The notes under the pieces: model-generated
Told to the model about the DNA's origin: nothing
What the model saw: the letters and a program-made list of their open reading frames with translations, nothing else
Databases searched by the model: none
DNA from: Micromonospora alfalfae
GTDB taxonomy: Bacteria > Actinomycetota > Actinomycetes > Mycobacteriales > Micromonosporaceae
Assembly (NCBI RefSeq): GCF_022230925.1
Contig: NZ_JAKKFH010000006.1
Coordinates: forward strand, 62,001 to 126,000
DNA: 64,000 nucleotides
Direction: 5' to 3'
Position numbers and translations under genes: made by a program
Shown here: in pieces, positions 1 to 64,000 of the stretch
Position numbering within the stretch: position 1 is the first letter of the stretch
How the letters are laid out: the number at the start of each line of letters is the position of its first letter

Positions 1-1
1 C

Positions 2-403
2 GGCCTGGTGGTGGACGCCACACTGGCCCTGGTGCCCACCGGTGGTCCGCTCAGCGTCCAGATCGCGCTGCTGACAAGCGGGATCGTCGCCAACGGCGCG
101 GCCACCGCCCTCTACCTCGGTGCCAATCTGGGCCCCGGCCCCCGCGACGGCTTGATGACCGGGTACGTGGCCCGCCGGCCCGGCCGGTCGATCCGCCTGG
201 TGCGCACCATCATCGAGGTCACAGTGCTGGCGCTGGGCTGGCTGCTCGGCGGCAAGGTCGGCCTGGGAACCGTCGCGTACGCCCTGGCCATCGGCCCGTT
301 GGCCCAGTTCTTCATCCCGCTGTTCGCCGTGCCGGAGGGCACCGAGCCGGACAGCGCCGCGCCCCCACCGGGCAACCCCGCGCCGGCCACCCCGGCCGGC
401 TGA
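2..403 (+). CDS. YczE/YitT-like integral membrane protein, C-terminal part
   Basis: This open frame enters from the left edge, so only the last 133 residues are seen and the true start is outside the window. It shows hydrophobic segments around the LTSGIVANGAATALYLGANL stretch and again near VTVLALGWLLGG and TVAYALAIGPLAQFFIPLF. The motif LGPGPRDGLMTG followed by a basic RxxxR loop is typical of the YczE family of predicted membrane proteins, whose substrate is unknown. The tail is a short Pro/Ala-rich cytoplasmic or periplasmic extension. Family placement is by motif recognition; the physiological role cannot be read from the sequence. Confidence 0.7.
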   Translation, partial: GLVVDATLALVPTGGPLSVQIALLTSGIVANGAATALYLGANLGPGPRDGLMTGYVARRPGRSIRLVRTIIEVTVLALGWLLGGKVGLGTVAYALAIGPLAQFFIPLFAVPEGTEPDSAAPPPGNPAPATPAG

Positions 404-504
404 ACCCTCACCGACCGTCCGCGAACCGGTACGTGGTGGTGGTGCCGCGCACCGGTTCGCGGGTGGGTGTTCCCTTCCGCGACGCGCGCCGTCATCATCT
501 CTGC

Positions 505-966
505 ATGGGGGAGAACGGTTGGCGCTGGAACGACGCCTGGATCTTCGTGTCGCTCGTCATCGCGAGCGGGGCCGGACGGCACCGCCGGTCGGCGACAAGC
601 CGACGACCGGAGGGCGTCCGCCTGACCGACGTGCTCTCCACCGCCGACCACCTCAACCACGCGATTCCGCAGCGACACGAGGTGGAGGCAGCGGTCCAGC
701 GGTTGGTCGGCGCCGGGCTGGTCAGCGTCGCCGACGGCTGGTTCCGCATCACCGCCGAGGGTGAGCAGCTGTGGCGCACCCGGCCGCGCGCGGGTGTGGC
801 GACAATGGTGGACACCGTGCAGGGTGTGTTGACCCGCCGGCACGCGCCGGGCAGCGCCGACTGGATCCTGGACGAGGCCGACCACGCGGCTGCCGTCCAG
901 GAGTACGCGGTCCGTTCGATCCCCACCCCGCGCCGGTCACCGGAGGGCCACTCCGGCGAGCGCTGA
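505..966 (+). CDS. Winged-helix hypothetical protein
   Basis: A 153-residue protein. I place the start at the ATG opening with MGENGWRWNDAW rather than at the upstream GTG, because the extra 24 residues look like untranslated leader. The middle (about residues 35-90) reads as a winged helix: a helix-turn-helix with LTDVLSTADHLNHAIP, a recognition-like helix EVEAAVQRLVGAGLV, then a wing VSVADGWFRITAEGEQLW. This resembles small actinobacterial transcription-factor-like proteins without a ligand domain. No regulatory target is evident; it faces the end of hisF tail to tail. Function is not assigned. Confidence 0.65.
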   Translation: MGENGWRWNDAWIFVSLVIASGAGRHRRSATSRRPEGVRLTDVLSTADHLNHAIPQRHEVEAAVQRLVGAGLVSVADGWFRITAEGEQLWRTRPRAGVATMVDTVQGVLTRRHAPGSADWILDEADHAAAVQEYAVRSIPTPRRSPEGHSGER

Positions 967-971
967 GCTGC

Positions 972-1739
972 TCAGCGCACCGGATGGCCGCCGAGGCGCA
1001 GCGCGTCCTTGACCTCGGCGACGGTCAGCTCGCCGAAGTGGAAGACGCTGGCGGCGAGCACGGCGTCCGCGCCGGCGCCGACAGCGGGCGGAAAGTGGGC
1101 CACCTCGCCGGCGCCCCCACTGGCCACCACCGGCACGTCCACCACCGCGCGCACCGCGGCGATCAGCTCCAGGTCGAAGCCCGCCTTGGTGCCGTCGGCG
1201 TCCATCGAGTTGAGCAGGATCTCCCCCGCGCCCAACTCGGCGCCCCGGTGCGCCCACCACACGGCGTCGATGCCGGTGCCGCGCCGACCCCCGTGGGTGG
1301 TGACCTCGAAGCCGCTGGGCGTGCCGCCGTTCGGCGACCGCCGCACGTCGAGGGAGAGCACGAGCACCTGCCTGCCGAACCGGTCGGCGATCTCGGCGAT
1401 CAGCTCCGGACGGGCGATGGCTGCGGTGTTCACGCCGACCTTGTCCGCGCCGGCGCGCAGCAGTGTGTCCACGTCGGCGACCTGCCGGACGCCACCGCCG
1501 ACGGTCAGCGGGATGAACACCGACTCGGCGGTGCGGCGCACCACGTCGAGCATTGTGCCCCGGTCGCTGGAGGACGCCGTGACGTCGAGGAAGGTCAACT
1601 CGTCAGCGCCGGCCCGGTCATACGCGGCAGCCAGTTCCACCGGGTCGCCGGCGTCACGCAGGTCGAGGAAGTTGACCCCCTTGACCACCCGCCCGGCGTC
1701 CACGTCCAGACAGGGGATCACCCGTACCGCCACCGTCAT
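972..1739 (-). CDS. hisF: Imidazole glycerol phosphate synthase cyclase subunit HisF
   Basis: 255 residues, the usual HisF length. HisF forms the IGP synthase with HisH and makes imidazole glycerol phosphate and AICAR from PRFAR and ammonia in histidine synthesis. It is a (beta/alpha)8 barrel with the N-terminal [14 protein letters not shown] motif and the catalytic pair Asp12 and Asp131 (in VLSLDVRR). The gene stands apart from the rest of the his genes: an NADP oxidoreductase, ohr and ohrR lie between it and ridA. A TAGGCT hexamer ends 6 nt before the ATG and a perfect palindrome separates it from the gene upstream, so it probably has its own promoter. Confidence 0.97.
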
Positions 1740-1745
1740 GCCGCG

Positions 1746-1751
1746 AGCCTA
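1746..1751 (-). promoter_or_regulatory. Putative -10 hexamer of hisF, leaderless arrangement
   Basis: TAGGCT on the minus strand ends 6 nt before the hisF ATG. This spacing would start transcription at or next to the start codon. A GGAGG lies 13 nt upstream of the ATG, rather far for a ribosome site, and overlaps the hexamer. No clear -35 is visible. Confidence 0.4.
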
Positions 1752-1765
1752 TCCTCCGCACGCGG

Positions 1766-1799
1766 CACGGCGGTCGACCCGATCGGGTCGACCGCCGTG
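1766..1799 (-). terminator. Perfect 34-bp palindrome, likely terminator of the ohr/oxidoreductase genes
   Basis: Two 17-nt arms are perfectly complementary (left 1766-1782, right 1783-1799; centre GATC). In RNA this gives a stem of about 15 pairs with a 4-nt loop, 13 nt after the oxidoreductase stop codon. There is no U-run, as is common for hairpin terminators of GC-rich actinomycetes. It also isolates hisF from upstream transcription. It could alternatively be a protein-binding palindrome. Confidence 0.6.
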
Positions 1800-1812
1800 A
1801 GAGAGGTCTGCG

Positions 1813-2808
1813 TCACACGCGGACGAGCATCTTGCCGAGGTTGTCGCCGCGCAACAGGCCGAGGAACGCGGCCGGGGCGTTCTCGATGCCGTCCACGATC
1901 GTCTCGTCGTAGGACAGCGTGCCGTCGCGCAGCCAGCCCGCGACGTCGCGCACGAACGCCGCCCGCATGTCGTTGTGGTCGTTGACCAGGAAGCCGCGCA
2001 GTGTGAGCCGCTTGCCGATGACCAGCGCCAGGTTGCGCGGGGCGGCCGGCGGCTCGGTGGCGTTGTACTGCGAGATCATGCCGCAGATGGCGGCCCGGCC
2101 GTGCAGGTTCATGGCCGAGATCGCGGCCTCCAGGTGGTCGCCGCCGACGTTGTCGAAGTAGACGTCGATGCCGTCCGGGGCGGCCGCCCGCAGCGACTCG
2201 CGGATGCCGTCGTGGTAGTCGAAGGCGGCGTCGAAGCCCAGCGCCCGCAGCCGCTCGACCTTGGCCGGCGAGCCGGCGCTGCCGATCACCCGACCGGCGC
2301 CCTTGAGCTTGGCGATCTGGCCGACCAGGCTGCCCACCGCGCCGGCCGCGGCGGAGACGAAGACCGTCTCGCCGGGCTTCATCGCGGCCACCTCCAGCAG
2401 CCCGGCGTACGCCGTCAGCCCGGTCATGCCGAGCACGCTCAGGTACGCGCTGACCGGGGCGATGTTCGGGTCGACGGGTCGGGCCGCGGTGGCGTCGAGC
2501 AGCGTGTACTCCCGCCAGCCCAGCCCGTGCAGGACTGTGGTCCCGACGGCGATGTCCGCCGCCTCGCTGGCCACCACCGCACCGATCGCGGCACCGTCGA
2601 GCGGCGCGTCGAGCGCGAACGGCGGCACGTACGACTTGACGTCGTTCATCCGTCCGCGCATGTACGGGTCGACGGACATGTACTGGTTGCGGACCACGAT
2701 CTGGCCCGGTCCGGGCGTCGGAACCTCGGTCTCGACGAGCCGGAAGGTGTCTTCGGTGGGCCAGCCCTGGGGGCGGCTGGCCAGGTGGATCTCGCGGTTA
2801 CTGGTCAC
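1813..2808 (-). CDS. NADP-dependent medium-chain reductase (leukotriene B4 dehydrogenase/CurA-like)
   Basis: 331 residues from the GTG giving VTSNREIHLASRPQGWP; the open frame continues 19 residues upstream but those look non-coding, and a GAGAGGAC stretch precedes this GTG. The protein matches zinc-independent alkenal/one oxidoreductases of the MDR superfamily: N-terminal substrate motif VDPYMRGRMND, Rossmann segment VSAAAGAVGSLVGQIAKLKG, and FDNVGGDHLEAAI. Such enzymes reduce alpha,beta-unsaturated aldehydes and ketones with NADPH. It follows ohr on the same strand, which fits a role in clearing reactive carbonyls formed with organic peroxides, but that role is inferred from position. Confidence 0.88.
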   Translation of the reverse strand: MTSNREIHLASRPQGWPTEDTFRLVETEVPTPGPGQIVVRNQYMSVDPYMRGRMNDVKSYVPPFALDAPLDGAAIGAVVASEAADIAVGTTVLHGLGWREYTLLDATAARPVDPNIAPVSAYLSVLGMTGLTAYAGLLEVAAMKPGETVFVSAAAGAVGSLVGQIAKLKGAGRVIGSAGSPAKVERLRALGFDAAFDYHDGIRESLRAAAPDGIDVYFDNVGGDHLEAAISAMNLHGRAAICGMISQYNATEPPAAPRNLALVIGKRLTLRGFLVNDHNDMRAAFVRDVAGWLRDGTLSYDETIVDGIENAPAAFLGLLRGDNLGKMLVRV

Positions 2809-2861
2809 GGGGTGGTCGTCCTCTCGTCCGCGGATGGGGCCTGGGGCCTGGGGCCGCGAGG

Positions 2862-3293
<432 letters not shown>

Positions 3294-3298
3294 GGTGG

Positions 3299-3745
3299 TC
3301 ACTGCTCCTTCTGTCGGTGGATGGTGTCGGTGACCCGGGTGAGGGTGTCGCGCAGCGCGACGAGCTCGCCGAAGCCCAGCCCGGTGGCCTGCGCGATCCG
3401 CAGCGGGACGTCGCAGACGCGCTCGCGCAGCGCCCGGCCCTGCTCGGTGAGGCCCACCTCGACCCGCCGCTCGTCGCGGGCCGACCGCCGCCGCACCACC
3501 AGGCCCGCCCCCTCCAGCCGCTTGAGCAGCGGGGAGAGCGTGCCGGAGTCCAGCCGCAGCTCGGCGCCCAGCTCGGACACCGTGGGGGCGTCGTCGGGAC
3601 GCTCCCAGAGCACCAGCAGCACCAGGTACTGCGGGTAGGTCAACCCGACCTCGTCGAGGATCGGCCGGTAGACGTCGGTCAGTGCGCGCGACGCGGCGTA
3701 GAGCGCGAAGCACACCTGCCGGCGCAGCTCCAGGTCATCGGTCAC
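3299..3745 (-). CDS. ohrR: MarR-family organic peroxide sensor OhrR
   Basis: 148 residues from the GTG (VTDDLELRRQVCFALY). OhrR is a dimeric winged-helix repressor that leaves DNA when its N-terminal cysteine is oxidised by organic peroxides. The sensing residue is Cys12 in the QVCFALYAASR motif; a second cysteine, Cys111, suggests the two-cysteine OhrR class. Winged helix spans about residues 50-100, with SELGAELRLDSGTLSPLLKRLE as recognition region and DERRVEVGLT as wing. It is followed 5 nt later by ohr. An 18-bp palindrome 21 nt upstream of the start is the likely autoregulatory operator, and argues against the longer start within that palindrome. Confidence 0.95.
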   Translation of the reverse strand: MTDDLELRRQVCFALYAASRALTDVYRPILDEVGLTYPQYLVLLVLWERPDDAPTVSELGAELRLDSGTLSPLLKRLEGAGLVVRRRSARDERRVEVGLTEQGRALRERVCDVPLRIAQATGLGFGELVALRDTLTRVTDTIHRQKEQ

Positions 3746-3766
3746 CGCTGAACCGTAGCCCACAAT

Positions 3767-3784
3767 TAAGTTGTGCACAACTTA
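3767..3784. promoter_or_regulatory. OhrR operator, 18-bp perfect palindrome
   Basis: TAAGTTGTGCACAACTTA is a perfect inverted repeat 21 nt upstream of the ohrR start. It is AT-rich against a GC-rich background. OhrR operators in other bacteria are dyads of the TACAATT/AATTGTA kind, and this has similar TTGT/ACAA half-sites. It probably mediates peroxide-responsive autorepression of ohrR-ohr and perhaps the following reductase. Confidence 0.8.
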
Positions 3785-3825
3785 TCGGGGCGCAGGACGG
3801 CCCGGCAGGACGCCCGGGCGGTACC

Positions 3826-4215
3826 TCAGCGATCGCCGAGGTACGCCTCCAACTCCACCTCCACCAGGTGCTCCGGGTCCAGCAGACCGGCCACCACCAC
3901 CAGGGTGGCGGCCGGCCGGACCGCACCGAAGACCGCGTTGTGCGCCCGGCCCACCTCGTCGGCGTGCAACCGGTCCGTCACGTACATCCTGGTCCGGACC
4001 ACATCGCCCGGCTCCGCACCCACCTCGGCGAGCGCGGCCAGCCCGATCCGCAGCGCCTGCGCGGTCTGCGCGGCCGGATCACCGACGTGCACCACCCGGC
4101 CGTCCACTGTCGCCGTGCAACCCGCCGTCCAGGCCCGCTCACCGGCCCGGACCACCCGGGAGTACCCGTAGCGCTGCTCCCACGGGCCGCCCGACCCCAG
4201 TCGGGTCGTCGTCAC
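3826..4215 (-). CDS. RidA-family enamine/imine deaminase-like protein
   Basis: 129 residues starting at the GTG that overlaps the priA stop (GTGA). RidA proteins hydrolyse reactive enamine intermediates such as 2-aminoacrylate. Family marks are the [18 protein letters not shown] beginning, the repeated [23 protein letters not shown] helix, the conserved arginine in [11 protein letters not shown] and the C-terminal [13 protein letters not shown]. In other actinomycetes a RidA gene also sits between priA and hisF, so its position here is ancestral although hisF is displaced. It ends the main his operon. The true substrate is unknown. Confidence 0.9.
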
Positions 4216-4937
4216 GCCTCGGCCAGCGTCCGCAGCGCCTCGGCCACAGTGAAGGCACCCGCGTAGAGCGCCTTGCCGGCGATCACGCCCTCCACCCCGG
4301 CCGACTCCAGGGTCGCCAACGCCCGCAGGTCGTCCAGGGTGGACACCCCACCCGAGGCGATCACCGGCCGGTCCGTACGGGCACACACCTCGCGCAGCAG
4401 ATCCAGGTTCGGCCCACGCATCGTGCCGTCCTTGGTGATGTCGGTGACCACGTACCGACTCGCGCCCGCCTTGTCCAGTCGCTCCAGCACCTCGTACAGG
4501 TCACCACCGTCGCGGGTCCAACCCCGCGCCGACAGGGTGTGACCCCGCACGTCCAGCCCGATGGCCACCCGGTCGCCGTACTCCGCCACCACCCGGTCAC
4601 ACCAGACCGGATCCTCCAGAGCGGCGGTCCCGATGTTCACCCGGGCCGCACCGGTGCCCAGCGCCGCACGCAGCGACTCGTCATCACGGATGCCCCCGGA
4701 GAGCTCCACCTTCACATCCAACTGGCGCACCACCTCCGCGAGCAGGTGCGCGTTCGTGCCCCGACCGAACGCCGCGTCCAGGTCGACCAGGTGGATCCAC
4801 TCCGCGCCGTCCTGCTGCCAGGCCAGCGCCGCGTCCAACGGGTCGCCGTAGATGCTCTCGCTTCCGACGGCGCCCTGCACGAGCCGGACGGCCCGGCCGT
4901 CAGCGACATCCACGGCGGGTAACAGGGTGAGGCTCAA
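4212..4937 (-). CDS. priA: Bifunctional phosphoribosyl isomerase A (HisA/TrpF)
   Basis: 241 residues, a (beta/alpha)8 barrel. In actinobacteria lacking trpF this enzyme isomerises both ProFAR (histidine) and PRA (tryptophan). Visible marks are the N-terminal [18 protein letters not shown] with the first catalytic Asp, the phosphate motif [30 protein letters not shown] with the second Asp, and [15 protein letters not shown]. The sequence alone shows HisA; the double function follows from the known actinobacterial PriA group. It lies between a small membrane protein gene and ridA, overlapping the latter by 4 nt. Confidence 0.95.
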
Positions 4938-4951
4938 GGTCTTCTCCTCGA

Positions 4952-5275
4952 TCAGGTACGACGGTCCAGGGCGATCACCACGATCGCCGGCAGTACGAGC
5001 AGCAAGAGCACGATCAGCGCGATACGCAACGCCAGGTTGTCGACAAACGTCCAGATCAGGAGCAACGCCGCGCCGGTGAGCAGCACGATCGCGGCCCGCT
5101 CCCCCCGAGTGTGCCGGGCCAGCCGCCCGGAGCGACCCCGCCGCAGCCGCGGCGTCAAACTGCGCACCACCGCGCGACGGCGTTGCCGCCGGGCCACCTG
5201 GCGCTGCCGGACCGCCCGCTCCCGGGCCTGCTCCGCCTCCCGCTCCGCCCGTCGGCGGGCGCGCTCCCGGCTCAC
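4952..5275 (-). CDS. Small conserved-looking membrane protein in the his operon
   Basis: 107 residues. The first half is extremely basic (many Arg/Gln/Glu, probably helical, residues 1-57) and the second half has two hydrophobic segments, [16 protein letters not shown] and [21 protein letters not shown]. This gives a two-pass membrane protein with a long cationic cytoplasmic tail. It sits between hisH and priA, 14 nt before priA, on the same strand. I do not recognise a family and no histidine-related function is evident. Confidence 0.7.
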
Positions 5276-5311
5276 CGCGACGCCCGCCGCTCGGGCACCG
5301 CGCGACGGCGC

Positions 5312-5944
5312 TCAGTCACCGCTGGGCAGCGTGGCGAGCCAGTTGCGCAGCAGCGCGGCACCGGTGTCGGCGGACTTCTCCGGGTGGAACTGGGCCGCCG
5401 ACAACGAGCCCCGCTCCACCGCCGCGACGAAATCCGTGTCGTGGTGGGCGGTGGTCACAGTGGCACCGGCAGCGACCAGCGCCGCCGGGTCGCCCATCGC
5501 GTACGAGTGGACGAAGTAGAACCGGCTCTGCTCGGTCAACCCGGCGAACAGCACCGACTCCCGCGGAGCCCGGACCGTGTTCCAGCCCATGTGCGGCAAC
5601 CGGGTGGCGGCCAGCCGGGTCACCCCGCCGGGAAGCAGCCCCAGCCCCTTGGTCACCACGCCGTGCTCGTCGCCGTGCTCGAAGAGAACCTGCATGCCCA
5701 CGCAGATGCCGAGCACCGGCCGGCCGGCAGCCACCCGTTCGGCGATCACCGGGCCGGCGCCCAGCGCCTCGATCCCCGCCATGCACGCCGCGTACGCGCC
5801 CACACCCGGCACCACCAGACCATCGGCGGCGGCCGCCGCGGCCAGGTCGTCGGTCACCCGGACGTCCGCTCCGGCGGCGGCCAGCGCCCGCTCCGCCGAG
5901 CGCAGGTTGCCCGAGCCGTAGTCGAGCACCACCACGTCACTCAT
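5312..5944 (-). CDS. hisH: Imidazole glycerol phosphate synthase glutaminase subunit HisH
   Basis: 210 residues, a class I glutamine amidotransferase that passes ammonia to HisF. The catalytic triad is visible: Cys81 in [12 protein letters not shown], and His and Glu in the [11 protein letters not shown] motif near the C-terminus. N-terminal [18 protein letters not shown] is typical. It is inside the his operon between two small membrane-protein genes; its partner hisF is about 3.6 kb downstream, separated by the peroxide module. Confidence 0.97.
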
Positions 5945-5957
5945 GTCGTCACCCCGA

Positions 5958-6128
5958 TCACCCGTTCTCCGGCAGCAGCCGCAGCACCCCGGCGACGGTG
6001 GCGAGCACCGCGAGCGCCGCGGTGATCAGCACGGCGGCCTTCGGCGCGCCCTGCCGGTAGAGCGACCAGGTGCCGCCCACCAGCACCCCGGCCAGAATCA
6101 GCAGCAACGTCGGCAACGCGGCGCCCAT
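5958..6128 (-). CDS. 56-residue membrane protein between hisB and hisH
   Basis: A 56-residue protein from the ATG at MGAALPTLLLILAGVL. The start is supported by GGAAGG about 9 nt upstream; the longer open frame overlaps hisB in another frame. Two hydrophobic helices (TLLLILAGVLVGGTWSLY and AVLITAALAVLATVAGVL) are joined by RQGAPKA. Ends 13 nt before the hisH start and is clearly part of the operon. Small membrane proteins in this position occur in other actinobacterial his operons; the function is unknown. Confidence 0.7.
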   Translation of the reverse strand: MGAALPTLLLILAGVLVGGTWSLYRQGAPKAAVLITAALAVLATVAGVLRLLPENG

Positions 6129-6186
6129 CAGAGCCACCTTCCAGTCGCGACTGCGGGGCTCCGCCGCGCTGCACTCCTCGCGCGCA

Positions 6187-6798
6187 TCAGAGCGCGCCCT
6201 TCGTGCTCGGGATCGCCCCGGCGGAACGCGGATCGATCGAGGTGGCTTCGCGCAACGCGCGGGAGACCGCCTTGAACTGCGCCTCCACCACGTGGTGCGC
6301 GTCCGGGTGACCACCGGGCCGGGCCGCCCGCAGCACGTCGACGTGCAGCGTGACCCGGGCCGCCTGACCGAAGGACTCCCAGATGTGCCGGGTCATGCTG
6401 GTCGCGTACACCGGCCCGATGTACGGGGCGAGCACCGGCTCGTCGTGCACCACGTACGGCCGACCGGACAGGTCCACCGCCGCCCGGACCAGCACCTCGT
6501 CCATCGGAACGGTCGCCGAACCGTACCGCCGGATGCCGGCCTTGTCGCCCAGTGCCTGGTCGAACGCCGCGCCCAGGGCCAGCGCGGTGTCCTCGATCGT
6601 GTGGTGCGCGTCGATCTCCAGGTCACCCACTGTGCGCACGGTCAGGTCGAAGCCGCCGTGCCGGGCGATCTGGTGCAGCATGTGGTCGTAGAAGCCGACG
6701 CCGGTGCTGATCTCGGCGGCACCGGTGCCGTCGAGATCGATCTCGACGAGGACCTTGGTCTCCTTGGTGATCCGTTCCACCCGGGCGGTCCGACTCAT
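6187..6798 (-). CDS. hisB: Imidazoleglycerol-phosphate dehydratase HisB
   Basis: 203 residues, the monofunctional dehydratase. It removes water from IGP to give imidazole acetol phosphate, using two manganese sites. Metal-binding His/Glu clusters are seen: [31 protein letters not shown], and [18 protein letters not shown]. The start ATG overlaps the hisC stop by 4 nt (ATGA), so translation is coupled. The 56-residue membrane protein follows. Confidence 0.97.
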
Positions 6799-7868
6799 TG
6801 CGAAGTCTCCATTGCAGAAAGGAAGGCGTCGGTCTCGGCGGCGGTGCCGGCGGTCACCCGCAGCCAGCCGGGCAGGCCGACGTCACGGACCAACACCCCC
6901 TGCGCCAGCAGGGCGTTCCAGACGATGGTCTGGTCGCCGCCCACCTCGAAGAGCACGAAGTTGGCGTCGCTGTCAGCGACCCGCAACCCCCGCTCGCGCA
7001 GCGTCGCCACGATCCGGTCCCGCTGCGCCATGATCGCGCTCACCGTACCGAGAAGGGCGTCGCGGTGAGCCACCGCCGCGCGTGCGGCGGCCTGGGTGAG
7101 CGCGGAGAGATGGTACGGCAAACGGACGAGCTGCACCGCCCGCACCACCGCCGGGTCGGCGGCCAGGTAACCCAGCCGACCACCGGCGAAGCCGAAAGCC
7201 TTGCTCATCGTCCGGGTCACCACCAGCCGTGGGTGGCCGGGCAGCACCGCCAGGGCGCTGACCGTCCCGGGCCTGGCGAACTCGGCGTACGCCTCGTCGA
7301 CGACCACCATGCCGGGAGCGACGTCGAGCACCGCGGCGATCACCGCCGGGTCCAGTGCCGTGCCGGTGGGGTTGTTCGGCGAGCAGAGGAAGACCACGTC
7401 CGGCTGGTGCTCGCGGACCTGGGCGACCGCCTCCTCGGCGGTCAACCCGAAGTCGACGCCGCGCGCGGCGGGCACCCACCGGGTGCCGGTGCCGAGGGCC
7501 AGCAGCGGGTGCATCGAGTACGCCGGAACGAAGCCGAGCGCCGTGCGCCCCGGCCCGCCGAACGCCTGGAGCAGCTGCTGCTGAATCTCGTTGGAGCCGT
7601 TGGCCGCCCACACCTGGTCGACAGTGAGCCCGTGCCCGAGATATTCGGCCAGGTCGGCGCGGAGCGCCACCGCGTCCCGGTCCGGGTAGCGGTTCAGCTC
7701 ACGCAGCTCGGCCGCGAGCGCCTTGCCGATCGCCTCGACCACCGGCTCCGGCACCGGGTGGGAATTCTCGTTGGTGTTGAGCCGCACCGGCACGTCCAAC
7801 TGCGGCGCCCCGTACGGCGACAGCCCCCGCAGGTCGGCCCGGATCGGCAGCTCTTCCAGGCTGGTCAC
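6795..7868 (-). CDS. hisC: Histidinol-phosphate aminotransferase HisC
   Basis: 357 residues, fold-type I PLP enzyme converting imidazole acetol phosphate and glutamate to histidinol phosphate. The Schiff-base lysine is Lys223 in [17 protein letters not shown]; other family marks are [34 protein letters not shown] and [10 protein letters not shown]. It lies 67 nt downstream of hisD and overlaps hisB by 4 nt. Confidence 0.97.
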
Positions 7869-7935
7869 GCCGCCTCCCCGTTTCGCGAGACAGCGGCCGG
7901 AGGCACCGGTCGCCCGAGCCGGCTGGTGCGCGCGC

Positions 7936-9258
7936 TCACGCCGACCCTCCCGGGAAACGGGCCTGGACCGCCTGGCCGTGCGCGGGCAGGTCCTCCACGT
8001 TGGCCAGGGTGACCACGTGCGGGGCCACGTCGCGTAGCGCGGCCTCGGTGTATTCGATCAGGTGCACGCCGCGCAGGAAGGACTGCACGGACAGGCCGGA
8101 GGAGTGCCGCGCGCAGCCACCGGTGGGCAGCACGTGGTTGGAGCCGGCGCAGTAGTCACCGAGCGACACCGGCGACCAGGCGCCCACGAAGATCGCCCCG
8201 GCGTTGCGGACCCGCAGCGCCCACTCCCGGGCGTCCACCGTCTGGATCTCCAGGTGCTCGGCCGCGTACGCGTCGACCACCCGCAGCCCCGCCTCAAGGT
8301 CGTCGACCAGGACCACGCCGCTCTGCTCACCGGTCAGCGCCGTGGTGACCCGTTCGGTGTGCTTGGTCGCCGGCACCTGCCGGGCCAACTCCGCCTCGAC
8401 CGCCTCGACCAACGCCACCGACGGGGTGACCAGCACGCTCGCGGCGAGCGGGTCGTGCTCGGCCTGACTGATCAGGTCGGCGGCCACGTGCGCCGGGTCG
8501 GCGGTGTCGTCGGCCAGGATGGCGATCTCGGTCGGCCCGGCCTCGGCGTCGATGCCGACCACGCCGCGCAGCAGCCGCTTGGCGGCGGTCACCCAGATGT
8601 TGCCGGGGCCGGTGATCAGGTCGACGGGGTCGCACCGCAGCTCACCCGCCGGGTCCACCGCCGCGCCGTACGCCAGCATCGCCACCGCCTGGGCCCCGCC
8701 CACCGCGTACACCTCGTCGACGCCGAGCAGCGCGCACGCGGCGAGCACCCGGGGATCGGGCAGGCCGCCGTTGTCCTTCTGCGGCGGGCTGACCACCACC
8801 AGCGAGCGCACCCCGGCCGCCTGGGCGGGCACCACGTTCATCACCACAGTCGACGGGTACATCGCCAGGCCACCGGGCACGTAGAGGCCGACCCGGTCGA
8901 CCGGCAGCCATCGCTCGGTGACAGTGCCGCCGGGCACCACAGTCGTGGTGTGGTCGGTGCGCCGCTGATCATCGTGCACCCGACGGGCCCGGGCGATGGA
9001 CTCCAGCAGCGCGGCACGCACCGCCGGGTCGAGCACCCCCTCCGCCTCGGTGATCGCCTCGACCGGCACCCGCAGCACCTCCGGGGAGATGCTGTCGAAC
9101 CGAACGCTGGCCTCCCGGATCGCTGGGTACCCATGCTCACGGACCGCCTCCACCAGGGGCCGGATGCGCTCGACGGCGACGGACACGTCGAGCTGGGCAC
9201 GGGGCAGCAGGCGGCGCGGGTCACCGAGACCGTCGCGCAGGTCGATCCGATTCAGCAC
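7936..9258 (-). CDS. hisD: Histidinol dehydrogenase HisD
   Basis: 440 residues from the GTG starting [10 protein letters not shown]; the open frame extends further upstream but the divergent gene begins there. The enzyme oxidises histidinol to histidine in two NAD-dependent steps with zinc. Marks include [50 protein letters not shown] and [15 protein letters not shown]. It is the first gene of the his operon. A TAGACT hexamer ends 7 nt before the start codon and no usable Shine-Dalgarno is present, so the mRNA is probably leaderless. Confidence 0.97.
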
Positions 9259-9265
9259 CCTTGCG

Positions 9266-9271
9266 AGTCTA
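9266..9271 (-). promoter_or_regulatory. Putative -10 hexamer of the his operon (leaderless)
   Basis: TAGACT on the minus strand lies 7 nt before the hisD GTG. Transcription starting 6-8 nt after it would begin at the start codon itself. It matches the pattern in front of other genes in this window. No clear -35 element is visible. Confidence 0.5.
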
Positions 9272-9351
9272 GGCGGCCGGCCCGACGTCCACCCGAGCCG
9301 CCCGTCCGCCGGGACGGTGAGCCGGGCCACGCCCCCGGGGACGAGATTGGT

Positions 9352-9357
9352 TAGGCT
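9352..9357 (+). promoter_or_regulatory. Putative -10 hexamer of the Lon-domain gene (leaderless)
   Basis: TAGGCT ends 7 nt before the GTG at 9365; the intervening CTCGACCAT... region carries no Shine-Dalgarno. This mirrors the divergent hisD promoter about 80 bp away. Confidence 0.5.
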
Positions 9358-9364
9358 CGACCAT

Positions 9365-10072
9365 GTGACCGCACGGCTGCCGGTTTTCCCGCTCGCAACG
9401 GTGCTCTTTCCCGGGTTGGTGCTGCCGCTGCACATCTTCGAGGAGCGCTACCGGGCGCTGGTCCGGCACCTTGTCGGCCTGCCCGACGGTGCCCCGCGCG
9501 AGTTCGGCGTGGTGGCCATCCAGGCCGGCTGGGAAGTCGCGCCCGCCGGTCCCGCCGGCGCCCCGGCCCGATCGAGCGTCGGCGAGGTGACGCTGCACGA
9601 GGTGGGCTGCACCGCCGAGCTGCGCCAGGTGACCGAGTTGACCGACGGTGGTTTCGACATCGTCACTGTCGGTCGGCGTCGATTCCGGATCGCCGAAATC
9701 GACGACAGCGCCGAGCCCTACCTGACCGCCGACGTCGAGTGGCTGCCCGACCCGGGCGGCCCGGACGAGGTGGCCGATCTGCTGGCCGCCCGGGTTATCG
9801 CTGTGTTCCGGCAGTACCTCGGCCTGATCCGCTCCGACCCGGAGGAGATCTCCGAGCAGTTGCCGGAGGACCCGACCGTGCTCTCGCACCTGGTGGCGGC
9901 GACCGCGGCGCTCACCGTCGACGACCGGCAACGGCTGCTGGCGATCGACGACACCGCCTCCCGGCTCCGCGCCGAGCTGCGGTTGCTCAACCGCGAGGCG
10001 GCTCTGCTGCGTCAGGTGCGGGCGGTTCCGGTGCCGCTGTCGGAGCTGGCGTCCCCGCCGACACCCAACTGA
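9365..10072 (+). CDS. Lon N-terminal-domain (LON substrate-binding) protein
   Basis: 235 residues from the GTG giving [33 protein letters not shown]. This is the stand-alone substrate-binding domain found at the N-terminus of Lon protease (PUA-like beta barrel, residues 1-120) followed by a helical part. No AAA or protease domain is present, so it is not a protease. Family marks are [20 protein letters not shown] and GRRRFRI. Divergent from hisD and overlapping convergently by 86 bp with the next membrane protein gene. The upstream open frame that adds over 120 residues is antisense to hisD and is rejected. Its role is unknown. Confidence 0.88.
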
Positions 10073-10817
10073 AGTCCCCCGGCTCGGGCTCCGGGCGCAG
10101 CCCCGGCCACCGCGACCAACCGGCCAGCAGTGTGTACATGACAGCGGCCCCGAACGCCGGCAGCAGCAGGTTGCCGTGCGGAACCGGCAGCACGCCGAGC
10201 AGCCAGTCCACCCCACCAGCCCGCAGGTCGGCGGGTTTGCTGAAGGCCTGCCCGACCGGGGCCGTCGCCAGCAGCCGGTCGAAGGTGGCCAGGCCGATCC
10301 GCCGTCCCACCTGCCAGGCCACCGGCGCGGCGACCAGGGTGCCGAGCACCGCGGCGAGCAGCCCGACCGGGCCGCGCCGTCGACGCAGCACGAACCACAG
10401 GGCGAACGCCACGAGCAGCCCGAAGGCGAGCCCGAGCAGGCTGAACCAGCCGTCGGCGGCGATCGGCTGCTCCGGTTGCGGCTCGGCGTAGATCGCCCCC
10501 TCGGCGGTCTTGAGCACCGGGGTGTCCGGCGCGAGCGCGGCCCAGAGCAGCCCGAGCGGAACACCCGACACGGCCAGCGCGAGCACGGTGCCCAGCACCG
10601 TCGCCAGGGCACGCAATGGACGACGCGGCTCGTCGAACCGAAGCTCCAACAAGCTCTGGTACGCCGCCGAGTCCGGCAGGTGGCCCGGACCGAACTCGCC
10701 GGGCGTCGTCGCGGCCGGCGGGTCGACCTCCGGCGGTCTCGCGTCCGGCGTACCGGGCGGCGCGGATTGGTCGGGCTCGTCGACGGGCCGCTCACGGTCG
10801 GGGTTGTCCGGGCTCAC
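9987..10817 (-). CDS. Four-helix membrane protein, possibly DUF2567-like
   Basis: 276 residues with a Pro/Asp-rich N-terminal tail (residues 1-60), then hydrophobic segments near ATVLGTVLALAVSGVPLGLLW, LLGLAFGLLVAFALWFVL, PVGLLAAVLGTLVAAPVAW and LPAFGAAVMYTLLAGW, and a Pro-rich C-terminal tail. Layout is like actinobacterial membrane proteins of the DUF2567 type, but I cannot confirm that family. Its last 28 codons overlap the convergent Lon-domain gene antisense. Starts at GTG, close to the preceding ATPase gene end on the same strand. Confidence 0.7.
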   Translation of the reverse strand: MSPDNPDRERPVDEPDQSAPPGTPDARPPEVDPPAATTPGEFGPGHLPDSAAYQSLLELRFDEPRRPLRALATVLGTVLALAVSGVPLGLLWAALAPDTPVLKTAEGAIYAEPQPEQPIAADGWFSLLGLAFGLLVAFALWFVLRRRRGPVGLLAAVLGTLVAAPVAWQVGRRIGLATFDRLLATAPVGQAFSKPADLRAGGVDWLLGVLPVPHGNLLLPAFGAAVMYTLLAGWSRWPGLRPEPEPGDFSWVSAGTPAPTAAPEPPAPDAAEPPRG

Positions 10818-10873
10818 CCGATGATCCTCTCAGGCCCGGTGCGCGGCCGGGGCTCCGGTGGCGGCAGACCAGC

Positions 10874-12562
10874 TCACCGGGCGAACGGCTCCACCATCAT
10901 CGCCGCGGCCCGCAGCCACGCCTGCCGGGTCTCCGGCTGGAGCTGGTGGTACTCGATGGACGACCCGGTCTCCAGAGCCGGGTCGTACGGCACGACGGCC
11001 ACGCCCCGGGTACGCGTGGCGAAGTGCCGCTCCAGGTCGTCCTGGAGCGTCGAGCGACCGGGGGTCGGGCAGGAGATGAGGGTGATGGCGTTGTCCGCCA
11101 ACTCGCCCATGCCCTCCTCGTGCAGCAGGTCGAGCATCCAGTCCGCGCTGAACGCCGCGTCCTCCCGGGGCACAGTGGTCACCACCAGCTGGTCGGCGGC
11201 CTGCATCACAGTGCGCCAGTTGGGGCTCTCCACGTTGTTGCCGGTGTCCACGCAGACCACGTCGTGGGTGCGCCGCAGCAGCTCCAGCACCCGTCGGACG
11301 GTGAACTGGTCCAGTCGCTGGGCGAAGCGTGGGCTCTCCTCGCCGGCCAGCACGTCGTACGAGCCGTCGGAGGCGTGCCGCAGGTAGTCGTCAAGCCGGT
11401 CCAGCAGGGTCGCGTCTTCCAGGATCTCGATCTGGGCCAGGTCGCTGATCAGGTGCCGGATCGTCCGGGCGTGCCGGGCGCTGCCGGCGCGCAGGCCGAG
11501 GGTGCCGCGCAGCTCGTTGTCGTCCCAGGCCAGCACGCCCTTGCCGCGGACGCTGCCGACCGTCGCCGCGGCGAGCACTGTGGCGGTCGTCTTGTGCACT
11601 CCGCCCTTGGGGTTGGCGAAGGCGAACACCCGGGGCGTGCCCAGGTCCCGTTGGAGCACCCCGTTGGCGCGCTCCTGCTCCTGGTCGACGGCCGGTGGGC
11701 GCCATTCGATCCGGGCCGGGTAGGCGCGTTCGGCGACCACCGAGCCGACCGCCGGGGCGGGTGGTGGCGGAACGGGCGGCGTGACCGGCACGGCGACCGG
11801 CGGCACGGGCGGCGGGGCGACCGGCGGGGGCGGTGGCGGGGCGGCCGGGTAGCCGGTCTCCGGCTGGTAGCCGGTCTCCAGCAGGGCGTACCGCGACTCC
11901 ACCGGCGGGTCGCCCGGCCGGTAGCCGTTGTCCAGCAACGCGTAGCGCGACGGGACCGGGTCGGGGCCGCGTGCCGGCGGCTCGGGCTCGGCCCGGTAGG
12001 TCGGCTCAGCCCGGTAGTCGGGCTCGGCCCGATAGCCCGGCTCGGCCCGATAACCCGGGTCCGCCCGGTAGTCGGGCTCGGCCCGGTAGCCGGGCGTGGC
12101 GGGGTAGTCCGGTTCAGCGCGGTAGCCCGGCTCGGCCCGGTAGCCGGGTTCGGCGCGGTAGTCCGGCTGCCCGGTCCGGTACGCCGGCTCCGCTCGATAG
12201 TCCGGCTCGGCCCGATAACCCGGCTCGGTCCGGTACGCGGGCTCGGCCCGGTAGTCCGGCTCGGCCCGGTACGCGGGGTCGACCCGGTAGGTCGCCTCGG
12301 CCCGGTACGCAGGCTCCGCGCCGTACGACAGGTCGGCCGGATGCCCGATGGCGGGTGCCCGCCCGGCGTAGCCGTTGGGGGCCGCACGTCGTGGCAGCGG
12401 GTCCGGCGGCGGTTCCTCGCCGCGCCGCTCCGGCTCGGTCTGCTCCGCGCCGCGACCGCCCAGCCGGGCACGGTCCAACAGCGCGCGCCACCGCGGCGCT
12501 GGTTCGGCCGGCCGGCCCCAGCCGGTCTCACTGCCCTCCACGGCCCGCCCTCCCAGCGCCAT
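10874..12562 (-). CDS. MinD/ParA-like ATPase with YRAEP-repeat N-terminus
   Basis: 562 residues in two parts. Residues 86-193 hold 18 tandem copies of a pentapeptide like YRAEP, followed by a Pro-rich stretch (PPPPPPVAPPPVPPVAVP) to about residue 270. Residues 305-562 form a deviant Walker P-loop ATPase: FANPKGGVHKTTATVLAAA, VLAWDDNELRGTLGLRAG, VCVDTGNNVESPNWR and QLVVTTVPREDAAFSADW. The P-loop has His where canonical MinD/ParA has Gly (KGGVHKTT). A disordered Pro-rich arm joined to a MinD-like domain recalls EspI-type proteins of type VII secretion loci, but no secretion genes lie nearby. Membrane or cargo positioning is a guess. Confidence 0.85.
   Translation of the reverse strand: MALGGRAVEGSETGWGRPAEPAPRWRALLDRARLGGRGAEQTEPERRGEEPPPDPLPRRAAPNGYAGRAPAIGHPADLSYGAEPAYRAEATYRVDPAYRAEPDYRAEPAYRTEPGYRAEPDYRAEPAYRTGQPDYRAEPGYRAEPGYRAEPDYPATPGYRAEPDYRADPGYRAEPGYRAEPDYRAEPTYRAEPEPPARGPDPVPSRYALLDNGYRPGDPPVESRYALLETGYQPETGYPAAPPPPPPVAPPPVPPVAVPVTPPVPPPPAPAVGSVVAERAYPARIEWRPPAVDQEQERANGVLQRDLGTPRVFAFANPKGGVHKTTATVLAAATVGSVRGKGVLAWDDNELRGTLGLRAGSARHARTIRHLISDLAQIEILEDATLLDRLDDYLRHASDGSYDVLAGEESPRFAQRLDQFTVRRVLELLRRTHDVVCVDTGNNVESPNWRTVMQAADQLVVTTVPREDAAFSADWMLDLLHEEGMGELADNAITLISCPTPGRSTLQDDLERHFATRTRGVAVVPYDPALETGSSIEYHQLQPETRQAWLRAAAMMVEPFAR
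11984..12307 (-). repeat. Coding tandem repeat, 18 units of a YRAEP-type pentapeptide
   Basis: The DNA is a degenerate 15-bp repeat encoding units YRAEP, YRTEP, YRADP or YRVDP separated by Ala, Asp, Gly or Thr. One unit has an inserted residue (YRTGQP) and one is altered to YPATP. Such repeats expand and contract by slippage, so length may vary between strains. Confidence 0.9.
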
Positions 12563-12636
12563 CGATCTCTGTCTGACAGGCTACGAACCCAACCCTATTC
12601 GGACCACACCTCAGAGCGCACACCAGCCGGCGCAGA

Positions 12637-13668
12637 TCACGACGACGGCGATGGCGGCAACGGCTCGGTGAGGGCGGCGTCCGGCGAGGTGGTGACGCTC
12701 GGCGGCGCCGACTCGGCGGGCTCCGGCGTCGACGGTTCGGGTGACGGAATGGTCACGACTGGTGCGGGTTCCGACGATTCGCCCACGGGGGCCGACGGCG
12801 CCGGTGCGCTGATCATCGGCGCTGGCGGCTCGGACCGGGTCGGTACGGGGCTCGGCCCGGTGTCGGCCGGCGGGCGCACCACGTCACGCTGCTCGGGCAG
12901 GGGCGGCGTGAAGACCGTCCGGTCCAGCCGGTACACCTCGGGGGCCGGGTCGACCGCCCGTACATCCGGCCGGGCCGCGACACCGCGCAGCGCCACCGGC
13001 GTCGCGCGAACCACCGCCGCGTAGACGCAGGCGCAGCCGGTGCGGTACGCGACCGCCTCGGCGGCGGCCACCTCGGCGCCACTGGCGTACTGCTCCCGCA
13101 ACTCCCGCTCGCCCACCCCGTCGCCGTCCACAGCGGCGGCCCTGGCCCGGTAGTCGGCGGCCTCGGTCTCCTTGCGGGCCGCCACCTGGTCCATCCCGGC
13201 CACCACGTCGTCCGGCACCCGCAGCGCGGGGATCTTGACGATCTCGGTCTGCCGGCCGGGCAGCGGAACCCGCCCGAAGACCGTCGAGACCCCGACGTCG
13301 CCGAGCACCGTCGCCAGCCGCTGCGGAGGCAGGTACGTGTCGAGCGTGACCAGCGCGTACGTCCCGCCCTCCGCGGCCGGGGCGGACGCGGGCAGCGCGG
13401 CCAGGTCGGCCGCGGCGGACCGCAGGTAGCCGGGGACGGAGTCGCCGTCGGCAACACCGACCCGGGTCACCTCGCCGACCGTCCGGTCGCCGACCGGAGT
13501 GTCGTCGACGGCCCAGACGGCGGTGCCCAACACCGCCGCCGCGGAGAGCACCGCGGCCCAACTGAGCACGCCGGAGCGCGCCGACCGGTCGCCGAGGCGG
13601 GCCACGGTCCGGGTCAGCGGCGGCAGCAACCGCTGGTCCAGCTGCCGCAGCAGGTTGCCGGCGCGCAC
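12637..13668 (-). CDS. Membrane-anchored extracytoplasmic protein, unknown function
   Basis: 343 residues. A short cytoplasmic N-terminus is followed by one hydrophobic helix (GVLSWAAVLSAAAVLGTAVWAV, about residues 32-54). The rest is predicted outside: a globular part to about residue 265 containing TYLPPQRLATVLGDVGVSTVFGRVPLPG and a pair of close cysteines in TGCACVYAAVV, then a Pro/Ser/Glu-rich tail like a wall-spanning segment. No family recognised. It lies downstream of rluD on the same strand, separated by 42 nt, and upstream of the MinD-like ATPase. Confidence 0.7.
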   Translation of the reverse strand: MRAGNLLRQLDQRLLPPLTRTVARLGDRSARSGVLSWAAVLSAAAVLGTAVWAVDDTPVGDRTVGEVTRVGVADGDSVPGYLRSAAADLAALPASAPAAEGGTYALVTLDTYLPPQRLATVLGDVGVSTVFGRVPLPGRQTEIVKIPALRVPDDVVAGMDQVAARKETEAADYRARAAAVDGDGVGERELREQYASGAEVAAAEAVAYRTGCACVYAAVVRATPVALRGVAARPDVRAVDPAPEVYRLDRTVFTPPLPEQRDVVRPPADTGPSPVPTRSEPPAPMISAPAPSAPVGESSEPAPVVTIPSPEPSTPEPAESAPPSVTTSPDAALTEPLPPSPSS

Positions 13669-13710
13669 GGGCGGGATCCCCTCTGTGGAACGGTGTCGGG
13701 CGGTCGCCGC

Positions 13711-14655
13711 TCAGTCACGCAGGATCTGAAGCGCACGGTCCAGGTCGTCAGGGTAGTCGCTGACGAACCGGACCTCGTCCCCCGTTCGGGGGTGCAAAAA
13801 GCTCAGTTCGCGGGCGTGCAGCCACTGTCGGGCCAGGCCGAGACGGGCCGAGAGGGTGGGATCGGCGCCATAGGTGAGGTCACCCACACAGGGGTGCCGC
13901 AGGGTGGAGAAGTGCACCCGGATCTGGTGGGTCCGGCCGGTCTCCAGCCGGACGTCGACCAGGCTCGCCGCCGGGAACGCCTCAAGGGTGTCGTAGTGGG
14001 TGATGCTCGGCTTGCCGCCGGACACCACCGCCCAGCGGTAGTCGTGGGTCGGGTGCCTGTCGATCGGCGCGTCGACGGTGCCCCGCAGCGGGTCCAGGTG
14101 ACCCTGCACCACCGCGTGGTAGCCCTTGTCGACCTCGCGGTACTTGAAGGCCCGCTTCAACGCCGTGTACGCCTGCTCGCTCTTGGCCACCACCATGATC
14201 CCGGTGGTGCCCACGTCGAGCCGGTGCACCACGCCCTGGCGTTCGGCGGCGCCGCTGGTGGAGATGCGGTGCCCGATCGCGGCGAGCGCGCCGATCACCG
14301 TCGGCCCGGTCCACCCGGGGCTCGGGTGCGCGGCCACCCCGACCGGCTTGTCGACCACGACGATGTCGTCGTCGGCGTAGACGACCCGCAGGCCGGGCAC
14401 CGCCTGCGGGACCACTGTCGGCGGTGCGACAGGGGCGGGCAGCGTGACGTCCAGCCAGGAGCCGGCCTTGACCTTGTGCGAGTTGGGCCGGGCGGAGCCG
14501 TCGACCAGCGCGTCCCCGGCGTCGACCAGGGCCGCGGCGGCGGTGCGGGACAGCCCGAACAGGCGGGACACGGCCTGGTCCAGGCGCATGCCGTCGAGGC
14601 CGTCCGGAACCGGAAGGGAACGGTGGTCGCCGCCAGCGGCGAATGCCGAGGTCAT
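13711..14655 (-). CDS. rluD: RluD/RluA-family 23S rRNA pseudouridine synthase
   Basis: 314 residues. An S4 RNA-binding domain (residues 20-80, [30 protein letters not shown]) precedes the catalytic domain. The catalytic Asp is in [13 protein letters not shown] (His144-Asp147), with [11 protein letters not shown] and [10 protein letters not shown] completing the family marks. Such enzymes make pseudouridines in helix 69 of 23S rRNA; the exact target is not determined. Start overlaps the lspA stop by 4 nt, matching the lspA-rluD pair in other actinobacteria. Confidence 0.95.
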
Positions 14656-15269
14656 GCCCGCTCCCGCTGCTCGGCGCCCGACGCGGCGGCGTCCGTCGTG
14701 GCCGGGTCGCCGTCGCGACCCGCCCGCCGGCCGTCACGCTGGCGGCCGGTCAACTCCAACAGGACGGCCAGCAGCACGCCACAGACCAGCGAACTGTCGG
14801 CGAGGTTGAACACCGGCCAGACCTGACCGTACGGGTCGAAGAGGCTGATCATGTCGACGACGTGCCCGTGGAACGGGGACGGCGCCCGGAAGATCCGGTC
14901 GACGAGGTTGCCCAACGCGCCACCGAGAACCAGGCCGAGCGAGACCGCCCAGGGCAGCGAGCGCAGCCGCAGTGCCATCCAGACGATCCAGCCGACCACA
15001 CCGATGGTGATCAGTGGGAAGACCCAGGTGTGGTCCGCGCCGATGCTCCAGGCCGCACCGCTGTTGCGGGTCAGGCTCAGGTAGACGAACCCACCGAGCA
15101 GCCGGACCGGCTCCCGGTCGGTCAGCGCGGCCAGCGCGAGGTGCTTGGTGACCAGGTCGGCCAGCAGGGCCACCAGGGCGACTCCGGCGAGAATCGCGAC
15201 TGCCCGGGGCCGGCGGGTGCCGCCGCCCGGATCGGTGCGGCCGGGTTCGGCGGACGGTACTGCGGTCAT
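14652..15269 (-). CDS. lspA: Lipoprotein signal peptidase LspA
   Basis: 205 residues. Signal peptidase II cleaves diacylglyceryl-prolipoproteins in the membrane. Four membrane helices are visible after a cytoplasmic N-terminus: [55 protein letters not shown] and a last one at [16 protein letters not shown]. The two catalytic aspartates are in GNLVDRIF and [11 protein letters not shown], and the NSGAAWS loop is present. The Arg/Asp-rich C-terminal tail is longer than in E. coli. Translationally coupled to rluD. Confidence 0.96.
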
Positions 15270-15333
15270 GCGCTCCCCATCGACAGTCTTGGCGGTGATC
15301 GCTCACCGTCTCATCGCCGCCGGGGAACGGACC

Positions 15334-15753
15334 TCAGCGCCGCTCCTCCAGCTGCTTGCACGTCACACACAGGGTGGCCGACGGGAAGGCGGCGAGGCGC
15401 TCGACCGGGATCGGGTTGCCGCACCGCTCGCACCAGCCGTAACCACCCTCGTCGAGGCGCTCCAGAGCGCGCTCCACCTGCGTGATCCGTTCCAGAATGC
15501 TGTTGGCGAGAGAGATCTCCTGCTCCCGCTCGAGCGTCTTGGTGCCCGTATCGGCCTGGTCGTCCCCGGCCGAGTCGGTCAGCCGATCGCGCTGCAGCTC
15601 GGTGATCTCACTCAGCGTCTGATCGTACTCGGCACGAAGCTCGTCCCGCCGCGCCGCCAGCGCCGCCCGGATCTTCTCGGTCTCCGCCGTGCTACGGGTG
15701 GCCTTCGCCACCGGCTTGCGCCCGGCGGTCCTGGTGTCGGATGGCTTCGCCAT
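15334..15753 (-). CDS. DksA/TraR-type C4 zinc-finger protein
   Basis: 139 residues from the ATG MAKPSDTRTAG, with GGGAG 8 nt upstream. A basic N-terminus leads into a long coiled coil (RAALAARRDELRAEYDQTLSEITELQRDR and on through LERITQVERALERLD), ending in a four-cysteine zinc finger YGWCERCGNPIPVERLAAFPSATLCVTCKQLEE. DksA-like proteins act on RNA polymerase, but actinobacterial ones lack firm evidence for ppGpp-dependent action. The acidic coiled-coil tip of E. coli DksA is only partly recognisable (DSAGDDQADTGTK). It is the first gene of a run with lspA and rluD and has a good promoter upstream. Confidence 0.9.
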   Translation of the reverse strand: MAKPSDTRTAGRKPVAKATRSTAETEKIRAALAARRDELRAEYDQTLSEITELQRDRLTDSAGDDQADTGTKTLEREQEISLANSILERITQVERALERLDEGGYGWCERCGNPIPVERLAAFPSATLCVTCKQLEERR

Positions 15754-15879
15754 GGGTCGCTCCCTCGGCCGGGGAACCGCGCGGTCCGCGGCGCCTGGAC
15801 AGGGGGCGCCGACTAGGGCGTCCCCTATGTACGAAAAGGGGCGCACGGCGACGATGGCCGCGCACTCCGGAGGTTGGCA

Positions 15880-15908
15880 AGAATACGGAACGTACAGGCG
15901 TCCGACAA
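15880..15908 (-). promoter_or_regulatory. Sigma70-type promoter of the dksA-like/lspA/rluD genes
   Basis: On the minus strand TTGTCG (15903-15908) and TATTCT (15880-15885) are separated by exactly 17 nt. This is among the better consensus matches in the window. It predicts a 5' leader of about 120 nt before the DksA-like start. Confidence 0.65.
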
Positions 15909-15978
15909 CGTGCCGCACCGTCGCACCGTCTAACAGCCCCTAGCCCTGCCTAACTGGGGCAAAGGGAACGCTAGCAGA

Positions 15979-17478
15979 TCAATTGGGCACCTCATCCCCG
16001 TACTCACCAAACCATCGGGCCAGACGACCCCGCCGACTGACCGCCCGCAACCGCCGTTCCGCCGCGTCCCGCACCCCTGCGGTCGCCACGATCAGCAGAC
16101 TGTCGCCGGTCTTCAACCGGGTGTCCGGTGCGGGCACGAAGCCCACGCCGTCGCGCAGCACAAGGGTCACCGACGCGCCCAACGGAAGGCGCAGCTCGTC
16201 GACGTGCACGCCGGCCAGTCGTGAGCCCGGTGGCACCTCCACCTGGAGCAGGTCCGCCCGCATTCGCTCCAGCGGCGCGGTCTCCACGTGGATCTCGGCG
16301 GCCTCGGCCGGCGCGGTCACCCGCAACCGGCGGGCGAACGGCCCCAGCGTCCCGGTCTGCACCAGCGTGAAGATCACCACCAGCACGAAGACCACGTCGA
16401 AGAGCCGCTCCGCGCCGGGCACCCGCTCGGACAGCGGAATGGTGGCCAGCACGATCGGCACCGCACCGCGCAGCCCGGCCCAGGACAGGAACGCCTGTTC
16501 TCGAAGCCCGACCCGGAACGGCACCGCCGAGACAGCCACCGACAGCGGCCGGGCCAGGAGCACCAGAGCCAGCCCGGCGACCACCGCTGGCAGTACCGCC
16601 GCGTCCAGCCGGCCCGGCGAGACCAGCAACCCGAGCAGCACGAACAACCCGATCTGGGCGAGCCAGGCCAGCCCGTCCGCGAAACCGAGAATCGCCTGCC
16701 GGTGCGACAGGCGGGCATTGCCCAGCAACACCCCTGCCACATAGACGGCGAGGAAGCCCGAGGCGTGCAGAACAGCCCCCGCGGCGTACGCCAGAACTGT
16801 GATGCCCACCGCGGCGATCGGGTAGAGCCCGGCCGAGGGCAGCGCGGCCCGGCGCAGCGCCCAGGTGCCGGCGACGCCAGCGGCCACGCCCACCGCCGCA
16901 CCGACGCCCAGCTCGTAACAGACCAGCGCGACCTCGTACCACCACGGGTGCGCGAAACCCCTGTGGGACAGCAGCACCACCAGCAGCACCACCGGGGCGT
17001 CGTTCATCCCCGACTCGGCCTCCAGGGTCGCCACCAGCCGGGGCGGCAACCGCAGCCGGCGCAGAGTGGCGAAGACGGCCGCCGCGTCGGTGGACGAGAG
17101 CACAGCGCCGTAGAGCAGCGCCAACCGCCAGTCCAGCCCCAGCAGCAGGTGCACTGCCACGCCGACCACCGCGATGCTGACGATCACGCCGACAGTGGAG
17201 AGCGCGGAGGCCAGCCCGAGCACCGGGCGCAACGTGGTCCACCGGGCGGTGAGCCCGCCCTCCGCGATGATCACGATCAGCGCGCAGAAGCCGAGGGTCC
17301 GGGTCAGCTCGACGTCGTCGAAACGGATGCCCAACCCGTTCTCGCCGATAGCCACACCGAGAGCCAGGTAGACCAGGAGGCTGGGCACGCCGAGCCTCGT
17401 GGAGAGTCGCACCGCGCCGACAGCGACCAGCAGCACTGCCGCACCGAGCAGCAGCGCGATATCCAACCCGGGCGTCAC
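15979..17478 (-). CDS. K+/H+ antiporter, CPA1 family with C-terminal TrkA-C domain
   Basis: 499 residues from the GTG VTPGLDIALLLG; the longer open frame overlaps the DUF167 gene. About 12 membrane helices fill residues 1-395 with family motifs GVPSLLVYLALGVAIGENG, SSTDAAAVFATLRR, LEAESGMNDAPVVLLVV and SWAGLRGAVPIVLATIP. A TrkA-C regulatory domain follows (about 425-480, LLQVEVPPGSRLAGVHVDELRLPLG and TGDSLLIVAT). This layout fits the NhaP2/CvrA potassium-proton antiporters, which tune cytoplasmic K+ and pH and can be gated by nucleotides. Ion specificity is inferred. Confidence 0.92.
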   Translation of the reverse strand: MTPGLDIALLLGAAVLLVAVGAVRLSTRLGVPSLLVYLALGVAIGENGLGIRFDDVELTRTLGFCALIVIIAEGGLTARWTTLRPVLGLASALSTVGVIVSIAVVGVAVHLLLGLDWRLALLYGAVLSSTDAAAVFATLRRLRLPPRLVATLEAESGMNDAPVVLLVVLLSHRGFAHPWWYEVALVCYELGVGAAVGVAAGVAGTWALRRAALPSAGLYPIAAVGITVLAYAAGAVLHASGFLAVYVAGVLLGNARLSHRQAILGFADGLAWLAQIGLFVLLGLLVSPGRLDAAVLPAVVAGLALVLLARPLSVAVSAVPFRVGLREQAFLSWAGLRGAVPIVLATIPLSERVPGAERLFDVVFVLVVIFTLVQTGTLGPFARRLRVTAPAEAAEIHVETAPLERMRADLLQVEVPPGSRLAGVHVDELRLPLGASVTLVLRDGVGFVPAPDTRLKTGDSLLIVATAGVRDAAERRLRAVSRRGRLARWFGEYGDEVPN

Positions 17479-17500
17479 GGCTGCCTTGCCTGGGCTGTCC

Positions 17501-17806
17501 TCACTCGACGGATCCGTCGCGCAGACGGCGCAGCACCTCGGGCAGCTCCGGGCCCGGCCGGTCGACGAGGAAGAGCTTGTCCCGACTGGCCGCGCCGGCA
17601 CGCAGTGACACGACGGCAGGTCGGACGCCCAACGCGCCGGCCAACGCCCGGCGGGCGGCCTCGGTGGCCCGGCCGTCGACGGCCGGGTCGTGGACCGCGA
17701 TCACGAGCGCGGGCCCGTGCGGGCCGTCGAAGCGGCCACCCACCCGGTCCCGCGAGGCGCCGGGCTTCACCCTTACCGCCACGGTGAGCGTGTCCTGTGC
17801 GGGCAC
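17501..17806 (-). CDS. DUF167 (YggU) family protein
   Basis: 101 residues. The family signature is complete: VAVRVKPGASRDRVGG, ALVIAVHDPAVDGRATEAARRALAGALGV and GAASRDKLFLV. Proteins of this fold are widespread and often lie near yggT and sepF; the function is unknown. Flanked on the same strand by the membrane/zinc-motif protein (10 nt upstream) and the antiporter. Confidence 0.93.
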   Translation of the reverse strand: MPAQDTLTVAVRVKPGASRDRVGGRFDGPHGPALVIAVHDPAVDGRATEAARRALAGALGVRPAVVSLRAGAASRDKLFLVDRPGPELPEVLRRLRDGSVE

Positions 17807-17816
17807 CGGCGCCGCT

Positions 17817-18590
17817 TCAGATCGGCCGGGCGTCGGCGAGGAGAGCGGTCGCCGGCGCGCAGTGCGCGCACGGGGTGAAGCCGAGGTCCACGGCCTCGGC
17901 GACCGGCAACGTCTCGGGCTGCCAGCCGATCAGGTGGGGGCAGCCGTCCAGGTGGTAACGAGGGCGGCCGTCGACGACCTCGACGGCGTCGAGCAGTCGG
18001 GCCACCCGGGCCGCCTCGGCGGCCGTGATCTGCTGGGCGGCCGGCTCGTCGACCGCCGCGACCGCGGGATCGAACACGTCGTCCATCGGCGACGCCGGGC
18101 TGACCGGCCGGGCCCGCGCGGGCGCCTCGTCCGCCGAACCCACCAACGGCGACGCGTCATCGACGTGCGACGCGTCGACCGGCGACACCTCATCGACCGG
18201 CGACACCTCATCGACCGGCGACACCTCATCGACCGGCGGCGCATGGTCGACCGGCGGCTCGGGTGGTTGCCGCCACCCGGTGCCGCCGGTACCAAACGTC
18301 GTGGGCACGTGCTGGACCGGCACCTCCGGCTCGACCAGCGGCGGCCCGTACGCGACACCCGGTGTGGCCTGGCTGGCCGTGCGGGGTGCGTCGGGGTGCC
18401 GCCGGTCGGTCCGGCCGGGATCCGCCATGGCGCGGTTGGCGGCTGCCTGGCGGGCGCCCACCACCAACGCCACGGCGGCCAGCAGACTGGCCGCGATGGA
18501 GATGACCAACAAGAAGCTGGAGCCACCGGCCAGGCCGAGCACCAGTAGCGCCACCGCGACGAGGATGAGCAGAAGACTTGCGACTATCAC
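17817..18590 (-). CDS. Two-helix membrane protein with C-terminal Cys/His motif
   Basis: 257 residues. Two adjoining membrane helices (IVASLLLILVAVALLVLGLA and FLLVISIAASLLAAVALVVGA) are followed by a disordered acidic stretch with three exact PVDEVS repeats (an 18-bp DNA repeat), then a C-terminal domain YHLDGCPHLIGWQPETLPVA...GFTPCAHC. That pattern (HxxxCPHL, then PCAHC) looks like the small metal-binding fold seen at the end of some nucleases and Ada-like proteins, and may bind zinc. It lies between divIVA and DUF167. No function is known to me. Confidence 0.75.
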   Translation of the reverse strand: MIVASLLLILVAVALLVLGLAGGSSFLLVISIAASLLAAVALVVGARQAAANRAMADPGRTDRRHPDAPRTASQATPGVAYGPPLVEPEVPVQHVPTTFGTGGTGWRQPPEPPVDHAPPVDEVSPVDEVSPVDEVSPVDASHVDDASPLVGSADEAPARARPVSPASPMDDVFDPAVAAVDEPAAQQITAAEAARVARLLDAVEVVDGRPRYHLDGCPHLIGWQPETLPVAEAVDLGFTPCAHCAPATALLADARPI

Positions 18591-18670
18591 GGCTCACCCC
18601 CGCCGCGTCGAACCGTCCAGGCCAGGCCGGCGACCGTCACCATTGGCGGACAGCGATCGCCGGCCGGTGC

Positions 18671-19480
18671 TCAGCGTCCGGCTTCGAGGGCGCCGGAGCG
18701 CCCGCCGCCGCCGTACGAACCAGCGAGACCCGCTGCCGCCAGCCCGTTGCCGCCAGCGACCCGGCCGGCTTCGGAGCGGGTCATCTCGGCTTCGAGGCCC
18801 TGGCCACGACCGTCGAGGTCACGCAGCTGGCTCTCCAGGTACGCCTTGAGCCGGGTGCGGTACTCGCGCTCGAACTGCTTGAGCTCCTCGATGTGCTTCT
18901 GCAGCGCCGTGCGCTTGGCGTCCAGGCCGCCCATGGCCTCCTGGTGCCGCTGGCGGGCGTCCCGCTCAAGGGCGTCAGCCTTGGCGCGCGCCTCCCGGGT
19001 CACCTCCTCGGCCTTGCTGCGAGCCTCGGACAGCAGCTGGTCGGCCTCGCGGCGAGCGTCGGACACGTGGTCGTCGGCGGTGCGCTGGGCCATCATCAGC
19101 ACGCGCAGGGCCTGCTGCTCACCGTCACCGGTGACGCCGCTGGCCGGGCCGCCGGTCGCGCGGACCTGCTCCAGCTCGGCCTGCATCGCGCGGGCAGCCT
19201 GCTCGGCCGCCGACTTGTCGCGCTGCACCCGGTCCAGTTGGGCCTTGACATCGTTGAGCTCCGCCGCCAGTCGGGCGTCGCCGCCGGGGCCGGCGGGGGC
19301 ACCGCCACGGCCGCCGCGCTCCACCTGGGCGCGCAGCTCGTTGTTCTCCTCGATGAGACGGGCGAGCTCGCGCTCGACCTCGTCAAGGAAGGCGTCGACC
19401 TCCTCCTCGTCATACCCCCGTTTGCCGATCGGCGGCTTTTTGAAGGCGACGTTGTGGACGTCGGCCGGGGTCAGCGGCAT
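18671..19480 (-). CDS. divIVA: Polar growth and division protein DivIVA (Wag31)
   Basis: 269 residues from the [32 protein letters not shown], with GAGGAG 8 nt upstream; the 15 residues before it in frame are not conserved. The N-terminal lipid-binding domain carries [24 protein letters not shown], followed by coiled coils across residues 30-60 and 80-235 broken by a Gly/Pro-rich linker. DivIVA gathers at curved membrane, directs tip growth in actinomycetes and recruits cell-wall synthesis. It ends the classical sepF-yggT-divIVA run. Confidence 0.97.
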
Positions 19481-19524
19481 CGAAACTCCTCGGGTCAGTT
19501 GCGGCCGCGAAAGCGCGTCGGTCA

Positions 19525-19830
19525 TCAGGCAGATGCCCTGATCGACGGCCCTAACACGAACTCCATCAGCACGAACAGGATAACCAGGAGCACAAGGGAG
19601 GCCAGGTCGATGCTCACGGTACCAATTCGCAGCGGAGGGATCACACGCCTCAACGTGTTGAGAGGGGGATCAGTGACGCTCCACACGGATTCCAATCCTG
19701 CCGATGCTCCACGCCCCGGTTGCCAGCGACGGCCGTACTGCAGGACGGCGCTCAACACGAACCGGGACAGAAGAAGGAGCAGGAAGACATAAAGGATCAG
19801 GTACAACACTTGCAGTAAGATCGACAACAC
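19525..19830 (-). CDS. yggT: YggT-family membrane protein
   Basis: 101 residues with two hydrophobic blocks: [25 protein letters not shown] and [21 protein letters not shown], separated by a loop with [24 protein letters not shown], the family signature. YggT proteins accompany sepF and divIVA in Gram-positive bacteria and are thought to assist envelope or ion homeostasis; the mechanism is unclear. GTG start, GAGGGACG upstream, 30 nt after sepF. Confidence 0.93.
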
Positions 19831-19860
19831 GGTCAGCGACGTCCCTCGGGTCGGGCGGGA

Positions 19861-20553
19861 TCAACTCAGACTGAAAAAGCCGCCCTCAGCGATCTTGGCT
19901 TTGTCCTCTGCGGTGACCTGGACGTTAGCCGGTGAGAGCAGGAACACCCGATTGGTCACGCGCTCGATCGTACCGCGCAGGCCGAACGCCAGTCCGGCGG
20001 CGAAGTCCACCAGACGGCGGGCATCGGCCTCATCCATCTCGGTGAGATTGATGATCACCGGGACGCCGTCGCGGAAGTGCTCACCGATGGTGCGCGCCTC
20101 CCGGTAGGTGGTGGGGTGCAGCGTGGTGATCTGGTAACGCTGCTCCTCCTCGGGCAGAGCCCGCTCGCGCGACGTGACCTGCGGCGCGAGGGCCAGGTTG
20201 TCCCGAGTGTGGTAGGTCAGCGCACCGGAGGTCTCGCCCGCCGACGACCGGGTGATCGACCGGACGCTGGACCGCTCGATCCGCTCCGGCCGCTCACCGT
20301 CGCCACGCTCGGACTCGCTCAACCGCCCGCTCGACCGCTCGGAGAGTCGACCCCGCCCGCTGTCGCGCGGCCGGGGAGCCGGCGGCTCCTCGGCGTCGTC
20401 CTCGTCGTCGTCGGCGAACTCCTCGGCGTACCGGCTCTGCCGGTAACGCGAGTCGCGGTAGCCACCCTTGTCGTAGCCACCGTCGTCGTAGGCCCGCTCG
20501 TCGTCTTCTTCGACCAGACCGAGCCAGACCCCCGCCTTGCGCAGTGCACCCAT
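19861..20553 (-). CDS. sepF: Cell division protein SepF
   Basis: 230 residues from [21 protein letters not shown] with GGAAGGG 8 nt upstream. The N-terminal amphipathic helix (membrane anchor) is followed by an acidic, Arg/Ser-rich disordered linker (residues 20-135) and the conserved SepF domain ([68 protein letters not shown]). SepF tethers FtsZ to the membrane in bacteria without FtsA. The linker is longer than in firmicutes, as usual in actinobacteria. Confidence 0.97.
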
Positions 20554-20652
20554 CCCGCGCCCTTCCGTCCGCCGTGCGGCACGCGCCCCCGTGCCATGTC
20601 GCCCGTCGCGAGTGGACAACCATGCCCACCGGACCGGAACGGCAATCCCCCC

Positions 20653-20676
20653 GGCGCGCGATTCGCGTCGCGCGCC
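20653..20676 (-). promoter_or_regulatory. Hairpin in the yggS-sepF intergenic region
   Basis: GGCGCGCG (20653-20660) and CGCGCGCC (20669-20676) are perfectly complementary with an 8-nt loop. It lies about 100 nt upstream of sepF and just downstream of an unusually AT-rich block (about 20710-20732) that could hold a sepF promoter. Whether it is a leader hairpin or a partial terminator cannot be decided. Confidence 0.4.
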
Positions 20677-20746
20677 ACGACCCCCGACTAAGGAGACGCC
20701 CGCCCCTGAAACAACACTGATGTAATTTGCATGTCTCGCGGTCAGG

Positions 20747-21490
20747 CTACCGCAGCGTGGGACGCATTCCGAGCAACGCGCTACCGACGCGGACATGTGT
20801 CGCGCCGTAACGGATCGCGATTTCGAAATCTCCGCTCATACCGGCGGACAGCGCGGTGGCTCCCGGATGGACGGCCCGAAACGCGTCGGCGACCTCCGCG
20901 AGCCGGGCGAACGCCCGCTCCGGCTCCCACCCCAGCGGAGCGACCGCCATGAGACCGACCAGACGCAACCCCGGCGCGTCGGCCACCGCCTCGGCCACCG
21001 GCTCCAGACCGGCGGCCGGATCCGCCGAGCCGGGCAGGGCACCGCCCCGCGCGGCGTCGCCGTCGATGCTCACCTGGACCAAAGCGTCGAGCGGCTCCTG
21101 CCGGTCGGCAGTCGCGGTGGCCAACGCCCGGGCCAGCCGGACACTGTCGACGGAGTGCACCACGTCGGCGTAGCGGACCACCGAGCGGGCCTTGTTGCGC
21201 TGCAACTGGCCGATGAAGTGCCAGCGGGGACGCACCCCGGCGGCAGCCACCTCGGCGGCCTTGCCGGCCGCCTCCTGGTCGCGGTTCTCCCCCATGTCGG
21301 TCACCCCGAGCCCGGCCAGCGCCAACACGTCGCTGGCCGGGTAGGTCTTCGTCACCGCGATCATGGTTACCTCGGCACGATCCCGGCCGGCCTGCGCGCA
21401 GGCGTCATCGACCCGGGACCGAACCTGGGCCAGACCGGCCGCGAGTTCGGCGTGCCGATCTGGACGTACCGTGGCTGAGCTGTCGGTCAT
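20747..21490 (-). CDS. yggS: YggS-family PLP homeostasis protein
   Basis: 247 residues, alanine-racemase-like barrel binding pyridoxal phosphate without known catalysis; it buffers PLP. Lys48 in [16 protein letters not shown] is the Schiff-base residue; [29 protein letters not shown] and [28 protein letters not shown] are family motifs. It follows ftsZ after 9 nt. In many actinobacteria a PgeF (YfiH) gene lies between them; here it is missing. Confidence 0.95.
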
Positions 21491-21499
21491 CGGCGGTGC

Positions 21500-22615
21500 T
21501 CAGGACCCGTTCTTGAGGAAGTCGGGAACGTCCACGTCGTCGAAGAGCACGCGACGCGGCGACTGGGCCGGAGCCGGGTTGGTGGCCGGCGCCGGCGCCG
21601 GGGTGCTCTGCGGTGCCGGCTGGTTGGTGTTGGTCTTACGGGTCGGCTCGGCCGCCTTGTACGCGGGCGTGCCACCGTCGAAGCCCGCCGCGATGACAGT
21701 CACCCGCACCTCGTCACCGAGAGCGTCGTCGATGACCGCGCCGAAGATGATGTTGGCGTCCGGGTGGGCCGCGTCGGTGACCAGCTGGGCGGCATCATTG
21801 ATCTCGAACAGGCCCAGGTCGGAGCCGCCGGCGATGGAGAGCAGCACGCCCCGCGCGCCGTCCATGCTCTGCTCCAGCAGCGGGCTGGAGATGGCCGCCT
21901 CGGCCGCCTCGACCGCGCGGTTCTCGCCGCGGGCGCTGCCGATGCCCATCAACGCGCTGCCGGCGCCGCTCATCACGCTCTTGACGTCGGCGAAGTCCAG
22001 GTTGATCAGACCCGGGGTGGTGATCAGGTCGGTGATGCCCTGCACACCCGAGAGCAGCACCTGGTCGGCCGTGCGGAACGCGTCCATCATGCTGATGTTG
22101 CGGTCGCCCAGGGCCAGCAGCCTGTCGTTCGGGATGACGATCAGCGTGTCGCACTGGTTGCGGAGCTCGTCTATCCCCGTCTCGGCCTGCACCTGGCGGC
22201 GCTTGCCCTCGAAGGAGAACGGCCGGGTCACCACGCCGATGGTCAGCGCGCCGAGCTTGCGGGCGATGTTGGCCACCACCGGCGCGCCGCCGGTGCCGGT
22301 GCCGCCTCCCTCGCCGCAGGTCACGAAGACCATGTCGGCGCCCTTGAGCACCTCCTCGATCTCGTCGCGGTGGTCCTCGGCGGCGTTCTTCCCGACGTCC
22401 GGGTTGGCCCCGGCCCCCAGGCCACGGGTCAGCTCCCGACCGACGTCGAGCTTGACGTCGGCGTCGCTCATCAGCAGCGCCTGCGCATCGGTGTTGATCG
22501 CGATGAACTCGACGCCCTTGAGCCCAACCTCGATCATCCGGTTGACGGCGTTGACGCCGCCACCCCCGATGCCGACGACCTTGATGACCGCCAGGTAGTT
22601 GTGCGGAGGTGTCAT
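21500..22615 (-). CDS. ftsZ: Cell division GTPase FtsZ
   Basis: 371 residues. FtsZ polymerises at midcell into the division ring. Seen: N-terminal [18 protein letters not shown], tubulin signature [10 protein letters not shown] (residues 101-110), T7 region, then a Pro/Ala-rich linker and the conserved C-terminal tail [12 protein letters not shown] that binds SepF and FtsW. Start ATG with AAAGGA about 9 nt upstream. A 245-nt gap separates it from ftsQ and contains a promoter overlapped by a palindrome, so ftsZ probably has its own regulated transcription in addition to read-through. Confidence 0.98.
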
Positions 22616-22717
22616 CTCCGGTCCTTTCCTTCGAGATTGGCTTCGGCCGACCGGTTACGGCGTGGCCAGACCAGCGGCCGACGACAGCTGTCACCAACGA
22701 GGATCAGGGGTGAACCC

Positions 22718-22738
22718 TAACCCTCTACTAGAGGGTTA
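22718..22738. promoter_or_regulatory. 21-bp palindrome overlapping the ftsZ promoter
   Basis: Arms TAACCCTCTA and TAGAGGGTTA are perfect with one central base. The dyad covers the predicted -10 hexamer and part of the spacer of the ftsZ promoter, the usual position for a repressor operator. A direct partial copy (AACCCT) lies immediately to its left. The binding protein is unknown. Confidence 0.6.
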
Positions 22739-22750
22739 CAGTTATGTCAA
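22722..22750 (-). promoter_or_regulatory. Putative ftsZ promoter
   Basis: On the minus strand a perfect TTGACA (22745-22750) is followed after 17 nt by TAGAGG (22722-22727). The -35 is consensus, the -10 is poor in its last base. Transcription would start near 22715 and give a leader of about 100 nt before the ftsZ ATG. Confidence 0.55.
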
Positions 22751-22860
22751 CCACTGAAGCTCTTCGAGGCAACGTAAGCGCCACCGCGCTATGAGCCAAG
22801 GACCCGGGCGGCGTGTCGCCGCGCGGAGCGCCACGGGTCACGTCCGCGCACGCTCACCGG

Positions 22861-23679
22861 TCAACGAAAGGTCACCACATCCGGTGCGCTCACGTCGATC
22901 CGGTCGGTGTCCTCGTCGAGCAGCGCGGTGGCCACCCGAGCCTTGTCAGTACCCCGGGTCGCGTCGCCCCAGACCACCGTCCGCTCGCCGCGCAGCCGCA
23001 GGCTGATCCGGGCCAGCCCCGCCACGTTCACGTCCACAAGCTCGGCGCGCAGCTGGGGCGTCAGCGCGACGAGCACCTCCAGCCCGGCCCGGGTGCCCGG
23101 GTCGTCGGCGGCCGGCCGGGCCACCGTCACCTGTGGCAGGTCGGCGGGGCGTCGCTCCACAGTCCGAAACGCCACGCCGCTCCGGTCGATGAGGGCGAAC
23201 GCCTCGCCCTGCGGCACCACAGCCACCGCGGTCCGCTCGGTCACCCGCACCACCAGCGCGCCGGGCCAGTCCCGGGAGACAGTGGCCCGCTCCACCGCCG
23301 GCAGCGCGCCGACCCGACGGGCGGCGGCGGTCAGGTCCACCCGGGCCAACGGCACGCCGTCCGGCACCCCGACCGCGTCGTGCACCTGCACCGGGGTGAC
23401 CAGGTCGGCACCCTCCACGCGCACCTCCCGCACACCGAACAGCCCGGTACCGAGCACCGTCCAGGCGACCAGCCCGGCCAGAGCGAGCACCCCGGCGGTC
23501 ACCGCCCACGGCAGCGCCGCACGCATGCGACGCTGCCGGGCACGGGCCATGAACCGGCGGGTCGAGGGCGGTACCGCGTCGCGGCCCGCCCGGACCAACT
23601 GCCACCGCCGGGCCGGACCGCGGCGCGGGGCGCCGCCGTCGGCGGCGCTGGTCCGCCCTCGGGCCGGGCCGGGACTCAT
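22861..23679 (-). CDS. ftsQ: Cell division protein FtsQ
   Basis: 272 residues. Basic cytoplasmic tail, one membrane helix (LPWAVTAGVLALAGLVAWTVLG, about 55-77), then the POTRA domain (FGVREVRVEGADLVTPVQVHDAVGVPDGVPLARVD) and the FtsQ/DivIB beta domain (PAVERATVSRDWPGALVVRVTERTAVAVV). It joins FtsL and FtsB at the divisome. Overlaps murC by 4 nt (ATGA). Confidence 0.95.
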   Translation of the reverse strand: MSPGPARGRTSAADGGAPRRGPARRWQLVRAGRDAVPPSTRRFMARARQRRMRAALPWAVTAGVLALAGLVAWTVLGTGLFGVREVRVEGADLVTPVQVHDAVGVPDGVPLARVDLTAAARRVGALPAVERATVSRDWPGALVVRVTERTAVAVVPQGEAFALIDRSGVAFRTVERRPADLPQVTVARPAADDPGTRAGLEVLVALTPQLRAELVDVNVAGLARISLRLRGERTVVWGDATRGTDKARVATALLDEDTDRIDVSAPDVVTFR

Positions 23680-25241
23680 CCGGCCGTGGGCGCCGAGCCG
23701 CCGGGCACGGCGGTGCCACCGAGAGCCGCGCCGTCGCCGCCGGCCGTCGCCCCACCCGGCACCGGATCACCGATCGCCGGGGTGGTGGCCACCGGGTCGA
23801 CGGTCGCGGTCGGTGCCGAGCCGGCCGTACGCTCACCCAGGGCGGCCAGCAGCTCGTCGCCCATCAGCGAGATCGGTGGGGCGCCCATGGTGACCACCAC
23901 GTCCCCGGAGCGGGCGCGGCGGGCCACCTCGATCGGGGCCTGCTCCCACGACTCCACGAAGACCTTGCGGTCGGCGGGCAGATCCACAGCCGCGATCAGC
24001 GCCGCCGAACCCTCGCCGGGCTGACGCAACTCACCGGGCCCGAAGACCTCCAGGAGCACCACCTCGTCGGCGATGGCCAGCGCCTCGGCGATCTCCGCCT
24101 GGTTGTCGCGGGTGCGGTACAGCCGGTACGGCTGGAAGACGACGATCAGCCGGCCGTCCCCGGCGACCTCGCGCAACGTCTGCATGGCCAGTTTCATCGA
24201 GGTCGGGTGGTAGGCGTACTCGTCGTAGATCAGCACACCGTCCGCGACACCCTTGCGCTCGAAGCGCCGCCGCACCCCGGGGAAGACCGCCAGCGCGGCC
24301 TCCGCCGCCTCCAGCGGCAGTTCCAGCAGGTACGCGGCCAGCACCGCGGCGGCGCTGTTCAGCCCCATGTGCCGCCCCGGCACCGGCAGCCGGAACTCGC
24401 CCAGTGACCGGCCGTCGATCGCGGCCAGGTAGCGCACCCCACGCGCGGAGGAGACCATCTCGGTCAACCGCAGGTCGGCGTCGACGGCCTCGCCGTAGGT
24501 GAAGACCCGTCGCCCCGCGGACCGCAGGCTCTCGGCCAACCGCCGGCCGCCCGGGTCGTCGGCGCAGGTGATGATGAACCCGTCCGGGTCGGTGAGGCGG
24601 GCGAACTCCACGAACGCCGCCTCCAGCGTCGCGTAGTCGCCGTAGGTGTTGAGGTGGTCCGCCTCGACGTTCGTGATGATCGAGACGTACGGGCGGTAGA
24701 TGAGGAACGAGCGGTCGCTCTCGTCCGCCTCGACAACGAAGTGCTCGCCGGTGCCGTGGTGGGCGCCCGAACCGACCTCGGAGATCTCTCCACCGATCAC
24801 GAAGGACGGGTCCACTCCGGCCTGCTGGAGCACCATCGTCACCATCGAGGTGGTGGTCGTCTTGCCGTGCGTGCCGGCGACTGCCACCGCCCGACGGCCG
24901 GTCATCGCCGCGGCGAGAGCCTCCGAGCGGTGCAGCACCCGCAGCCCGCGCCGACGCGCCTCGACCAACTCCAGGTGGTCCTGGGGAATTGCCGACGAGT
25001 AGACGACGGTGTCCACGCCGTCGAGGTTGCTCACCTCGTGGCTGAGGTGGATGGTGCCGCCGAGCGCCCGCAGGCCGGCCAGCGAGGGCCACTCCCGCAG
25101 GTCGCTGCCGGAGACCCGGATACCACGGGTGAGCAGCAGCCGGGCCACGCCGAGCATGCCCACCCCACCCACCCCGATCAGGTGGACGGCGCCCAGGTCC
25201 TCAGCGGTGAGCGTGCCGGCCGGGGTGAACTGCGCGGTCAT
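23676..25241 (-). CDS. murC: UDP-N-acetylmuramate--L-alanine ligase MurC
   Basis: 521 residues. It adds L-Ala to UDP-MurNAc with ATP. N-terminal Rossmann motif VHLIGVGGVGMLGVARLLL, P-loop AGTHGKTTTTSMV, ADESDRSFL and YDEYAYHPTSMKLA are present. The C-terminal 50 residues are a Pro/Thr/Ala-rich extension (GSAPTATVDPVATTPAIG) not needed for catalysis and of unknown use. Overlaps murG upstream and ftsQ downstream by 4 nt each. Confidence 0.97.
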   Translation of the reverse strand: MTAQFTPAGTLTAEDLGAVHLIGVGGVGMLGVARLLLTRGIRVSGSDLREWPSLAGLRALGGTIHLSHEVSNLDGVDTVVYSSAIPQDHLELVEARRRGLRVLHRSEALAAAMTGRRAVAVAGTHGKTTTTSMVTMVLQQAGVDPSFVIGGEISEVGSGAHHGTGEHFVVEADESDRSFLIYRPYVSIITNVEADHLNTYGDYATLEAAFVEFARLTDPDGFIITCADDPGGRRLAESLRSAGRRVFTYGEAVDADLRLTEMVSSARGVRYLAAIDGRSLGEFRLPVPGRHMGLNSAAAVLAAYLLELPLEAAEAALAVFPGVRRRFERKGVADGVLIYDEYAYHPTSMKLAMQTLREVAGDGRLIVVFQPYRLYRTRDNQAEIAEALAIADEVVLLEVFGPGELRQPGEGSAALIAAVDLPADRKVFVESWEQAPIEVARRARSGDVVVTMGAPPISLMGDELLAALGERTAGSAPTATVDPVATTPAIGDPVPGGATAGGDGAALGGTAVPGGSAPTAG

Positions 25242-26344
25242 CGGGCCACCGCCGCCAGCACGAAGGAACGCAGCGCCTCGTCGCCGTCGCGCCGGCCGTA
25301 CGACCCGGCGGCGGCACCCATGTTGTAGAGCCGCTGCGGGTCACGGATGAGGGGGATGACAGTGCGCTCCAGCCAGTCCGGGGTGAGCTCCCCGTCGTCG
25401 ACCAGCAGTCCACCGCCGGCCTCCACCACTGGCAGCGCGTTGCGCCGCTGCTCCTGGTTGCTGTGCGGGTACGGGACGTAGATCGTGGGCAACCCGATAG
25501 CGGCCACCTCGGCGACGGTCATCGCCCCGCCCCGGGCCAGCATCAGGTCGGCGGCGGCGTAGCCCAGCTCCATCTCGGACAGGTACGGCAGCGTCACGTA
25601 CGGCACCGGCAGGTCGGTGGGGATCGGCACCGGCTCGTTGCGGGCGCCCATCACGTGCAGCACCTGCACGCCGTTGCGGGCCAGCTCCTTGGCCGCCCCG
25701 GAGACCGCCAGGTTGATCGAGCGGGCGCCGGACGAGCCGCCGGACACGAAGAGCACCGGCAGGTCCGGGCGGAGCCCGAAGTGGGCGCGGGCGGCGTTAC
25801 GCAGCGCGTACCGGTCGAGACCGGCGATGCTGCGGCGCAGCGGCACACCGACGACTGTGGCGTCCCGCAGCGACTCGGCCTGGCTCGGCTGGTTCGGGAA
25901 GCCGACGGCAACGTTCTTGGTGAACTTCATGCCCAGCTTGTTGGCCACGCCCGGTGGCACGTTCACCTCGTGGATCACCATGGGCAGTTCGCGGCGCCAC
26001 GCGGCCAGGTAGGCCGGCACCGAGACGTACCCGCCGAAGCCGACGACCACGTCGGCGCGCACCTCGTCGATCACCTTGCCCGCGGCGCGCGCCGCGGTCC
26101 ACATCCGGCCCGGTGTGCGGACCAGGTTCATGTTGACCGACCGGGGCAGCTGGTACGCCGGGATCTGCCGCAGGTCGTAGCCCTGCGGCGGGATCAGGTC
26201 GTTCTCCATGCCCCGTGGTGTGCCGAGGCAGGTGATCCGGACGCCCGGGTCGTGTCGGCGAAGGCAGTCGGCGAAGGCGAGCAGCGGGTAGACGTGCCCC
26301 CCGGTGCCACCTCCCGCGAGCACCACCGAACGCAGCGGACCCAT
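25238..26344 (-). CDS. murG: Lipid II synthase MurG (GT28)
   Basis: 368 residues. The peripheral membrane glycosyltransferase adds GlcNAc to lipid I. Signature motifs: VVLAGGGTGGHVYPLLAFAD, GFGGYVSVPAYLAAW, FVSGGSSGARSIN and LMLARGGAMTVAEVAAIGLPTIYVPYPHSNQEQRRNA. Start codon shares one base with the ftsW stop, so the two are coupled. Confidence 0.97.
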   Translation of the reverse strand: MGPLRSVVLAGGGTGGHVYPLLAFADCLRRHDPGVRITCLGTPRGMENDLIPPQGYDLRQIPAYQLPRSVNMNLVRTPGRMWTAARAAGKVIDEVRADVVVGFGGYVSVPAYLAAWRRELPMVIHEVNVPPGVANKLGMKFTKNVAVGFPNQPSQAESLRDATVVGVPLRRSIAGLDRYALRNAARAHFGLRPDLPVLFVSGGSSGARSINLAVSGAAKELARNGVQVLHVMGARNEPVPIPTDLPVPYVTLPYLSEMELGYAAADLMLARGGAMTVAEVAAIGLPTIYVPYPHSNQEQRRNALPVVEAGGGLLVDDGELTPDWLERTVIPLIRDPQRLYNMGAAAGSYGRRDGDEALRSFVLAAVAR

Positions 26345-27972
26345 CAGCGTCTCCTCTCGCTCGCCGTACCACCGCGGCTCCGGTCCTGTCGGACCCCGCG
26401 CGGCGCGGCCTGATCGTCATGGCGCCGCTCGCGGGACCGGGGTACGGACCCTCGGCCAGCGGGCGGCGTCGCCGGTCGGCGACGCCGGCCGGGAAGCGGC
26501 GGCAACGGGGCCCAGAGTAGTCGGACCCACCGGGCCGGCGGACGGGCATGCAGTGCTCTGGCCGCATCGGGTTCGGCGCGGGCGAAGGACGCCAGCATGC
26601 CGATGCCGGCCAACGTCACCACCAGGGCACTTCCGCCGTCGGAGATGAACGGCAGCGGCAGACCGGTGATCGGCAGCAGCCCCACCACCCCACCGATGTT
26701 GATCACGGCCTGGCTGACCAGCCAGGTGGTCACGGCGGTGGCGGCGAGCCGACGGAACGGGTCGTCGACCCGCCGGGCGATCCGAAAACCGGTGTACGCG
26801 AGGACCGCGAAGAGGCTGAGCACCACGACGCACCCGATCACGCCCAGCTCCTCGGCGATGATCGCGAAGATGAAGTCGTTGTGCGCCTCGGGGAGCCAGT
26901 CCCACTTCAGACTGCCCTTACCCAGCCCGACACCGAACCAGCCGCCGTGCTCGATGGCCAGCCGCCCCTGGTAGAACTGCAGACAGCCGTCAAGTTTGCA
27001 GGTCTCCGGGTCCGGTGGATTGAAGAACATGTCCAGCCGGGCGAAGCGGTAGTTGTCCTCGCCGCGCTCGCCGGAACCGGCGCCCAGTGAGGCCACCGCT
27101 ACCAGCAGGCCGATCCCGACCAGCCCGGCCGCCGCCAGGGCGCCGAAGACCCTTATCCGCACCCCGGCGGCCCAGAGCAGACCCACGATCAGGGCCAGCA
27201 GGCAGAGCATCGTGCCGGTGTCGTTGTAGCCGACCAGGACGAAGAGCAGGCCGACCACCGGGAAGAGCGGGGTGGCCAGTTCGCGCCACCACCCGAGCGC
27301 GGCGCCCTTGCGGGCGACGATGTGCGCACCCCAGAGCACCATCGCGAACTTGGCCAGCTCGGATGGCTGAAGCTGGATCCCGCCGACGAAGAGCCAGTTG
27401 AGCCGCGCCTCGATCGGGCCGATCTGCCCTGTCTTCTGGTTCGTCAGCCGGGCGTAGGCGACCAGCAGGTTGAGCACCACCAGCAGGACGACCGAGGTGA
27501 AGAGCAGCGGGCGGCCCAGCGACCGGTAGGTGCTGGCCGGCAGGCGCTGGCAGACCCAGAACGCGCCGATGCCGATCACCGCGAAGATGGCCTGCTTGGT
27601 CACCGAGGCCGAGGCGTTGCCGTCCTCGGCGTAGTCCTTCACGCTGGTCGCCGAGAAGACCATCGTCAGCCCGATCAGCAGCAGCAGGCCGGAACAGGAC
27701 AGCAGCAGGTAGTAGGAGGTCAGCGGCCGGTCCAGCAGGCCGCGCAGCGCGGCGAGCCCGCCGGCCGCGTCGATACCGCGCAGCGGTGCGGTCGCCACGG
27801 CCTCCGGCTCGCGGCCCGTCGGCCCGGCCTCCCGCGCCGGCGGCCCGGGTTCGCGGGCCCCCGCGCCGGGCTCCGGGCCGCGCGCCCCGCCGGCCGACGG
27901 CGTACGCGTCGCGCTCGGCGACCGTCGCGGCCGTCCGACAGTCCCATCCTCGGTGCCGATTTCCTCCCCCAC
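26344..27972 (-). CDS. ftsW: Septal peptidoglycan polymerase FtsW (SEDS)
   Basis: 542 residues if started at the GTG of VGEEIGTEDG. The start is uncertain: the open frame runs another 39 codons into a dispersed inverted repeat, and a later GTG (near 27798) is also possible. A Pro/Gly/Glu-rich cytoplasmic tail precedes about ten membrane helices. SEDS marks include LLIGLTMVFSATSV, GGIQLQPSELAKFAMVLW, EAHNDFIFAIIAEELGVIG and LPLPFISDGGSALVVTLAGIGML. The C-terminus is long and very basic. murD is absent between this gene and mraY. Confidence 0.95.
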   Translation of the reverse strand: MGEEIGTEDGTVGRPRRSPSATRTPSAGGARGPEPGAGAREPGPPAREAGPTGREPEAVATAPLRGIDAAGGLAALRGLLDRPLTSYYLLLSCSGLLLLIGLTMVFSATSVKDYAEDGNASASVTKQAIFAVIGIGAFWVCQRLPASTYRSLGRPLLFTSVVLLVVLNLLVAYARLTNQKTGQIGPIEARLNWLFVGGIQLQPSELAKFAMVLWGAHIVARKGAALGWWRELATPLFPVVGLLFVLVGYNDTGTMLCLLALIVGLLWAAGVRIRVFGALAAAGLVGIGLLVAVASLGAGSGERGEDNYRFARLDMFFNPPDPETCKLDGCLQFYQGRLAIEHGGWFGVGLGKGSLKWDWLPEAHNDFIFAIIAEELGVIGCVVVLSLFAVLAYTGFRIARRVDDPFRRLAATAVTTWLVSQAVINIGGVVGLLPITGLPLPFISDGGSALVVTLAGIGMLASFARAEPDAARALHARPPARWVRLLWAPLPPLPGRRRRPATPPAGRGSVPRSRERRHDDQAAPRGVRQDRSRGGTASERRR

Positions 27973-28060
27973 CCCGACATCATCACCGCTGACGGGCCCC
28001 CGCGCCCCACAACGCCCCACCGGGCGTGTCGAACCCTCCCCACCCCCGCCGCCGACACGC

Positions 28061-28134
28061 GTCGATCTTGCACTTTGGGTGGCGACCAAACGCCCATAAG
28101 TGGACGTTGCGCCAACCGAAAGTGCAAGATCGAC
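28061..28134. repeat. Dispersed inverted repeat, GATCTTGCACTTT type (copy 1)
   Basis: Perfect 16-bp arms GTCGATCTTGCACTTT (28061-28076) and its complement (28119-28134) enclose 42 nt with further short pairings (TGGCG/CGCCA and AACG/CGTT). A second, related element is at 39862-39939. It lies between mraY and ftsW where murD would be expected. It could fold as a cruciform or RNA hairpin. Confidence 0.85.
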
Positions 28135-28164
28135 GGGGCGAGGGGGCGGGGGGCGAGGCGGGGA

Positions 28165-29289
28165 TCAGGTCATGTTGGCGAGGAACTCGCTGTAGAACAG
28201 GCCCAGGGCGATGGCCACGCCGATGCCGGCGATGATCCAGAAGCGCACCACGATGTTGACCTCGCTCCAGCCCGCCAACTCGAAGTGGTGCTGGAGCGGA
28301 GACATTCGGAACACCCGTTTACCGGTGGTCTTGAAGGAGATGATCTGGATCACCACGGACATCGTGATGATCACGAAGAGCCCGCCGATGATCGGCAGCA
28401 GCAGGATGGTGCGGGTGGACATCGCCATGCCGGCGATCAGACCGCCCAGCCCCAACGCACCGGTGTCGCCCATGAAGATCCGCGCCGGGGAGGTGTTCCA
28501 CCAGAGGAAGCCCACACAGGCACCGGCCGCAGCCCCGGCGATCAGCGCGATCTCCAATGGGTCGCGGACCTCGTAGCAGTACGGCTGGGTGTAGTTCGGG
28601 TCGGCGCACCAGTGCCGGTACTGCCAGAACGCGATCAGCGCGTACGCGGCGAGCACCATCACCGACGCGCCGGTGGCCAGACCGTCCAGACCGTCGGTGA
28701 GGTTGACGCCGTTCGTCGCGGCCATCACCACGAAGATGAAGATGATCACCGCGCCGACCTTGCTGACCTCCAGGAAGTCGATGTCCCGGATGAAGCTCAG
28801 CGTGGTGCTGCCCACCGTCTCGGTGTTGGTCGCCAGGCCCGAACCGTTTGTCATCGTGCTCGGGAACCACAGCGCGATCACCCCGAAGACCGCACCGACC
28901 AGGATCTGCCCGAGCAACTTGCCGCGCTTGTTCAGCCCGGCGCTGTTGCGCTTGCGCACCTTCAGGAAGTCGTCGAGGAAACCCACAGCACCGGAGAAGA
29001 CCATCAGGCCCAGCAGCACCAGCGCGGTGATGGTCGGCTCCACCTGGGCGATCTGCTGGTCCGGCAGGGTGGTCAGGGCGAGGTGCCCGGCCACGTACGC
29101 GATCACGGTGGCCAGGATGAAGACCACGCCACCCATGGTGGGCGTGCCCTTCTTGCCCTGGTGCATGGCGGGGCCGTCGGACCGGATCGGCTGACCGGCC
29201 TTGAGCCGGGTGAAGACCTTGATCGCGATCGGGGTGCAGAAGAGCGAGACGAGGAACGCCACCCCGATGGCGACGATGACCGCCCTCAT
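28165..29289 (-). CDS. mraY: Phospho-MurNAc-pentapeptide transferase MraY
   Basis: 374 residues, about ten membrane helices. It transfers phospho-MurNAc-pentapeptide to undecaprenyl phosphate to form lipid I. Conserved motifs: [39 protein letters not shown] and [15 protein letters not shown] with the catalytic aspartates and histidines. Overlaps murF by 4 nt. Downstream the cluster breaks: a 192-nt gap with a dispersed repeat precedes ftsW and murD is absent. Confidence 0.98.
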
Positions 29290-30683
29290 CGGGTCGACTC
29301 CCCACCGGCGTCGGCGCGCAGGGCGTCGGCCACCTCCCAGGTCCGGTACCGGGAGCCCTTGACCAGGACGACGTCACCCGGTCGTAGCTCGCTCCGCAGC
29401 ACCTCGACGGCCGCCGCCTGATCGGTGAGCAGCACCGACTCTCCTCCCCAGTTTGCTACAGCTGTCGCGCCTTCGTGGATCGGCGCGGCCGGCTCGCCCA
29501 CCACGAGCAGCCGGTCGACACCCAGCTCGGCCGCGAGTTGGCCGACCTCGGCGTGGCCGTCGTACTCGAACGGGCCCAGCTCGGCCATGTAACCAAGCAC
29601 CGCGACGGTACGCCGCCCCTGGCCCATGCTGGCGAGCGCCCGCACCGCGACCGCCATCGAGGCCGGGTTGGCGTTGTACGAGTCGTCGATCACTGTCACC
29701 CCGTCGGGGCGGTCGAAGACGTCCATCCGTCGGGTCGAGACCAGCCCCAGCTCGCCGAGGGCCGTGGCCAGCTCGGCCAGCGGCATGCCCAGCTCCCGGG
29801 CGACCGCCGCCGCCGCGAGGGTGTTCCCGACCTGGTGGCGGCCGGCCAGCCGGAGCCGCACCGGGGCGCGACCCTCCGGGGTGACCAGTGTGTACGACGG
29901 GTGACCCCGCTCGTCGAGCGTGACGTCCTCGGCGCGCACGTCGGCGTCGGGCGCCTCGCCGTAGCGGACCACCCGGGCCTGTGTGCGGCCCGCCATCGCG
30001 TCCACCCGGGGGTCGTCGGCGTTCAGCACGGCCAGCCCGTCCGGCGGCAGCGCCTCGACCAGCTCGCCCTTGGCCAGGGCGATGGCGTCCTGCGAGCCGA
30101 ACTCGCCGATGTGCGACGTGCCGACGTTGAGCACCACGGAGATCCGGGGCGGCACCAGCTCGCACAGGTACCGCACGTGCCCGACCCCGCGCGCGCCCTT
30201 CTCCATCACCAGGTAGCGGGTGTCCGAGTCAGCCCTCAGTGCGGTGTACGGGTGCCCCAGCTCGTTGTTGAACGAGCCGGGTGGTGCCACAGTGGCCCCG
30301 AGCCGGGCGGTGAGCTGACCGATCAGGTCCTTCGTGGTGGTCTTGCCGGACGAGCCGGTCACACCGATCACGGTCAGCCCGGTCAGCCGGTCCACCGCCG
30401 CGCGGGCCAGTCGGCCCATCGCGGTCAGGGCGTCGTCGACAAGCACCATCGGCACCCCGGGCACCTCTCGGCTGCCGAGCACCGCCACCGCGCCGGCCTG
30501 GATCGCCGTCGCCGCGTAGTCGTGCCCGTCGACCTTCTCCCCCGGGAAGGCCACGAAGAGCGAACCGGGCCCCACCTTGCGCGAGTCGAACTCCACCGAC
30601 CCGGTGACTGTGGTTGCCGGGTCGGCGGCCACCAGCCGCCCGTCGACCGCCGCGGCCACCTCGGCCAGGCTCAGCGTGATCAC
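29286..30683 (-). CDS. murF: UDP-MurNAc-tripeptide--D-Ala-D-Ala ligase MurF
   Basis: 465 residues. It adds D-Ala-D-Ala to the UDP-MurNAc-tripeptide. Three Mur-ligase domains: N-terminal ([25 protein letters not shown]), central ATPase with [18 protein letters not shown] and [15 protein letters not shown], and C-terminal ([20 protein letters not shown]). Overlaps murE and mraY by 4 nt each, so it is translated in a coupled chain. Confidence 0.97.
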
Positions 30684-32203
30684 CGCTGACCCGCCAGGTC
30701 CCCGAAGCGGGCTCGCAACGCCTCGGCCAACTCGATGCTGTCGTCGAACGGAAGCACCTGACCCGCCACCTCCTGGCCGCGCTCATGGCCCTTGCCGAGC
30801 AGCGCGATCACGTCGCCCGGCTCGGCCAGCCGCACCGCCTCGTCGATCGCTGCGCGGCGGCCCGCCACCTCGATGATCCGAGCGGCAGTGCCGGCCCGGT
30901 ACGCCCCGGCCAGCACCTCGGCGCGAATCTCCCCCGGATCCTCGGTGCGCGGGTTGTCGTCGGTCACCAGCACCACGTCGGCTCCCTCCGCCGCGGCGGC
31001 GCCCATCACCGGCCGCTTGCCCCGGTCCCGGTCCCCACCGGCGCCGATCACACAGATCAGTCGGCCGGCGCTCAGCTCGCGCAGCGCGGCGAGCGCGGCC
31101 ACTATCGCGTCCGACTTGTGGGCGTAGTCGACCACCCCGCGCACCGGCGCGGCCACGTCGACCAGTTCCAGCCGGCCCGGGACGCCCCCGCAGGCAGCCA
31201 CACCGGTCGCCGCGGTCACCGGGTCCACCCCGGCACCGACCAGTGCGGCGATGGCCAGCAGCGCGTTGGCCACGTTGTGCCGGCCGGGCAGCGCGACACC
31301 GGCGGACACCGTCACGCCGTTCGGGCCGTGCGCGGTGAACCGCTGCGCGTACCCCTCGCCGCCCACACCGTCGGCCCACCAGGTCGCGTCCTGCTCACCG
31401 GCCGCCGAGTAGGTGACAGTGGTCGGCTTGAGCAGCGGCGTCAACGCCGGGTCGTCGTGGTTGAGCACCTCGACCGCGCAGCGCCCGTCGAAGAGCTGGG
31501 CCTTCGCGGCGAAGTAGTCGTCGCTGTCGGCGTGGAAGTCGAGGTGGTCGGAGCCGAAGTTGGTGTAACCGCCGACGGCGAACCGCACACCGCCCACCCG
31601 GCCCATGGCCAGCGCGTGGCTGGAGACCTCCATGACCACTGCGGTGACCCCACGCTCGCGGGCGGTGGCCAACATGGCGTGCAGGTCGGTCGCCTCGGGG
31701 GTGGTGCGGACACTGTCGATCACCAGATCACCGAGCCGGGTCTCCACCGTCCCGACCAGCCCGGTGGTGTGCCCGGCGGCCCGCAGCCCCGACTCGATCA
31801 GGTACGCGGTGGACGTCTTACCCGCGGTGCCGGTCACTCCGATCACCGTGAGATCGGCTGTCGGATCGCCGTAGACGGCCGAGGCCAGCTCGCCGAGCAC
31901 GGCGCGCGGGTCGGGCACCACCAGGGCGGGCAGACCGGTTCCCGCCGCCAACTCCGCACCGGCCCTGTCGGTCAGCAGCGCCACGGCACCCGCCTCGACG
32001 GCGCCGGCGGCGAACTCCGCGCCGTGCCGACGGGCACCGGGAAGCGCCGCGTACAGGTCGCCGGGGCGAACCTCCTGGCTGGCATGGGTGACCCCGGTGA
32101 CGACCACCGCGGCGGCGTCCGCCGGAAGGTCGACGGCGAGCCGGACGGCGAGATCACCGAGCCGGACTCCGGTCACGGTACGTGGACGTGGATTGCCGGG
32201 CAC
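30680..32203 (-). CDS. murE: UDP-MurNAc-dipeptide--diaminopimelate ligase MurE
   Basis: 507 residues from the GTG giving VPGNPRPRTVTG. I prefer this to a GTG 13 codons earlier because a TAGGGT hexamer ends 8 nt upstream and neither start has a good Shine-Dalgarno. Motifs: ATP site GVTGTAGKTSTAYLIESG, VMEVSSHALAMGRV and the DAP-recognition motif DDNPRTEDP, so the third stem residue is a diaminopimelate (meso- or hydroxylated, the latter known from Micromonospora). The C-terminal domain ends GKGHERGQEV. Confidence 0.95.
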   Translation of the reverse strand: MPGNPRPRTVTGVRLGDLAVRLAVDLPADAAAVVVTGVTHASQEVRPGDLYAALPGARRHGAEFAAGAVEAGAVALLTDRAGAELAAGTGLPALVVPDPRAVLGELASAVYGDPTADLTVIGVTGTAGKTSTAYLIESGLRAAGHTTGLVGTVETRLGDLVIDSVRTTPEATDLHAMLATARERGVTAVVMEVSSHALAMGRVGGVRFAVGGYTNFGSDHLDFHADSDDYFAAKAQLFDGRCAVEVLNHDDPALTPLLKPTTVTYSAAGEQDATWWADGVGGEGYAQRFTAHGPNGVTVSAGVALPGRHNVANALLAIAALVGAGVDPVTAATGVAACGGVPGRLELVDVAAPVRGVVDYAHKSDAIVAALAALRELSAGRLICVIGAGGDRDRGKRPVMGAAAAEGADVVLVTDDNPRTEDPGEIRAEVLAGAYRAGTAARIIEVAGRRAAIDEAVRLAEPGDVIALLGKGHERGQEVAGQVLPFDDSIELAEALRARFGDLAGQR

Positions 32204-32211
32204 GGCGTCAG

Positions 32212-32217
32212 ACCCTA
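32212..32217 (-). promoter_or_regulatory. Putative internal -10 hexamer before murE
   Basis: TAGGGT on the minus strand ends 8 nt before the preferred murE GTG. This would allow murE and following genes to be transcribed from inside the cluster as a leaderless mRNA. Confidence 0.35.
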
Positions 32218-32294
32218 CCCGGTCGTCCGGTTCCGGCCGCACAGCCGCCCCGGTGGTTCGTCGGCACTCACCGATGATGTCCCGCCATTGCTGC

Positions 32295-34505
32295 TCAGCG
32301 CGGATAGACCACGAACTTGGGCGCGGATCCGCCGGTTGAGGGCGGCACCCGGTAGTGACGCAGAGTGAACTGCATCATGTCCCGGAACGCCGGATTGGCG
32401 ATCGCCGCGCCTCCGCCGTTGGGCGCGTAGACGAAGACGGCGATCACGTAGCGCGGGTTCTCGGCGGGGGCCATCCCGATGAACGAGGACACCTCACCGG
32501 GCTGCTTCTTGCCGTTCACCAGCCGCCACCCGGTGCCGGTCTTGCCGGCGACCCGGTAACCGGGGACCGCGGCGGTCAGGCCGGTGGCGTGGTCGACGGT
32601 GGTGACCGCCTCCAGCATGGTGCGCAGGGCCGCGGCGTTCTGCGGGCTGAGCACCGACCGGGTCACCGGGGCCGCCGCGGGGGTGCGCTTGCCGTCCGGC
32701 CCGATCACCTCCTTGACCAGGTGCGGCTGCACGTACGTGCCGTTGTTGGCGATGGCGGCGTACGCGGCGGCCATCTGCAACGGGGTGGCGTCGACGCTGT
32801 GCCCGATGGGCACCGACCCCTGCGACGATTCGCTCCACTCGTCGGCCGGCAGCAGTCGCCCGCTGGCCTCCCCGGGCATCCCCTCGCCGGTGGGCTTGCC
32901 CAGCCCGAATCGCTTCTGGTAGTCGATCAGCCGGTCCGGCCCGAGTTTGTCGGCGATCGTGATCGTGCCGACGTTCGACGAGTAGGCGAGCATTCCCGGC
33001 ACGCTCATCCGTTTGCCGTCGGCGGGGTGCGTGTCGGAGAACCAGGTGTCGCCCTTCTTGATGCTGTTGGCGATGGGCAGCGTGGTGTCCGGGGTGATCA
33101 CCCCTTCCTGCAACGCCGCGCCGTAGGTGATGGCCTTGTGCACCGAGCCCGGGTCGACGACGAAGCTGGTCGCGGCGTCCTCCCGGGCGACCGGGTCGCT
33201 GGGCGTCGGCTTCGCCGCGTTGTAGGTGGGGTTGCTGGCCTGGGCCAGTACCGCGCCGGAGGGAATCTCGATGATCACGGCCGCGCCGGTGCCACCCGGC
33301 GCCTGGGCCATTCCGGCGCTGAGGATCTGCTGCGTCCGGAACTGCAGGTCGCCGTTGATGGTGAGGGCGAGCGAGCTGCCCGGCTTGGCGACAGTGGTCC
33401 GGCTGTAACCGCCCGGGATCGGTGCGTCGAGGTCGCCGAGGCCGGCCTCGTACACCCGCTTTCCGTCCTGACCGGCGAGCACGTCGTCGTAGCGGGCCTC
33501 CAGCCCTTCCAGCCCGTCCATGTCCTGGCTGGTGAAGCCGAGCAGGTTGGCCGCCAGGTCACCGCCGGGCACCTCGCGGCGCTCGTCGCGGTGCACGCCG
33601 ACACCGGGCAGCTCCAGCGCCTGCACCCGCTTGGCGGTCGGGATCTCCACGCCCCGGGCGAGGTAGGCGAACGTGGAGTCCTTGCCGTTCTCCAACTTGC
33701 GGGGCTTCATCAACTCCATGAGCTTCGACACCGGAATGCCGAGCAGCGGGGAGAGCGCCTTGGCGATGCCGGGCGGGTCCTCCACCTTGGTCGGATCGGC
33801 GAACACGTACCGTGCCTCGACACTGCGGGCCAGCGGCGCGCCGGTGCTGTCGTAGATAGCACCCCGTGGCGCCGGCAGCTCGACGATGCGGAGACGGTCG
33901 GCGGTGCCGCCCCCGGCGTACGCCGGAGCGTCGACTGCCTGGAGGAAGATCAGCCGGATCCCGATGACAGCGAACAGGGTCAGCGCGAGCACGGTGCCCA
34001 GCCGCAGCCGCAGCCGCGAGTCGGCAAGCTTCGGTGGGCGTCGTGGCTTGCGGATCGGCCGCCGGGCCACCGGTCGGTCGGTGCGCCGCGGCGCGCGGGG
34101 CGTGGTCCGGCGACGCGGCGGCGGCTCGTCGCCGGCCAGGCCACGGGGGGTACGCGACGCGACGGTGCGCACCACCTGACCGCGTCCGGCGGCCGGAGCG
34201 TCGCGCCGGCCGGCCCGGGCGGCGGCCCGGCCCCCGTCGAGCACCTGCAACGCCGGCCGGAAAGGGTCACCGGACCGGGTGCTGCTTCGCGGTGTACGCC
34301 GTTGCTCCGCACCCTGCCCGCGCGCCGGAGTGGCGCGTTCCTCGCGGACCGTCCGACCCCTCGGGGTGTACGCCCGGGCGCCGGAGATGCCCCCGACGCC
34401 TGGGTCGCCGGTGCGGGGCTCGCCGTCGGCGGGTCGAGGGTCACGTGCAGAACCGCGCCGGGACCCCGTAGGGTCCCGGCGCGGCTCGTCCGACCTTGGT
34501 GGCAC
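32295..34505 (-). CDS. ftsI: Septal transpeptidase FtsI (PBP3, class B PBP)
   Basis: 736 residues. A 150-residue basic, Pro/Arg-rich cytoplasmic tail precedes the membrane helix (VLALTLFAVIGIRLIFLQ), the PBP dimerisation domain (PRGAIYDSTGAPLARS) and the transpeptidase domain. Active-site motifs are SVHK (Ser454, in DPGSVHKAITYG), SSN in AYSSNVGT and KTG in AGKTGTGW. It crosslinks septal peptidoglycan with FtsW. GTG start 3 nt after the ftsL stop. The long tail is typical of the actinobacterial protein and probably binds division partners. Confidence 0.96.
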   Translation of the reverse strand: MPPRSDEPRRDPTGSRRGSARDPRPADGEPRTGDPGVGGISGARAYTPRGRTVREERATPARGQGAEQRRTPRSSTRSGDPFRPALQVLDGGRAAARAGRRDAPAAGRGQVVRTVASRTPRGLAGDEPPPRRRTTPRAPRRTDRPVARRPIRKPRRPPKLADSRLRLRLGTVLALTLFAVIGIRLIFLQAVDAPAYAGGGTADRLRIVELPAPRGAIYDSTGAPLARSVEARYVFADPTKVEDPPGIAKALSPLLGIPVSKLMELMKPRKLENGKDSTFAYLARGVEIPTAKRVQALELPGVGVHRDERREVPGGDLAANLLGFTSQDMDGLEGLEARYDDVLAGQDGKRVYEAGLGDLDAPIPGGYSRTTVAKPGSSLALTINGDLQFRTQQILSAGMAQAPGGTGAAVIIEIPSGAVLAQASNPTYNAAKPTPSDPVAREDAATSFVVDPGSVHKAITYGAALQEGVITPDTTLPIANSIKKGDTWFSDTHPADGKRMSVPGMLAYSSNVGTITIADKLGPDRLIDYQKRFGLGKPTGEGMPGEASGRLLPADEWSESSQGSVPIGHSVDATPLQMAAAYAAIANNGTYVQPHLVKEVIGPDGKRTPAAAPVTRSVLSPQNAAALRTMLEAVTTVDHATGLTAAVPGYRVAGKTGTGWRLVNGKKQPGEVSSFIGMAPAENPRYVIAVFVYAPNGGGAAIANPAFRDMMQFTLRHYRVPPSTGGSAPKFVVYPR

Positions 34506-34508
34506 CGG

Positions 34509-35114
34509 TCAGCCTCCCGCACCCTGGCTGGTCACCGACGGCTCGCCGGTCGCCGGCTGGGGCACGCCGATGGTCTTGCCGTCCGGCAGCCGGATGTAGC
34601 CGGGCTCGCCCGCGTCGACCAGGCCCAGCCGGCGCGCCTCGGCGGTCAGGTTGCCCGGCGCCTTGGACTCGGCGATCTGCTTGTCCAGTTGCTGCTTCTC
34701 CAGGTCCAGTCGAGCCTGCTGCTGCTGCAACCGCTCAAGCCGGAACGCGTTCTCATTGATCTTGGTGTTGACCGCCAGGATGCCCAGCACCCCGCCGACC
34801 ACGAGCACCACGATCAGCGCCGCGAACGGAGCACGCGGCACCGAGATCGGCGGCGGCGGCGCCACCCGCAGCCGCGGCGGCCGGGCGCTGGTGGCGCTGG
34901 CGGTCTTCTCGACCGGTCGCAGCGCGGCGCTGCCCTGAGTCGGGAACTCGCGCGCCCCCCGGGCGCGAGTCTCCCCCTGCCGATTCGTTCGATCGATGCG
35001 TGGCGTACCGTTTCCGAGGCGCGGAGCCCGCTCCGCCGCGATCCGGCCCCCCGACCGCGGTGCGCGCTGCCCGCCGCCGGTGACGTCCCGGCGGTCGCGC
35101 TTGTCAATGCTCAT
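34509..35114 (-). CDS. ftsL: FtsL-like division protein
   Basis: 201 residues from ATG MSIDKRDRRDV with GGGGGAGGG 5 nt upstream. A long basic cytoplasmic region is followed by a membrane helix (APFAALIVVLVVGGVLGILAVN, about 100-121), then a Gln/Leu-rich coiled coil (ENAFRLERLQQQQARLDLEKQQLDKQIAE) and ARRLGLVDAGEPGYIRLPDG. This is the septum-initiator layout; its position between rsmH and ftsI identifies FtsL. FtsL pairs with FtsQ and FtsB to activate FtsI/FtsW. Confidence 0.92.
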   Translation of the reverse strand: MSIDKRDRRDVTGGGQRAPRSGGRIAAERAPRLGNGTPRIDRTNRQGETRARGAREFPTQGSAALRPVEKTASATSARPPRLRVAPPPPISVPRAPFAALIVVLVVGGVLGILAVNTKINENAFRLERLQQQQARLDLEKQQLDKQIAESKAPGNLTAEARRLGLVDAGEPGYIRLPDGKTIGVPQPATGEPSVTSQGAGG

Positions 35115-35173
35115 GTCCCTCCCCCTCAACGTCCGTCCCTCTAGCCGTCCCGGTGCCCCTGACCCCCCACGGA

Positions 35174-36214
35174 TCAGGCGGACCCCGTGCCCGGTTGGTG
35201 CATTCCCTTCACCCGTCGGCGAGACCGTTCGCGGTCGGTCCGCCAGTGCTCTGTCGCGTTCGGGTCGAGTCGCTCCGCGGCCCGCAGCCGCACCGAGGCG
35301 GCCCGCGGGTTCGCGGCGACCTCCGCCTCCCCCGGCAGTTCGGCGCCCCGGCTGAGCAGCCGGAACGTCGGACCGGACCCGGGAAGCTCGACCGGGAGGT
35401 CAATCGGGCCCTTACTGCGGACCCGGTCCGTGAGGGCCGCCTTGGTGAGCCTGTCCTCCAGCGAGTGGTAGGACAGGACCACCATGCGACCGCCCACTGT
35501 CAGTGCGTCGAGTGCGGATGGCAACGCTGTCTCCAGCGCTGCCAGCTCTCTGTTTACCTCGATCCGTAAAGCCTGAAACGTTCTCTTTGCCGGGTGCCCG
35601 CCCGTTCGTCGGGCTGGTGCCGGGATGGAGTCCCGAACCAGTTCCGCCAGCAGCGCGGACGAGGTGATCCGGGCCCGCTCCCGCTGCCGGATGATCGCCG
35701 AGGCGATCCGACCGGCGAACTTCTCCTCGCCGTAGACCCGCAGCACCCGGGCCAGGTCCGGATGCGCGTACGTGTTGACCACCTCTTCGGCGGTCACCCC
35801 CCGGGTCTGATCCATCCGCATGTCCAACGGCGCGTCCTGGGCGTACGCGAACCCTCGGTCGGGCGCGTCCAACTGCAACGACGAGACGCCCAGGTCGAAC
35901 AGGATGCCGTCGATGGCCGGATAGCCCAGCCGGTCCAGCACGTCCGGCAACTCGTCGTAGACGGCGTGTTCCAGGTGCACCCGATCGGCGAACCGGGCCA
36001 GCCGGACCCGCGCGTGAGCGAGCGCCTCGGTGTCCCGGTCGAGCCCGATCAGGACCGTTTCCGGTTGTGCCTCGAGCACCGCCTCCGCGTGCCCGGCCAG
36101 ACCGAGCGTCGCGTCGACGTAGACCGTCCGGCCGCCTCGACCCAGCGCGGGGGCCAGCAGCTCGAGACACCGCTCGAGCAGCACCGGCACGTGCGTGCCG
36201 CGCAACTCCCCCAT
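35174..36214 (-). CDS. rsmH: 16S rRNA (cytosine1402-N4)-methyltransferase RsmH
   Basis: 346 residues from [25 protein letters not shown]; the frame is open for 46 more codons upstream but these look non-coding. SAM-binding motif [18 protein letters not shown], then [30 protein letters not shown], and [19 protein letters not shown] with [10 protein letters not shown]. It methylates C1402 of 16S rRNA together with RsmI. Second gene of the dcw cluster. Confidence 0.96.
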
Positions 36215-36420
36215 GATGACCCCCACTGGTTGAAACGTCCGTTCTTCTCGTGCGCCTGTCGTCGGACGGCGCTGCCGTCGTACCGCCAGATCCCCATCCG
36301 CTCCCGCCTGACACCGGACCGTCGCCCAATGACTGGATCGTGCGCCTGGCACCGGGGAAGTGATGCCAGGAACTCGAAAGCGGCTGGAGATCTCGCAGTA
36401 CGTCGGGCGCCGTTACCGCC

Positions 36421-36852
36421 CTACAGACCGCCGGGCAGCACCCCCTCCTCGATGTCGGCGAAGTCGTCTTCGCTCTCGGCGAGGTAGGTCTCCCAGGCGA
36501 CCTTGTCCCAGATCTCCACGCGCGTACTCGCGCCGATCACCACCAACTCGCGGTCCAGCGCGGCATAGGCCCGCAGGTGAGCCGGAATGGTCACCCGACC
36601 CTGCTTGTCCGGAACCTCGTCGTGCGCGCTGGCGAAGAAGACCCGGCTGTAGGCCCGGGCCGCCTTGTGGGTCATCGGCTGTGCGCGCAACTGCTCCGCG
36701 ATCCGCTGGAACTCAGGGGTCGGGAAGACGTAGAGGCAGCGCTCCTGCCCTTTAGTGACCACGACACCCCCCGCCAGCTCATCCCGGAACTTGGCCGGAA
36801 GGATCAACCGGCCCTTTTCGTCCAGGCGCGGAGTGTGGGTGCCGAGAAACAT
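36421..36852 (-). CDS. mraZ: Transcriptional regulator MraZ
   Basis: 143 residues with two AbrB-like SpoVT domains: [26 protein letters not shown] (first, with the DxxGR loop) and [37 protein letters not shown] (second). MraZ forms rings and represses the dcw cluster by binding short direct repeats upstream of its own gene. The start at MFLGTHTP is fixed by the family; 219 extra codons in frame are non-coding. Three GTGG-type boxes with 10-bp spacing overlie the promoter 85-110 nt upstream. Confidence 0.97.
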
Positions 36853-36936
36853 CGGCCCAACCCCCTCGCCCCTGAGCGGCGTTCGCGGCGCCGCTGACCC
36901 CCCGGGCCGGTGAGCCCTCCCGGCCTCACCATTGGT

Positions 36937-36962
36937 CCCCACTCTACTCCACTTCCCTCCAC
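36937..36962 (-). promoter_or_regulatory. MraZ operator: three direct boxes, 10-bp period
   Basis: On the minus strand GTGGAG (36957-36962), GTGGAG (36947-36952) and GTGGGG (36937-36942) are exactly 10 bp apart, i.e. on one face of the helix. The boxes overlie the predicted -35/-10 region. MraZ proteins are known to bind short G-rich direct repeats with about 10-bp period near their own promoter. Confidence 0.8.
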
Positions 36963-36968
36963 CCGCAA
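36941..36968 (-). promoter_or_regulatory. Putative promoter of mraZ and the dcw cluster
   Basis: TTGCGG (36963-36968) and TAGAGT (36941-36946) with a 16-nt spacer on the minus strand. Predicted start near 36935 gives a leader of about 80 nt. The MraZ boxes sit inside this promoter, consistent with autorepression. Confidence 0.55.
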
Positions 36969-37024
36969 CCAAATTCGCCCGCGTGGCGCGCCTGACCCGG
37001 GGACAAAACCGCACGTCACAAGGG

Positions 37025-37040
37025 GTGGAGCGGAGTGGAG
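37025..37040 (+). promoter_or_regulatory. Two GTGGAG boxes, 10-bp period, plus strand
   Basis: GTGGAG at 37025-37030 and 37035-37040 have the same spacing as the mraZ boxes but the opposite orientation. A single GTGGGG at 37162-37167 lies just upstream of the murT -10. These may extend MraZ binding across the divergent region or act on murT-gatD. Confidence 0.5.
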
Positions 37041-37179
37041 GGCTTCGACCGCCCCTCGGCGTGGTCCGCTTTCCGACATAGATCGACTCCGTCCGGGGGA
37101 GGCCGACCCGGCCGCCCGCGCAGCCACCACTGCCGAACGGTTCCCCGTCGGCGGCGATCTGGTGGGGTCGGCGGTCCGG

Positions 37180-37185
37180 TAACCT
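37180..37185 (+). promoter_or_regulatory. Putative murT -10 hexamer (leaderless)
   Basis: TAACCT ends 7 nt before the murT GTG at 37193 and no Shine-Dalgarno is present. The mRNA would start at or beside the start codon. Confidence 0.5.
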
Positions 37186-37192
37186 CGCTCGC

Positions 37193-38455
37193 GTGACGGA
37201 CGCGAAAATGCCCCTACGGGCCAAGGTGGCCAGCTCCGTGTCACGGACCGCCGCGGCGCTCTCCCGGGCGGCCGGCCGTGGCGACGGTTCAGTGATCGGC
37301 GGGTGGATCGGCCTGAAGATCGATCCGGACCTGCTGGCCCACCTGTCGGCCGGGCGCGCGATCGCGCTCGTCTCCGGCACCAACGGCAAGACCACCACCA
37401 CCCGACTGACCTCCGCCGCTGTCGGCGTGCTCGGCCGGGTCGCCACCAACTCGTTCGGCGCCAACATGCCCAGCGGGCACACCTCGGCGCTGGCCAAGGC
37501 CGGCAGCACCCCGTACGCGGTGCTGGAGGTCGACGAGCACTACCTCGCGCAGGTGCTGGAGGCGACCGAGCCGCACGTTGTCGCGCTGCTGAACCTCTCC
37601 CGCGACCAGCTCGACCGCGCCAAGGAGGTCGCCATGATGGCGCAGCTCTGGCGCGCGGCGCTGGTCCGGCACACCGACGTACGGGTGGTGGCCAACGCCG
37701 ACGACCCGCTGGTCGTGTGGGCCGCCACCCCACCGGGTGACCCCGCCCGGGGCATCAACCCGCCGCACGTGACGTGGTTCAGTGCCGGCCAACGCTGGCA
37801 CGACGACTCCTGGGTCTGCCCGGAGTGCGGCTCCACCATCCAGCGCTCCGGCGAGCAGTGGTGGTGCACCGGCTGCCCGCTACGCCGACCGGAGCCGCAC
37901 TGGGTCGTCGAGGACGAGGGCGTGCTCGACCCCACCGGCGCCTGGCACAAGGTCTCCCTCCAACTGCCCGGCAAGGTCAACCTCGGCAACGCGGCGACCG
38001 CGCTGGCGGTGGCCGCCGAGTTCGGCGTCCGCCCGGTCGACGCGGTGTCCCGCCTCGGCATCGTCACCTCGGTGGCCGGCCGCTACGCACAGGTCGACAA
38101 GGACGGGCGCAACATCCGGCTGCTGCTGGCCAAGAACCCGGCCAGTTGGCTGGAGGCGTTCGACATGGCCGACGACGCGCCGACCCTGCTCTCCATCAAC
38201 GCGCGCGATCCCGACGGTCTGGACACCTCCTGGCTCTACGACGTCGACTTCGCCCCGCTCCGAGGCCGGCAGGTGTTGATCACCGGCGACCGGGCATACG
38301 ACCTGGCGGTGCGACTGGACGTCAACGACGTGCCGTTCCAGCACGTCCGCACGTTCGACGACGCACTCCGGTCGGTCCCGCCCGGCCGGCTGGAGGTCAT
38401 CGCGAACTACACCGCGTTCCAGGACATCCGAGCGGAGTTGGACCGTGTCATCTGA
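37193..38455 (+). CDS. murT: Lipid II isoglutaminyl synthase subunit MurT
   Basis: 420 residues. With GatD it amidates D-Glu of lipid II to D-isoglutamine. Mur-ligase central domain with [20 protein letters not shown] (P-loop residues 61-69), then a four-cysteine zinc ribbon inserted at Cys209, Cys212, Cys225 and Cys228 (WVCPECG and WWCTGCP), and a C-terminal DUF1727 domain. The zinc ribbon is characteristic of MurT. GTG start; the stop overlaps gatD. Divergent from mraZ, so all stem-peptide genes face one regulatory region. Confidence 0.96.
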
Positions 38456-39164
38456 GAGTCTGCGCATCGTCTGGATCTACCCCGACCTGCTCTCCACCTA
38501 CGGAGACCGGGGCAACGCCCTGATCCTCGCCCGGCGGGCCCGTCAGCGCGGGATGCCGGTCGAGGTGCTGGAGGTCCGCTCCGACGAGCGGCTGCCCGCG
38601 ACCGCCGACATCTACCTGGTCGGTGGCGGCGAGGACGGCCCGCAGGCGCTCGGCGCCCAGCGGCTGCTGGCCGACGGCGGCCTGCACCGCGCCGTCGCGC
38701 AGGGCTCGGTGGTGTTCGGCGTCTGCGCCGGCTACCAGCTCCTCGGCACCTCGTTCTTCGCCAAGGGTGTGCAGTGCCGCGGGCTGGAGCTGCTCGACCT
38801 GCGGTCCGACCGGGGCGAGAGCCGGGCCGTGGGCGAGCTGGCCGGTGAGATCGACCCCCGGCTCGGCCTGCCGCCGCTGACCGGTTTCGAGAACCACGGC
38901 GGTCGCACCCACCTCGGTCCGGAGGTCTCCCCGCTGGCCCGGGTCACCGCCGGGGTGGGCAACGACGGCGCCACCGAGGGCGCGTGGCGCGGCAAGCTGC
39001 TGGGCACCTACTCGCACGGGCCGGCGCTGGCGCGCAACCCGGCCCTGGCCGACCTGCTGCTGCGCTGGGCCACCGGGGCACACCAGCTCCCGCCGTTGGA
39101 CGACACATGGTCGGACCGGCTCCGCAACGAGCGCCGCTCCGCGGTGGCCGCCGCCCGGGCATGA
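38445..39164 (+). CDS. gatD: Lipid II isoglutaminyl synthase glutaminase subunit GatD
   Basis: 239 residues, class I glutamine amidotransferase of the CobQ/GATase type. The catalytic Cys94 is in VVFGVCAGYQLLG and His191 in GTYSHGPALARNPALADLLL. It delivers ammonia to MurT. Its GTG start overlaps the murT stop by 11 nt in another frame, and its stop overlaps the next ATG. Confidence 0.96.
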   Translation: MSSESLRIVWIYPDLLSTYGDRGNALILARRARQRGMPVEVLEVRSDERLPATADIYLVGGGEDGPQALGAQRLLADGGLHRAVAQGSVVFGVCAGYQLLGTSFFAKGVQCRGLELLDLRSDRGESRAVGELAGEIDPRLGLPPLTGFENHGGRTHLGPEVSPLARVTAGVGNDGATEGAWRGKLLGTYSHGPALARNPALADLLLRWATGAHQLPPLDDTWSDRLRNERRSAVAAARA

Positions 39165-39847
39165 TCCGTGCCGTCCGGCGGCTGCTCCGGCAGCCGTCGG
39201 CCGCCCGGTTCGCGCTGCTCCTGCTGCTGATCGGCGGGTGCGGGTTACTGCTGCTGCTGGTGCCCCGGCCGGATCCGGCGCAGTTGCCGCTGGTCGCCGA
39301 CCGGCTGGGCGACCTCGCCCCGGTGGCGGCGATCCTCGGTGGTGCGCTGCTGCTTGTCGCGCTGGTGCCCCGGACCTTCATCACGCTCGCCGCAGGTGCG
39401 ATCTTCGGCCCGCTGGAGGGCGCCACGTACGCCCTGGGCGCGGCGCTGGTGGCGGCGGCGATCGGGTTCACTGTCGGCCGGTTGCTCGGTCGGGAGTTTG
39501 TCGCCGAGCGGGTCCGCGGTCGCCTGGCCCGCCTCGACGGCTGGTTCGCCCGGCAGAGCGTGCTCGGTGTGGTCACCGTCCGGCTGCTGCCGATCGCCGG
39601 CTTCGGCCTGGTCAGCTACGGCTACGGCACGACCGGCGCCCGAGTGCTGCCGTTCCTGGCCGGCAGCGTGATCGCGTCCGCGCCGACCGCCTTCGGCTAC
39701 GCGGCGATCGGCGCGGCGGTCAGCTCCCCCGGCCACGTCAACTGGTACGCCGCGGCCCCGGCCAGCCTCGGCCTGATCGCCAGCCTGGTGCTCATCCACC
39801 AGTGGTGGCGAGCAGAACGTCGCCGCCGTCGCACCATGCCCGTCTAA
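39161..39847 (+). CDS. TVP38/TMEM64 (DedA-superfamily) membrane protein
   Basis: 228 residues from ATG MIRAVRRLLRQPSAARF, overlapping gatD by 4 nt. About six membrane helices with the SNARE-associated core: LVPRTFITLAAGAIFGPLEGATYALGAALVAAAIGFTVGRLLGREF and VRLLPIAGFGLVSYGYGTTGARVLPFLAGSVIASAPTAFGYAAIG. Members of this superfamily move lipids, including undecaprenyl phosphate recycling by DedA relatives. Its coupling to murT-gatD makes a lipid-carrier role attractive but this is inference. Confidence 0.88.
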   Translation: MIRAVRRLLRQPSAARFALLLLLIGGCGLLLLLVPRPDPAQLPLVADRLGDLAPVAAILGGALLLVALVPRTFITLAAGAIFGPLEGATYALGAALVAAAIGFTVGRLLGREFVAERVRGRLARLDGWFARQSVLGVVTVRLLPIAGFGLVSYGYGTTGARVLPFLAGSVIASAPTAFGYAAIGAAVSSPGHVNWYAAAPASLGLIASLVLIHQWWRAERRRRRTMPV

Positions 39848-39861
39848 CCCCACCCCCCACT

Positions 39862-39939
39862 CCCGCGATCTTGCAGTTTCTGTCCCCGCATCACGGGATA
39901 CAAGGGACAAAAACCAAACCGAAACTGCAAGATCGCGGG
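39862..39939. repeat. Dispersed inverted repeat, GATCTTGCAGTTT type (copy 2)
   Basis: Perfect 19-bp arms CCCGCGATCTTGCAGTTTC (39862-39880) and complement (39921-39939); inside are TGTCCC/GGGACA and CCCG/CGGG pairs. It fills the gap between convergent TVP38 and leuS genes and may serve as a two-way terminator. The arm core is shared with the element at 28061-28134. Confidence 0.9.
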
Positions 39940-39968
39940 GTGGGGGCGGGGCAAGGCGCGTGCGGGGG

Positions 39969-42809
39969 TTAGGCGACTACCGAGACCATCCGGCCCTTGA
40001 CCACGATGACCTTGCGGGGCTCCTTGCCACCCAGGGTCGCCGCCACCGCGTCCAGTGCCGCCGCGCGGACGCTCTCCTCGGAGGCGTCGGCGGGGACCTC
40101 GACGCGGCCACGGACCTTGCCGTTCACCTGCACCGGGTACGTCACCGTGTCGGCCACCAGCAGCGCCGGGTCGGCGGTCGGGAAGTCCGCGTACGTCAGC
40201 GACGTGTCATGGCCCAGCTTGCGCCACAGCTCCTCGGCCATGTGCGGGGCGAACGGCGCCACCATCAGCACCAGCGGCTCGGCCACCTCACGCGGCGTGG
40301 CCGACAGTCGGGTCAGCCCGTTGGTCAGCTCGATCAACTTGGCGATAGCGGTATTGAACCGGATGCCGTCCATGTCGCCACGGACCCCGTCGATCACCTT
40401 GTGCAGCAGCCGGCGGGTCGCCTCGTCGGCCGGGTCCTCGGTGACTCGCAGGGCGCCCGTCTGCTCGTCGACGACGGCCCGCCACACCCGCTGCAGGAAC
40501 CGGTACGAGCCGACCACCGCCCGGGTCTCCCAGGGGCGGGAGACCTCCAGCGGGCCCATCGACATCTCGTACACCCGGAAGGTGTCCGCGCCGTAGGCGG
40601 CGCACATGTCGTCGGGGGTCACCACGTTCTTCAGCGACTTGCCCATCTTGCCGTACTCGCGGTTGACCGCCAGGTCACCCAGGTAGTAGGCGCCGTCGCG
40701 CTCGAAGACCTCCTCGGCCTGCACGTAGCTGCCGCGCGAGTCGGTGTACGCGTACGCCTGGATCATGCCCTGGTTGAACAGCTTGCGGAACGGCTCGAAC
40801 GACGACACGTGCCCCAGGTCGAACAGCACCTTGTGCCAGAACCGCGCGTACAGCAGGTGCAGCACGGCGTGCTCGGCGCCACCGACGTACAGGTCGGTGC
40901 CCCCGCAGTCACCGTCGGCGCGCGGGCCCATCCAGTACCGCTCGTTCTCCGCGTCGACGAACCGCTCGCTGTTCGTCGGGTCCAGGTAGCGCAGCTCGTA
41001 CCAGCAGGAGCCGGCCCACTGCGGCATCACGTTGGTTTCCCGGGTGTAGCGCTTCGGCCCGTCACCCAGGTCCAGTTCGACCTCGACCCAGTCGCGCCGC
41101 CGTGACAGCGGCGTCTCCGGGTTGCTGTTGGCGTCGTCGGCGTCGAACGTCTTCGGGGAGAAGTCGTCCACCTCCGGCAACTCGACCGGCAGCATCTCCT
41201 CCGGCAGGGCGATGGCCGCGCCGGTCTCGTCGTAGACGATCGGGAACGGTTCGCCCCAGTAACGCTGCCGGGAGAACAGCCAGTCGCGCAGCCGGTAGGT
41301 CACCGCGCCGGTGCCGTGCCCGTTCGCCTCCAGCCAGGCGATGATCGCCGCCTTTGCGTCGGCGACCCCCAGCCCGTTCAGGTCCAGGCCGCGCTCGGGC
41401 GCGGCGCTGTTGATCGCCGGGCCGTCCCCTGTGTACGCCTTGCCGTCGAAGCCCTCGGCCGGCTGCACGGTACGGACGATGGGCAGCTCGAAGACCTCGG
41501 CGAACGCCCAGTCCCGCTCGTCCTGCGCCGGCACCGCCATGATCGCGCCGGTGCCGTAGCCGGCCAGCACGTAGTCGGCGATGAAGATCGGGATCTGCCC
41601 ACCGGTGACCGGGTTGGTGGCGTACGCGCCGATGAAGACGCCGGTCTTCTCCTTCGTGTCGGACTGCCGCTCGACGTCGGTCTTGGCGGCTGCCGCCTTG
41701 CGGTACGCCTCGACCGCCTCCCGGGGGCTGGCGTGCCCGCCGGTCCAGGCGTCCCTCGTCCCGTCCGGCCAGCTGGCCGACGCCAGCGTGTCGACCAGCT
41801 CGTGCTCGGGCGCCAGCACCATGTAGGTGGCGCCGAAGACGGTGTCCGGGCGGGTCGTGAACACCCGCACCGGTGCCGCGCTGGTCGGGAAGTCCACGTG
41901 GGCGCCGGTGGAGCGGCCGATCCAGTTGCGCTGCATCAGCTTGATCGGCTCGGGCCAGTCCAGGCTGTCCAGGTCGTCCAGCAGCCGGTCACCGTACGCG
42001 GTGATCCGCATCATCCACTGCTTCAGGTTGCGCTTGAAGACCGGGAAGTTGCCCCGCTCGGAACGGCCGTCGGCGGTGACCTCCTCGTTGGCCAGCACGG
42101 TGCCCAGACCCGGGCACCAGTTCACCGGCGCCTGCGAGACGTACGCCAGGCGGTGGTCGTCGACGACCTGGCGGCGCTCGGCGACGCTCAGCTCGGCCCA
42201 GGCGCGGCCGTCCGGGGTGGGCCGGTTGCCGCCCTCGAACTCGGCGATCAGCTCAGCGATCGGACGGGCCCGGCCGGCGTCGCTGTCGTACCAGGAGTTG
42301 AAGATCTGCAGGAAGATCCACTGGGTCCAGCGGTAGAAGTCGGTGTCGATGGTGGCCACCGAGCGGCGCTCGTCGTGCGCCAGCCCCAGCCGGCGCAGCT
42401 GCGCCTTGTACCGCTCGATGTTCGCGACGGTGGTGGTCCGGGGGTGGGTGCCGGTCTGCACCGCGTACTGCTCGGCGGGCAGGCCGAACGCGTCGAAGCC
42501 CATCGCGTGCAGCACGTTGCGACCGGCCATCCGTTGGTAGCGGGCGTAGCAGTCGGTGCCGATGTAGCCCAGCGGGTGGCCGACGTGCAGGCCCGCTCCG
42601 GACGGGTACGGGAACATGTCCAGCACGTACAGCTTCTCCGCGCCGGCGCGTGGGTGGGTCGGGTCGGCCAGCGGGCCGGTCGGGTTCGGTGCGTGGAAGG
42701 TGCCCTCGCGCGCCCAGATGTCCTGCCAACGAATCTCGATCTCGTCGGCCAGGGCCGCTGTGTACCGGAACGGGGGAATGTCGCCCGCCGGTGCGGCTGC
42801 CTCACTCAT
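39969..42809 (-). CDS. leuS: Leucyl-tRNA synthetase LeuS
   Basis: 946 residues from [19 protein letters not shown] with GAGGAGA 5 nt upstream; the frame is open another 94 codons but that part is leader RNA. Class Ia synthetase charging tRNA-Leu. HIGH-like motif [18 protein letters not shown]1 editing domain ([20 protein letters not shown]), KMSKS as KMGKS in [12 protein letters not shown], and anticodon-binding C-terminus. It is preceded by a leucine leader peptide, a hairpin and a terminator, indicating attenuation by leucyl-tRNA supply. Confidence 0.98.
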
Positions 42810-42871
42810 CGTCTCTCCTCGCTTCGCTTCGCTTCGTCTCGGCACCACCGGGCCGGGCCGGCGGCGGGCAC

Positions 42872-42897
42872 AAAAAAGCCCCTCGCGCAGGAGGGGC
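42872..42897 (-). terminator. Intrinsic terminator in the leuS leader (attenuator)
   Basis: On the minus strand a GCCCCTC/GAGGGGC stem (42891-42897 and 42878-42884) with a 6-nt loop is followed directly by six T (42877-42872). It lies 62 nt before leuS and after the leader peptide, so it must be a conditional terminator. Confidence 0.85.
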
Positions 42898-42898
42898 C

Positions 42899-42934
42899 GC
42901 CGTGCTGTCGCTGGGTTCAGCGCATCAGCACGGC
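42899..42934 (-). promoter_or_regulatory. leuS leader hairpin next to the terminator
   Basis: GCCGTGCTG and CAGCACGGC pair perfectly (9 bp), with an inner CGCTG/CAGCG stem and a 4-nt loop. Its 5' arm overlaps the last codons and stop of the leader peptide, and its 3' arm abuts the terminator. A ribosome on the leader peptide would block it. Confidence 0.7.
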
Positions 42935-42963
42935 CCGGTAAGAAGCAGGAAGACTCCGGCCAT
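42925..42963 (-). CDS. leuS leader peptide
   Basis: A 12-residue open frame [12 protein letters not shown]. Codons 6-8 are CTG CTT CTT: three consecutive leucine codons, two of them the CTT codon that is rare in so GC-rich a genome. The ATG is 7 nt after a TACACT hexamer, so the peptide is probably translated from a leaderless end. The stop lies in the following hairpin. Classical attenuators have been predicted before leuS in some Streptomyces, supporting this reading. Confidence 0.8.
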
Positions 42964-42970
42964 GCCCCGC

Positions 42971-42976
42971 AGTGTA
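42971..42976 (-). promoter_or_regulatory. Putative -10 hexamer of the leuS transcript
   Basis: TACACT on the minus strand, 7 nt before the leader-peptide ATG. It gives a transcript that begins at the leader peptide. No convincing -35 is visible. Confidence 0.5.
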
Positions 42977-43170
42977 CCTCTTCCATGGTTCGCCCTGCCG
43001 GCCCCCGGGCGCTGTCGAAGCCGTTCCCCCGAGTCGGCGAATATCGGTGCGTAACCGACGGACTACCTGCGGGGGTCGGCGATAACGACAAACATGGTTA
43101 GCCTGAGAGACTAGTGAGATTCCTGCGGCAAACGAGGCTCGACGTCGCGAACCCAACGGCGGGTCCAGGT

Positions 43171-43184
43171 GCTCTCTAGAGAGC
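43171..43184. promoter_or_regulatory. 14-bp palindrome upstream of moxR
   Basis: GCTCTCTAGAGAGC is a perfect palindrome, 28 nt before the moxR start. A TAGCCT hexamer (43099-43104) upstream could be the -10, which would place the palindrome in the leader. It may be an operator; no binder is evident. Confidence 0.35.
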
Positions 43185-43212
43185 TGCCGTGACGGCGACG
43201 AGGAGGAGGCCC

Positions 43213-44268
43213 GTGACACAACAGACCTGGGACGAGGTGGGCGGCCTGTTGCCGCACGACGAGTTCCGCGCCGCCAGCGAGGCCATCGTGGCCAACATCG
43301 AGCAGGTCATCGAGGGTAAGACCGCCACCGTGCGGCTCGCCCTGGCCGTCCTGCTCGCCGAGGGTCACCTCCTGATCGAAGACGTCCCGGGTGTCGGCAA
43401 GACCAAGCTTGCCAAGGCCCTCGCGCGGTCCATCGACTGCACGGTCCGACGGATCCAGTTCACCCCCGACCTGCTGCCCAGCGACGTCACCGGGGTCAGC
43501 GTCTACAACCAGGAGACGCACGACTTCGAGTTCCGCCCCGGCGCCGTGTTCGCCAACCTGGTGGTCGGCGACGAGATCAACCGGGCCTCGCCGAAGACCC
43601 AGTCGGCGTTGCTGGAGTGCATGGAGGAGCGGCAGGTCACCGTCGACGGGGTGACGTACCAGCTCCAGACCCCGTTCATGGTGATCGCCACCCAGAACCC
43701 GATCGAGATGGAGGGGACCTACCCGCTGCCGGAGGCGCAGCGCGACCGGTTCACCGCCCGCATCGCGATGGGTTACCCGGACTCCAACGCCGAGCTGGCC
43801 ATGCTCGACGGGCACGGCGCCACCGACCCGCTGCACGAGCTGCGCGCGGTCTCCGACGCGGCCATCGTCCGGCAGTTGATCGCCACCGTCCGGCAGGTGC
43901 ACGTGGCGGACGCGGTCAAGCAGTACGCGATCGACCTGGTCACCGCCACCCGCGAGGCCCCCGACCTGCGGCTCGGCGCGTCCCCCCGGGCGACCCTGCA
44001 ACTGTTGCGCACCGCCCGGGCGGTCGCCGCCCTGGAGGGCCGCGACTATGTCCTCCCCGACGATCTGCAGGCCCTGGCGGTGCCGGTGCTGGCCCACCGG
44101 ATCATCCCGACCGCCGACGCGCAGCTCGCCCGGCGCACCACCGACGCGATCGTCTCCGAGCTGGTGCACCGCCTGCCGCTGCCACACGACAGGCAGCGCA
44201 ACCCGTACGACACCCGGCCACCCGCCACCGGCAACGGTCGCGCACCCTACGAGCCGCGGAGGCCGTGA
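43213..44268 (+). CDS. MoxR-family AAA+ ATPase
   Basis: 351 residues from the GTG VTQQTWDEVGG, which has a GAGGAGGAGG ribosome site. AAA+ core with Walker A IEDVPGVGKTKLAKALA (about residues 56-72), Walker B NLVVGDEINRASPKTQSALLECMEE, sensor ATQNPIEMEGTYPLPEAQRDRF and a lid domain. MoxR ATPases act as chaperones with VWA or DUF58 partners; the DUF58 gene follows immediately. The C-terminus has a short disordered extension. Confidence 0.95.
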   Translation: MTQQTWDEVGGLLPHDEFRAASEAIVANIEQVIEGKTATVRLALAVLLAEGHLLIEDVPGVGKTKLAKALARSIDCTVRRIQFTPDLLPSDVTGVSVYNQETHDFEFRPGAVFANLVVGDEINRASPKTQSALLECMEERQVTVDGVTYQLQTPFMVIATQNPIEMEGTYPLPEAQRDRFTARIAMGYPDSNAELAMLDGHGATDPLHELRAVSDAAIVRQLIATVRQVHVADAVKQYAIDLVTATREAPDLRLGASPRATLQLLRTARAVAALEGRDYVLPDDLQALAVPVLAHRIIPTADAQLARRTTDAIVSELVHRLPLPHDRQRNPYDTRPPATGNGRAPYEPRRP

Positions 44269-44269
44269 C

Positions 44270-45568
44270 GTGCGTGCCGGGCTACGCGGGCTGACCACCC
44301 GCGGTCGGTCCTTCCTCGCCGCTGCGGTCGCGGCGGCGATCTCGGCCGGCATCCTCGGCGAGAAGGACCTGCTCCGGGTGGCTGTGCTGTTGGCCATCCT
44401 GCCGTTGCTGGCCGCCGCCTACGTCGGGCGGAGCCGCTACAAGCTGGCCTGCAACCGTTCGCTGGACCCGCACCGGGTTCCGGTCGGCGCCAACTCCCGG
44501 GTGGTGCTGCGCCTACAGAACCTCTCCCGGCTGCCGACCGGCACCCTGCTCCTGGAGGACCGGCTGCCCTACGCGCTGGGCAGCCGGCCCCGGGTGGTGT
44601 TGGAGCGGCTCGGCGCGCACCAGGCCAGCTCCGTGGCGTACACGGTGCGGGCCGACGTTCGGGGCCGCTACGACGTGGGCCCGCTGGTCGTCCGGATGAC
44701 CGACCCGTTCGGCCTCTGTGAACTCACCCGCTCCTTCCCCAGCACCGATCACCTGACGGTCATCCCGCAGGTCACCCCGCTGCCGTCGGTCCGGCTCCCC
44801 GGGGAGTACGCGGGCAGCGGCGACAGCCGGGCACGCTCGGTGGCGGTGCACGGCGAGGACGACGCGGCGACCCGGGAGTACCGGCGCGGCGACGACCTGC
44901 GCCGGGTGCACTGGAAGTCCACCGCCCGCACCGGTGAGCTGATGGTGCGCCGCGAGGAGCAACCGTGGGAGAGCCGGGCCACAGTCGTCCTGGACACCAG
45001 GGCGTACGGCCACCGGGGCGAGGGGCCGACTGCCAGTTTCGAGTGGTCGGTGTCGGCCGCCGCGAGCATCGCCGTCCACCTGCGGCAGGCCGGTTACAAG
45101 TTGCGCCTGGTCACCGGCTCGGGCGCAGATGTGGACGCCTCGGAGGCCGGCGGGGACGGCGCGCTGCTCGACCACCTCGCGGAGGTCCGACTGGATCAGC
45201 GCGCCGAGGTCACCGGCCTGGTGCAGCGGGTCCGTCAACGCGCCGACGGCGGTCTGATCATCGGCCTGTTCGGCACTGTCAGCGTCGCCGAGGCGGAGCT
45301 GCTGGCCGGGCTGCGGGGCAACGGCGCCACCTGTGTCGGCTTCCTGCTGAACAGCTCCACCTGGCTCAGCCTGCCGGAGAAGGCGCGGGCCGAGGCGGAG
45401 CACGCCCACGCCGCCGCCGTCCTGGCCATGTTGCAGAGTGGCTGGCGGGTGGTCGGCGTCGACCACGGCGGCCGGCTGCCGGCGCTGTGGCCGCAGGTCG
45501 GTCGGGGCGCCCAGGGGTTCGCCCTGCGGGCCGCGCTGGCCGAGACGGTCGCCGGCGGTGTGCGATGA
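44270..45568 (+). CDS. DUF58 domain protein
   Basis: 432 residues from a GTG 1 nt after the moxR stop. Two membrane helices at the N-terminus (SFLAAAVAAAISAGILGE and VAVLLAILPLLAAAYVG), a beta-rich region (VPVGANSRVVLRLQNLSRLPTGTLLLEDRLP, YDVGPLVVRMTDPFGL), and the DUF58 core EYRRGDDLRRVHWKSTARTGELMVRREEQ with a VWA-like part (VVLDTRAYG). It is the standard partner of MoxR and a transglutaminase in actinobacteria. Confidence 0.93.
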   Translation: MRAGLRGLTTRGRSFLAAAVAAAISAGILGEKDLLRVAVLLAILPLLAAAYVGRSRYKLACNRSLDPHRVPVGANSRVVLRLQNLSRLPTGTLLLEDRLPYALGSRPRVVLERLGAHQASSVAYTVRADVRGRYDVGPLVVRMTDPFGLCELTRSFPSTDHLTVIPQVTPLPSVRLPGEYAGSGDSRARSVAVHGEDDAATREYRRGDDLRRVHWKSTARTGELMVRREEQPWESRATVVLDTRAYGHRGEGPTASFEWSVSAAASIAVHLRQAGYKLRLVTGSGADVDASEAGGDGALLDHLAEVRLDQRAEVTGLVQRVRQRADGGLIIGLFGTVSVAEAELLAGLRGNGATCVGFLLNSSTWLSLPEKARAEAEHAHAAAVLAMLQSGWRVVGVDHGGRLPALWPQVGRGAQGFALRAALAETVAGGVR

Positions 45569-45584
45569 ACGGAAGGCTCCCCTC

Positions 45585-48056
45585 ATGATCAGCAGTCGGA
45601 ACATCGGCATGGTGGCGGCCGCTGCCACGCTGCTGGCCGCCGCGCCGCTGTCGGCCATCTTCCAGGGCTGGACGTGGTTGATCGAGTCCATCATCGCGGT
45701 CGCCGTGGTGGCCGGGGTGGCCGCGCTGACCCGCCTCGCCCGGGCACCGCTGTGGGGTCAGGTGCTGGGCATGCTGGCCGGCCTGATGCTCGCCCTGACC
45801 TGGTTGTTCCCCAGCGGCCAGGAGCTGCTCGCGATCCTGCCCACCCCGGGCACGTTCGCGTACTTCGGCGACCTGCTCGCCGGCTCCATGCAGGACATGC
45901 GCTCGTACGGGGTCGAGGTCCCGGACACTGACCCGCTGCTGTTCATCGCCGTGCTCGGCGTCGGCGGAGTCGCCGTGCTGGTGGACGTACTGGCCGTTGG
46001 GCTGCGCCGGCCCGCGCTGGCGGGGCTGCCGATGCTCGCCATCTACTCGGTGCCGGTCGCCGTCTACGTGGACAGCGTCCCCGCGGTGCCGTTCGTGGTG
46101 GGCGCCGCCGGTTACCTCTGGCTGCTGGTCACCGACAACGTCGACCGGGTCCGTCGCTTCGGGCGCCGGTTCACCGGTGATGGCCGCGACGTCGACGTGT
46201 GGGAGGCCTCTCCGCTGGCCTCCGCCGGCCGTCGGCTCGCGGCGGTCGGGGTGGCGCTGGCGGTGGTGCTGCCACTGGCGGTGCCCGGCATGACCGGCGG
46301 GCTGCTCGACTCGCTCAGCCGAGGGCCGGGCAATGGCACCGGCAACGGGTCCGGTTCGGGCGGCACGTCGGGTCGGATCGACCTGTTCGCCTCGCTCGCC
46401 GGCCAACTCAACCAGTCCCAGGTAGCCGACCTGGTGAAGGTGAAGACGTCCGAGCAGAACCCGTTCTACCTGCGTTACGCGGTCGCCGACGAGCTTCGCC
46501 CCGCTGGTTTCCAGGCGCGCAACCCCAGCGGCCGGTCGGTCAACAGGGACCTGCCGAACCCGGCCGACCGGGCCGGTCCAGGCGTGCAGCAGACCACCTA
46601 CCAGGCGACCGTCGAGGTCACCAAGAGCCTGAGCATGTCGCTGATGCCGGTGTACGCCGAGCCGACCCGCGCCGACGACCTCAGCGACAACTGGCTCTAC
46701 GACACCAACCAGCAGGTCGTCTTCTCCAACCGGGAGAACTCCCGCGGTCGGAAGTACTCCTTCGACTACGTCCGCTCGACGTTCACGCCTGAGGCGTTGC
46801 GGGCCGCGAAGCCGCTGCCGACCGAACACCCCGTACGCCGACAGATGACCGCTACCCCCGGGCCGGTGCCCGAGGTGGAGGAGCTGGTCAAGGGGCTGAT
46901 CCAGGGCAAGCGCACGGACTACGACCGGGTGCTGTCGATCTACCGGCACTTTTCGGCGGACAACGGCTTCAGCTACCGGTTGAGCACCGAGAGCGGCAGC
47001 AGCGGTCAGGACATCGTCAACTTCTTGACCAACAAGGTCGGCTACTGCCAGCAGTACGCCGCCGCGATGGCCTGGCTGGTCCGCTCGGCCGGCATTCCGG
47101 CCCGGGTGGCGTTCGGGTTCACCAACGGCAGCAAGCGCGACGGCGACACCTTCACGCTGACCAACCTCAACCTGCACGCCTGGACCGAGGTCTACTTCGA
47201 CGGGGCTGGTTGGGTGCCGTTCGACGCCACCCCGGCGTACGGGGTGCCCGGCTCCACCCGGTCAGCCTGGGCACCGGACACTGACGCGCCGGAGGCGCCC
47301 AGCCCGAGCAGCGACGCCACGAGCGCCCCGACGGACCCGGGCACCTCGACGGAGCCGACCGGCCAGGACAACGCCGACCGGGACACCGACGAAGGGCTCT
47401 CCCTCGGCGGGGCGACGCCGAACGAGCAGCCACCGGTCTGGCCCTGGTGGGCAGCGGGCCTGGTGGCCCTGCTGGTGCTGCTCGCGGTGCCCGCCCTGCG
47501 CCGGATGACCCTGCGCCGCCGACGCAGTGGCCGCGCGGCGAGCGGGGCGATGGCCTCCGCGAGAGTCGACGGCGGCACGGAGCCGGGGGCACGTCCGGTG
47601 ATGGTCAGCGCGGACGCCAACCAGGCCCGCGCGGACGCGCACGCCGCCTGGGCGGAACTGCTCGACACGCTTGTGGACTTCCGGGTCCCGGTCGATCCGA
47701 CCGAGACGCCCAGGGCGACAGCGGACCGGCTTGTCCGGGACTCCCTCGACGATGACGACGCGATCGGGTCCGCGCGGCTGCTCGGCCGGGCGGAGGAGCG
47801 GGCCCGCTACGCGCGGGATCCGCTGACCGGTGAGCGGTTGCTGCCGGCGCTACGCGCGGTCCGTGCGGCGCTCGCGACACGGGCGGACCGGCGGACCCGC
47901 CTCCTCGCCGCCGTGCTGCCGCCCTCGGTGCTGCTGCGCTGGCGCACCGCCATGGCCGACAGGTCCAGCCGGATGGTGGCGCTGACCGGTCAGGCCCGGT
48001 ACCGACTGCTGCGGTGGAACCCTCGTCGGCTGCTGGCCGACCGGGCCGCACGCTGA
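45585..48056 (+). CDS. TgpA-like membrane transglutaminase
   Basis: 823 residues from ATG MISSRNIGMV with GGAAGG 9 nt upstream. Six N-terminal membrane helices (DUF3488) are followed by an extracytoplasmic transglutaminase domain with triad Cys488 (VGYCQQYAAAMAWLVRSAGIPARVAFG), His531 (NLHAWTEVYFDGAGWVPF) and Asp547 (FDATP), a Ser/Thr/Pro linker, another helix (PWWAAGLVALLVLLAVPAL) and a DUF4129-like cytoplasmic tail. TgpA has such a domain facing the outside. With MoxR and DUF58 it makes a three-gene unit of still unclear role, probably at the envelope. Confidence 0.93.
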   Translation: MISSRNIGMVAAAATLLAAAPLSAIFQGWTWLIESIIAVAVVAGVAALTRLARAPLWGQVLGMLAGLMLALTWLFPSGQELLAILPTPGTFAYFGDLLAGSMQDMRSYGVEVPDTDPLLFIAVLGVGGVAVLVDVLAVGLRRPALAGLPMLAIYSVPVAVYVDSVPAVPFVVGAAGYLWLLVTDNVDRVRRFGRRFTGDGRDVDVWEASPLASAGRRLAAVGVALAVVLPLAVPGMTGGLLDSLSRGPGNGTGNGSGSGGTSGRIDLFASLAGQLNQSQVADLVKVKTSEQNPFYLRYAVADELRPAGFQARNPSGRSVNRDLPNPADRAGPGVQQTTYQATVEVTKSLSMSLMPVYAEPTRADDLSDNWLYDTNQQVVFSNRENSRGRKYSFDYVRSTFTPEALRAAKPLPTEHPVRRQMTATPGPVPEVEELVKGLIQGKRTDYDRVLSIYRHFSADNGFSYRLSTESGSSGQDIVNFLTNKVGYCQQYAAAMAWLVRSAGIPARVAFGFTNGSKRDGDTFTLTNLNLHAWTEVYFDGAGWVPFDATPAYGVPGSTRSAWAPDTDAPEAPSPSSDATSAPTDPGTSTEPTGQDNADRDTDEGLSLGGATPNEQPPVWPWWAAGLVALLVLLAVPALRRMTLRRRRSGRAASGAMASARVDGGTEPGARPVMVSADANQARADAHAAWAELLDTLVDFRVPVDPTETPRATADRLVRDSLDDDDAIGSARLLGRAEERARYARDPLTGERLLPALRAVRAALATRADRRTRLLAAVLPPSVLLRWRTAMADRSSRMVALTGQARYRLLRWNPRRLLADRAAR

Positions 48057-48243
48057 CCGAAACCCAACGCACCCACCCCCGCACCAGCGCTCCGGCGCAC
48101 CCGCCACCGCTCATCATCACTTGATGATCAGTAGTTGCAGAGCTTCTGGCAGCTGCTGCTCACCGAGTGATCATGGGTGCGCCAGGGTGGGTGCGCCGGT
48201 CCGGCGCAGCGGCACCGTGTCGGGGTGAGGCGTAGCCGAGTAG

Positions 48244-48378
48244 GGCGTAGGCCGCGCGGGCCGCGCGGGGCGTAGGCCGCGCGGGCCGAGCGAGGCGTAG
48301 GCCGCGCGGGCCGAGCGAGGCGTAGGCCGCGCGGGCCGAGCGAGGCGTAGGCCGCGCGGGCCGAGCGAGGCGTAGGCC
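48244..48378. repeat. 25-bp tandem repeat, about 5.4 copies
   Basis: Unit GGCGTAGGCCGCGCGGGCCG plus AGCGA begins at 48244, 48269, 48294, 48319, 48344 and 48369. The first copy and the last partial copy differ slightly. Exact period and near identity indicate recent slippage or unequal exchange. Confidence 0.95.
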
Positions 48379-48545
48379 CGGGGCGACGTCGGGTCTGCGC
48401 AGTGGTGCGGTGAAGTCGCGGTCTCCGGTGGCCGGGTGCCCCCGATCACGCGGAACTCGAGTCGATCATGCCGCTGGTCGGGGCGACGTCGTTCCGCGCG
48501 GATCCGACCGGGCGCAGCGGCTCAACGACTACCGGGACCGCCCAA

Positions 48546-48800
48546 GGTCGTGCTCGATCCAGGAAAGAGGCCCCTCCCCTCGCACACGATGCCACTACTT
48601 CCAGGATCGAGCACGATCATGCGGGAGCGGGCGCGGGCGCGGGAGAAGACCCCAGACCGAGCACGATCAGCGGGAGCAGGCGCGGGAGAAGGCCACGGAT
48701 CGAGCACGATCACGCGGGAGAAGTCGCAGGAGAAGACCACAGACCGAGCACGATCAGGCGGAAGAAGTCGCGGGAGAAGACCCCAGACCAAGCACGATCA
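48546..48800. repeat. Family of GAYCGAGCACGATCA repeats, five direct and one inverted
   Basis: Direct copies start at 48605, 48655, 48698, 48742 and 48786 (spacing 50, 43, 44, 44). An inverted copy GGTCGTGCTCGATCC is at 48546-48560 and can pair with the first direct copy over 40-odd nt. Between copies runs the related spacer GCGGGAGAAG. The third and first copies have T, the others C at position 3; the last has one change in the core. Confidence 0.9.
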
Positions 48801-48928
48801 CGCGGGAGAAGGCGCAGCGCAGAGGACGCGAACCGGGTAAGGGCGCGCGGATACGACGGAGGTCGCCGGGGGCTGTGCCCGGCGACCGCTCGTCGCGGCG
48901 TACGGCCCGCCTCAGCGGCGGGACCGGC

Positions 48929-49327
48929 TCAGCGGTGCCCCTCCGGGCGCTGCCGCCACCTGTCCTCCATGCGGTCCAGGATTGACGACCGGCGACCGGA
49001 TCGGCCACCGCGGGGACGACGACGACTCGTCGTGCCGCCCACCACGTGCAGGTCGGGTGACTGCGCCCGCCGGTGCGACTGCACCGCGAACGCGGCCGAC
49101 GCCAGCATGACGACGAAGCCCGCCACCGCCAGCGGTGGAGTCTTGATCACCGCGCCATAGACCAGTAGAGCCAAGCCAGCGATGATGACGCCGGCGGCGA
49201 CGAGCAGGCGACGCCGCGCATGGAAGCGCGGATCGCTGGCGCGCACGGCCGAGGCGAATTTGGGGTCCTCGGCAAGCGACCGCTCGATCTGCTCGAACAG
49301 CCGCTGCTCGTGCTCCGAGAGCGGCAC
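48929..49327 (-). CDS. DUF3040 membrane protein
   Basis: 132 residues. The family opening PLSEHEQRLFEQIERSLAEDPKFASAVR is followed by two membrane helices (RLLVAAGVIIAGLALLVYGAVI and PLAVAGFVVMLASAAFAVQ) and a basic Arg-rich tail. DUF3040 proteins are found next to dinB or the dcw cluster in most actinobacteria; the function is unknown. GTG start with GGGGAGGA 6 nt upstream. Confidence 0.92.
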   Translation of the reverse strand: MPLSEHEQRLFEQIERSLAEDPKFASAVRASDPRFHARRRLLVAAGVIIAGLALLVYGAVIKTPPLAVAGFVVMLASAAFAVQSHRRAQSPDLHVVGGTTSRRRPRGGRSGRRSSILDRMEDRWRQRPEGHR

Positions 49328-49443
49328 GGCACTCCTCCCCGGTCACGTTGGTCGGGCCCACTCGGGCCGACAGACCGTGGCAGCCAACCGGCTGCTTACC
49401 CGCAAGTCTACGAGGGGGGTCGCGCGTCGGAAAGCGGGACGAC

Positions 49444-50703
49444 CTATGGGCGGGGTGGATTTTCGTTTCGACGGGGATCACGGTCGCCCATCAGACTGGC
49501 CGGACCTATGACGGACCGCCCGAAACGGGCAGCGGCGGCGTCCGCGGCAGCTTCCGCTTCGCGCCAGCCACGCTCGGGCGCGCCGAGGGTGAGTTGCCGG
49601 GGAGCGCCCTGCGACGGGGCGAGTCCTTCCACCCGGACACCGACGAGTCGGATCCGCTCGCCGGGGTCCAACGCGGTGTAGAGCGCCCAGACCGTGTCGA
49701 ACATCTCGCGGGCGGTGTCGGTGGGAACGTCGAGGGTGCGAGATCGACTGACGGTGCGGAAGTCGGCGAGCCGGACCTTGAGTGAGACGGTGCGCCCGAC
49801 CTGCTCGGAGCCGCGCAACCGGACACCGACCTTCGCGCTGAGCGCCAGCAACGCGCGGCGGATCTCCAACGGGTCGGCCACGTCGACGTCGAAGGTCACC
49901 TCGGCGCCGATCGACTTGTCGACGTGCTCGGGGCTGACCCCGCGCGGGTCGCGCCCCCAGGCCAACTCGTGCAGGTGCGACGCCGAGGCGGCACCGACGG
50001 CTCGGCGGAGCATGCCCACCGGCGCCTCGGCGAGGTCGCCGACTGTGCTCAGGCCGAGCCGGCGTAGCGCCTCGGCGGCGCGCTCCCCCACCCCCCACAG
50101 GGCGTCCACCGGCAGCGGGTGCAGGAAGTCGAGCACCTGCCCCGGGGGCACGACCAGCAGGCCGTCCGGCTTGGCCCGGGTGGAGCCCAGCTTGGCCACG
50201 AACTTGGTCGGCGCCACCCCGACCGAGCAGGTCAACGCCTGCTCGTCGGCGACTCGGCGACGGATCAGCCGGGCGATGGTGGCCGGAGAGCCGAAGAGCC
50301 GACGGGCACCGGTCACGTCGAGGAACGCCTCGTCGAGGGAGAGCGGCTCCACCAGCGGCGTGACGTCTCGGAAGATCTGCATGACGGCCCGGGAGGCGGC
50401 CGTGTAGGCGGAAAAATCCGGTGGCAGGTAGACCGCGTGGGGGCAGCGGGCCCTCGCCTGACTGGTCGGCATCGCGCTGCGGACGCCGTACCGGCGGGCC
50501 TCGTAGCTTGCCGAGCTGACCACCCCGCGCGGGCCGACACCGCCGACGATCACCGGCCGGCCGCGCAGCTCGGGGCGACGACGCACCTCGACGGCGGCGA
50601 AGAAGGCGTCCATGTCGACGTGCAGGATCGGGCTGGCGGAGTCGTCGGCGTCCGGCCCGAAGCGCGGATCGTCGCCCCGGGGCAACGACTGGCTGCGGCC
50701 CAT
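49444..50703 (-). CDS. dinB: DNA polymerase IV (DinB, Y family)
   Basis: 419 residues. Translesion polymerase with intact catalytic carboxylates in LHVDMDAFFAAVEVRRRPEL and EPLSLDEAFLDVTGARRLFG, the steric-gate region, thumb helix-hairpin-helix (DALWGVGERAAEALRRLGLSTVGDLA) and little-finger domain. The C-terminus lacks an obvious QLSLF-type clamp motif apart from RQLTLG. A TAACCT hexamer ends 6 nt before the ATG with no Shine-Dalgarno, so it may be leaderless; no LexA box is seen here. Confidence 0.95.
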   Translation of the reverse strand: MGRSQSLPRGDDPRFGPDADDSASPILHVDMDAFFAAVEVRRRPELRGRPVIVGGVGPRGVVSSASYEARRYGVRSAMPTSQARARCPHAVYLPPDFSAYTAASRAVMQIFRDVTPLVEPLSLDEAFLDVTGARRLFGSPATIARLIRRRVADEQALTCSVGVAPTKFVAKLGSTRAKPDGLLVVPPGQVLDFLHPLPVDALWGVGERAAEALRRLGLSTVGDLAEAPVGMLRRAVGAASASHLHELAWGRDPRGVSPEHVDKSIGAEVTFDVDVADPLEIRRALLALSAKVGVRLRGSEQVGRTVSLKVRLADFRTVSRSRTLDVPTDTAREMFDTVWALYTALDPGERIRLVGVRVEGLAPSQGAPRQLTLGAPERGWREAEAAADAAAARFGRSVIGPASLMGDRDPRRNENPPRP

Positions 50704-50709
50704 CCCGGC

Positions 50710-50715
50710 AGGTTA
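50710..50715 (-). promoter_or_regulatory. Putative dinB -10 hexamer (leaderless)
   Basis: TAACCT on the minus strand ends 6 nt before the dinB ATG. No LexA-type box is visible around it. Confidence 0.4.
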
Positions 50716-50765
50716 ACCCGGAGGTACGACACCACCATCGGCCAGCGGGCCGAACCGTCAGCGGG

Positions 50766-51938
50766 TCAGCCCCGGACGACCAACAGCGGCACTGTCAGCT
50801 CCGCCGCGGTGTCCGACCCGTGGTAGGCCACCAACTTCGACGCCATCGGCCGCTCGGTGCGACTGGCCATGACCGCGTACGTGTCGTTGCAGATCGCCAC
50901 CACGTCGCCGATCCGGCCCAGGTGCTCCTCGGCCACCGGCCCGAACCAGCCGGTGGCCACCAGCTCGTCGCGGGTGCGTACCCGGGCCGTGGCACCCAGC
51001 ACCTCCGACCAGGCGGCCCGCACGTCGTCGACAGCGCCCGGCTCGACGTGCAGGTAACGCACCCGGGCCTCGCCGGCCACCAGCCGCACGCCGGCGCGCA
51101 GTCGCGGATCGGTGTCCAGGTCGAAGCGGTGCGCGGCAGGGATGTCGAGCTGCCCGTGGTCGGCGGTCACCAGCAGCGCGGCGTCCGGCGGCAGCCCGTC
51201 GACCAGTCGGGTCACCAGGGCGTCCACCTCGGTCGCGGCGACCCGCCAGGGCGCCGAGTCGACGCCGCTGATGTGGCCGTGCCGGTCCAGGTCGGCGTGG
51301 TAGCCGGAGACCAGTGTGGGCCCGGGCCCGGCGGCCAGCGCGGCCAGCATGGCGGTGGCCACCGCGTCCCCGCCGGCGGCGCCCCGGAAGTCGCCGCCCC
51401 GGTTGGCGGCCACCGTCAACCCGCTGCCGCCGAACTCCGGCCGACTCACCACGCTCGTCGTCACCCCGGCAGCGCGGGCCCGCTCCAACTGGGTGGGCAC
51501 CGGCTGCCAGCGCAGCGGCGACGGATCGGCGGCCCAGTCGGTGTGGGTGAGCACCCGATCGGTGCCGGGCACCCGCACTGTGAAGCCGAGCACGCCGTGC
51601 GCGCCCGGCGCGGCACCGGTGCCCAGCGACACCAGGCTGGTCGGAGTGGTGGACGGGAAACCGGCGATGAGCGGCCGGGCCACAGTCGCGGCGAGCCCGG
51701 CGATGGTCGGCGCGTACGGGGCCGCGGTCGGCAGCTGGTACCAGCCGAGCCCGTCGACGAGCAGCACGGCGATCCGGCGTACCCCGGCCAGCGCGGGCCG
51801 GAGCCCCAGCGGGTCGGTCGAGCCGGGCACCCCGAGCACCGCCAGCGCGCTGGGCAGCACGTCGGCGAGGCGACCCCCGCCGTGGCCCGGCCCGAGGATC
51901 TCCAGCGGCGCCGGCCGGCCACCGGCCTCGGCGGTCAT
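50766..51938 (-). CDS. Alkaline phosphatase superfamily (nucleotide pyrophosphatase-like) protein
   Basis: 390 residues. Metal-binding phosphodiesterase fold: VLLVDGLGWYQL (first metal Asp), nucleophile Thr in GFPSTTPTSLVSLGTGAAPGAHGVLGF, YHADLDRHGHISG and VTADHGQLDIP. No signal peptide is visible, so it may act in the cytoplasm. Substrate is not predictable; relatives cleave phosphodiesters or phosphonates. Overlaps the methyltransferase gene by 4 nt. Confidence 0.88.
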   Translation of the reverse strand: MTAEAGGRPAPLEILGPGHGGGRLADVLPSALAVLGVPGSTDPLGLRPALAGVRRIAVLLVDGLGWYQLPTAAPYAPTIAGLAATVARPLIAGFPSTTPTSLVSLGTGAAPGAHGVLGFTVRVPGTDRVLTHTDWAADPSPLRWQPVPTQLERARAAGVTTSVVSRPEFGGSGLTVAANRGGDFRGAAGGDAVATAMLAALAAGPGPTLVSGYHADLDRHGHISGVDSAPWRVAATEVDALVTRLVDGLPPDAALLVTADHGQLDIPAAHRFDLDTDPRLRAGVRLVAGEARVRYLHVEPGAVDDVRAAWSEVLGATARVRTRDELVATGWFGPVAEEHLGRIGDVVAICNDTYAVMASRTERPMASKLVAYHGSDTAAELTVPLLVVRG

Positions 51939-52684
51939 GCCGGCCGGCGGGCGAACAGGTGCAGTTGGGCGGCCAGGTCCCGGTACGGCGGTTGGACGGC
52001 CAGCGCACGTTCCAGCTCGACCACTGCGGCGGACTGCCCATCGGCGACAGCGGCAGGCAGCAGGTCGGCCAGCACGCGTACCCCGTGGATCTCCTCGACC
52101 ACCAGCCCGGCGGCGCCGAGCAGCGCGGCGGCGCCGGGGGCGTCGTAGCGTCGGCGCAGCGTGTCGCGCGGGCCAGCGGTGCCGGCCGGATCGGCGGCCA
52201 GGGTGGTCGCGACGTCCAGGTGCCCGTTCATCGCACGGCCCAGCACGGCGGCGGCCCGGCCGGCCACCAGCACACTGGCCGCGCCACCCGGGCGCAGCGC
52301 GGTGGCCAGCGCGGTCACCACCGGCGTCGGGTCGTCGACCACCTCCAGGACTGCGTGGCAGAGCACTAGGTCGACGCCGGCCGGCTCGACCAGCCCGGCG
52401 AGGGCGTCACCGTCGCCCTGCACGGCGACGATCCGGTCGGCCACCCCGGCCTCGGCGGCGCGGCGGGTGAGCGCGGCGAGCGCGTCGGGGCTGGCGTCGA
52501 CGACTGTGACCCGATGCCCGGCGCGGGCCAGCGGAACGGCGAAACCGCCGGTGCCGCCGCCCACGTCCAGCACTGTGAGCTCGGCGTCGCCGCGCCGGTC
52601 CAGCTCGGCGCGGAGCACCGACCAGATCACGGCGGTGCGGGGTGTCAGCGGCGGCTCGGCGAACCGGCCTGGGGTCTGCTCCAC
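51935..52684 (-). CDS. SAM-dependent methyltransferase, class I
   Basis: 249 residues from GTG VEQTPGRFAEPPLTPRTAVIW. SAM-binding motif I VLDVGGGTGGFAVPLARAGHRVTVVDAS (about residues 38-65), then VQGDGDALAG and VLCHAVLEVVDDP. Resembles CmoM/SmtA-type methyltransferases, but the acceptor is unknown. The start is supported by TAGGCT ending 7 nt upstream. In many actinobacteria this gene lies with the mutasome and dinB as here. Confidence 0.88.
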   Translation of the reverse strand: MEQTPGRFAEPPLTPRTAVIWSVLRAELDRRGDAELTVLDVGGGTGGFAVPLARAGHRVTVVDASPDALAALTRRAAEAGVADRIVAVQGDGDALAGLVEPAGVDLVLCHAVLEVVDDPTPVVTALATALRPGGAASVLVAGRAAAVLGRAMNGHLDVATTLAADPAGTAGPRDTLRRRYDAPGAAALLGAAGLVVEEIHGVRVLADLLPAAVADGQSAAVVELERALAVQPPYRDLAAQLHLFARRPA

Positions 52685-52691
52685 CCGGCCG

Positions 52692-52697
52692 AGCCTA
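52692..52697 (-). promoter_or_regulatory. Putative -10 hexamer of the methyltransferase gene (leaderless)
   Basis: TAGGCT on the minus strand ends 7 nt before the GTG at 52684; no Shine-Dalgarno between. Confidence 0.5.
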
Positions 52698-52778
52698 GTC
52701 ACCCGGCCCGGTGGTGGTGCGGGCGTGTGGCGGGGGGCGCCCACCACACGCCCGATCGGTGCGTGGCGCGGCGGCCGG

Positions 52779-52955
52779 TCAGGCCTCGGTGCCCTCGGCC
52801 TCGTCCTCCGCCCGGGACCGGCGCTCGTTGGCCACCGGACCGTTTGTCACCTCGTACTCGCGGGGGTCGGCGAGGTGCGACGGCACCCAGCCGGTGCCCA
52901 GTCGGGTCCGCCGGGCGTTGGCGATTCCACCGGTGTACGCGTGATTTCCCGTCAC
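52779..52955 (-). CDS. 58-residue conserved-looking small protein
   Basis: GTG start with AGGGGG 9 nt upstream. The protein begins VTGNHAYTGGIANARRTRLG, continues through TGWVPSHLADPREYEVTNGP and ends in an acidic/basic tail (ERRSRAEDEAEGTEA). It has no membrane segment or cysteine and is probably disordered. It lies 93 nt downstream of dnaE2 on the same strand. Codon use is like that of neighbouring genes and the ribosome site is good, but I recognise no family. Confidence 0.65.
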   Translation of the reverse strand: MTGNHAYTGGIANARRTRLGTGWVPSHLADPREYEVTNGPVANERRSRAEDEAEGTEA

Positions 52956-53048
52956 TGTCGTTCCCCCTCACGGATCACGGGCCGCTCTGCCCGCTCGGGA
53001 CGAGTCTCCCGCTCGACGGCTCGGGAAACCGTAATGTGGATCACTGAA

Positions 53049-56000
53049 TCAGCGGAAGTCACGGGATGCCGGACTCACCGGTGGCTCGATGGCGTCCAGC
53101 CGGTCGGCGATCAGGTTGGTCACTCCCTCGTTTCGCTGCAACCGCCCCCGGACCACCAGCGCGGCGCTGGTCCGCGCCACCCGCCGGTAGCGCTGCCACA
53201 GCCCCGGCGAACAGGTGACGTTGAGCATCCCCGTCTCGTCCTCCAGGTTGAGGAAGGTGACCCCGCCCGCCGTCGCCGGGCGTTGCCGGTGGGTGACGAT
53301 GCCACCGACCCGGATCCGCTGCCCCGGCTCCACCCTGCCGAGCCGGGCGATCGGCACCGCGCCGAGCACGTCGAGCTGACCCCTGATGAACCGGGCGGGA
53401 TGGCTCTCCGGCGACAGCCCGGTGGCCCACACGTCGGCGACCAGCCGATCCACCGCCTCCATCCCGGGCAGCGTGGGTGCCGCCGCGCCGGTCACAGTGC
53501 CGGGCAGCCGACCCGGTCGGTCCTGGGCCGCCGCGCCGGCGGCCCACAGCGCCTGCCGCCGGGTCAGCCCGAAACAGGCGAAGGCGTCCGCAGTGGCCAA
53601 CGCCTCCAGCTGCGCGGCGGTGAGACCGACCCGCCGGGCCACATCCGGCATGTCCCGGTACGGCCCGCCGACGGCCCGTTCGGCCTCGATCCGTTCGGCC
53701 ACGTCGACGCCGAGGGTCCGCACACTGGACAGGCCGAGCCGGACGGCGGGGCCGCCCAGCCCCCACGCGTGCGGCGGCTCCCCCGGCCCGCTGCCCCACC
53801 GGGTCTCCGGGGTGGACTCCAGCACCGCCAGGGCCCCGCTGGCGTTGATGTCCGGACGACGGACCTCCACCCCGTGCCGGCGGGCGTCGTCGACCAGGGT
53901 CTGCGGCGAGTAGAAACCCATCGGCTGGGCGTTGAGCAGCGCGGCCAGGAACGGCGCGGGGTGGTAACGCTTGAGCCAGGAACTGGCGTAGACCAGGTAG
54001 GCGAAGCTCATCGCGTGGCTCTCCGGGAAGCCGTAGCTGGCGAACGCGGTGAGCTTGCGGTAGACGTCGTCGGCCAGCTCACCGGTGATGCCCCGCTCGG
54101 CCATCCCGGCATAGAGCCGGTCGGCGATCCGGGTCATCCGCTCGACCGACCGTTTCGCGCCCATCGCCCGGCGCAACTGGTCGGCCTCGGCCGCGTCGAA
54201 GCCGGCCAGGTCGATGGCGAGCTGCATCAGCTGCTCCTGGAACAACGGCACACCAAGGGTCTTCTCCAGGGCGTTGCGCATCAGCGGGTGCGCGAAGGTC
54301 ACCGGCTCCTGACCGTTCTTGCGGCGGATGAACGGGTGCACCGAACCGCCCTGGATCGGACCGGGGCGGATCAGCGCCACCTCGACCACCAGGTCGTAGA
54401 ACTCGCGGGGCTTGAGTCGGGGCAGGGTGGCCATCTGGGCCCGGCTCTCCACCTGGAACACCCCGACCGAGTCGGCCCGGCAGAGCATGTCGTAGACCTC
54501 CGGGTCGTCCAGGGTCATGTCACCCAGGTCGAGCCGGGACCCGATCATGTCGTAGCCGTAGTGCAGGGCGGAGAGCATGCCCAGGCCGAGCAGGTCGAAC
54601 TTGACCAGGCCCACAGCGGCGCAGTCGTCCTTGTCCCATTGCAGGACGCTGCGCCCGGGCATCCGCCCCCACTCCACCGGGCAGACCTCGATCACCGGCC
54701 GGTCGCAGATCACCATGCCGCCGGAGTGGATGCCCAGGTGCCGTGGGAACGTCTGCAACTCGTTCGCGTACTCCACCACCTGCTCGGGGATGTTCTCGAC
54801 ATCGACAGTGGCGACCGAGCCCCACCTGTCGATCTGCTTGCTCCAGGCGTCCTGCTGCCCCGGCGAGTAGCCGAACGCCTTGGCCACGTCCCGCACTGCC
54901 GACCGGGGCCGGTAGGAGATGACGTTGGCGACCTGGGCGGCGTGCTCCCGGCCGTAACGGGTGTAGACGTGCTGGATCACCTCCTCCCGGCGGTCGGACT
55001 CGATGTCCACGTCGATGTCGGGTGGGCCGTCCCGTTCCGGGGCGAGGAACCGCTCGAAGAGCAGTTGGTGCCGGACCGCGTCCACATTGGTGATCCGCAA
55101 CGCGTAGCAGACCGCCGAGTTGGCCGCCGAACCCCGACCCTGGCAGTAGATGTCCTGGTCACGGCAGAACGTGACGATGTCGTAGACCACCAGGAAGTAG
55201 CCGGGGAACCCCAGTTCCTCGATCATGTTCAGTTCGTGGTCGAGTTGCGCGTACGCCGTCGGGTGCGCCTGCGGCGGCCCGTAGCGCTCGTGCGCCCCGT
55301 CAGCTGTCAGCTTCCGCAGCCAACTCATCTCGGTGTGCCCCGGCGGCACCGGGTACGCCGGTAGCTGCGGCGCGACGAGCTGAAGGTCGAAGGCCAACTC
55401 GGCGCCGAACTCGGCGGCCCGCGCCACCGCACCCGGGTACGCGGCGAACCGGGCCGCCATCTCCGCGCCGCTGCGCAGGTGGGCGGTGGCCGCCGCGGGC
55501 AACCAGCCGTCGATCTCGTCCAGGCTGCGTCGGGCCCGGACCGCGGCGACGGTGGTGGCCAGCCGACGCCGGCCAGGGCTGGCGTAGTGCACGTTGTTGC
55601 TGGCCACCGTCGGCAACCCGGCTGCGGCGGCCAGCTCGGCGAGCGCGTCGTTACGGTCGGCGTCGATGGGGTGGCCGTGGTCGGTCAGCTCCACTGCCAC
55701 CGTCTCCGCGCCGAAGAGCGCTGTCAGCCGGTCCAACTCGCGGGCCGCCGCGTCCACCCCGTCGGTGAGCAGCGCCCCCGGCACGTGCCCCTTGCGGCAG
55801 CCGGTCAGCACCAGCACATGGTCACGCAGCTCGGCGGCGACCTCCTCCAGGTCCCCGTAATCCGGGCGGCCCTTCTCCCCGCCGCGTAGCTGGGCGCGGG
55901 CGATGGTGGTGGCCAGCCGGGCGTACCCCTCGTGGCCGTGCGCGAGCACCAGCAGGTGCGCGCCGTGCGGGTCAGGCTCGCCGTTCTGCGGGCCGGGCAG

Positions 56001-56432
56001 GCCGAGGGACAGCTCCGCGCCGAAGATGGTCGGCAGGCCCAGCGTCCGAGCCGCCTCGGCGAAGCGGACCACCCCGTAGAAGCCGTCGTGGTCGGTGACG
56101 GCGAGCGCGGTGAGCCCCAGCCGGGCCGCTTCCTCGGCCAGCTCCTCCGGGTGGCTGGCGCCGTCGAGGAAGCTGAAGTTCGTGTGCGCGTGCAGCTCCG
56201 CGTAGGGCACCACGCCGTCGGGGCGGGTCAGCTCCGGTGGCTCGTACTGCTGGCGCTTACGGCTCCAGGCCGGGGAGTCACCGCCGTCGGCGTCCACGGC
56301 GAGCGGGTCCACCACGTGCAGGTGCCGCTCCTCACGCGACCGACCGCCGCCCGACCGGCCGCCGCCGCTGGCCCGCCCGGAGAGCACCCGCTCCAGCTCC
56401 GACCAGGGCATCTTCGGGTTGTGAAAGCTCAT
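53049..56432 (-). CDS. dnaE2: Error-prone DNA polymerase III alpha DnaE2 (ImuC)
   Basis: 1127 residues, the usual DnaE2 length. PHP domain (YAELHAHTNFSFLDGASHPEELA, ALAVTDHDGFYGVVRF), catalytic palm with PDIDVDIESDRREEVIQ near residue 470, finger and HhH regions, and an OB fold at the C-terminus (RIRVGGIVTHRQRP). DnaE2 works with ImuA' and ImuB in damage-induced mutagenesis in mycobacteria. It follows imuB after 48 nt. The extreme N-terminus has a Gly/Arg/Ser-rich insert. Confidence 0.97.
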   Translation of the reverse strand: MSFHNPKMPWSELERVLSGRASGGGRSGGGRSREERHLHVVDPLAVDADGGDSPAWSRKRQQYEPPELTRPDGVVPYAELHAHTNFSFLDGASHPEELAEEAARLGLTALAVTDHDGFYGVVRFAEAARTLGLPTIFGAELSLGLPGPQNGEPDPHGAHLLVLAHGHEGYARLATTIARAQLRGGEKGRPDYGDLEEVAAELRDHVLVLTGCRKGHVPGALLTDGVDAAARELDRLTALFGAETVAVELTDHGHPIDADRNDALAELAAAAGLPTVASNNVHYASPGRRRLATTVAAVRARRSLDEIDGWLPAAATAHLRSGAEMAARFAAYPGAVARAAEFGAELAFDLQLVAPQLPAYPVPPGHTEMSWLRKLTADGAHERYGPPQAHPTAYAQLDHELNMIEELGFPGYFLVVYDIVTFCRDQDIYCQGRGSAANSAVCYALRITNVDAVRHQLLFERFLAPERDGPPDIDVDIESDRREEVIQHVYTRYGREHAAQVANVISYRPRSAVRDVAKAFGYSPGQQDAWSKQIDRWGSVATVDVENIPEQVVEYANELQTFPRHLGIHSGGMVICDRPVIEVCPVEWGRMPGRSVLQWDKDDCAAVGLVKFDLLGLGMLSALHYGYDMIGSRLDLGDMTLDDPEVYDMLCRADSVGVFQVESRAQMATLPRLKPREFYDLVVEVALIRPGPIQGGSVHPFIRRKNGQEPVTFAHPLMRNALEKTLGVPLFQEQLMQLAIDLAGFDAAEADQLRRAMGAKRSVERMTRIADRLYAGMAERGITGELADDVYRKLTAFASYGFPESHAMSFAYLVYASSWLKRYHPAPFLAALLNAQPMGFYSPQTLVDDARRHGVEVRRPDINASGALAVLESTPETRWGSGPGEPPHAWGLGGPAVRLGLSSVRTLGVDVAERIEAERAVGGPYRDMPDVARRVGLTAAQLEALATADAFACFGLTRRQALWAAGAAAQDRPGRLPGTVTGAAAPTLPGMEAVDRLVADVWATGLSPESHPARFIRGQLDVLGAVPIARLGRVEPGQRIRVGGIVTHRQRPATAGGVTFLNLEDETGMLNVTCSPGLWQRYRRVARTSAALVVRGRLQRNEGVTNLIADRLDAIEPPVSPASRDFR

Positions 56433-56480
56433 CGAGCCGCCCTCGTCGGGGCATCCGCCGCAAACCTGGGGAGCACCGGC

Positions 56481-58094
56481 TCAGTCATAGATCGCCTCCA
56501 CCAACCACTGCCCGGCCTCGACGGCCAGCAGCAGGGCGGCACCGTCGGCCAGGCTGACCTGGAACCGGGCCCGTCGACGGGCCTCGACCGGCGCCCACCA
56601 CCGCTCGTCCACGGGCCACGGGCCGGCCCAGCCCACGATCTCCGCCGGCTGGCCGGTGCCGACCACCAGCCGAGCCGGTGGGGCGCTCACCGCCAACCGC
56701 GCGCTGATCACCACCGGCTCGCCGGCGGCGTCGTGCACCGTCGCCGCGAGCGGGTTGGGCAGCACCACCGCCGGCGCGGGCGCCGGCAGCCGGCCTGGCC
56801 ACGGCGGAGCCCCGCCTCCACCCCGGCCGGTGCCCGGGTCGGCGCCGGCATCGGCCGGCGGGCCAGGGCGGGCGGGGACGCGTTCGTCGCCCCACGGCAC
56901 CAGTCGCACCTGGTCGGCCGGGGAGCGCCCACCACCGAGCACCGCGGTGACCACCGCTTCCGGGCCGAGGATGCCCTGCACCCGGCTCAACGCCCGGTGC
57001 GCGCGTTCCCGCTCCTCGCCGGTCTCCCCCCAGAGGCCGGCCTGCAGACCGGCCTGGGCGATCACCCCGTCCGGTATCAGTCGCAGCCGGATGATGCCGG
57101 CCGTCGGTCGGGCCGGCCGGGCACCGGCGCGGCCGTTGCTGCCGGAGAGCCACCCGTCGAGCTGCCAGCGCACCCGGTCGGCGATGGCCGAGGCGGTGAG
57201 CAGGCCATCGTGCCGCCATACCCGGTGCAGCTCCTGCCCGTGCTCGGTGACCGCCTCGATGCCGAGCCGGGTGCAGGCCAGCCCGTGCCCGGCCAGCCGT
57301 TCGTGCAACCGCTCGGCCAGCGCCCGGGCCACGAACGCCGCCGCGTCGACCCTGTCGATCGGCTCGTCGTGCTCGGCGGTCACCGTCAGGTCGGCCGGCG
57401 GCTGCCGGACGGCGAGTGGGCGGTGGTCCCGCCCGGCGGCCAGCCGGTGGGCCAGCGCACCGTCGAACCCGAACCGGGCCAGCACGTCGCCGGCCGGCAG
57501 GGCGGCGAAGTCGCCGAGGGTGCGTACGCCCAGCCGACGCAGCAGGTCGGCCAGCGCCGACCGGCCGAGCGCCTCGACCGGCAACCCGGCCAGGAACTCT
57601 GGTGTCCCACCCGGTGCCACCACCCGGCCGGCGCGAGCGGCCAACCCGGCCGCGAACACCCCGTCGGCGATGCCGACCTGGCTCTCCACCAGGCACGACT
57701 GCGCCACGTGCTCGATGATCCGCTCAGCGGCCGCCTCCTCACCGCCGAGGTAGCGGCCCGGCCCCCGGGCGGCCACCGCGCAGGCCCCCGGACGGACCAC
57801 CTCGACGCCGGCGACCAACTCCTCCACCGCGGCGACCACCGGCTCGAACGCCCGGGCGTCCCGACCGGGGTCGTACTCCACGACGGTGAGCTGCGGGCAG
57901 CGCCCCTGCGCCTCCCGCTTGCGCAGCCCTCGACGCACCCCCTCGGCGCGGGCCCGCTCGGAGCAGGCGACCACCCGATTGGCGTGCAGCACGGCGACCG
58001 GGCCGGTCGCCGGCACCCCGTCGACGATCTCGGCGGCGAGCACCGGCCAGTCCGGGCACCACAGCAGCAGCGTGCGTGCCGGCGCGCCGGTCAT
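56481..58094 (-). CDS. imuB: Inactive Y-family polymerase-like protein ImuB
   Basis: 537 residues. It has the Y-family fold but lacks catalytic carboxylates: where Pol IV has HVDMDAFF this has LLLWCPDWPVLAAE, and the SLDEAFLD site reads CLVESQVGIADG. ImuB is the known adaptor that holds DnaE2 and the sliding clamp. HhH region LLRRLGVRTLGDFAALPAGDVLARFG, little finger, then a Pro/Gly-rich linker and a C-terminal domain (WWAPVEARRRARFQVSLADGAALLL). Overlaps imuA' by 4 nt. Confidence 0.94.
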   Translation of the reverse strand: MTGAPARTLLLWCPDWPVLAAEIVDGVPATGPVAVLHANRVVACSERARAEGVRRGLRKREAQGRCPQLTVVEYDPGRDARAFEPVVAAVEELVAGVEVVRPGACAVAARGPGRYLGGEEAAAERIIEHVAQSCLVESQVGIADGVFAAGLAARAGRVVAPGGTPEFLAGLPVEALGRSALADLLRRLGVRTLGDFAALPAGDVLARFGFDGALAHRLAAGRDHRPLAVRQPPADLTVTAEHDEPIDRVDAAAFVARALAERLHERLAGHGLACTRLGIEAVTEHGQELHRVWRHDGLLTASAIADRVRWQLDGWLSGSNGRAGARPARPTAGIIRLRLIPDGVIAQAGLQAGLWGETGEERERAHRALSRVQGILGPEAVVTAVLGGGRSPADQVRLVPWGDERVPARPGPPADAGADPGTGRGGGGAPPWPGRLPAPAPAVVLPNPLAATVHDAAGEPVVISARLAVSAPPARLVVGTGQPAEIVGWAGPWPVDERWWAPVEARRRARFQVSLADGAALLLAVEAGQWLVEAIYD

Positions 58095-58816
58095 CCCCGA
58101 CCGACCAGCGCGAGTGGCGCGGCCGATCGGCCCACGGGCGACGGCAGCGTACGAGGGATCACCCGGGTCAGCTCGTCACCGGGGAGCCAGACCTTGATCT
58201 CCTTGGGCCGGGCGGCTGCCCCGCGCCCGCGCGCCGAGACGGTGATCTCCCGGCGGCGCAACCGCCCCCGGCCCAGCCCGAGCCCCTCCCAGACTCCCCG
58301 GACCACCTGCAGCGTCACATCCGCGCCGTCCCACCGGCCGTACGGGACGAGCACGCTGCCGCGCTGCCGGGCCCGGGCCGCCAACCGGGTGGCGACCGAG
58401 GCGGAGACCGAGGCCGGCACTGTGGTGACCACGACGTCCACCCCGTCGATCAGCGCGGCGACCACTGTGGCCCACTCGGGGCCGGGGTTCGGCACCAGGG
58501 CCAGCCGGTCCAGGGCGATGCCCAACTCAGCCGCCGCGCCCGCGCCGAACGTCGGCACCCCGACCACGGCGCACCACGAGCCGGCCCGGGACGCCTCGGC
58601 GAGCAGGGCCAGCATCAGCGAGGTGCCACCGCTGCGGCGGGGCTGGCCGGCGGCGACCGCGATGGTGCTGCCCCGGCGCAGACCCCGGTTGGGCAGCAGA
58701 CCGGTCAGCTCGGGCACCACCGGCAGCACTCGGTGGCCACCGACCGGGTCGGGCGCGCTCGCCGGGCGCACCAGATCGGCCAGCGCGGCGGAACCGACCA
58801 CCATGCGGCCCGCCAT
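58091..58816 (-). CDS. imuA': ImuA'-type RecA-fold protein
   Basis: 241 residues from ATG MAGRMVVGSAALADL with GGGGGAG 8 nt upstream. RecA-like core beginning LLPNRGLRRGSTIAVAAGQPRRSGGTSLMLALLAEA, where the P-loop is degraded (AAGQPRRSGGTS rather than GxxxxGKT), and VVVTTVPASVSASVATRLAARARQRGSVLVPYG. ImuA' acts with ImuB and DnaE2 and can bind RecA. A 20-bp inverted repeat separates it from the HEPN gene upstream. Confidence 0.85.
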   Translation of the reverse strand: MAGRMVVGSAALADLVRPASAPDPVGGHRVLPVVPELTGLLPNRGLRRGSTIAVAAGQPRRSGGTSLMLALLAEASRAGSWCAVVGVPTFGAGAAAELGIALDRLALVPNPGPEWATVVAALIDGVDVVVTTVPASVSASVATRLAARARQRGSVLVPYGRWDGADVTLQVVRGVWEGLGLGRGRLRRREITVSARGRGAAARPKEIKVWLPGDELTRVIPRTLPSPVGRSAAPLALVGRG

Positions 58817-58862
58817 TGGACCAACTCCCCCGTCGTTGCTGTGGATCAGATCAGGACCGGCA

Positions 58863-58915
58863 CGCCGTGCCACCGGCCGCCCGGCTCCCCCCGCAGGGCG
58901 GCCGGTGGCACGGCG
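58863..58915 (-). terminator. Perfect 20-bp inverted repeat between HEPN gene and imuA'
   Basis: Arms 58863-58882 and 58896-58915 are fully complementary with a 13-nt loop. The hairpin starts 3 nt after the HEPN stop codon and has no U-run. It could end part of the transcripts or protect the upstream mRNA, lowering imuA'-imuB-dnaE2 relative to the HEPN protein. Confidence 0.7.
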
Positions 58916-58918
58916 GGA

Positions 58919-59368
58919 TCAGGCGGCGAGGCCGTCCAGGGCCGGTTGGTGGGCCACGCCGAGCGCGGTTTCCACCACCGTGACGAACTGTTCGGCAGCG
59001 CGGAGCAGATCGTCGGCCTCCCGGGCGCTGACCACCCGGGGGATGCCGGCCTCGGCGGCGGCACGCTTGCTGGCCCCCGCGGCGAAGAACCGGGACCACT
59101 CGTCGAGCTCGGGAGCGACGGCGCAGAGGAGGACCCAGACGCTGGTGATCCGGTTGCGTCGACTCGGCGCGGGTCGGGCCCGGGCGGCGAGCAGAGCCGC
59201 CGCCGCGCGCAGGGCGGCCAGGTGGGCAGCTGCGTAGCGCAGGCCGTCAGGTCGGGTCTGGCCGGCCTCGACCAGCCCACGGCGGGCCAACGTGAGGAGT
59301 TGGGCGGGGGTGCGGTGCGGCAGCACGTGCGCCGGCACCGTCGGTGCCTGAGCCGGGTTGGTCGGCAT
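58919..59368 (-). CDS. SAV_6107-type HEPN domain protein
   Basis: 149 residues from ATG MPTNPAQAPTVPAHVLP, with GGAGGAGA 6 nt upstream. All-helical protein: LTLARRGLVEAGQTRPDGLRYAAAHLAALRAAAALLAAR, then VWVLLCAVAPELDEWSRFFAAGASKRAAAEAG and DDLLRAAEQFVTVVETALGVAH. This matches the SAV_6107 HEPN family of actinobacteria. An R-x4-H pattern (Arg44-His49) is present but lies in an early helix, so RNase action is uncertain. It is the first gene after the LexA-type boxes, on the strand of the mutasome genes. Confidence 0.85.
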   Translation of the reverse strand: MPTNPAQAPTVPAHVLPHRTPAQLLTLARRGLVEAGQTRPDGLRYAAAHLAALRAAAALLAARARPAPSRRNRITSVWVLLCAVAPELDEWSRFFAAGASKRAAAEAGIPRVVSAREADDLLRAAEQFVTVVETALGVAHQPALDGLAA

Positions 59369-59470
59369 GGATGTCTCTCCTCCACGTGGCCGAGACGTCA
59401 CTGCGGTGGCTGATGCCACCGACGAGACGCCGAGGTCGGGGTGGTGCGGAGGAAGACGCACCGGGTGTGG

Positions 59471-59511
59471 CCGGCCGGGTGTGGATGCTTCCCCACACCA
59501 CACCCGGCCGG
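59471..59511 (-). promoter_or_regulatory. Leader hairpin 1 (12-bp arms)
   Basis: CCGGCCGGGTGT (59471-59482) and ACACCCGGCCGG (59500-59511) are perfect. The loop itself contains a shifted GTGG/CCAC repeat that permits an alternative register. Confidence 0.65.
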
Positions 59512-59524
59512 CGGACCGGCGGGT

Positions 59525-59565
59525 GCGTCGCCCGCCGCCCGGGGGTCGTGGGCGGTGGGCGACGC
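59525..59565 (-). promoter_or_regulatory. Leader hairpin 2 (15-bp arms, one mismatch)
   Basis: GCGTCGCCCGCCGCC (59525-59539) pairs with 59551-59565 with a single mismatch and an 11-nt loop. Confidence 0.65.
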
Positions 59566-59608
59566 TCCTGCCTGTTGGGACCAGGCTCGCGACTGCCCGG
59601 AAACCCAG

Positions 59609-59629
59609 GTGCGGCCCGCGGAGCCGCAC
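59609..59629 (-). promoter_or_regulatory. Leader hairpin 3 (7-bp arms)
   Basis: GTGCGGC and GCCGCAC enclose a 7-nt loop, between the LexA-type boxes and hairpin 2. Confidence 0.5.
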
Positions 59630-59670
59630 CGCCCGGAGGTGGCGCCGCGAAACGCCGCGCTCCGGCTGGT

Positions 59671-59686
59671 TGGAACGGGCGTTCGA
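59671..59686. promoter_or_regulatory. LexA-type box 1
   Basis: TGGAACGGGCGTTCGA differs by one base from the actinobacterial SOS consensus TCGAAC-N4-GTTCGA. Confidence 0.7.
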
Positions 59687-59691
59687 GGCAA

Positions 59692-59707
59692 TCGAACACT
59701 CGTTCTA
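59692..59707. promoter_or_regulatory. LexA-type box 2
   Basis: TCGAACACTCGTTCTA differs by one base from TCGAAC-N4-GTTCGA and is 21 bp from box 1, i.e. two helical turns. The pair lies upstream of the HEPN-imuA'-imuB-dnaE2 genes, whose relatives in mycobacteria are SOS-induced. Confidence 0.75.
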
Positions 59708-59813
59708 ACTGCTGCTGACAGTACACCTCCCCTCCGACGAAAATGCAACGTGTGACGCGCCGAGCGTGCCGGCCGACTGAACCGGCCACCAACGGACCGG
59801 GAAGAATGGCGGG

Positions 59814-60302
59814 ATGCAGCCACACCCGAACGTACGGGCGGTGCAGGACGCGCTCACCGCCGCCGGCACGCTCGACGGCGCCGGTGAGCCCAGCATGGTC
59901 CGTCTGCTGCCCGACGCGGTACACACCGCCGCGGCGGCCGCCGAGGCGCTCGACGTCGAGGTCGGCCAGATCGCCAACTCACTGATCTTCGACGCGGACG
60001 ACACGCCGTTGCTCGTCCTCACCTCCGGCGCACACCGGGTCGACACCGCCGGTCTGGCGGCATCGATCGGCGTCACCCGACTGCGCCGGGCCACCCCGGA
60101 GTTCGTCCGGGCCCACACCGGGCAGCCGATCGGCGGGGTCGCCCCACTCGGGCACCCGCACCCGCTGCGCACCCTGGTGGACACGGCGCTGGCGACGTAC
60201 CCGGAGATCTGGGCCGCGGGTGGCGTACCCCAGGCGGTCTTCCCGACCACCTACACCGAGCTGTTGCGGGTCACCGCCGGCACCCCGGCCGAGGTGGCGT
60301 GA
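59814..60302 (+). CDS. YbaK/EbsC-family aminoacyl-tRNA deacylase
   Basis: 162 residues. YbaK/ProX-like editing domain: VRLLPDAVHTAAAAAEALDVEVGQIANSLIFDADDTPLLVLTSG, LRRATPEFVRAHTGQPIGGVAPLGHP and VDTALATYPEIWAAGGVPQAVFPTTYTEL. Such free-standing domains hydrolyse mischarged Cys- or Ala-tRNA-Pro. Start ATG with GGGAAG upstream. It overlaps the CrtA-like gene by 4 nt and seems to head the carotenoid operon, without an evident functional link. Confidence 0.9.
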   Translation: MQPHPNVRAVQDALTAAGTLDGAGEPSMVRLLPDAVHTAAAAAEALDVEVGQIANSLIFDADDTPLLVLTSGAHRVDTAGLAASIGVTRLRRATPEFVRAHTGQPIGGVAPLGHPHPLRTLVDTALATYPEIWAAGGVPQAVFPTTYTELLRVTAGTPAEVA

Positions 60303-61051
60303 GCGAGCGAAGCAGCAGTGCCGCTCCGGAACTGGTCACGCTGCACGTGTGGCGGACCTCCCGTGGCACGCTGCCCCGGGCGCTGACCCGGATGGCGATG
60401 GACCCCCGCCGGTTGCGGGCCCTCCCCGGCGTCCGGTTCGGCAAACTGCTGGGCACCGGAACCGGCACCGACTTCGGGCCACGGGACGCCGACCTGACCC
60501 GGTGGGCGGCGCTGACCGTCTGGGACTCTCCCGCCGCGGCGGCCGGCTTCGACGACTCGCCGGTCGGACGGGCCTGGGCGCGCATCGCCCACGCCCAGGC
60601 GCGAATCGACCTAAGCCCGTTGACCAGCCGGGGCGAGTGGTCCGGCCAGCAACCGTTCGGCGACCCGTCGGGCGGCCGGGTCACCGGCCCGGTGCTGGCA
60701 CTGACCCGGGCCCGGCTGCGGGCCCGCCGGGCGGCCACCTTCTGGCGGGCGATCCCGCCGGTGGCCGCCGCCCTGCGCGACGCGCCCGGCCTGCTGGCCC
60801 GGTTCGGGGTCGGAGAGGCCCCGCTGGGTTGGCAGGGCACGGTGAGCGTGTGGCGCGACCCGACGGACCTGGTGGCGTTCGCGTACCGTCACCCGGAGCA
60901 TCGGGCGGCGATCATGCGAACCCCCACCGCGGGCTGGTACGCCGAGGAGCTGTTCGCCCGGTTCGAGGTACGCGACGTGGTCGGCGACCGGTCGGTGCTC
61001 GGGTGGGTCGCCGACGGCGGCCCGGAAACGGTGAAGGGTGGACGGGCATGA
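60299..61051 (+). CDS. CrtA-like (spheroidene monooxygenase family) protein
   Basis: 250 residues from the GTG overlapping the YbaK stop. Sequence marks of the family: LVTLHVWRTSRGTLPRALTRMAMDPRRLRALPGVRFGKLLGTGTG, RWAALTVWDSPAAAAGFDDSPVG, and GWQGTVSVWRDPTDLVAFAYRHPEHRAAIMRTPTAGWYAEELFARFEV. CrtA enzymes add a keto group to acyclic carotenoids. In actinobacteria relatives occur beside carotenoid genes as here, which supports but does not prove a carotenoid substrate. Confidence 0.8.
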   Translation: MSERSSSAAPELVTLHVWRTSRGTLPRALTRMAMDPRRLRALPGVRFGKLLGTGTGTDFGPRDADLTRWAALTVWDSPAAAAGFDDSPVGRAWARIAHAQARIDLSPLTSRGEWSGQQPFGDPSGGRVTGPVLALTRARLRARRAATFWRAIPPVAAALRDAPGLLARFGVGEAPLGWQGTVSVWRDPTDLVAFAYRHPEHRAAIMRTPTAGWYAEELFARFEVRDVVGDRSVLGWVADGGPETVKGGRA

Positions 61052-61599
61052 GGTTGGTGCGCTGGACGCCGGACGATCTCGTCCGGCGGCTGGACGACGT
61101 GGTGGCCGTCTACGGCGAGGCGATGGGATACCGCACCGATCTGCTGGAAGCCCGGCGCGGTTACATCGCCACCCACGTCCGCCGGCCGGGTTTCCGGGCG
61201 GTCGCCAGCCTGACCAGCGAGGGTCACCTCGCCGGCTTCGGCTACGGCTACCTGGGCGCTTCCGGCCAGTGGTGGCACGACCAGGTGCACCGCGCACTGG
61301 ACGCCCCGACCCGCACGCGCTGGCTCACCCACTGCTTCGAGGTGGTCGAGTTGCACGTCCGGCCACCGGCGCAGGGGCACGGCCTGGGCACCGGTCAGCT
61401 ACGCGCGCTGCTCGGCATGGCGGAGGGCGACACCGTGCTGCTGTCCACCCCGGAGGCCGACGAGCAGACCTCGCGAGCCTGGCGGTTGTACCGACGGTTC
61501 GGCTTCGTCGACGTGCTGCGCGACTTCCACTTCCCCGGCGACGAGCGACCGTTCGGCGTACTCGGTCGGGATCTGCCGCTCGAGCCACCGGCGTCATGA
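61048..61599 (+). CDS. GNAT-family N-acetyltransferase
   Basis: 183 residues, overlapping the genes on both sides by 4 nt. The acetyl-CoA-binding motif is in VVELHVRPPAQGHGLGTGQLRALL, followed by LLSTPEADEQTSRAWRLYRRFGFVDVLRDFHFPGD. N-terminal RLVRWTPDDLVRRLDDVVAVYGEAMGY. The acceptor is unknown; its embedding in the carotenoid operon is notable because no acetylated carotenoid step is obvious. Confidence 0.88.
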   Translation: MRLVRWTPDDLVRRLDDVVAVYGEAMGYRTDLLEARRGYIATHVRRPGFRAVASLTSEGHLAGFGYGYLGASGQWWHDQVHRALDAPTRTRWLTHCFEVVELHVRPPAQGHGLGTGQLRALLGMAEGDTVLLSTPEADEQTSRAWRLYRRFGFVDVLRDFHFPGDERPFGVLGRDLPLEPPAS

Positions 61600-62474
61600 C
61601 CCGGCGGATCTCCTGGACGCTGCTCGCCGTCCTGGTGCTCGCCCAGATCTGCTACCCGCTCACCACCGGCGCCACCCGGGCGGGGCTCACAGTGGCCACC
61701 GTCGTCCTCGGTTGGCTGCTCTCGGTCGGCCACGCGCTGCTCAGCCGGGGCCCACGGGTGGCGGCGGCGCTGGTCGCGGTGGCCACCGGCGGCGGGTTCG
61801 CGATCGAGGCGATCGGGGTGGCCACCGGTGTGCCGTTCGGCAGCTACGACTACTCCGGAGAGCTGGGCCCCAAGCTGGCCGGCGTGCCGCTGATCATTCC
61901 GTTGGCCTGGACCTGGATGGCCTGGCCGGCCTGGCTGGCAGCGGTCCGACTGACCGGCGGCAGGGACGCAACGGCGGGCGGCAGCGGGCCGACAGCCAGC
62001 AGCAGCGGGCCCGCTGTGGGTCGATGGGTGGGGCGGATCGCGCTGGCCACCGTGGGGCTGGCCGCCTGGGACCTCTTCCTCGACCCGCAGATGGTGGCCG
62101 AGGGCTACTGGGTCTGGCGTGACGCCACCCCGGCCCTGCCCGGCCTGGCCGGCATCCCGGTCAGCAACTACCTGGGCTGGCTGCTGTTCGCGGTGCTGAT
62201 GATGAGCGCGCTGCGCCCGCTGGCCGGGCCGGCCGCCGCGCACACCGATCGGCGGGACCACCCGATGGTCGCGCTGTACCTGTGGACGTACTTCTCCAGC
62301 ATCCTGGCCCACGCCGTCTTCCTCGACCTGCCCGCCTCGGCGCTCTGGGGCGCCGCCGGCATGTCGGTGACCGCCGTACCCCTGACGGTGACCCTCCTGC
62401 GTGCCCGCCGGGGCGGTGACTCCGGTCGGGAGGCCCACCAGCCACACCGCCCCGGCGTCGACGCGACCCGATGA
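61596..62474 (+). CDS. cruF: Carotenoid biosynthesis membrane protein (DUF422, CruF-like)
   Basis: 292 residues, about seven membrane helices. Family marks: GFAIEAIGVATGVPFGSYDYSGELGPKLAGVPLIIPLAWTWMAWPAW, AAWDLFLDPQMVAEGYWVW and IPVSNYLGWLLFAVLMM. CruF-type enzymes hydrate the psi end of acyclic or monocyclic carotenoids at C-1', making the hydroxyl that is later glycosylated. A Gly/Ser-rich insert (about residues 125-145) is unusual. Overlaps GNAT and GT2 genes. Confidence 0.88.
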   Translation: MTRRISWTLLAVLVLAQICYPLTTGATRAGLTVATVVLGWLLSVGHALLSRGPRVAAALVAVATGGGFAIEAIGVATGVPFGSYDYSGELGPKLAGVPLIIPLAWTWMAWPAWLAAVRLTGGRDATAGGSGPTASSSGPAVGRWVGRIALATVGLAAWDLFLDPQMVAEGYWVWRDATPALPGLAGIPVSNYLGWLLFAVLMMSALRPLAGPAAAHTDRRDHPMVALYLWTYFSSILAHAVFLDLPASALWGAAGMSVTAVPLTVTLLRARRGGDSGREAHQPHRPGVDATR

Positions 62475-63598
62475 CCGTCCTGCTCGCCCTGCTCATCGCC
62501 GTCGCCGCGTTGACCGGGCACACCTGGCTCAACGCCACCCGGTGGCTGCGCCGACCCACCGACCAGCCCGACGACGTCGACGAGCCGGTCACAGTGCTGC
62601 TGCCGCTGCGCGACGAGGCCACCCGGGTCACGCCCTGCCTGCGCGCCCTACTGGCCCAGCGGGGCGTACCAGGGCTACGCGTCGTGGTCCTCGACGACGG
62701 GTCCACCGACGGCACCGCCGACGTGGTCCGCGCGGTGGCCGGCGACGACCCCCGGGTCACGCTGCTCACCGGGGTCGCCCCACCGCCGGGCTGGCTGGGC
62801 AAGCCGCACGCCTGCTGGCAGTTGGCCACCCGGGCCGACCCGGACGCCACCGCGCTGGTCTTCGTCGACGCCGACGTGGTGCTCGCCCCGCACGCCGTGG
62901 CCGCCGCCGTCACCGAGTTGCGCGCCGCCCGGGTGACGCTGCTGTCGCCGTACCCCCGGATCGTGGTGGCGACGGCCGGCGACCGGTTGGTGCAGCCGCT
63001 GTTGCAGTGGCTCTGGCTGACCTTCCTGCCGCTGCGCGCGATGGAACGCTCGTCGCGGCCGTCGTTGGCCGCGGCGGGCGGGCAGTTCCTGGTGGTGGAC
63101 CGGGCCGGCTACACCGCCGCCGGCGGGCACGCCGCGGTCGCCGACAAGATCCTGGAGGACGTCGAGCTGGCCCGGGCGGTCAAGCGGGCCGGTGGGCGGA
63201 TCGCCCTGGCCGACGGCTCCCGGCTGGCCACCTGCCGGATGTACGACAACTGGCCGCAACTGCGCGACGGGTACTCGAAGTCGCTCTGGGCGTCGTTCGG
63301 GCACCAGGGCGCGGCGGCAGCCGTGGTGGCGGCGCTGCTGCTGCTCTACACCGCCCCACCGCTGATCGCGCTGACGGGTGCGGCGGCCGGCGCACCGAGG
63401 GTGGCCGCCGTGGGCCTGGCCGCGTACGTGCTCGGGGTGGCCGGGCGGGTGCTCACCGCCCGCGCGACCGGTGGCCGGTGGTGGCCCGACGCGCTCGCAC
63501 ACCCCGTGTCGGTCGTGGTCCTCGGTTGGCTGACCCTGCGGTCGTACCATCTGCGAAAGCGACGCCGCCTGACCTGGCGGGGCCGCCCGGTCAGCTAG
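62471..63598 (+). CDS. Family 2 glycosyltransferase, carotenoid type (CruG-like)
   Basis: 375 residues. N-terminal membrane helix, GT2 core with VTVLLPLRDEATRVTPCLRALL, VVVLDDGSTDGTADVVR, WLGKPHACWQLA, FVDADVVLAPHAV and ILEDVELARAVKRAGG, then two or three C-terminal helices (AAVVAALLLLYTAPPLIALTG, VAAVGLAAYVLGVAGRVL). Adjacent to the CruF-like gene, so it probably glycosylates the new carotenoid hydroxyl. Glycosylated carotenoids such as sioxanthin are known in Micromonosporaceae. Confidence 0.85.
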   Translation: MTVLLALLIAVAALTGHTWLNATRWLRRPTDQPDDVDEPVTVLLPLRDEATRVTPCLRALLAQRGVPGLRVVVLDDGSTDGTADVVRAVAGDDPRVTLLTGVAPPPGWLGKPHACWQLATRADPDATALVFVDADVVLAPHAVAAAVTELRAARVTLLSPYPRIVVATAGDRLVQPLLQWLWLTFLPLRAMERSSRPSLAAAGGQFLVVDRAGYTAAGGHAAVADKILEDVELARAVKRAGGRIALADGSRLATCRMYDNWPQLRDGYSKSLWASFGHQGAAAAVVAALLLLYTAPPLIALTGAAAGAPRVAAVGLAAYVLGVAGRVLTARATGGRWWPDALAHPVSVVVLGWLTLRSYHLRKRRRLTWRGRPVS

Positions 63599-63610
63599 GG
63601 AGGACGCGGC

Positions 63611-64000
63611 ATGGCGCGGATCGTGGTCGTCGGCGCCGGGGTGGGTGGCCTCGCCACCGCCGCCCGGCTGGCCGCTACCGGGCATCAGGTGACCGTCTTC
63701 GAGCGGGCCGACACGGTCGGCGGCAAACTCGGCCGGTACGCGCACGACACCCCGGCCGGGTCGTTCCACTTCGACACCGGGCCGAGCCTGCTCACCCTGC
63801 CCGAGGTCTTCCACGACCTGTTCGAGGCGACCGGGGCGAAGCTCGACGAATACCTGGACCTGGTCCCGCTGGACCCGATCGTCCGACACATCTTTCCCGA
63901 CGGTGGCCCGACCCTGGACTCGTGCGCCGACCCGGCGGAGTTCACCGCCCGGATCGGGGCCGCGTTCGGTGACCGGGCGGCCGCCGACTGGCAGCGGCTG
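63611..64000 (+). CDS. crtI: Phytoene desaturase-type oxidoreductase CrtI, N-terminal part
   Basis: 130 residues are seen; the frame is open at the right edge. Start ATG with GGGAGGA 6 nt upstream. The FAD-binding dinucleotide motif RIVVVGAGVGGLATAARLAATGHQVTVFERADTVGGKLGRY is intact, then FDTGPSLLTLPEVFHDLFEATG, typical of CrtI-family desaturases. It may desaturate phytoene or introduce the 3',4' double bond in an end-group pathway; the rest of the gene would help to decide. Confidence 0.93.
   Translation, partial: MARIVVVGAGVGGLATAARLAATGHQVTVFERADTVGGKLGRYAHDTPAGSFHFDTGPSLLTLPEVFHDLFEATGAKLDEYLDLVPLDPIVRHIFPDGGPTLDSCADPAEFTARIGAAFGDRAAADWQRL

Follow-up and report, generated by a model that had tools for sequence, protein, structure and literature searches.

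The window, the whole stretch of 64,000 nucleotides analyzed here (Micromonospora alfalfae, contig NZ_JAKKFH010000006.1), carries on its minus strand the gene leuS, preceded by a short open reading frame, leuL, and by two hairpins, H1 and H2, the second of which runs into a tract of T. The product encoded downstream of the leader exceeds the cutoff of the NCBIfam profile leuS_bact (882.6 versus 548.4 bits). The features, in window coordinates, are as follows.

42976-42971, minus strand: -10-like box TACACT, read from the sequence
42925-42963, minus strand: leader open reading frame leuL, 12 codons plus stop, from the sequence and its in-frame conservation
42940-42948, minus strand: control codons CTG CTT CTT, from the sequence and conservation
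42899-42934, minus strand: hairpin H1, 9 bp, from folds; 5' arm 42934-42926, 3' arm 42907-42899
42877-42898, minus strand: terminator hairpin H2, from folds; adjoins H1 with a spacer of 0 nt
42872-42877, minus strand: U-tract of six T, from the sequence
42869-42870, minus strand: T/G step, nine and ten nt past the last stem G, from the offset count in relatives
42820-42815, minus strand: Shine-Dalgarno-like GAGGAG of leuS, from the sequence
39972-42809, minus strand: leuS coding sequence (leucyl-tRNA synthetase), ATG at 42809, from the NCBIfam profile

The sequence-only reading of this DNA had described TACACT, 7 nt, a 12-codon frame, a 9-bp hairpin over its stop, a stem, and six T, and all of these coordinates hold. 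The frame, ATG GCC GGA GTC TTC CTG CTT CTT ACC GGG CCG TGC TGA, starts at 42963. Based on the 7-nt spacing between box and ATG, the leuL transcript is probably leaderless in M. alfalfae. H1 begins 5 nt past the last CTT, its arms (GCCGTGCTG and CAGCACGGC) enclose a further small stem, and the stop codon of leuL lies inside it. By sequence and fold, an intrinsic terminator is predicted between leuL and leuS. The heptamer CTCCTTA, which many leaders carry at the place of window 42945-42939, is identical to the anti-Shine-Dalgarno tail of 16S rRNA; this may be a coincidence of the Leu codons.

One alternative account of this layout is that leuS is preceded by an ordinary terminator or by chance stable hairpins, the three-Leu frame being a coincidence. 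GC-rich DNA folds easily, and neighboring hairpins arise from shuffled sequences too. The fold from the ATG onward is more stable than its dinucleotide shuffles (z -4.07; 0 of 200 equally stable). CTT makes up 37 of the 1,681 Leu codons (2.2%) in 42 open reading frames of the window, which were picked by high GC3, a choice that itself depresses the figure. A DNA search of the genus found the leader in 25 of 25 genomes covered, including that of M. alfalfae, and every one keeps its box, its start, and its three Leu codons (any CTN); the last Leu codon is always CTT, and the run reads CTG CTT CTT in 24 genomes and CTG CTC CTT in one. The earlier judgment that two CTT codons are unlikely by chance is borne out by this conservation. 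The pattern that would have spoken against the attenuator, hairpins kept with the Leu codons lost, was not seen in the genus, as 25 of 25 genomes keep all three.

The leader extends beyond the genus. Sampling of the order and the family covered 119 genomes, 110 of which yielded a leuS upstream region; six of these 110 belong to the genus. A Leu-bearing short open reading frame stands just behind TAnnnT in 91 of the 110 regions, a few of which may be chance, and 19 regions lack a leader. CTY-CTT (42945-42940 in the window), the codon pair conserved among relatives, is followed by an [AG]CCG stem in 82 of the 110 regions (76 of 104 outside the genus); the remaining 9 of the 91 leaders have different Leu codons, for example CTG-CTT or CTT-CTC. 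In all 82 motif-bearing regions a start lies 5-8 nt after TAnnnT and in frame with CTY-CTT, and two of them also have an out-of-frame start behind TAnnnT. When 24 motif-selected genus members are added to these 82 regions, the distance from start to CTY takes ten values between 15 and 60 nt, every one a multiple of three (n = 106), although relatives share ancestry and leader counts are not independent. In 105 of the 106 leaders, 5 nt separate CTT from the stem. The stop codon of 14 leaders is shifted three codons toward the start, with the Leu codons and stem still in place, and these elements are thus set apart from the end of the peptide. Because the leader layout is conserved across relatives, we exclude chance. 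A coincidental frame is extremely improbable given that all 82 motif-bearing regions keep the frame, that 25 of 25 genus members keep three Leu codons, and that a homologous leader has been reported from S. lividans RNA-seq (accessible text of PMC8079986). The earlier proposal of a leucine attenuator before leuS is supported by the anatomy, by the conservation throughout the genus, and by the CTY-CTT pair in 82 of the 91 leaders, which had been collected whatever their Leu codons were.

Conservation also bears on the possibility that the RNA senses a ligand or tRNA directly, in the manner of a T-box, a LEU element, or a ppGpp-type switch, with no translation of the leader. Its position before an aminoacyl-tRNA synthetase gene would suit such a switch, since T-boxes are common before these genes in Firmicutes; the same source describes the LEU element of leuA as a conserved pseudoknot in which the Leu codon run pairs with the Shine-Dalgarno box (PMC1262725, accessible text). 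However, the frame and the Leu codons are kept while the H1 loop, highly variable in length and sequence between relatives, is not, and no Rfam family, T-box included, matches window positions 42400-43400 at E <= 1. We therefore consider direct sensing very improbable.

An attenuator of this kind has been described before. A 2005 study predicted classical attenuators upstream of the leuS genes of S. avermitilis and S. coelicolor (PMC1262725, accessible text). RNA-seq of S. lividans identified LeuL2, a leaderless leader of 12 residues (MRAVRLLLSEPR) with a hairpin and a U-stretch (PMC8079986, accessible text). The leader and hairpins found here are homologous to LeuL2 and stand directly before leuS; like the Streptomyces LeuL2/leuS attenuator, they combine a 12-residue LLL peptide with a hairpin and U-stretch, and a single DNA pattern recovers both, whereas the Micromonospora peptide and its genus differ. 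The leuS leader is thus a further member of an already described kind of attenuator. The sequence-only reading had called a leaderless start unusual for an attenuator; this view does not survive the S. lividans data, where LeuL2 and seven of eight leaders in Table 4 are called leaderless (PMC8079986, accessible text), and such a start is normal for leaders of this group. Among the titles and abstract openings covered, with most subscription papers outside this scope, no leuS attenuator is named in Micromonospora and no citramalate synthase attenuator in Actinobacteria, which leaves their absence from the literature unproven. Replacement of candidate codons in the S. coelicolor ilvB leader reportedly left regulation unaffected, so that leader codons alone are no proof of attenuation, and results on leuA are at odds with classical attenuation (PMC1262725, accessible text).

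The DNA pattern was found at no fewer than 119 loci in named genomes; of these, 80 are shown with titles, which mostly name Streptomyces and Micromonospora. LeuS is encoded at most 700 nt downstream in 114 of 119 pattern loci among the matches listed; for the other five, at most 346 nt of downstream DNA was fetched. The published LeuL2 peptide is the commonest, in 48 of 119 among the matches listed, and the 12-residue peptide of the window occurs in 8 of the 80 loci shown, all titled Micromonospora, again among the matches listed. At E <= 0.01, a covariance model built from 37 leaders has matches in 140 of 296 genomes of the class, a count that pools matches before leuS and before other genes. 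In the genome of M. alfalfae it recovers the leuS locus at E 7.4e-28, followed by matches at 0.24 and 8.6. One family (f8) is absent from the 140 matching genomes, with 20 of its genomes listed without a match, and none of its six genomes in the upstream survey has the leader.

At 26 of 27 further loci (L145-L171) LeuS is encoded downstream of the leader, the 27th being only 1,644 nt long. Fifteen encode an actinobacterial LeuS 66-71% identical to that of the window, and 11 a divergent LeuS (38-44%). By these comparisons, the leader is kept regardless of the type of LeuS in the genome. A leuL attenuator before a divergent LeuS (approximately 38-47% identical) was observed at L150-L157, L159, L160, and L169, and at L138. 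In another genome (G030:C53), positions 1057-1205 of locus L134 hold a leuL-like leader (MRLGGRLLLTGPC) followed by the apparent last codons of a leuS, and the LeuS match of that genome is of the divergent type and located elsewhere; from its sequence, the L134 leader looks like the scar of a lost leuS.

Both hairpins are conserved as structures. In a 37-row alignment, 481 of 481 cells of 13 pairs hold standard pairs, with changes on both sides at two of seven H1 pairs and two of six H2 pairs; 0 of 500 shuffles were as good. At the fifth H1 pair, 98 unique leaders have U-A in 78, C-G in 15, U-G in four, and G-C in one. H1 ends 0-3 nt before H2 in 105 of 106 folds, and one leader was parsed as a single hairpin. 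A shuffle control weakens this abutment as strong proof: 660 of 980 shuffled H1 regions still form a hairpin at 0-3 nt from H2, compared with 98 of 98 real leaders parsed, and the abutment is partly what folding yields anyway. The correct start of H1 as well as the 0-3 nt spacing is found in 74 of 980 shuffles, compared with 94 of 99 real leaders. The H1 region is more stable in real than in shuffled sequences (-26.5 versus -15.5 kcal/mol). The U-tract is poor in some relatives (L045, L048, L052, L053, and L056), and another (L043) shows no proper terminator.

We consider it likely that the leuS leader is a ribosome-mediated leucine attenuator, and we propose that H1, kept on stalling, would block the abutting H2. 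A 70S ribosome would initiate at the 5'-terminal AUG and translate leuL. When charged tRNA-Leu is ample, the ribosome would pass CTG-CTT-CTT to the stop codon and cover the 5' arm of H1, H2 would form, and transcription would end. When charged tRNA-Leu is scarce, the ribosome would stall at the Leu codons, H1 would remain formed, H2 could not close, and the polymerase would continue into leuS. Judged by this layout, the leader probably lets the cell make more LeuS enzyme when leucine is short. The proposed exclusion is steric, as the bases of both stems could not occupy the RNA exit channel together and the hairpins share no bases; we infer that H1 would block H2 because the stems abut, not because bases are shared. 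Exclusion by abutment at 0-3 nt, taken as a claim of its own, is plausible if not quite probable.

The modeled ribosome has its leading edge 12 nt past the first base of the A site. H1 pairing, averaged over 98 unique leaders, is 0.97 without a ribosome, 0.82 with the ribosome on CTY, 0.54 on CTT, and 0.04 at the stop, whereas equilibrium partition functions give H2 pairing of 0.92-0.97 in all four states. The ribosome thus sets H1 but not H2, and H1 must act other than by taking bases of H2. H2 is unaffected at equilibrium, and while its 3' arm has yet to emerge, its 5' arm gains no pairing from stalling (0.17 and 0.26 in the stalled states versus 0.37 at the stop); any role of H1 as antiterminator would therefore have to be kinetic or steric. 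Also against the model, a ribosome stalled at the last CTT would occlude approximately five H1 bases.

Attenuators of the E. coli trp, leu, and his operons combine a leader peptide containing control codons with an intrinsic terminator and a 2:3 pairing that competes for terminator bases. The leuS leader resembles them in its peptide and terminator, but no competing pairing of the 2:3 type was found in its folds. Likewise, partition functions with the ribosome at four positions in 98 unique leaders gave no pairing-based antiterminator, and the earlier remark that no convincing antiterminator could be drawn stands as far as base pairing goes, in all four ribosome states. Three specific candidates were rejected. 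An extension of H1 into the 5' arm of H2 would place C opposite C in most sequences read. Pairing of CUCCUU, from the Leu codons, with GAGGGG in the 3' arm of the terminator needs G-U pairs and was rejected by reasoning, because the ribosome that must permit it would mask the Leu codons. A second open reading frame starting from an RTG past the U-tract soon meets a stop codon in several relatives inspected by eye.

Alternatively, H1 could be a pause hairpin only, synchronizing polymerase and ribosome, with antitermination left to another pairing or a protein-assisted step. Hairpin-stabilized pauses have a spacing of 10-11 nt. Among 98 unique leaders, 73 have a YG step at 10 nt past H1 and 17 have one at 11 nt, but YG is nearly as frequent at 12 nt (66) and 14 nt (70), which makes the offset weak evidence. 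Pausing alone would not require H1 to touch the terminator, and as no ribosome state lowers H2, the competitor would have to be something unseen, for example a pseudoknot. We regard a pure pause hairpin as unlikely, though a serious contender. A conserved TG lies farther downstream: of 93 unique leaders scored, which share ancestry, 89 have T and G nine and ten nt past the last stem G, and the letters between differ. This TG, at a fixed distance past the U-tract, is usually followed by CC (window 42870-42866 and relatives). A conserved TG resembles the consensus pause, and the step is possibly a pause at the release point.

For the ribosome-mediated attenuator, H1 itself may be the best candidate antiterminator, by analogy with its counterpart in Corynebacterium glutamicum ilvBNC. 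In this nearest studied case, a proposed antiterminator (36-79) touches the terminator (77-113) in a model with mutants (PMC11857589, accessible text). Expression rose seven- to eight-fold with terminator-weakening mutations in the shared region, and mutations on the antiterminator side only had moderate-to-weak effects (PMC11857589, accessible text). The ilvBNC leader begins one nt from the 5' end of its mRNA and has the control codons CUU and GUA (PMC11857589, accessible text). As in this attenuator and the ilvB-II motif, control codons in the leuS leader stand just before an antiterminator-like hairpin adjoining the terminator (PMC11857589, PMC10272879, accessible text). By contrast, the C. 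glutamicum system regulates ilvBNC, its hairpins overlap by a shared trinucleotide whereas H1 and H2 share none, and its proposed model includes a third hairpin, an anti-antiterminator (PMC11857589, accessible text).

A similar layout was observed before other genes. Twenty weaker matches of the covariance model were fetched and their frames read by eye: seven stand before an ilvB-like gene (L176 and L181 less surely), seven before a citramalate-synthase-like gene, and three before LeuS, and three (L184, L187, and L189) look like chance. Leader regulation of ilvB is known. In the genome of M. alfalfae (G000:C26), ilvB (L199; 1126 versus a cutoff of 881 bits for NCBIfam PRK07789) has the leader MSSYRSLRVLT with GTA-CTT, two touching hairpins, and five T. 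Citramalate synthase (L200; 606 versus 450 bits for TIGR00977) has the leader VTSTALIIAT with ATT-ATT, for which alternative starts are possible. The control codons of this genome fit the gene controlled, with Leu for leuS, Val-Leu for ilvB, and Ile for citramalate synthase. Citramalate synthase in other families was seen to have Ile/Val leaders too. When TAnnnT was strictly required, a search of six genomes upstream of ilvB and citramalate synthase gave no leader; leaders were found by reading three regions of each gene. The boxes before the two M. alfalfae leaders are CAGGCT and CAGAGT, respectively, and a leaderless start is therefore less sure for them. All 26 ilvB and citramalate synthase loci inspected have hairpins 0-3 nt apart, a figure to which the shuffle caveat applies and for which the parser looked for two hairpins.

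We tentatively propose, as a speculative generalization that we hold to be less likely than not, that Actinobacteria share one attenuator chassis. It would comprise a short open reading frame at or near the mRNA 5' end, control codons matched to the gene, a hairpin that follows these codons after 5-8 nt and adjoins the terminator, a YG step at the release point, and steric antitermination without shared bases. The codons in question are CTY-CTT for leuS, GTA-CTT for ilvB, and ATT-ATT for citramalate synthase. If true, this would mean antitermination without competing base pairs. The present results extend the leuS attenuator of Streptomyces to Micromonosporaceae-type genomes and beyond, and relatives with differing H1 loops but fixed spacings make antitermination in leaderless attenuators directly testable.
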